Origin: a virus
Reading direction: 5' to 3' (one strand)
Virus record (IMG/VR): IMGVR_UViG_3300030098_001199
Location: 1,503-21,671 of that record
Length of the DNA: 20,169 bases
Shown here: positions 1 through 20,169 of the stretch, one piece after another
How the letters are laid out: each line of letters opens with the position of its first letter
Numbering within the stretch: position 1 is the stretch's first letter
Notes under the pieces: model-generated
Databases searched by the model: none
Seen by the model: only the letters and a program-made list of their open reading frames with translations
Told to the model about the DNA's origin: nothing
Position numbers and translations under genes: made by a program

Positions 1-2
1 AA

Positions 3-26
3 TTAGGAGCTAAGTACAGCTTCTAA
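3..26 (+). CDS. 3' end of an upstream late gene (partial, only 7 codons visible)
   Basis: The frame starting at base 3 reads LGAKYSF and stops at TAA 24-26. This TAA overlaps the ATG of the next ORF as TAATG, the same junction type seen at 2518-2522, 15686-15690 and 18257-18261, which is why this frame is preferred. In T7-like phages the gene before the capsid gene normally encodes the scaffolding protein, but seven residues cannot establish that. The other two + frames also stop early (bases 4-6 and 11-13), so the upstream gene could end there instead. Confidence 0.35.
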   Translation, partial: LGAKYSF

Positions 27-160
27 TGGGCCAGCAATCACGTAATAATGGTGGGTTAGGTCAAGCACATCCAGTGCCCTACTCACCTGAACCTGAAAAA
101 AAGAGTGAAGAAAAAGAAGACGACTTCCCACAAAGTCTGGAAGAAGCTCTCACAGGTTAA
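26..160 (+). CDS. Small acidic hypothetical protein, 44 aa
   Basis: An ATG at 26 opens a 44-codon frame ending in TAA 158-160. The product begins MGQQSRNNGG, has a proline-containing middle (HPVPYSPEPE) and a highly charged Lys/Glu/Asp stretch at about residues 24-33, and ends SLEEALTG. It has no membrane segment and no motif I can name. The start overlaps the putative upstream stop (TAATG), and an AGGAG at 5-9 lies about 16 bases upstream, rather far for a ribosome-binding site, so translation may be coupled. The composition suggests a soluble, partly disordered protein. Its place just before the capsid gene is compatible with a head-assembly accessory role, but this is only inference. Bases 105-160 are shared with a membrane ORF in another frame. 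Confidence 0.5.
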   Translation: MGQQSRNNGGLGQAHPVPYSPEPEKKSEEKEDDFPQSLEEALTG

Positions 161-272
161 TGAATTATGGATAGTAGTCTTCGGGCTGCTATCCTTCTTC
201 ATACTTATAGAGGGATCACACCTAAATTACCACCGTACATCTTATGAGAACACAACTAATCAATGCAATTAA
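105..272 (+). CDS. Nested single-pass membrane protein, 55 aa, GTG start (holin- or spanin-like candidate)
   Basis: A GTG at 105 opens a 55-codon frame ending in TAA 270-272, in a different frame from both flanking ORFs. The product has a strongly basic N-terminus (MKKKKTTSHKVWKKLSQ), one hydrophobic segment at about residues 21-36 (LWIVVFGLLSFFILIE), and a polar tail ending TNQCN. By the positive-inside rule the N-terminus should be cytoplasmic and the tail external. A noncoding frame rarely yields a Lys-rich head followed by a clean membrane helix by chance, which is the argument for reality. Only a weak purine run precedes the GTG. It overlaps the 44-aa ORF by 56 bases and the 68-aa ORF by 29. 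Small phage membrane proteins with this shape include holins and inner spanins, but no specific family is recognised, and T7 keeps its holin after the fibre gene. Confidence 0.42.
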   Translation: MKKKKTTSHKVWKKLSQVNELWIVVFGLLSFFILIEGSHLNYHRTSYENTTNQCN

Positions 273-450
273 AGCTCACGCTAATGGAGAGATACAAAAA
301 CACTTAGCTAATGTTGAGGTTTACTTAACTAATCCAGCTGGTATTGGAGAACACTCTGATATAACAGAAGCTATAGGTATTGAACTTGATAAGGTAGCTC
401 GTTACCATGATCAAATAGAAGTTGTTAATAAGTATGTACTTAATAAATAA
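244..450 (+). CDS. Conserved small phage protein of unknown function, 68 aa
   Basis: The ATG at 244 is followed by a 68-residue product beginning MRTQLINAIKAHANGEI. It has a central NPAGIGEHSDITEAI stretch and a helical, charged C-terminus (LDKVARYHDQIEVVNKY). From memory, small proteins of this type (Lys/His-rich first helix, a GIGEHSD-like turn, a second helix with YHDQ) recur in marine cyanophages close to head-assembly genes. No biochemical function is known to me. The predicted fold is two amphipathic helices around a short loop, soluble, with no membrane segment. It begins inside the end of the nested membrane ORF. Its stop (TAA 448-450) is only five bases before the tRNA-like element. 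It belongs by position to the head-gene end of the late operon. Confidence 0.8.
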   Translation: MRTQLINAIKAHANGEIQKHLANVEVYLTNPAGIGEHSDITEAIGIELDKVARYHDQIEVVNKYVLNK

Positions 451-455
451 GTACT

Positions 456-522
456 GCGGGTGCCAATGGATGACTACAGCCTTCCAAGCTAGTATACAGG
501 AGTTCGATTCTCCTCACCCGCT
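456..522 (+). tRNA. tRNA-Gly(UCC)-like element with a nearly absent D-arm
   Basis: A 7-bp acceptor stem pairs GCGGGTG (456-462) with CACCCGC (515-521), followed by a T discriminator at 522. A perfect 5-bp T-stem, AGGAG (498-502) with CTCCT (510-514), encloses the canonical loop TTCGATT. The 7-base anticodon loop CTTCCAA (481-487) gives anticodon TCC, reading GGA glycine codons. Its stem is TACAGC (475-480) with GCT-A-GTA (488-494), six pairs with A491 bulged, or only three pairs in standard register. Just 12 bases (463-474) separate acceptor and anticodon stems, where about 19 are normal, leaving at best a 2-bp CC/GG mini-hairpin for the D-arm. CCA is not encoded. It may be a reduced functional tRNA, a decaying pseudo-tRNA, or a tRNA-like processing signal 5' of the capsid message. 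Confidence 0.62.
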
Positions 523-533
523 TTGGCTTTTGG

Positions 534-582
534 CCCCTACGGGGACACCCTTAAGCCGTCTAGACGGTAGGGATAGACCTAC
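534..582 (+). other. Cluster of three hairpins/palindromes in the capsid leader
   Basis: Three inverted repeats sit nearly end to end in the 121-base gap between the tRNA-like element and the capsid gene. CCCC-TAC-GGGG is at 534-544. The perfect 12-base palindrome CCGTCTAGACGG is at 556-567. GTAGG-GATAGA-CCTAC is at 567-582, sharing one base with the palindrome. None is followed by a T-run, so they do not look like intrinsic terminators. They may be RNA processing or stability elements for the capsid mRNA, or protein-binding sites on DNA. The segment is much richer in G and C than its surroundings. Confidence 0.55.
541..554 (+). promoter_or_regulatory. Candidate phage RNA polymerase promoter before the capsid gene
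   Basis: The sequence GGGGACACCCTTAA resembles the promoter I recall for the cyanophage Syn5 single-subunit RNA polymerase, ATTGGGCACCCGTAA. The shared elements are GGG, then CACCC, then TAA, with one inserted A and one G-to-T change. Position supports it, because T7-like phages place a strong late promoter before the capsid gene. Against it, I found no second copy elsewhere in the window, and the similarity comes from memory of a single consensus. A separate sigma-70-like pair (TTTACG 600-605, TATACA 623-628, spacer 17) also lies upstream of the ATG but would leave a very short leader. Confidence 0.25.
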
Positions 583-643
583 AAAAAATGATCAAAAATT
601 TTACGTGCGTAAGAAAGAAAACTATACAATTTTTTAATTAATC

Positions 644-1831
644 ATGGCACAACAGGCCACTACAGCCAATGCCAATGGTCCTATTTATGGAGGTGCCGAT
701 AACGGTGCTCTCACTAATGCGGGTACCGTTGATCAAAGGCGAGCCCTTTACCTGAAATTGTTCTCAGGTGAGATGTTTAAAGGTTTCCAGCACAACACAA
801 TTGCTAGAGATCTTGTAACAAGACGCACCTTAAAGAATGGACGCTCATTGCAGTTCATCTACACAGGTCGCACAAAGAGTGAGTTCCATATTCCAGGACA
901 ATCCATACTTGGTAACGATGAGAAGTCACCCCCAGTAGCAGAGAAGACCATCGAGTGCGATGATCTATTAATCAGTTCAGCTTTTGTTTATGAGCTCGAT
1001 GAAACACTTGCTCACTATGACTTACGTGGTGAGATCTCAAGAAAGATCGGCTATGCACTAGCAGAGAACTATGATAGAAGAATCTTCAGAGCTATAACCA
1101 AAGCTGCTAGACAAGCTTCTCCAGTTACCATGAGTAACTTTGTAGAGCCAGGTGGTAGTATGCTTAAGGTTGGTGCAGATACAAGTACAGACAAGAAAGA
1201 CGCTTATGATTCTGGTAAGCTGGTAAATGCATTCTATGATGCTGCAGCTATTCTAGATGAGAAGGGTGTTTCTGGTGATGGACGTGTAGCTGTTCTAATC
1301 AACCGTGATGTACAAGGTACAGCACTACAGTCTGGTAATGGCATCATTGAAATTGCAGGTATCCGTATCTTCAAGTCAATGAACATTCCATTCTTTGGTA
1401 AGTATGGTACATCTGCTGATCCTAACAGAACAGGATATGACTCTAAGGACAACTTCGGTTCCTTTGTTGGCGCAACCATGGAAGACATGGAACAAGCTGC
1501 TAACGGTGGTACACCAGCTGGCGGACAGAAGACTACTAACAACTATGGTACAGCTACTAAGTTTGCTAACAGTTGTGGATTGATCTTCCAGAAGGAAGCT
1601 GCAGGGGTTGTGGAAGCCATTGGCCCACAAGTCCAAGTGACCAACGGAGACATATCAGTCGTTTACCAGGGAGATGTCATTCTCGGAAGGCTCGCAATGG
1701 GCGCCGACTTCCTAAACCCTGCATGTGCAGTTGAGTTGATTGCTGGTATTAACACAGCGTCCTCTAATGCTACAGGTTGGGATGGATCTGGTACTGAGAA
1801 CACAGCTATCTCTAACGCTGCTTTCGACTAA
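644..1831 (+). CDS. gp10: Major capsid protein (T7 gp10-like, HK97 fold)
   Basis: The 395-residue product matches the T7-like podovirus capsid protein in overall sequence. It opens with a Gln/Ala/Asn/Gly-rich arm (MAQQATTANANG, residues 1-12), followed by the hallmark segment DQRRALYLKLFSGEMFKGF at about residues 30-48. Further on are a beta-rich stretch with IYTGRTKSEFHIPGQ, the long-helix region (LAENYDRRIFRAITKAARQ), and a C-terminal region ending in VYQGDVILGRLAMGADFLNPACAVEL. T7 gp10A has 345 residues, so this version is somewhat longer. Hundreds of copies form the icosahedral shell. No clear Shine-Dalgarno precedes the ATG at 644; the leader just before it is AT-rich. The gene is isolated between a hairpin-rich leader and a strong terminator, which fits separate high-level expression. 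I see no slippery site and downstream extension of the T7 gp10B kind. Confidence 0.95.
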   Translation: MAQQATTANANGPIYGGADNGALTNAGTVDQRRALYLKLFSGEMFKGFQHNTIARDLVTRRTLKNGRSLQFIYTGRTKSEFHIPGQSILGNDEKSPPVAEKTIECDDLLISSAFVYELDETLAHYDLRGEISRKIGYALAENYDRRIFRAITKAARQASPVTMSNFVEPGGSMLKVGADTSTDKKDAYDSGKLVNAFYDAAAILDEKGVSGDGRVAVLINRDVQGTALQSGNGIIEIAGIRIFKSMNIPFFGKYGTSADPNRTGYDSKDNFGSFVGATMEDMEQAANGGTPAGGQKTTNNYGTATKFANSCGLIFQKEAAGVVEAIGPQVQVTNGDISVVYQGDVILGRLAMGADFLNPACAVELIAGINTASSNATGWDGSGTENTAISNAAFD

Positions 1832-1859
1832 ACTAAATAATATAATTAACCAACATATA

Positions 1860-1885
1860 GGGGGGCTTCGGCTCCCCTTTTTTTT
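1860..1885 (+). terminator. Intrinsic terminator after the capsid gene
   Basis: GGGGGGC (1860-1866) pairs with GCTCCCC (1871-1877), giving seven pairs with one G-U. The loop is an ultra-stable TTCG tetraloop, and eight T residues follow (1878-1885). It lies 28 bases after the capsid stop codon and 20 bases before the next gene. T7 likewise has its late terminator just after gene 10. Leaky termination here would raise capsid message relative to the tail and ejection genes. Confidence 0.93.
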
Positions 1886-1905
1886 ATTCACAAATATTTA
1901 TACCT

Positions 1906-2520
1906 ATGGCTACTTCCACAATTGACACCGATACAGAACTATCCGCAGTGAACTCAATACTGGGTGCCATCGGTCAGTCTCCAGTTACCACTCTCAATTT
2001 CGATAACCCTGAAACCTCATTCATTTATAACATTTTAACAGAAGTTAACAAGGACGTTCAAAATGAAGGTTGGCATTTCAACACAGAGCATCATGTAAAG
2101 ACTACACCAGATGCTAATAAGCACATAACTCTACCAGCTAATACCTTAAGGTATAGTTTAAACAATGGTATAGCTGATAAAACTGTAGATTTAGTTGTAA
2201 GAAATGGTAGATTATATGATCTTGTACACCACACTGATGAATTTGCAGGTGATTTATATCTTGATGTTACAACATTATATAAATTTGAGGATCTACCTAA
2301 TGTATTCCAACGTTATATTACCTATAGATCAGCAGTAAGAGCCGCTGCACAGCTTGTATCTAACCCACAATTAGTACAACTTCTATCTCAAGATGAAGCT
2401 AAATCTAGAGCTGCATGTGTAGAGTATGAATGCGATCACGGTAATCCATCATTCTTCGGTACACCACACGATAGTTACTACCCATCATATCAACCTTATA
2501 AATCACTAAGTAGAGTTTAA
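1906..2520 (+). CDS. gp11: Tail tubular protein A (T7 gp11-like)
   Basis: The 204-residue product is close to the 196 residues of T7 gp11 and carries the family's N-terminal pattern: ELSAVNSILGAIGQSPVTTL at about residues 12-31, then NEGWHFNTEHH near residue 54. Both the AVN-ILGAIG-SPV and GW-FNTE motifs are typical of this adaptor family. The protein forms the ring that joins portal to tail nozzle and acts as the upper gatekeeper of DNA release. It starts 20 bases after the capsid terminator, with no strong ribosome-binding site. The stop TAA 2518-2520 overlaps the ATG of the next gene, so tail tube A and B are probably translationally coupled. Confidence 0.93.
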   Translation: MATSTIDTDTELSAVNSILGAIGQSPVTTLNFDNPETSFIYNILTEVNKDVQNEGWHFNTEHHVKTTPDANKHITLPANTLRYSLNNGIADKTVDLVVRNGRLYDLVHHTDEFAGDLYLDVTTLYKFEDLPNVFQRYITYRSAVRAAAQLVSNPQLVQLLSQDEAKSRAACVEYECDHGNPSFFGTPHDSYYPSYQPYKSLSRV

Positions 2521-5500
2521 TGGCAAGTGTTACACAAACGGTACCTACATATACAGGTGGTATATCTCAGCAGCCAGATGAGTTAAAGGTGCCAGGTCAA
2601 GTTAATAAAGCTAAGAACGTCATACCTGATGTAACTCATGGACTAATGAAGCGTCCAGGTGGGCGTCTAGTAGCTAGTTTATCTGACTCAGCTGCATTCA
2701 ATATACCAGATGGATCAAATACAAATACTCAATATGACCCTGACTCACAAACAAATGGTAAATGGTTCAGTTATTATAGAGATGAAACCGAACAATACCT
2801 TGGTCAAATATCTCGAACAGGTGATGTTAGGATGTGGAAATGTGCTGACGGCGCACCTGTACCTGTTGTCTATCATGGTGGATCAGGTAGTTCATCTGAG
2901 ACTGCATTAAAATTATACCTTAATCATAATGCTGATGATGATATTCAATCATTAACACTGAATGATTATACATATATAACTAATAGAGCTACGTTAAAAA
3001 GTGATGGTACAACAACTCATCCTAAAACAACAGTAGCAATGTCAGCAACAGTAGAACCTGCTAGACCTGCTGAAGTATTTATAGATTTAAAAAAGATATC
3101 TTATGCAAGTCAATATGCATTAAACTTATTTGATAGTACAACAGTATCTGAAGTAAGTACTGCTACTAGAATTGAAGTTACTAGACAATATGATAGCTCT
3201 AACGCTTGTAATTCAAGCAATGTATTAAGCGGCTTACCTACAGGTGGTAATAGATGTACTAATGCTGCAGGTAATAATCAAGATGCATACTGCCCTAATG
3301 TAGATACCAGAATATTTGCAGTTAATTCAGGTATGTCAGGTACAGCTGCAGATGCTAATGGTCAATCTTTTGATATTGACGTAATCCGTAGTGGTAGTGC
3401 TATAGCAGATAATGCTGCAGCTAACCTATACTTCCGTATTGCTACTATAGGTCAATCAGTAGCACAAGGTGGTAGTACAGCTAACCCTGATTATCAGTGT
3501 AGATACACTACAACCCACGATCTACTGTATGGTGGAGAAGGTTGGGAGAAAGGTGATTACTTTGATATCTGGATGAAGAATGCTAGATACAGAGTAACTA
3601 TTATGGAAGCTAGTGTATCTAAAGTTCAAGCTACTATGAACAGTCAAACAGGTTCAGGTTTAATCAGACCTTTACCTACACCATTTGATAATGAAACTAC
3701 GATTACTGCTGAAAGTATAATAGGTGATATACGAACTATTATTGAAACATATAATAATGGTATTACTAGTTCTGAAACACAACAAATTGGTACTGGATTA
3801 TATATAACTAATGGTAGTGCATTTAATGCTAGTACTCCTAATAAGGACTTAATGAATGTCATAACAGATAGTGTTAACACAGTAGAGGATTTACCTCAAG
3901 AGTGTAAACATGGTTATGTTGTTAAAGTTAAAAACAGTGATAATGATGAAGATGATTATTATCTAAAATTCTTTGGTAATAATGATAAGGATGGCCCTGG
4001 AGTATGGGAAGAATGCCCTGAGCCTGGCCGAAAGGTAGAGTTTGATAAAGAAACTATGCCTATCCAATTAGTACGCTTACAGGACGATTCAAGCGGAACT
4101 GTAACAGGTACAGCATATGCAATTTATTTCAAAGTAGGTTATCCAACATGGGATAATTGTTTAGTAGGTTCTTGGGATTCAACAACTCTAAAAGGTACAG
4201 TACCTGAGCCAAGTTTTGTTGGAAAAAAAATTTCGAGGTTAGTATTCCATCGAAATCGACTTTGCATGTTATCAGATGAAAATATCATCATGTCAGTACC
4301 AGGAAATTTCTTTGACTTCTGGGCTAGAACAGCTATGGTATTTTCTAATACTGACCCTATAGATATATCATGTAGCTCAACATACCCTGCAGTTATATAT
4401 GACGCTGTACAAAACAATAGTGGACTAGTTTTATTTACACCAAATCAACAATTCCTTTTAACAACAGACAGTGATATTTTAAACCCTACTACTGTTAAGA
4501 TAAATGCGTTAGCTACATATAATTATAACTTTAGAACTAACCCTATAAATTTAGGTACTACTATTGGTTTCTTAGATAACGCTGGTAAATACACTCGTTT
4601 CTTTGAAATGGTTAATGTTAGACGAGAAGGTGATCCACAACTAGTCGAACAGAGTAAAGTTGTTAATAAACTATTTGAGGATGATCTAAACCTAATATCT
4701 AACTCTCGAGAAAACGGGGTCATATTTTTCAGCGAAAAAAATCAGCCCATTTTATACGGCTTCCGTTACTTTAATGACTCTGAAAAACGAATGCAGCAAG
4801 CATGGTTTACTTGGGAATTACAAGGAAACGTACAATATCATTGTGTCTTAGATGACTCTGTATATGCAGTAATAAGAGAAGGTAGCAAGGATGTACTACA
4901 AAGGTTTGATATACAAACTGAATCTACTTCACGTACCGTTACCGATGATTTTGATACAGCTGATACAGAAGATGATATCACCTATAGAATACATTTAGAT
5001 AATAGTACAGTTATACAATCTGGTAGCTTATCATACTCTACAACTACTAAAAAAACTACTTTTACTAAGCCAAATGGCTTTAATTCCAGTACAAAACAAC
5101 TTGCTGTATATGTTCATAGTACAGGAAATGAAGTTGGTAGATATTCTACAGCTGCAGTTAACGGTGGTAACATAGAAGTTGATGGTGATTGGACTGGACA
5201 AGCCTTAGTTGTAGGTTATTTGTTTGATATGGAAGTAGAATTTCCTACTATACATGTAACTAGACAACAAGGAGAGTCATATAGGTCCGATACTAGAGGT
5301 TCTTTAGTACTACATAGGGTTAAATTAAGCCTTGGTAACGCTGGTTTATATGAAACATTATTAGAACGTCAAGGTAAAAATGACTATACAGAGGTATATG
5401 AACCTGTATATGCTAACCTTTACAACGCTAACCAAGTTGCTATACAATCTGAATCAATAAGAACTATCCCAGTATATGATAGAAATACAAATACTGTATT

Positions 5501-5591
5501 AACACTTAAATCTACCCATCCATCCCCCGCTACTTTACAATCTATGACATGGGAGGGTGACTACACCTCTAAATACTACCAACGTGTCTAA
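2520..5591 (+). CDS. gp12: Tail tubular protein B / tail nozzle (T7 gp12-like)
   Basis: The 1023-residue protein opens SVTQTVPTYTGGISQQPDEL, then KNVIPDVTHGLMKRPGGR at about residues 33-49. This is the signature of podoviral nozzle proteins (GG-SQQP, P-V--GL-KRPG). A second diagnostic part is SRLVFHRNRLCMLSDENIIMSVPGNFFDFW in the middle (4231-4320). T7 gp12 has 794 residues, so about 230 are extra, most likely in the 150-480 region, which includes four cysteines at residues 230, 246, 258 and 327. The protein forms the tail nozzle below gp11, closes the channel before infection and contacts the fibres. It begins in a TAATG overlap with gp11, and its 3' end overlaps the next gene. Confidence 0.93.
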   Translation: MASVTQTVPTYTGGISQQPDELKVPGQVNKAKNVIPDVTHGLMKRPGGRLVASLSDSAAFNIPDGSNTNTQYDPDSQTNGKWFSYYRDETEQYLGQISRTGDVRMWKCADGAPVPVVYHGGSGSSSETALKLYLNHNADDDIQSLTLNDYTYITNRATLKSDGTTTHPKTTVAMSATVEPARPAEVFIDLKKISYASQYALNLFDSTTVSEVSTATRIEVTRQYDSSNACNSSNVLSGLPTGGNRCTNAAGNNQDAYCPNVDTRIFAVNSGMSGTAADANGQSFDIDVIRSGSAIADNAAANLYFRIATIGQSVAQGGSTANPDYQCRYTTTHDLLYGGEGWEKGDYFDIWMKNARYRVTIMEASVSKVQATMNSQTGSGLIRPLPTPFDNETTITAESIIGDIRTIIETYNNGITSSETQQIGTGLYITNGSAFNASTPNKDLMNVITDSVNTVEDLPQECKHGYVVKVKNSDNDEDDYYLKFFGNNDKDGPGVWEECPEPGRKVEFDKETMPIQLVRLQDDSSGTVTGTAYAIYFKVGYPTWDNCLVGSWDSTTLKGTVPEPSFVGKKISRLVFHRNRLCMLSDENIIMSVPGNFFDFWARTAMVFSNTDPIDISCSSTYPAVIYDAVQNNSGLVLFTPNQQFLLTTDSDILNPTTVKINALATYNYNFRTNPINLGTTIGFLDNAGKYTRFFEMVNVRREGDPQLVEQSKVVNKLFEDDLNLISNSRENGVIFFSEKNQPILYGFRYFNDSEKRMQQAWFTWELQGNVQYHCVLDDSVYAVIREGSKDVLQRFDIQTESTSRTVTDDFDTADTEDDITYRIHLDNSTVIQSGSLSYSTTTKKTTFTKPNGFNSSTKQLAVYVHSTGNEVGRYSTAAVNGGNIEVDGDWTGQALVVGYLFDMEVEFPTIHVTRQQGESYRSDTRGSLVLHRVKLSLGNAGLYETLLERQGKNDYTEVYEPVYANLYNANQVAIQSESIRTIPVYDRNTNTVLTLKSTHPSPATLQSMTWEGDYTSKYYQRV

Positions 5592-6033
5592 ATACATTCA
5601 CCCAATTACAGTTAAGGCTGCTTTAGAAGTAGCCTCTAACTTACTTCCTGCTGATTATAGGGAGGTTACTGAAGGACATGGTGCTGATCCATTTAAATAT
5701 TTACTACTAGAAGCTGCTAAAGCTGAATGTGTTTACTTCTCTTCGCCTAGCGGCAGGACTGCTGGTATGGCTGGAGTAGAAACAGATGGTAGAATATGGA
5801 TGTTATGCACTGATGTTATCAAAGACCATCCCACTAAATTTGCAAGAGAAGCTAAACGCTATGTCGATAGCAGAGAAGAGAAGCTTCTATGGAATGTAGT
5901 GGATAAAAGAAATAAAGTCCACTTAAAACTTCTCAAATTTTTAGGCTTTAAATTCCTACGGGAACTTAATTACGGTCCTAACCAATTGCCCTTTATCGAG
6001 TTTTGCCGTGTGCGCAGGAGCAGCCGCTGCTAG
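5557..6033 (+). CDS. gp13: gp13-like virion protein with acetyltransferase-like fold
   Basis: Directly after the nozzle gene, in the position of T7 gene 13, lies a 158-residue ORF (T7 gp13 is 138 residues). The order TVKAALEVASNLLPADYREV near the N-terminus, then AGMAGVETDGRIWMLCTD, then RNKVHLKLLKFLGFKFLREL at about residues 118-137, resembles N-acetyltransferase-fold proteins; the last segment looks like their terminal N--HL--L--LGF helix. A catalytic activity is not established. T7 gp13 is needed for fully infectious particles. The GTG at 5557 abuts a GGGAGG, too close for an ideal ribosome-binding site. A second in-frame GTG at 5584 gives a product beginning MSKYIHPIT, a natural-looking N-terminus, and overlaps the gp12 stop by eight bases. 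Its last 26 bases overlap the next gene. Confidence 0.82.
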   Translation: MTTPLNTTNVSKYIHPITVKAALEVASNLLPADYREVTEGHGADPFKYLLLEAAKAECVYFSSPSGRTAGMAGVETDGRIWMLCTDVIKDHPTKFAREAKRYVDSREEKLLWNVVDKRNKVHLKLLKFLGFKFLRELNYGPNQLPFIEFCRVRRSSRC

Positions 6034-6583
6034 AGCAGCCAACGCAAACGCTAGAAGACAGTACCAATATGCGATTAAAAAACGTGAGCGGAAGCATATG
6101 CAGAAGCTTAGTATTTATAATCAATCTAAGGTACAGTTTGAAAGAGCGTATTCAAATATTCACCAAGGTTTAAATGCCTCTTATAGTAGAGCACAAACCA
6201 AATTAAATCAAGTTAGAGAAAAGACTTGGACTGAAAACCAAGGAGCATTAATGAAGCTCATGCAAAATAGTAAGTTTGGTGACTTACTTGCATCTGGTAG
6301 ATCAGGAAGATCTATTGCTAGAATGGGAGTATTAGAAGCTGGAGCTTTAGGTAGATTCTATGCACAAAAGCAAAAGAATTTAACTAATGCACAATATGCA
6401 TTTGCTGAAGGTACTAAGTTATCTAGACAAAGAGCTGCTAATGCTCAAGAGAAAGAGTTTGCTAAAGTAGCATTCAATCCAACTGAAGATGTTGCACCTC
6501 CAGTACCTGTTATGCAGAATGTTGGTATGGCATTCTTAGGAGATGCTATTGGATTAGCTGGTACTGTAGCTGGCTTTATGTGA
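6008..6583 (+). CDS. gp14: Internal virion protein (T7 gp14-like ejection protein)
   Basis: The GTG start at 6008 gives a product beginning MCAGAAAARAANANARRQ, matching the opening of T7 gp14 (MCWAAA, then a small-residue-rich segment). Length is 191 versus 196 residues in T7. The body is helical and basic (residues 19-75), with a Gly/Ser segment DLLASGRSGRSIARMGVLEA. The C-terminus is hydrophobic (MAFLGDAIGLAGTVAGFM) and could insert into a membrane. T7 gp14 is ejected into the outer membrane and forms the outer part of the DNA conduit. The gene overlaps the gp13-like ORF by 26 bases in another frame, so translation is probably coupled. It ends eight bases before the next ATG. Confidence 0.88.
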   Translation: MCAGAAAARAANANARRQYQYAIKKRERKHMQKLSIYNQSKVQFERAYSNIHQGLNASYSRAQTKLNQVREKTWTENQGALMKLMQNSKFGDLLASGRSGRSIARMGVLEAGALGRFYAQKQKNLTNAQYAFAEGTKLSRQRAANAQEKEFAKVAFNPTEDVAPPVPVMQNVGMAFLGDAIGLAGTVAGFM

Positions 6584-6591
6584 GGTAAATT

Positions 6592-8757
6592 ATGGCTAGT
6601 AAAAGTGAATACGATACCTTTGACTATCTCAAACCTGCAGATTATCTACCTGGTCTAAAGCAACGTTACGAGGAAATGAACCAAGGGTTCGAGGATGCTG
6701 AACAAGTAGCAAAATTAAATGATCGTCAGCGTGTTGCTAATGCTGAGATCATGGGTAAAGTTATTAATAATGCTGAAAAGTTTTCTAAGAGTGCAGCGAA
6801 AGTATTTAAAAAACAAAGAGATGAGGCTCAGAGAGTATATAAAAATGAAGCTTTTGGTATCCAACAAAAGATTGGTGCAACCCAATCTGATATGGCTGCC
6901 TGGAAAAGAGATAGAGAAGCATTAGGTGAAGACCATTCTACAGCCCAATACTTAGCTTATAAAGCTACCGAAGCTGGTCATGCTGACTTAGCTGCTGAAC
7001 TTCAAAATCTAACTGGATGGAGAGCTCAGATACAAGAGGAGACTTTTGCTAAAAGATGGGCTAATGATTGGGAAGGAAACTTTTGGGATCCTGAAAAAGG
7101 TATTCTATCTAAAAATGAGAATGGTGAATATAATTATAGCATTACTCTTAAAGGAGATGATGGTCAACCTGATAGAGTTGTAAGTTGGGAGAATGCTACA
7201 CAGGCTGAAAAAGGACAGTTAATTGAACACTATAATGTTCAGACTGGATTTAATGGAGTCAGTCATTATCGTAAAGAATTTGCTACAGATACTTTTTGGA
7301 CTAAACATCAAAATAATGTAAATAAAGTACTTGAAGGTGAACGTACAAAAGCATTAGAAGTACAAGCTAAAGAAAGAGTAGACTTCTATAAATCTACTAT
7401 TATTGAATCTGCTAAAACAGGTAATGGAGATTTAGCTAAGACATTATATGAAATAGAAAATAATGAATTAGCTTGGTTTAAAGGAGATAGAGCTAAAGCT
7501 AGAGAATACTTAAAAGGTGTTGTCAAAGAAATGATCATTGATGGAGACATTGATCCATCTGATGCTACATTAGAAGGTTTTACATTTCTCCATAAAGGTA
7601 CCAACACAGAAAAAGGTATAGACTTTTTTAAAGAGTATGAAGATTGGGGTGATATGGTCAGAGATGCCCTTATCACTAAGAAGCAAGAACAGAATAAAGA
7701 AGTTCAAGGATATAATATAAATTTTGTTGAAACTACAAAATCTAAATTAGAAGAAGAAAATCTACCTTTAAATGAACAGACTTTAGCTCAATTAACAGAA
7801 CAATATAGACAAGGTTATTTTGCTAAGTTTGGAGAGTTTCCTGCTACTATACCTCCAGACTTATTAAACATGGTAACGGTTGAAGATGTAGCAGATCAAG
7901 AGATAGTAAGTATTTTAGAAGATAAAAAGTCAAGAGGTTTACCAATTACATACGAAGATTACGCTAATATTGAAGATGATAAGTTAAGAAAAAAATGGTT
8001 TGATTATAGTCAAACAGCAGCAGGTGAAGGTGTAAGTGAAAAAGCAAAAGCCTATAGAGATAAAAGAGTAAATCCATTAGTACAAGAAGTTTTAAATACT
8101 TCATTAGGTCATTATGATCATAAGAATTTAGAACATATTGATATGATAGCAAAGGCTACTGCAAGATTTAATGAATTATATATTGATAAGGTTGATGAGT
8201 ATAAGCCAGGTGATCCAGCTTTAATGACAGATATAATGAAGACACTGGAATCAGATATTAAAGCTTGGACACAATTACCTCCACCAGCTCCAACTGAAAA
8301 AACTTGGGCTAAAGATTTACATAAAGGAAAGACAGCTTTAAATAATGGACTTAAAGAAGGTGTTAGTGCAAGAGAAACACTTTCATCTGATTTACTAGCT
8401 GGTAGTGAGAAGTATTATAAAGAGTTAGAGAAATATGCTAATGATCCAGGTAATAGTTCTATACCATCTTATTATCGTGAAATAGCAAATGATTTGAATT
8501 TAACTGCATGGGAAGTAGCAAATATGCAATACCGTTCTCAAACTGGTAAGGATCTACCTAAACCTGGTCACCAAACACATATAGAATCGTTAAGTCCTAT
8601 AGTACGCTATTGGATGACAACGCACCCTAATGGTAAAAAAGCTCTTAGAGCAAAGGTGAAAGAAAAAAACATGGATTACAATACAGTAGGTGTTACTGAA
8701 GGTGTTGTAACTGAAGAAACTGCACCTGTATTAGACTCCAATTTTTGGAGTAATTAA
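6592..8757 (+). CDS. gp15: Internal virion protein (T7 gp15-like ejection protein)
   Basis: The 721-residue product sits in the T7 gene 15 position and is close to the 747 residues of T7 gp15. It is highly charged and mostly helical. An N-terminal coiled-coil-like region covers about residues 24-115 (YEEMNQGFEDAEQVAKLNDR onward), and long Lys/Glu-rich helices follow. There is no signal peptide or membrane helix. In T7, gp15 forms the periplasmic tunnel with gp16 that carries the genome from tail to cytoplasm. A TGAGGT lies just before the ATG at 6592 and serves as a reasonable ribosome-binding site, overlapping the end of gp14. Only three bases separate the stop from the next ATG. Assignment rests on order, length and composition more than on a short motif. 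Confidence 0.87.
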   Translation: MASKSEYDTFDYLKPADYLPGLKQRYEEMNQGFEDAEQVAKLNDRQRVANAEIMGKVINNAEKFSKSAAKVFKKQRDEAQRVYKNEAFGIQQKIGATQSDMAAWKRDREALGEDHSTAQYLAYKATEAGHADLAAELQNLTGWRAQIQEETFAKRWANDWEGNFWDPEKGILSKNENGEYNYSITLKGDDGQPDRVVSWENATQAEKGQLIEHYNVQTGFNGVSHYRKEFATDTFWTKHQNNVNKVLEGERTKALEVQAKERVDFYKSTIIESAKTGNGDLAKTLYEIENNELAWFKGDRAKAREYLKGVVKEMIIDGDIDPSDATLEGFTFLHKGTNTEKGIDFFKEYEDWGDMVRDALITKKQEQNKEVQGYNINFVETTKSKLEEENLPLNEQTLAQLTEQYRQGYFAKFGEFPATIPPDLLNMVTVEDVADQEIVSILEDKKSRGLPITYEDYANIEDDKLRKKWFDYSQTAAGEGVSEKAKAYRDKRVNPLVQEVLNTSLGHYDHKNLEHIDMIAKATARFNELYIDKVDEYKPGDPALMTDIMKTLESDIKAWTQLPPPAPTEKTWAKDLHKGKTALNNGLKEGVSARETLSSDLLAGSEKYYKELEKYANDPGNSSIPSYYREIANDLNLTAWEVANMQYRSQTGKDLPKPGHQTHIESLSPIVRYWMTTHPNGKKALRAKVKEKNMDYNTVGVTEGVVTEETAPVLDSNFWSN

Positions 8758-8760
8758 ATT

Positions 8761-11700
8761 ATGACAGATAGTTACACACAAAATGATTATGATGCTCAAA
8801 AGTTAACTAGTTCTTTAGCAGAATTAGAAACAACTATATCAGATCAGGAAACAAGAGATGCCGTTTACAATGAAAGAGAGGCACATGCTGAAGCTGTAGA
8901 TGCACAATTCGCTGCTGAACAGGAAGACCCTAGAAATAAAGAACAATGGGGTATAGGTGGAGTTGTCAAAGAACTTCAATCTGCTTTTCTTGGTGGTATT
9001 CAAGATACAGGATCTTCTATTGTCACAGCTCCTGAAAGAGTATTAGATGCTCTTAATGGAGAGATGGCACAAGAGAATGCTGAAGGTAAATATGACACAG
9101 AATGGGATGATTGGTTTACCAATGATGCTAATCCTATTGAAACTAAAACTTGGTGGGGAGGACTTATCAGAAGTGCTACACACTTTGGTACATTAGGTGG
9201 TGCTATTGTAGCTGCAGCTCCAGTATTAGGAGTAGGTGCAGGTGCAGTAGGAGCTGGTAGAGCTGTATCTGCTATTGGTGGTGTAATGACTAACCAATGG
9301 ATGAGAGCCGCTGCAGTCGGTGCTGCTACAGATTTAGTTTCTAAGTACTCACAAGATGCTAATGGTCTCCAAGTATTAAGAGATAGGTTTGGTTTTATAG
9401 ATACACCATTAACAACAAACGATTGGGATCATCCTGCTGTTAAAACATTTAAAAATGTAGTAGAAGGTATGGGTATTGGTACTTTAACTGATGGCTTATT
9501 TATGGTCATGGGTAAAGGTGCTAGAAGAGTTTTACCTGATGGTAGTTCAGTCGATGCTACGGCAGAGGCTGCAGCTAAAGGTCAAGCTAGAAATACAAGT
9601 GTTACTACACAGACTATTGAAAAAGGTCAAAAAGAACTTATAGAATCTGGACCTGAGTTCAGAGGACATAAAAATAAACCCCTTGCTGATTCACAGCAGG
9701 GATCGCCTACATCAACCGAAAATGTGATGGAGGTAAAACAGGCTCAAAAGAGAATTAGAGGTGAATGGGGAGCCGAAGAGGGGTCTCCTGGCTCTGTTAC
9801 TACACCATCTAACCTTGAAGCTGCACCTGCAAGTCGTGGTTTAGATGACAAAGCTTTAGATGATGTCTATAGAGCATTGAAAAGTGATGCTGGATATGCA
9901 GAAAACAGAGCTTTATTAGAAGCTGGTGGTTTAACTTTAAGAGAAACATCTGGAGATGCTATTGAAGCATTCCATAGAACTGGTTTAGGTAGAGAAGCGA
10001 TGGATCAATCCCCTGCTGAGTACCTATCAGAGTTCTATGAGAACGCTATGCCTCATTTTGAAGGTATGCCAGAGGAAATGTTAGAGTTTACTACTAAATA
10101 TGTAGAAGCTGCTGACCTTTTAGTGGGCTCATTATTACGTGAAATACGTGATATGGGTCTAGTTGGTAGGGAAATTGCTGATATTGCCGACCTTGGTGAC
10201 ATTGATGCACCTGCTAAAGCCTTATATGACAAGCTGATTACTACGGTATCGGAGATTAATAGGTCTAAACTAATCCAATCTCCTGAATTTAGGGCTATTG
10301 GAATGGAAAATGCAGCCAATCCAGCAGTAGGTAGACGACTTCAGAAAGAATATGTAGACCAAAACATGAGTGTTAGGGTAGGTGAATCGATAGATGCCTT
10401 CAGATTAGCCTTTCAAATAGCTGGTGAAGACGCTAGTGACGATTTATTTAAAGGTATCTTTGAAGTAGTATCTATGAACAAAGATATACACAACCTAACC
10501 GACTTTGATAACTGGGTAAGAGCAAAATTAAAAGGTGGTGATTTTAATGGTAAGCCTAAGACTGGTGCATTATTAAATGAACTACATAAAGTTATGATTA
10601 ATAGTGTTCTTAGTGGACCTAAAACTCCAGTAAGAGCTATTATGGGTACATCTACAGCAACCTTCTTACGACCACTAGCTCAAGTAGTTGGTGCTGGTAT
10701 GAGGTTACCATTTACAGGTGATGTAGCTACATTAAGAGCTTCTATGGCATCAGTTAATGCTATGAGAGAAGCTATCCCAGAAGCATTTGAAGTATTTAAA
10801 ACTAGATTAAATGCATATTGGGCTGGTGATGTAGCAACAGTTAAGTCACGTTTTATGGAATACAGTAAAGGTGATGAACAATGGGCTGTATATGGTGATT
10901 GGGCTGAAAATAGTGGAAGAGCTACAGATGCTGATAAAGCTATCTATAGAACAGCTAACATGGCTAGAGCTTTAAATGATAATAAGTACTTAACTTATTC
11001 TACTAAAGTGATGGCTGCAACTGATGATACTTTTGGATATATTTTAGCCCGTGCAAGAGCTAAAGAAAAAGCAGTACGTGAAGCATTGGAAGCAAATACA
11101 TCTGGAAAATGGATGGATATTGAACCTAATGTACTACGGGATGCTGAAAATAGATTCATGGGTGAAATTCTAGATGCAGATGGTAACATTAAAGATGCTG
11201 CTACATTGTTTGCAAAACAAGAAGCTACATTAACGAATGATCTTACAGGATTTGCTGAGGGATTAGATAAAGTATTTAAAGAAACCCCATGGGCTAGACC
11301 TTTCTTCTTATTCGCAAGGACGGGAGTTAACGGTCTTGCTTTAACAGCAAAACACACCCCAGGATTAAACTTTCTTGTTAAAGAATTTAATGATATAGCA
11401 CGTGCAACCCCTGATAATTTATCTAGTGTACAACGGTATGGTATTACTAATGCTGAAGACTTAATGAATGCTAAAGCCTTACAACAAGGTAGATTAGCTA
11501 TAGGTGGTTCTGTTATAACAATGGCAGGGATGCACTTCATGAATGGTGGTCTTACAGGTAATGGTCCAACAGATAGACAGAAACGTCAAGTTTGGATGGA
11601 TGCTGGTTATGTACCTAGAAGTATTAATATTGGTGGTGTTTGGGTTAGTTATGATTCATTAGAACCATTTGCTCAAATATTAGCAGGTGTTGCTGATGTT

Positions 11701-12540
11701 GGAGATCATATGGATCTTATGGGTGAAGAATGGACACAGGATCAATTCCAGAAAATATCAATGGTAGTTGCACAGTCAGCTACAAGTAAATCATATTTAA
11801 CTGCTTTACAGTCATTTGTTGATTTATTCTCTGGTAAACCTGGACAACAAAATAGAATGATTGCAGCTATACTAAATAACCAAGTACCATTAGCAGGTCT
11901 ACGGAATGATCTTGGTAAGTTATTTACACCACACATGAAAGAATTAAATTCAGGGTGGTTTGAAGCAATACGAAATAGAAACTTAATGACTGAGAATATC
12001 GCTGGTGAAGGTGCATTACCTATTAAGTATGATATGCTTAATGGTCAACCTGTACGTGAATATGACTTTGTGACTAGAATGTTTAATGTATTCAGTCCTG
12101 TTCAATTAAACCTAGACCAAGGTCCAGGTAGAAAGTTATTATTTGACAGTGGATATGATTTGAAGATGTCAACGTACTACGGTCCTGACGGAACAGATTT
12201 AACAAACAGTCCTCATTTAAGATCTAAATTCCAAAAATATATTGGTGATCAAAACTTAGAATTAGAACTCAATAAATTAGCACAAGATCCTAGAGTGCTT
12301 CGTTCCTTAGCACAAATGAATCGTGATAGGGACACTGGTCATAGAGATATAGATCCAAGAAAAGCTTACATGCACAATATCTTGATTGATAGATTATTCA
12401 AACAAGCACGTAAAAAAGCTTGGGGTTTAATGAAGAATGATCAAGAGATACAAGCATTAATAGAAAAAGAACGTCAAAAGCAAGCGTTAATCAATAGAAG
12501 AAAACAAGAAACATCTGCCCTCCTACAAATGAATAGATAA
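8761..12540 (+). CDS. gp16: Internal virion protein (T7 gp16-like ejection protein), no recognisable transglycosylase domain
   Basis: The 1259-residue product is close to the 1318 of T7 gp16 and follows gp15 as expected. T7 gp16 begins with a lytic transglycosylase domain. Here the first 130 residues are acidic and helical, with no recognisable Glu-Ser or Gly-Leu-Met-Gln motifs of that family. A Gly/Ala-rich hydrophobic stretch at about residues 143-176 ([20 protein letters not shown]) could cross or enter the inner membrane. A low-complexity linker at about 266-350 leads to a long helical C-terminal part with a conserved-looking core ([22 protein letters not shown]). In T7 the protein crosses the inner membrane and powers entry of the first part of the genome. 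A GGAG near 8746 precedes the ATG. The Lys/Arg/Gln-rich tail ends ALLQMNR. Confidence 0.9.
9681..9701 (+). other. Hairpin inside the gp16 coding region
   Basis: CCTTGCTG (9681-9688) pairs with CAGCAGGG (9694-9701) around the loop ATTCA: eight pairs including one G-U. It falls in the low-complexity linker of the gp16-like protein, in a stretch with more G and C than its surroundings. A second, weaker pairing GAGCC (9770-9774) with GGCTC (9790-9794) lies nearby. The reading frame is uninterrupted. Whether the structure matters in the RNA is unknown. Confidence 0.4.
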
Positions 12541-12570
12541 CCACCCATACAAACTTAATAACAAAAAATA

Positions 12571-15036
12571 ATGGCCGCAACATATAAAGATTCACCAAGT
12601 GCGGGGGCGGTAAATGGCTCTAATAAAGAGTTTACTTATGACTTCCCCGTCCTACAAACTGAAGACATAAAGGTTGCTCTTAACGGAGTGACACAAGCAA
12701 CAACTAAATATACGGCATTACTTTCTCCTGCTAAAATAACTTTCAATAATACTAGTGTTGATAGTTCAGTTCAAGAAACTGACGGCTCTCCAAAAGCTGG
12801 AGTGAATGTAAGGGTTTATAGAGAAACAACGGTTGGTAAGAATACTGGTGATGAAGATCCTAAAATAGTATTTGCAGCTGGATCTTCTATCCGTGCTGGT
12901 GATTTAAACGCCAATACAGAGCAAGCTCTATTTAGTATTCATGAAATACAAGAGCAACCAATCCAAACTGAACAATTAGCTGATGGTGCAGTTAAGAGTG
13001 CTAAGATAGAAGATGGAACTATCGTCAATGCTGATGTTAATGCGTCAGCTGCTATAGCTGGTACTAAAATTTCACCTGATTTCGGTTCACAGAATATAGC
13101 AACAACGGGTACTGTTAATTCTGTAACTACAACAGAGTTATCAATATTAGATGGTGCTACTGTTAGCACTGCTGAATTGAATATACTTGATGGTGTCACT
13201 TCTACTGCAGCAGAATTAAATTTATTAGATGGTGTTACTGCTACAACTGCAGAGATAAATTATGTTGATGGAGTTACATCAAATATACAAACCCAATTAG
13301 ATGCAAAACAAACCTCTGACGGGGATCTCACAACGCTTGCTGGTATGCAGTCAGGTACTGCATCTATTCTTGCAAGTGGTACGACTCTTACCTCGACTCT
13401 TGCAGAACTTAACCTGTTGGATGGCAAGAGTATTGTCACAGCAGTTAGCGGTAGTTCTACTGACGTACAGTTACCGACTGCAAAAGCCGTTAACGATCAG
13501 ATAGTTAACTTATTAAACGATACTGGTGGTTTTAAACCAATAGATAATGAGGTATCTTTCCCGATTACTAACCCTGATCCTGATGATGGTGCAGGTACTA
13601 TTGTATCTATTGCAGATGCAGGTGGTCTAAAAGTTGCTGATGGTAGTGGATCTGGAGATTATGCTGGTACAGCTGGTAACTCAATTGGAGCTACAACTAC
13701 AGCTGGTGTAGCAGTAACAATTACAGGTATAGATACAACTCTTAGAGGTACAACTATAGCTGCTGGTAAGGGTATGTTGGTACAAACAACAAGTACATTA
13801 AATACATATACCTACCATAGACTAATAGTAGATGAAGCTGGAGTAGCTAATGCTCAGACACTTGTAACTGACTTTAATCAGAGATATCAAGTAGCTGGAA
13901 GTACACCTTCACAACAACCTGACGGTACTGCTTTAGTAGAAGGTGATCTTTGGTTTGATACTGGTGCAGACACCATGAAGGTGTATGACGGATCTAATTA
14001 TGCAGCTGTTACATCAGTTGGAGATTATAAATTATTAACAGTAGTTCCTGATGGAGCTACATCTGGTACACCTGATTATACTAATGTAAGTTTTGACCTA
14101 AGAGATGGAGGTAGTGCAGCAAGTATTACATCCGTTGGACAGCTTCTAGTTAGTGTAAATGGTGTCTTACAGAAACCTAACTCCACTTCTTGGAGTGCTA
14201 GTAATGAAGGTTTCCATTTAGAAGGTAGTAATGGTATTAAATTCTGCACAGCACCAGGTTCAGGAGCTAGTGTATTTGTAACACAAATTGGTACTGCTAC
14301 AGCAGTTAATGTACCTGCTACTAATAGTATAGTTGAAGCAGCAATACAGACAAATCAAGTTAGTGAAGAGAAATTAAAAGTAAGTAATAATCCTACTAAT
14401 GGTTATTTATTATCAGCTCAATCAGGTAATGATGGTGGTTTAACTTGGGTAGCGGCACCTTCGGGTACTACAAATCTAAGTGCTACTGCTAATGGAACAT
14501 CATTAACTGTTGAATCATCTACAGGTACTAACGTAGCTTTACCTGCAGCAACTACATCCGCATGGGGTGTAATGAGTGATGATGATAAGACTAGATTAGA
14601 TGGTATGGCAGATTCTGCTAATAACTATGTACACCCTAACCACTCTGGAGATGTAACATCTTCTGCAGATGGAGCTACAACAATTGCAAATGATGCAGTT
14701 ACAGCAGCTAAGACAGATATATCTATAGTAGCTGGTGATCTAATCTATGGTAACGGTACTGATAGCTGGACACGATTAGCTAAAAGTACAGCTGGTAAAG
14801 TCCTTACAATGAATACAGGTGCTACGGCTCCTGAGTGGGCTGATGCAGCTGGTGGAGGAGCTGTTGGTGGTGGTACTGATAAAATCTTTATAGAGAATGG
14901 TCAGACAGTTACTACTAACTATACTATAGGTACCGAATTTGGTGCAGCATGTAATGCTTTATCTGCAGGACCAATAACAATAAACAATGGAATCACTGTA
15001 ACTATTGATTCTGGAGACAACTGGACAATCGTTTAA
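12571..15036 (+). CDS. gp17: Tail fibre protein with T7 gp17-type N-terminal anchor
   Basis: Residues 1 to about 130 match the T7 tail-fibre anchor domain: an opening around SAGAVNGSNKEFTYDFPVLQ, then KVALNGV, YRETTVGKN, and the signature GSSIRAGDLNANTEQALFS--EIQE. This domain attaches the fibre to the tail. Next comes a stalk with four tandem 13-residue repeats (about 187-238) and a fifth similar unit near residue 279, then phage-fibre modules such as FKPIDNEVSFPITNPDPDDG and GDLWFDTGADTMKVYDG. The C-terminal region includes NHSGDVTSSADG and DLIYGNGTDSWTRLAKS. At 821 residues it far exceeds the 553 of T7 gp17, so the distal part is phage-specific and likely the receptor-contacting portion. 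A 30-base AT-rich gap without a clear Shine-Dalgarno precedes the ATG. Confidence 0.93.
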   Translation: MAATYKDSPSAGAVNGSNKEFTYDFPVLQTEDIKVALNGVTQATTKYTALLSPAKITFNNTSVDSSVQETDGSPKAGVNVRVYRETTVGKNTGDEDPKIVFAAGSSIRAGDLNANTEQALFSIHEIQEQPIQTEQLADGAVKSAKIEDGTIVNADVNASAAIAGTKISPDFGSQNIATTGTVNSVTTTELSILDGATVSTAELNILDGVTSTAAELNLLDGVTATTAEINYVDGVTSNIQTQLDAKQTSDGDLTTLAGMQSGTASILASGTTLTSTLAELNLLDGKSIVTAVSGSSTDVQLPTAKAVNDQIVNLLNDTGGFKPIDNEVSFPITNPDPDDGAGTIVSIADAGGLKVADGSGSGDYAGTAGNSIGATTTAGVAVTITGIDTTLRGTTIAAGKGMLVQTTSTLNTYTYHRLIVDEAGVANAQTLVTDFNQRYQVAGSTPSQQPDGTALVEGDLWFDTGADTMKVYDGSNYAAVTSVGDYKLLTVVPDGATSGTPDYTNVSFDLRDGGSAASITSVGQLLVSVNGVLQKPNSTSWSASNEGFHLEGSNGIKFCTAPGSGASVFVTQIGTATAVNVPATNSIVEAAIQTNQVSEEKLKVSNNPTNGYLLSAQSGNDGGLTWVAAPSGTTNLSATANGTSLTVESSTGTNVALPAATTSAWGVMSDDDKTRLDGMADSANNYVHPNHSGDVTSSADGATTIANDAVTAAKTDISIVAGDLIYGNGTDSWTRLAKSTAGKVLTMNTGATAPEWADAAGGGAVGGGTDKIFIENGQTVTTNYTIGTEFGAACNALSAGPITINNGITVTIDSGDNWTIV
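13129..13284 (+). repeat. Four tandem 39-bp (13-residue) coding repeats in the fibre stalk
   Basis: Each unit has the pattern T-E-L-x-I-L-D-G-V-T plus three variable residues. The glutamates fall at residues 189, 202, 215 and 228, exactly 13 apart, and a dispersed fifth copy has E279. The DNA copies have diverged at synonymous sites, so the array is not a recent duplication. Such repeats are typical of trimeric fibre stalks, where copy number sets length. Confidence 0.85.
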
Positions 15037-15040
15037 AATT

Positions 15041-15688
15041 ATGACAATAACAATTAATGGAAGCGGTACCGTCACAGGAGTCTCTGTAGGCGGCTTACCT
15101 GATGGAATAGTAGATACAGATATGTTGGCTGCTAATGCAGTTACGTCAGCAAAAGCAGCGAATAGTCTTGTTGGTTATGTAAAACTTGCTGACCATGCTT
15201 GGGACTCTGCCGTTTCATCAGTTGATGTAGATAGTTTGGATACATCAACATATAAATATTTTAAACTGTTATGGAATTGTGTTCCAACAGATGACGGTGA
15301 AAAATTATATTTTAGATGGAGAAAAGATTCAACTACTCAGACAGCAGGAACTTATGATTGGAGCATGGGGAGATATTATGGAACCACTAATTACGGCGGT
15401 GAAAACACAGCTAAAGTAGAAATTACAGCCGCTATGGGAGATGATACTAACGAAGGTTTTCAGGGTGAATTTACAATTTATCCGAAAACAAGTGTTGAAA
15501 AAGAGAAGCATGGAAATGCCGTATTTTGGAATGGCATTTACTTTGAGAGTCCTACTTATGCAAGAGGTATTTCTGGTTCTGGTTTTTATGATGGAGGTAC
15601 TACATATTATCCAAATGGATTCACACTTTATATGAGTAGCGGTAATATGGATAGTGGAAATTATTCTTTATATGGAGTGAAAAGATAA
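15041..15688 (+). CDS. Accessory tail-fibre-like structural protein, 215 aa
   Basis: The ATG at 15041 (product MTITINGSGTVTGVSVGGL) is chosen over an upstream TTG because it lies four bases after the fibre stop and gives a typical phage-fibre N-terminus. Residues 1-50 carry a stalk-type module (LPDGIVDTDMLAANAVTSAK) shared in style with the large fibre and the 454-aa fibre. The rest looks like a beta-sandwich: a YKYFKLLWNCVPTDDGEKLYF strand region, several Gly/Tyr-rich strands, and an ending GNMDSGNYSLYGVKR. I associate endings of the SG---G--SLYGIK type with a widespread marine phage fibre-tip domain. It probably forms a distal fibre or receptor-binding knob. Its stop overlaps the next start (TAATG). 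Confidence 0.78.
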   Translation: MTITINGSGTVTGVSVGGLPDGIVDTDMLAANAVTSAKAANSLVGYVKLADHAWDSAVSSVDVDSLDTSTYKYFKLLWNCVPTDDGEKLYFRWRKDSTTQTAGTYDWSMGRYYGTTNYGGENTAKVEITAAMGDDTNEGFQGEFTIYPKTSVEKEKHGNAVFWNGIYFESPTYARGISGSGFYDGGTTYYPNGFTLYMSSGNMDSGNYSLYGVKR

Positions 15689-15918
15689 TGAATAAATTAG
15701 TAAATGGAAAATTAGTTGCTCTTACTTCTGAAGAAAAAACTGCTAGAGCAGCCGAAGAACAAGAGGAAAAAGAATACATAGCTGCAAATGGTTATAAATT
15801 TAAAAGAGCAGCCGAATACCCTACTGTGGTCGATCAGTTGGATTTAATTTACCATTCAGGTATTGATGCCTGGAAAGCAAAAATAAAAGAAACAAAGGAT
15901 AAATACCCTAAACCATGA
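15688..15918 (+). CDS. Probable tail-fibre assembly chaperone, 76 aa
   Basis: The 76-residue product has an N-terminal charged helix rich in Glu, Lys and Ala (SEEKTARAAEEQEEKEYIAA). The C-terminal half is YPTVVDQLDLIYHSGIDAWK, ending IKETKDKYPKP. The order YP---DQLD-IYH, then W, then K-KYPKP matches what I know of small phage tail assembly chaperone proteins found beside fibre genes. Such proteins help fold or trimerise the fibre and are not usually part of the virion. The ATG overlaps the preceding stop, and a GGAGTG lies about eight bases upstream. The position right after a fibre-like gene supports the role. Its last codons overlap the next ATG (ATGA at 15915-15918). Confidence 0.72.
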   Translation: MNKLVNGKLVALTSEEKTARAAEEQEEKEYIAANGYKFKRAAEYPTVVDQLDLIYHSGIDAWKAKIKETKDKYPKP

Positions 15919-16481
15919 GTAAAATAAAATTAAATCACTCAGGAGGTAATGCTGTATCGCTCAACCCTCCTACAGATGCACCAGGTTCTGCTGATGTAGC
16001 TTTTAAATTACCTACAACTGTAGGTAGTGCTAATCAAATATTAAAGAACAAAGGAACAGCAGGGGAGTTAGAATATGCTACAGCAACAGAAAGTTCAGGT
16101 AACTTTGCTATTAATTCTGGTTATGGATCAGTTGCTACAACTTTCGGTGTTCGTGCATGGGCAAACTTCTTAGGGAGTTCAGGAAGTGGAGATGATGTTT
16201 CTGTCACTGTAAATGGAAGTGGTGGTATTACTTCTGTTACTAGAGTTTCTAACAGTCTTTTTCAAGCAAATCTCTCTTTCACGATGCCAGATACTAATTA
16301 TAGTTGGACAGCAACAGCTAAAAGAGATAATAATGTTGATAATGCCTTCACTCTAATTACTTGGTTTCCAGAAAATACAAAATCAACTACTTCTTTTAGA
16401 TTTAGAAGTTTTTATATGGCAGGCAGTGATAATGTTAGTAACCATAATGCAGCTGAAGTAAATTTCATAGTGGTGAGATAA
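15915..16481 (+). CDS. Tail-fibre-like structural protein, 188 aa
   Basis: The product begins MSKIKLNHSGGNAVSLNPP and continues PGSADVAFKLPTTVGSANQI, an N-terminal attachment-like module common in marine phage fibres. A Gly/Ser linker (residues about 88-107) leads to a beta-rich C-terminal domain (FTMPDTNYSWTATAKRDN, then TSFRFRSFYMAG, ending NFIVVR). The N-terminus is parallel to that of the 386-aa protein downstream (K-I/L-K-L/V-N, then G-x-x-x-AV-S/T-L), suggesting both dock at a similar site. There is no enzymatic motif. It starts in an ATGA overlap with the chaperone-like gene and abuts the next ATG without a gap. A minor fibre or receptor-binding protein is the best reading. Confidence 0.72.
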   Translation: MSKIKLNHSGGNAVSLNPPTDAPGSADVAFKLPTTVGSANQILKNKGTAGELEYATATESSGNFAINSGYGSVATTFGVRAWANFLGSSGSGDDVSVTVNGSGGITSVTRVSNSLFQANLSFTMPDTNYSWTATAKRDNNVDNAFTLITWFPENTKSTTSFRFRSFYMAGSDNVSNHNAAEVNFIVVR

Positions 16482-16928
16482 ATGACAAAAGTAATTATTT
16501 ATAACAATGAGAAAGGTAATGTTGCTTTGATGACACCTATTCTTACAGAAATAAATCCAAGTACAGGTAAAACTTTCACGATTGAAGAAGTAGCAGCAAA
16601 AGATGTTCCAAGTGGAACAGAGTATAAAATTGTTGATACAAGTACGTTACCTGATGATCTTACTTTCTTTGATGCTTGGAAAAGATCAGGTGAAACTGTG
16701 ACAGAAGATTTAGCTCAATCTAAATCAATTGCACATGATACAAGAAGAGAAAAGAGAGCAGCAGAATTTAAACCACATGATGAAGTTATTTCTTTAAATG
16801 TTCCAGGTTCAGATACTTCTGCTGCTGAAACTTCTAGAGCTGCGATTAGAACAAAGTATGCAACTATGCAAACTAACATAGATAATGCAACTAATATAGC
16901 TGGTATTAAAACAGCTTTAGGAGGTTAA
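16482..16928 (+). CDS. Small fibre-associated protein, 148 aa (chaperone-like by context)
   Basis: The 148-residue product begins MTKVIIYNNEKGNVALMTP and contains DLTFFDAWKRSGETV in the middle. A long charged helical C-terminus follows (HDTRREKRAAEFKPHDEVI, then AAIRTKYATMQTNIDNATN, ending GIKTALGG). The build, a small N-terminal beta part with a W-R segment and then an Arg/Glu/Ala-rich helix, is typical of phage proteins encoded next to fibre genes and thought to act as tail assembly helpers. No catalytic residues are evident. It abuts the preceding gene and carries in its own 3' end the strong AGGAGGT (16919-16925) that serves the next gene. The function is inferred from context. Confidence 0.7.
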   Translation: MTKVIIYNNEKGNVALMTPILTEINPSTGKTFTIEEVAAKDVPSGTEYKIVDTSTLPDDLTFFDAWKRSGETVTEDLAQSKSIAHDTRREKRAAEFKPHDEVISLNVPGSDTSAAETSRAAIRTKYATMQTNIDNATNIAGIKTALGG

Positions 16929-16930
16929 CC

Positions 16931-18091
16931 ATGAGCCAATTAAAAGTAAACGCAATACGCCACACAGGAGCATCAAGTGATGCTGTTACCTTGGCAAGCG
17001 ATGGAACGTGTACCGTTAAGGCTACTAATAATCTAAGCAACAGAAATATATTAATTAACGGTGCAATGACAGTTTCTCAACGAGGCACTGAAGAAACAGG
17101 GATTACTGGTACATGGGCTTACAGAAAAGCTCCAGACAGATGGTTCTTTGATGGAACTCCATCTGGTGCAGCTTGGACAGTAGGTCAAGCTACAGAAGCT
17201 CCTGCTGGTTTTGCAAATAGTTATAAAGTTCAATGTACAACTGCAGATACTTCTTTAGCAGCTGATGACACCGTTCTTCTATACCAGAGGATTGAAGGTC
17301 AAGACGTACAACACTTATTAAAAGGTACTTCTGATGCAAAGAAACTTGTTCTCTCTTTCTATTTAAAGACAAGTAAGACAGGTGTTTATGTTATTAACAT
17401 AGATGATATAGATAATAGTAGAAGAAATAATAAATCTATAACAGTTTCAGATACTAACTGGAATCGTTACACACTGGTTTTTGAAGGAGATACTACAGGA
17501 GCATTTGGTAATGATAATAATGCATCTTTAGGTGTTACTTTATGGTTAGCAGCAGGTGCTAATCACGAAGGAACTGCATTGCCAAGTGGTTGGCACGCTA
17601 ATAATAATGACACTAGAGCTACAGGTAATGTTAACTTTGCAGATAGTACCTCTAATATCTTATATTTCACTGGAGTTCAGTTAGAAGTTGATAATGGTTC
17701 AGGAGTTGCCACTGACTTTGAACATAGGAGCTACACTGATGAGCTTTTGAGATGTTATCGTTATTACTATAAACTAGCAGATGGTAGCCAGGACGAAGAT
17801 GCACCAATACATAGTGGTGTTTTTTATGGAGCACATAATATGTATGGACCTGTTAATTTTCCAATGGAAATGAGAACTACACCAAGTCTGGATGTCGTTA
17901 ATGGTACTGACTACTATCAATGTTACCTCAACGGTACTACTGATACTCACGATGCTATTTCAACAAATAACATAAGTCCTACAGTGGCAACACTTGTTGC
18001 TACAACTAATCTTACTGGAACTGCTGGACTTGCTAGCTGGTGTAGAGGAAGAACTACAAGTTCTTATGTAGCCCTTACAGCGGAGCTTTAA
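16931..18091 (+). CDS. Tail fibre / receptor-binding-like protein with carbohydrate-binding-type beta-sandwich, 386 aa
   Basis: Residues 1-35 form an attachment-like module (MSQLKVNAIRHTGASSDAVT). Residues 38-53 read RNILINGAMTVSQRGT, followed by DRW at 69-71, a sequence pattern I know from many phage fibre proteins. A beta-sandwich of carbohydrate-binding type covers about residues 90-255 (VLLYQRIEGQD, LVLSFYLKTSKTG, RYTLVFEGD, YFTGVQLEV). It is closed by FEHRSYTDELLRCYRYYYKL at about 263-282. A C-terminal domain (283-386) follows. The fold suggests glycan contact with the host surface. The best Shine-Dalgarno in the window, AGGAGGT at 16919-16925, sits six bases before the ATG, which suggests high translation. 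The next small gene starts three bases after the stop. Confidence 0.8.
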   Translation: MSQLKVNAIRHTGASSDAVTLASDGTCTVKATNNLSNRNILINGAMTVSQRGTEETGITGTWAYRKAPDRWFFDGTPSGAAWTVGQATEAPAGFANSYKVQCTTADTSLAADDTVLLYQRIEGQDVQHLLKGTSDAKKLVLSFYLKTSKTGVYVINIDDIDNSRRNNKSITVSDTNWNRYTLVFEGDTTGAFGNDNNASLGVTLWLAAGANHEGTALPSGWHANNNDTRATGNVNFADSTSNILYFTGVQLEVDNGSGVATDFEHRSYTDELLRCYRYYYKLADGSQDEDAPIHSGVFYGAHNMYGPVNFPMEMRTTPSLDVVNGTDYYQCYLNGTTDTHDAISTNNISPTVATLVATTNLTGTAGLASWCRGRTTSSYVALTAEL

Positions 18092-18094
18092 ACT

Positions 18095-18259
18095 ATGGCA
18101 AAATATAAATTATTAAAAAATATAGATGGAGTAGTTTCTTTTGTAACTTGTGAGGTACCTCCTTTTACTAAGACTATCCCGTTTGCAGAAGACAACACAG
18201 ACTACCAAGAGTACCTAGAATGGGTAGCAGCAGGTAACACAGCGGAGGCAGCAGACTAA
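18095..18259 (+). CDS. Small fibre-cassette protein, 54 aa
   Basis: The ATG at 18095 gives a 54-residue product beginning MAKYKLLKNIDGVVSFVT. It contains IPFAEDNTDYQEYLEWVAAG and ends EAAD, with the stop TAA 18257-18259 overlapping the next ATG as TAATG. The pattern KYKLLKN, then IPF--DN-DYQEYL-W, is one I recognise from short proteins between fibre genes of marine phages. The length resembles other small tail assembly proteins, but no function is demonstrated. The fit between two fibre genes, with three bases before it and a one-base overlap after it, argues for a real gene. A GGAG lies in the end of the preceding gene about ten bases upstream of the start. Confidence 0.75.
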   Translation: MAKYKLLKNIDGVVSFVTCEVPPFTKTIPFAEDNTDYQEYLEWVAAGNTAEAAD

Positions 18260-19623
18260 TGGCATTAACACAAGTAACTAGTGAAGGCATTAAAGACGGT
18301 GAAGTTAAAAATGCTGACATGGCAGATGATGCTGTTGGTGTTGCTGAACTCTCAGCCACTGGTACAGCATCTAGTTCCACCTTTTTAAGAGGAGATAACT
18401 CATGGGCTACTCCAACAGATACAAACACTCAACTTAGTACTGAAGAAGTACAAGATATAGTAGGAGGTATGTTTACTGGTAATACAGAAACAAACATTAC
18501 TGCTACATATCAGGATGCTGACGGAACTATTGATTTAGTATCTACAGATACAAACACCCAACTTGCCTTTGCTAATGACGCTAATAATAGAGTTGTTACT
18601 GGTGATGGGTCAGGTGGGTTAAACGGTGAGGCAAATCTTACTTTTGATGGAAGTAAATTAACAGTACAAGGAGATAATGGATTGGTTGTTCAAACTGAAA
18701 CAGCACCATCTTCTGATACTGATCCATCAGGGGAAATATTTTTCAATAATAGTTCCAATAATAATGTAAATGCTAAAATAGTTACTTTTAGAAATTCTGG
18801 TACTTCTGGTGGAGATTTAGCTTTCTTTACAAGGACTCATGGGGATGGTACAAATACTGAAGGCTTAGAAAGACTCCGCATCAATTCGAGTGGAAACGTA
18901 ATTCTTGGTGGTAGTACTACAAGTTCAACATTCCTTGATGTAAGACGTACTGATACTACAGTTTATTCTGCTACATCTAGTCATGTAAATGGAATAAAAG
19001 TATTTAATGACAGTGCTACTGATGGAGGATTTGCTGGTATTGAATTAGCAGCAACTGACGCTCAAGATTATTATGGAAGTACGCTTTTAAAATCAATAGC
19101 AGATGGAGAAAATTATGCAAATGATTTTGTAATACAAACAAGACATTCTAGTAATTATGCAGAGCGTCTGCGTATAACTTCGGAAGGTTATGTAACTAAA
19201 CCTAACCAGCCCAGTTTCTGTGTCTCAATTAATACAGACACTGATAGAGCAACTAATGGAAAACGAACACTACCTTTTGATACTGAGTTTCATGATACTG
19301 GAGGGTTTTGGAATACCTCAACTTATAGATTCACAGCTCCAGTAGCAGGTAAGTATTTCTTTATTCTTAGTGTAAACCACATAGGTGATTCTATTTACTT
19401 CATTAGTAAGAATGGTAGTGACGTTCATAAAGCTGAATTTAGAGCTAATACTGATGGTGCATGGGAACACGGAACTACTTCAGGTATAATAAAACTCGAA
19501 GCATCAGATTATGTTGAGGCAAAAGGACAATTAACTACTAGTACTAATGGAACAATGTTATGGAATAGCGGAAGTAGTACTAGTAGTTCTTGGGATGCCT
19601 TCACAGGTTGGTTAGTTCATTAA
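18259..19623 (+). CDS. Tail fibre protein with C1q/TNF-like C-terminal domain, 454 aa
   Basis: The N-terminus (TSEGIKDGEVKNADMADDAV) is a fibre stalk motif like those in the two upstream fibre proteins. Phage-fibre repeats follow: DTNTQL at 54-59 and again at 97-102, and E-LRI-S-G-V at about 204-214 and 302-312. Residues about 315-454 resemble a C1q-like trimeric jelly roll: PFDTEFHDTGGFWNTSTYRF, then TAPVAGKYFFILSV, SKNGSDVHKAEF, GIIKLEASDYVEAKG, ending SWDAFTGWLVH. This arrangement (start strand, F-AP-AG-Y-F, L---D-V-V, terminal F-G-L) is characteristic of C1q domains, which trimerise and often bind ligands at fibre tips. The ATG at 18259 overlaps the previous stop, with GGAGG about ten bases upstream. 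A 33-base AT-rich gap follows. Confidence 0.85.
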   Translation: MALTQVTSEGIKDGEVKNADMADDAVGVAELSATGTASSSTFLRGDNSWATPTDTNTQLSTEEVQDIVGGMFTGNTETNITATYQDADGTIDLVSTDTNTQLAFANDANNRVVTGDGSGGLNGEANLTFDGSKLTVQGDNGLVVQTETAPSSDTDPSGEIFFNNSSNNNVNAKIVTFRNSGTSGGDLAFFTRTHGDGTNTEGLERLRINSSGNVILGGSTTSSTFLDVRRTDTTVYSATSSHVNGIKVFNDSATDGGFAGIELAATDAQDYYGSTLLKSIADGENYANDFVIQTRHSSNYAERLRITSEGYVTKPNQPSFCVSINTDTDRATNGKRTLPFDTEFHDTGGFWNTSTYRFTAPVAGKYFFILSVNHIGDSIYFISKNGSDVHKAEFRANTDGAWEHGTTSGIIKLEASDYVEAKGQLTTSTNGTMLWNSGSSTSSSWDAFTGWLVH

Positions 19624-19656
19624 CTAAAGTACTAATCACATTATTTAAAATAAATT

Positions 19657-19923
19657 ATGGCAAATTACACAGTTACTCTGACAGACACAGAAACAAAGTC
19701 TCTTGAATATGCAGCAACAAGTAATCAAGATTGGATTGATAATGCTGTAAAAGAACGAGCAAGAATAGCTAAAGATGAAATCATTTCTCTTAACACAGCT
19801 CATTGCAATAAAAAAGGAGTGGCTATTGCAGTTGGTGAAGATGCTCAAGTTACACAGGCTTATACGCTTGGTGTAGTTAAATCAGCAGCAGATAGGAATA
19901 AGGAAGCTGATAAATCTTCCTAA
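19657..19923 (+). CDS. Conserved small phage protein of unknown function, 88 aa
   Basis: The 88-residue product begins MANYTVTLTDTETKSLEYAA. It continues with WIDNAVKERARIAKDEIISL and THCNKKGVAIAVGEDAQVTQ, and ends ADKSS. I recognise the general pattern (ANYTVTLTD, then W--NAV--RAR-AK-EII, then HCN, then AVGEDAQV) from small proteins near the tail genes of marine phages; no activity is known. It appears soluble, with a short beta strand followed by two helices. It is separated from the C1q-type fibre by 33 bases, with no obvious ribosome-binding site before the ATG. Its end overlaps a proline-rich frame in the +1 register, which lacks its own standard start codon, so the two may be coupled or even fused by frameshifting. 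Confidence 0.82.
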   Translation: MANYTVTLTDTETKSLEYAATSNQDWIDNAVKERARIAKDEIISLNTAHCNKKGVAIAVGEDAQVTQAYTLGVVKSAADRNKEADKSS

Positions 19924-20169
19924 GCCTGATCTCCCTAAGCCCATAGACCTGCCTAGAATCGAGCTGAAGCCCCCTTCAGCCCTTATACCATCATATCGCC
20001 CCATGGTACTCCCTCCAGCTGATCTAGAGGCTCCTGAAGACGTTAAAGAAGAAACAAAGGAAACAACAGAACAACCTACTGCACCAAGTGTAAAGATACC
20101 TGTAATTGATATACAGATGCCTTTACCCACTGCAGAGGTTGTTACAACTGCTACATATGCTGCTGTTGC
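19907..20169 (+). CDS. Proline-rich protein, non-canonical start or frameshift product (partial, runs off window)
   Basis: The frame is open from 19877 to the window end and encodes NLPKPDLPKPIDLPRIELKP near its start, then PSYRPMVLPPADLEAPEDV. A Lys/Glu/Thr-rich stretch follows, then KIPVIDIQMPLPTAEVVTTA, entering a small hydrophobic region at the edge. The strong proline periodicity shows it is coding. No ATG, GTG or TTG occurs in frame before an ATG at 20003, which would cut off the proline-rich part. Candidate starts are CTG 19907 or ATA 19910; an AAGGA at 19900-19904 is well spaced for ATA. Alternatively, a +1 shift at the TCC-TAA end of the 88-aa ORF (19918-19923) would fuse the two. 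The visible part resembles proline-rich proteins with a C-terminal membrane segment that I associate with marine phages; the function is unknown. Confidence 0.65.
   Translation, partial: MINLPKPDLPKPIDLPRIELKPPSALIPSYRPMVLPPADLEAPEDVKEETKETTEQPTAPSVKIPVIDIQMPLPTAEVVTTATYAAV

Follow-up and report, generated by a model that had tools for sequence, protein, structure and literature searches.

The locus lies in a 20,169-nucleotide stretch of viral DNA (the window), part of a 21.7-kb virus record which carries T7-like cyanophage capsid and tail genes (Autographiviridae); P-SSP10, NATL2A-133 and P-SSP7 are relatives of this phage. On the forward strand a 68-amino-acid open reading frame (244-450), whose homologous DNA in P-SSP10 and NATL2A-133 has annotated small ORFs, ends 5 nt before a tRNA-like element (456-522), which is followed by a leader RNA, here called the body (523-584), and by the major capsid protein gene (644-1831), an ORF homologous to annotated T7-like capsid genes. 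A strong GC hairpin with a T-run behind the capsid gene (1856-1886) is likely to be a terminator. Upstream of the window, in the same record (L081), a Glutamine-II riboswitch (531-587, 54.7 bits) follows directly on an ORF resembling a high-light-inducible protein (at about 348-523) and precedes a small downstream-peptide-like ORF; ten N directly before the start of the window (L081, 1036-1045) represent a scaffold gap.

The element at 456-522 resembles a tRNA-Gly(UCC) from which the D-arm is missing. The 5' strand of the acceptor stem (GCGGGTG, 456-462) pairs at all seven positions with the 3' strand (CACCCGC, 515-521), behind which T522 occupies the discriminator position, and the T-arm (498-514) consists of five pairs (AGGAG with CTCCT, 498-502/510-514) closing the loop TTCGATT; the 7-bp acceptor stem and the 5-bp T-stem with T-loop of a canonical tRNA are therefore present. 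The anticodon arm (475-494) has a stem formed by 475-480 and 488-494 with a bulged A491, and a loop (481-487, CTTCCAA) containing UCC at 483-485. Acceptor and anticodon stems are separated by a connector of 12 bases (463-474), in which no D-stem can form; it has GG at 468-469, where a tRNA has G18 and G19, and GA at 472-473. No CCA end is encoded after T522. The sequence thus matches the original prediction, which had described this acceptor stem, T-arm, CTTCCAA loop, 12-base gap and bulged A491 without a D-arm. A covariance-model search, proposed with that prediction as a check, returned a match to the Rfam tRNA family (RF00005) covering exactly 456-522 with 25.4 bits, slightly short of the gathering threshold of 29 bits; the E-value was 0.19 when all 4227 families were searched against the whole window, and 4.8e-5 in a single-family search of the 21.7-kb record. 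ARAGORN called no tRNA and no tmRNA in the window. The predicted fold had a z-score of -2.2, and the minimum free energy (MFE) structure contained the acceptor stem and T-arm, without the anticodon arm.

Scans of viral contigs, some capsid-based and some by sequence pattern, gave a total of 397 distinct capsid leaders, among which the same D-arm-less form was found in about 50 cyanopodovirus leaders; one further leader (L190) was left out of this count as an intact tRNA cut by the end of its contig. No cultured isolate with the D-arm-less form was found. Thirty-three distinct D-arm-less sequences (connector 11-12 nt, element 67-68 nt) could be used for counts of base pairing, and standard pairs were observed in 615 of 627 pair cells (98%). 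Of the cells in the 25 sequences without gaps, 98.9% were paired, both sides of the pair had changed in 32 cells compared to 8.6 in shuffled alignments (0/500), and sliding of the partner strands lowered pairing to 34-50%. Acceptor pair 4-69 showed compensatory exchange between G-C and A-U and pair 6-67 occurred as U-A, U-G or C-G, while the T-arm combined an invariant loop core with one compensatory pair. The original prediction had proposed selection on the acceptor and T stems and had named compensatory changes in related phages as the evidence to look for; since the stem changes are compensatory, this selection is borne out. In the anticodon stem 10 of 14 columns varied with pairing retained, and three pairs always lay between the loop and the bulged A. 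The UUCCAA of loop positions 33-38, the bulged A, the connector GG and GA and the discriminator U were invariant in all 33 sequences, and 6 of 11 connector columns varied around the fixed GG and GA; one of the pattern scans had itself fixed the T-loop and the acceptor CGC and another the anticodon loop, but the capsid-based scans, which are free of this bias, returned six D-arm-less forms with the same features in all. When the tRNA model was applied to 27 other virus records with the D-arm-less element, each scored between 25 and 36 bits and 19 of them exceeded the cut-off; no second tRNA was found by the model in the contig fragments of these records. A chance origin is excluded by these model scores and by the pairing counts, and the tRNA-like element at 456-522 is confirmed as real.

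An intact tRNA-Gly occupies the same place in close relatives, as would be expected of a tRNA pseudogene in decay or of a deletion or assembly artefact. The original prediction had taken a full D-arm in close relatives to indicate such a local deletion or assembly error; a full D-arm was indeed found, in phages with capsids up to identical, but no such error is implied, as the D-arm-less sequences make up a family of their own, which is widespread and covaries. About 50 leaders have this form, with compensatory changes and an invariant loop, and the capsid tree requires at least 29 changes between its presence and its absence. Covariation and wide distribution rule out decay and artefact, to which we assign hardly any probability; absence of the D-arm is, on the comparative sequence evidence, the conserved state of a family. 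Descent from tRNA-Gly(UCC) by loss of the D-arm is the best explanation of its origin.

Phage attP sites are often located in tRNA sequences, and the original prediction had accordingly allowed for the remnant of a prophage attachment site. This part of it is disfavoured, its probability being negligible. The attP of T7-like cyanophages matches tRNA-Leu and adjoins the integrase (PMC8776855), and no integrase was noted among the ORFs listed for the window. One scanned D-arm-less variant pattern had no host copy in 84,980 genomes, with the exception of a mis-binned phage contig (L587, PBPX01000064.1); this sole match carries psbA, a T7-like capsid gene, the D-arm-less element and the whole leader, and is a cyanophage fragment inside an Actinomycetota MAG bin. 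Stem covariation and the fixed spacing to the capsid leader (see below) also argue against an attachment site.

The D-arm-less element was found to be one of four modules which occupy the same site; the original prediction missed this larger system of interchangeable modules on one conserved leader RNA. An intact tRNA-Gly(UCC) was present in 51 leaders and is annotated in NATL1A-7; in one of these leaders (L005, 158-316) a tRNA-Ser(GCU) gene immediately precedes the module. A 'mini' module consisting of acceptor stem and T-arm was present in 130 leaders, including those of P-SSP7, P-SSP2, P-GSP1 and S-TIP37; L149, in which the D and anticodon arms are both gone, retains acceptor and T-arm. The commonest module (149 leaders, among them P-SSP10, NATL2A-133, P-SSP6 and S-RIP2) is a hairpin with a near-invariant 15-nt loop of the CACCUCAGAGUCGGA type (CACCUC) on a freely covarying stem. 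No known motif was recognised in this loop, and its interpretation as a tRNA-like loop was unsupported, the position matching A58 changing to U. Only four full-length leaders could not be assigned to the four modules; three of them had a T-arm-like structure with a loop of 8 nt. A FastTree phylogeny of the capsids of 328 leaders required at least 85 module changes. Two phages with identical capsids (L092 and L150) carry the intact tRNA and the D-arm-less form, respectively, and the capsid of NATL1A-7 is 99.4% identical to that of a D-arm-less phage. Given these frequent changes and swaps, the sequences indicate that the modules are exchanged by recombination, and the four are presumably functionally equivalent.

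In 98 of 103 callable mini-form leaders (e.g. L012, L015, L063, L072, L197 and L205) the Glutamine-II 'downstream peptide' (YRG..Y..) was observed to terminate at a stop codon inside the tRNA-like element. The 5' strand of the mini-form acceptor is therefore coding, and translation of the peptide would be predicted to unfold the element.

All four modules abut a body of about 60 nt which starts with UUGGC. In the window it comprises the initial UU, helix P1 (525-529/553-557), an inner GG/CC pairing (532-533/549-550), a tetraloop hairpin P2 (534-537/541-544) and a hairpin P4 (567-571/578-582), as derived from the window fold and from the MFE structures of 105 distinct bodies. P1 was formed in 98 of these 105, with exchange of its fourth pair between U-A, A-U and G-C. 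The body also contains a conserved palindrome, CCGTCTAGACGG (556-567), whose variants in relatives (CCGTCATGACGG and CCGTCGACGG) remain palindromic, with CCGTGACGG found elsewhere; because it shares positions with the 3' strand of P1, palindrome and helix may form as alternatives to each other. No Rfam family matched the body, RF00005 at 456-522 being the only match over 456-640. Matches to the CrcZ, snoRNA and TarB families were rejected as far below their own cut-offs, the weak CrcZ match originating from the GC hairpin behind the capsid gene.

The distance between module and body was strictly kept. From the end of the T-loop to the body it was 13 or 14 nt in 232 of 232 T-loop modules (13 nt in the window), the distance expected in a tRNA (5+7+1), and in 148 of 149 leaders of the hairpin class a distance of 11 or 12 nt separated the end of the loop from the body. 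A perfect acceptor partner was found in 85 of 104 mini forms, compared to 15% with shuffled upstream sequence; 35 different acceptor pairs were observed, and the split between T-stem and acceptor varied while the stack remained at 11-13 bp. The part common to the three tRNA-like modules is thus an acceptor/T-arm stack of approximately 11-13 bp (12 bp in the D-arm-less forms).

The reading favoured here, which we consider to have about an even chance of being right, is that the element is a processing site or otherwise defines the 5' end of the capsid mRNA; it would probably mark where the capsid message is cut or protected. Processing was among three options offered by the original prediction, and is favoured because the common stack of 11-12 bp constitutes a minimal RNase P substrate: at the sequence level a stack of about 12 bp within a longer transcript is present, and RNase P cleaves minihelices of acceptor stem, T-stem and T-loop as well as viral tRNA-like structures (PMC11143913). 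Host tRNA-processing enzymes would recognise the 12-bp stack in the long phage transcript, RNase P cutting before G456 (455/456) and RNase Z after T522 (522/523), to yield a capsid mRNA which starts 5'-UU with the P1 helix immediately after. Such a short structured 5' end would be expected to resist 5'-end-dependent decay (RNase E/J), since cyanobacteria possess RNase P, Z and E together with a 5'-3' RNase J that is essential (PMC10989914). The structure, its covariation, the strict spacing and the exchange of modules are observed, whereas cleavages, enzymes and protection are inferred. In the 51 leaders with an intact tRNA-Gly, maturation would need a cut exactly at the start of the body. The main difficulty lies in the commonest module, the hairpin (149/397), which lacks a T-loop and for which no processing enzyme is known; if the processing model holds, this class must act through another enzyme or without cleavage. 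In addition, the invariant anticodon loop of the D-arm-less class would be superfluous in a site that serves processing only, and the anticodon arm is absent from the MFE structure of the window.

A rival reading which would account for that invariant loop is a working reduced tRNA-Gly, which would be transcribed, trimmed, CCA-tailed and charged by host GlyRS and would read GGA and GGG codons without a D-arm, as in some mitochondria. The bacterial GlyRS identity elements are U73, G1-C72, C2-G71, C35 and C36 (PMC9976931). All of these are retained in the D-arm-less class, and a true reduced tRNA-Gly is for this reason possible; loop positions 33-38 are fixed while the stem turns over, GG is kept for the elbow contact and an intact tRNA-Gly(UCC) occupies the same site in near relatives. 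Charging of the D-arm-less form by GlyRS, with or without decoding, is likewise possible judging from these bases. A functional tRNA is nevertheless rather unlikely, as the absence of a D-stem removes the (G10-Y25):G45 core triple, the anticodon stem contains a bulge, ARAGORN rejects the element and the mini forms found at this site lack an anticodon altogether. The glycine codons of the window phage are mainly GGU (254, compared to 90 GGA and 9 GGG); GGA is not enriched, and codon supply was rejected as an explanation. We know of no use of D-arm-less tRNAs by bacterial ribosomes.

The same identity bases and the 5' UTR position would suit a sensor in which the D-arm-less form binds host GlyRS, or reports on uncharged or charged tRNA, and so regulates translation of the capsid gene; operators of the thrS type bind their synthetase, and the Glutamine-II riboswitch upstream in many of these phages places nutrient sensing nearby. 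Mini and hairpin modules serve the same gene without these bases, however, and such sensing is considered very improbable.

A further alternative accommodates the hairpin class: the module is never cut, and forms a rigid stacked helix beside the body which shields the RNA from nucleases or binds a phage or host protein, so that any module of the right length suffices. The hairpins, which have no T-loop, take the same position and are spaced just as strictly, modules swap freely and the leader folds as tandem helices. With such a role, however, the T-loop consensus, discriminator and anticodon loop would be expected to drift; no drift was seen, and we judge an uncut helix to be a doubtful alternative.

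The window element shares with phage- and host-type tRNA-Gly(UCC) the acceptor GCG..CGC, U73, T-arm, UUCCAA loop and position (as in NATL1A-7 and others), but differs in lacking a D-arm, in the bulged A of the anticodon stem, in its length of 67-68 nt and in its own stem sequences. D-arm-less mitochondrial tRNAs (metazoan tRNA-Ser and the minimal tRNAs of nematodes and mites; PMC7609411, PMC2797822) similarly replace the D-arm by a connector while retaining the acceptor, the T-arm and an extended anticodon arm; the present form, by contrast, belongs to the capsid leader of a bacterial virus, where still smaller forms without an anticodon arm also occur. An acceptor/T-arm stack inside a longer RNA, with the other arms reduced, is also seen where tRNA-like structures serve as RNase P/Z signals, as in mascRNA from the 3' end of MALAT1, in the tRNA-like structure of TYMV, which RNase P cleaves, and in model minihelices for RNase P; unlike these, the phage element lies 5' of an mRNA, at a fixed distance from a conserved RNA, and its cleavage is putative. 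The tRNA-like domain of tmRNA has an acceptor, a T-arm and a D-loop without a D-stem; in contrast to this otherwise similar domain, the phage element has an invariant G3-C70 rather than G3-U70 (alanine identity), no tag frame, and no tmRNA match in the window. Marine cyanophage leader RNAs in Rfam (Glutamine-II/downstream-peptide, PhotoRC, wcaG, manA; PMC2864571) are likewise structured 5' elements, but the capsid leader matches none of them.

No description of a cyanophage tRNA-like capsid leader was found in the open-licence literature and, within that literature and Rfam, the composite leader as a whole appears to be undescribed. In its full form the proposal, to which we give somewhat less than an even chance, is that a body carries four exchangeable 5' modules at a fixed distance, three of them tRNA-derived by degrees (full, D-arm-less, acceptor and T-arm), that the 5' end of the capsid message and its stability would be determined by host tRNA processing, and that folding of the mini form would be coupled to translation of a peptide controlled by the glutamine riboswitch. 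In abundant ocean phages a single genomic site presents a natural gradation of forms, from the intact tRNA down to a minimal acceptor/T-arm element. Isolates exist at both ends (NATL1A-7; P-SSP7 and S-TIP37), so that exaptation of a tRNA as part of an mRNA can be tested directly. If cleavage occurs, these phages would use host tRNA enzymes as mitochondria use tRNA punctuation. The leader body would represent a new family of RNAs, carried by the transcript for the most abundant protein of the virion.

A perfect DNA palindrome (TTACG-TG-CGTAA, 601-612) was also observed between the body and the capsid ATG of the window. In 347 leaders (within L001-L577) the longest palindrome in this interval had 91 distinct sequences, the sequence changing while the symmetry stays, and a mean length of 10.8 compared to 6.5 in shuffled sequences, which suggests a contact for RNA dimerisation or a symmetric protein site.

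Follow-up and report, generated by a model that had tools for sequence, protein, structure and literature searches.

One small, proline-rich gene of marine cyanobacterial viruses seems to occur repeatedly without a normal start codon, beginning instead at CUG, AUA or AUU near the stop codon of the preceding gene. Compared at the level of DNA, the startless forms have no canonical start (ATG, GTG or TTG), are under coding constraint, recur behind several upstream genes, carry a near-cognate codon at or near the homologous start position and have, on average, a stronger Shine-Dalgarno match. From these features we infer initiation with fMet at the near-cognate codon, coupling to the upstream gene and low output. 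We consider it likely that the gene is translated as an independent cistron by near-cognate initiation, in the window described below at CUG 19907, with AUA 19910 as second choice, and at AUU or AUA in other members of the family. It is probably coupled to the gene upstream.

A proline-rich gene without a canonical start

The window, the whole stretch of DNA that we analysed, is 20,169 bases long and reaches to the end of a virus record of 21,671 bases. The proline-rich gene (19907–20169; all window features given here lie on the plus strand) is therefore cut off at 20169. The fragment matched the PHROG_9426 profile (E=1.9e-28, profile positions 9–92 of 136) and could be aligned with full-length relatives. 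PHROG_9426 is a family with no assigned function, and its gene adjoins tail-fibre genes in Prochlorococcus podoviruses. Two of these viruses, P-GSP1 and P-SSP7, ranked highest in a phage collection when compared with the capsid protein of the window (63.5% and 63.9% identity, respectively). In P-SSP7, the homologue PSSP7_042 lies 3′ of the tail-fibre gene and has one annotated transmembrane region; the gene downstream of it has two, and the downstream protein of another relative (L007) matches DUF6450 (E=8.3e-33). From their position, one might guess that the proline-rich gene and its downstream neighbour are lysis genes. We recognised no publication on the PHROG_9426 gene or its start in the open-licence literature, which is no proof of its being unpublished. 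One PHROG_9426-type cyanophage gene lies in a sequence titled as an Actinomycetota MAG (L469, PBPX01000046.1), probably a misbinned phage contig.

Upstream of the gene lies an 88-aa ORF (19657–19923) that starts with ATG and ends TCT TCC TAA (19915–19923). The proline-rich frame is +1 relative to this ORF. It is bounded upstream by a TAG at 19874–19876, is open from 19877 to the end of the record and begins TTA AAT CAG CAG CAG ATA GGA ATA AGG AAG CTG ATA AAT CTT CCT, with the CCT at 19919–19921. Reading the window directly, we found no ATG, GTG or TTG in this frame between the TAG and the ATG at 20003–20005, the first in-frame ATG, which corresponds to an internal Met of the PHROG_9426 family and not to its start. 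An earlier, sequence-only reading of this locus had described a gene without any of the three usual start codons, an AAGGA beside CTG 19907 and ATA 19910, and a preceding ORF whose final TCT-TCC-TAA is overlapped by CCT. The letters of the window bear out all of this, and two other contigs, L002 and L178, share its startless arrangement.

Our preferred candidate start is the CTG at 19907–19909, which lies 9 nt downstream of an AGGA (19894–19897). L002 and L178 both carry CTG at −108, counted from a PP[SA]D-like motif that served as the common anchor for junction positions, and many relatives carry ATG or TTG there. The alternative candidate is the ATA at 19910–19912, 5 nt downstream of the Shine-Dalgarno-like AAGGA (19900–19904); L178 also has ATA and L002 has GTA. 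Shine-Dalgarno duplex energies were −4.2 for the CTG and −5.1 for the ATA. The window has one codon fewer after CTG 19907 than L002 and L178, and its CTG is one codon off the start position of relatives. The two candidates lie 14 and 11 nt, respectively, before the stop of the 88-aa ORF, and the candidate start in L002 and L178 lies 17 nt before the upstream stop. Both the AAGGA-like bases and the CTG of this class also encode part of the upstream protein (NKEA), so selection for their use as a start is not required. Positions 19901–19921 of the window could also form a 6-bp stem, AGGAAG/CTTCCT, with CTG-ATA in the loop, which would mask the Shine-Dalgarno-like bases; judged by eye, this stem is weaker in L002 and gone in L178.

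Start codons across the family

Relatives were collected with the 88-aa protein (at least 80 contig loci), with four proline-rich queries (lists of up to 80 loci for each) and further with P-SSP7's own proline-rich protein (at least 80 loci). The 403 matching loci yielded 252 distinct junctions after removal of 143 duplicates, 4 loci without the anchor and 4 near contig ends. Among the matches listed, 225 of the 252 had a canonical start at or before −93, the most proximal being ATG in 127, GTG in 73 and TTG in 25. The other 27 had none, a proportion that is enriched and is no natural frequency, because four of the queries were themselves startless and one was P-SSP7. (An earlier count on a smaller set of loci gave 22 of 184.) Each of the 27 startless junctions carries ATA, ATT or CTG at −108, −105, −102 or −99, the same positions at which most canonical starts of the set fall.

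Neighbouring genes served as controls. Canonical starts were present in 231 of 235 distinct downstream DUF6450 genes (389 matches, 3 dropped); of the four without one before the reference position, three have a Met in their printed frames and one (L388) has none. In an earlier version of the control, which excluded 44 of 307 matches for want of an anchor, all 153 distinct genes had a canonical start. All 67 distinct relatives of the upstream 88-aa gene have a canonical ATG. In L388, which is P-SSP3 (HQ332137.1), the DUF6450-type gene has no in-frame canonical start before its conserved block, which could reflect an indel or an unusual start.

The genes upstream of the junction are diverse. Clustering of upstream ORFs (blastp, E 1e-5, half coverage) gave 52 clusters in the 245 junctions with an upstream ORF of at least 45 codons, which suggests that upstream (tail) genes have been exchanged at the junction, in the window at about 19900–19930. 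Eight of these clusters contain startless junctions, and in five of the eight other members are followed by canonical starts. A tree of the 252 proteins (120 columns) was poorly resolved; on it, the startless state would take 15 changes, with gains and losses pooled, and at least six of these changes were forced by well-supported branches. Among isolate records the 88-aa query matched only three, fewer than the proline-rich queries did. A scan of genome contigs for the proline-rich gene gave two loci. Scanning for the junction pattern picked up three stretches, two of them on the contigs of L002 and L178 and the third in an unrelated sequence.

P-SSP7 itself has ATA at the homologous start position, where P-GSP1 has GTG and P-SSP3 has ATG. 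The annotated start of PSSP7_042 is a TTG at 37739, two codons 3′ of this ATA, and it is because of such a TTG that P-SSP7 and one other junction (L418) were scored as canonical. In the P-SSP7 genome (NC_006882.2 37733–37741; L386 1201–1209), the ATA overlaps the tail-fibre stop as ATAG. Among the matches listed, 69 distinct segments were of the P-SSP7 type, and the codon at the position of its ATA was GTG in 26, ATG in 18, ATA in 13 and another codon in 12. Among the 13 ATA segments, an in-frame GTG lies six codons upstream in four, and a TTG lies two codons upstream in two and two codons downstream in two (P-SSP7 and L418).

Eight classes of startless junction

The startless junctions fall into eight classes. 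The first (a) comprises the window, L002 and L178, with CTG and upstream ends TCTTCCTAA, TCTTCCTAA and TCTATCTAA, respectively. The largest, class (b) or the ATT class, has ATT at −99 in 13 junctions from 21 contigs, and its upstream genes end AAGTATTAA or AAATATTAA. Class (c), the SKL class (L111 and L271), belongs to the same upstream cluster but ends CTATAA, with an offset of −1 instead of +1; despite this change, both junctions retain ATA at −99, where the other junctions of that upstream gene have ATT. L127 (d) has ATT at −99 behind a different upstream gene. L146 (e) has ATA at −102, where L155 and L327 have TTG; no upstream ORF was called on this contig, which is short there, and the TCATAA overlap was read by eye. 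Class (f) consists of five junctions (L394, L414, L421, L425 and L430) with GCAGCATAG and, at −102, P-SSP7's ATA; their first canonical codon comes only at codon index 31 to 104. Finally, L173 (g) has CTG ATT directly after TAA, and L345 (h) has CTG ATT with the ATT overlapping TGA.

In most of these classes the near-cognate codon overlaps the upstream stop or lies at most 5 nt away; in the window class it lies 11–17 nt before the stop. A motif-defined subfamily (n=26) illustrates how the codon at −99 varies, being ATT in 14, ATA in 2 and GTG in 4, with the other 6 starting elsewhere. In six of the eight classes the near-cognate codon sits exactly at the start of close canonical relatives (binomial 1.5e-5 against a near-cognate background of 0.092 per codon), in a tally for which nearest relatives were assigned by hand and in which classes (b) and (c) share one upstream cluster. 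In L173, L345 and the window it is not exactly at that position.

Shine-Dalgarno context and the last upstream codon

We scored Shine-Dalgarno strength as the best duplex with ACCUCCUUU placed 4–12 nt before the start. Near-cognate classes (8) exceeded canonical clusters (120) in duplex strength (one-sided p=0.007), and TTG starts had stronger duplexes than ATG starts (p=0.005). GTG starts were off this trend, with a cluster median of −0.65 compared with −1.02 for ATG, i.e. not stronger. By the same scoring no match was found at L146 or L178, that of L127 was weak, and many ATT-class duplexes, at about −3.7, are no outliers among random positions (mean −1.89, 10th percentile −4.55). A study of bacterial genes reports compensation in the same direction for GUG and UUG starts, and finds 2 CUG and 1 AUU among 61,358 ancestral AUG starts (PMC5622118).

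All 13 junctions of the ATT class have TAT as the final codon upstream, and TAC at this place would abolish the ATT. Elsewhere in these upstream ORFs Tyr is encoded by TAC 17 times and by TAT 6 times. The eight codons before the TAT include seven that are invariant in amino acid, and all seven vary synonymously. Among the 56 other distinct members of the upstream family that end in Tyr, 18 end in TAC (one-sided Fisher 0.012, relatedness not corrected). The constancy of TAT gives a hint that the near-cognate start may be a selected low-output device.

Initiation or frameshifting at the junction

The sequence-only reading had proposed either rare initiation or a +1 frameshift. The presence of near-cognate codons at or close to the start positions of relatives speaks for initiation, and a programmed frameshift now appears rather improbable. 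In antizyme-type +1 frameshifting, a UCC precedes a stop; here, a P-site UCC would slip at the UAA, fusing the 88-aa protein to the membrane protein. The window and L002 resemble such a site in having TCT-TCC-TAA, with UCC directly 5′ of the stop and an open +1 frame, and +1 is the commonest offset in startless junctions (18 of the 26 with a called upstream ORF). However, alignment of the junction in relatives showed that TCC-TAA is not kept: L178, from the window's own junction class, has ATC-TAA, other classes differ, and the startless junctions do not share any one codon-stop site. Offsets vary as well, being −1 in 7 of the 26 and 0 in one, and +1 is also frequent overall (108 of 245 junctions, with −1 in 110 and 0 in 27). 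TCC-TAA itself is accounted for by the proline-rich gene, whose CCT-AAG encodes Pro-Lys; L084, whose upstream gene differs and whose start position holds TTG, carries TCTTCCTAA too. RNA folding of window positions 19880–19990 with a pseudoknot-free model gave a z of −1.09, which is not notably above the stability of shuffled sequences.

Probable translation ahead of the internal ATG

If the gene instead began at ATG 20003, which is internal but the first canonical start in frame, the preceding stretch would be untranslated; the NATL1A-7 homologue is in fact annotated at its internal ATG. We compared nonsynonymous and synonymous divergence from −93 to the internal Met, using pooled pairs of related sequences and no significance test. 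In the proline-rich frame pN/pS was 0.29 in the ATT class, 0.42 in the SKL class and 0.31 in the window class; in the other frames of these three startless groups it was 1.19 or more where defined. The 27 codons 5′ of the internal Met are thus under purifying selection in all three, and relatives with ordinary starts encode this stretch too, both of which make a start at the internal ATG very unlikely. From this coding constraint, translation seems to enter the proline-rich frame upstream of the internal ATG.

Synonymous divergence itself (pS) differed along the gene in one class: from −93 to −12 and from −12 to +40 relative to the anchor it was 0.295 vs 0.569 in the ATT class and 0.441 vs 0.421 in the window class. 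The lower value in the early codons of the ATT class possibly reflects further constraint or DNA exchange. In NATL1A-7 (GU071102.1, L167 1438–1546), CYIG_00061 is annotated from the internal ATG at 1546, and an in-frame GTG lies at 1438, 36 codons 5′ of it, at the start position of relatives.

Ordinary starts in relatives had been named beforehand as a sign of sequencing or assembly error in the window, and they are indeed found in 225 of the 252 (among the matches listed), with the gene sitting at the record end; but this is a weak argument for error, as independent contigs repeat the startless form. L002 and L178 share the window's junction class, the ATT class spans 13 distinct junctions from 21 contigs, and purifying selection acts on the proline-rich frame, which is intact. 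Sequencing error at the window junction is accordingly unlikely, and error or gene decay in the window has very little probability.

Discussion

Near-cognate initiation of an independent cistron, the reading we prefer, could proceed in two ways. Ribosomes on the upstream gene may reach the junction, terminate near the near-cognate codon and re-initiate there; the overlap or closeness of that codon to the upstream stop in most classes suggests such re-initiation. Alternatively, a ribosome may load beside the near-cognate codon on the Shine-Dalgarno match, which would partly offset the weak codon. In the window, where the candidates lie 14 and 11 nt before the stop, coupling would require the ribosome to move back or to load separately. 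Against near-cognate initiation stands the TTG that P-SSP7 and L418 offer two codons downstream. The startless state itself probably arises because exchange of upstream genes at the junction replaces the bases that hold the start.

It is possible, though doubtful, that the near-cognate codons are a selected low-output device that keeps the dose of a membrane protein beside presumed lysis genes low and tied to whichever tail gene lies upstream. The membrane protein would then come only from re-initiation, at AUA, AUU or CUG, by ribosomes leaving the upstream tail gene.

Near-cognate starts have known cellular counterparts. The infC gene, encoding IF3, has an AUU start codon through which IF3 autoregulates its synthesis. 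The ATT-class junctions resemble it in using AUU as a putative start codon, but infC is an autoregulated cellular gene, whereas the phage family would represent repeated loss of a canonical start. For CUG, the main doubt is its low activity: figures quoted in PMC11497404 put its output in E. coli, where it is a very poor start, at 0.86% of that of AUG, and its share of bacterial starts at 0.024%. According to PMC5472188, sigR of Streptomyces has a GTC start, is translationally coupled to rsrA and is repressed by IF3. This bacterial gene of a coupled pair, like the putative phage case, starts outside ATG, GTG and TTG, but sigR is a cellular regulator with a proven GTC start, whereas PHROG_9426 is a phage family with putative AUU, AUA or CUG starts. 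PMC2268962 describes re-initiation at sites that overlap a stop or lie near one, and deals with IF3's effect on starts outside the canonical set. Most startless classes resemble such termination-reinitiation sites in the overlap or closeness of stop and start (UAUUAA, CUAUAA and AUAG); in the systems described there, however, the start is usually AUG, and the window's candidate lies 11–14 nt before the stop, with putative coupling.

These results have a practical side, as gene callers can shorten or overlook the proline-rich gene. P-SSP7 is a reference isolate and has the AUA form, which makes near-cognate initiation testable in a laboratory phage-host pair. If our reading is true, a phage family that repeatedly reaches AUU, AUA or CUG would provide a natural series on the trade-offs among the start codon, the strength of the Shine-Dalgarno match and the distance between stop and start.
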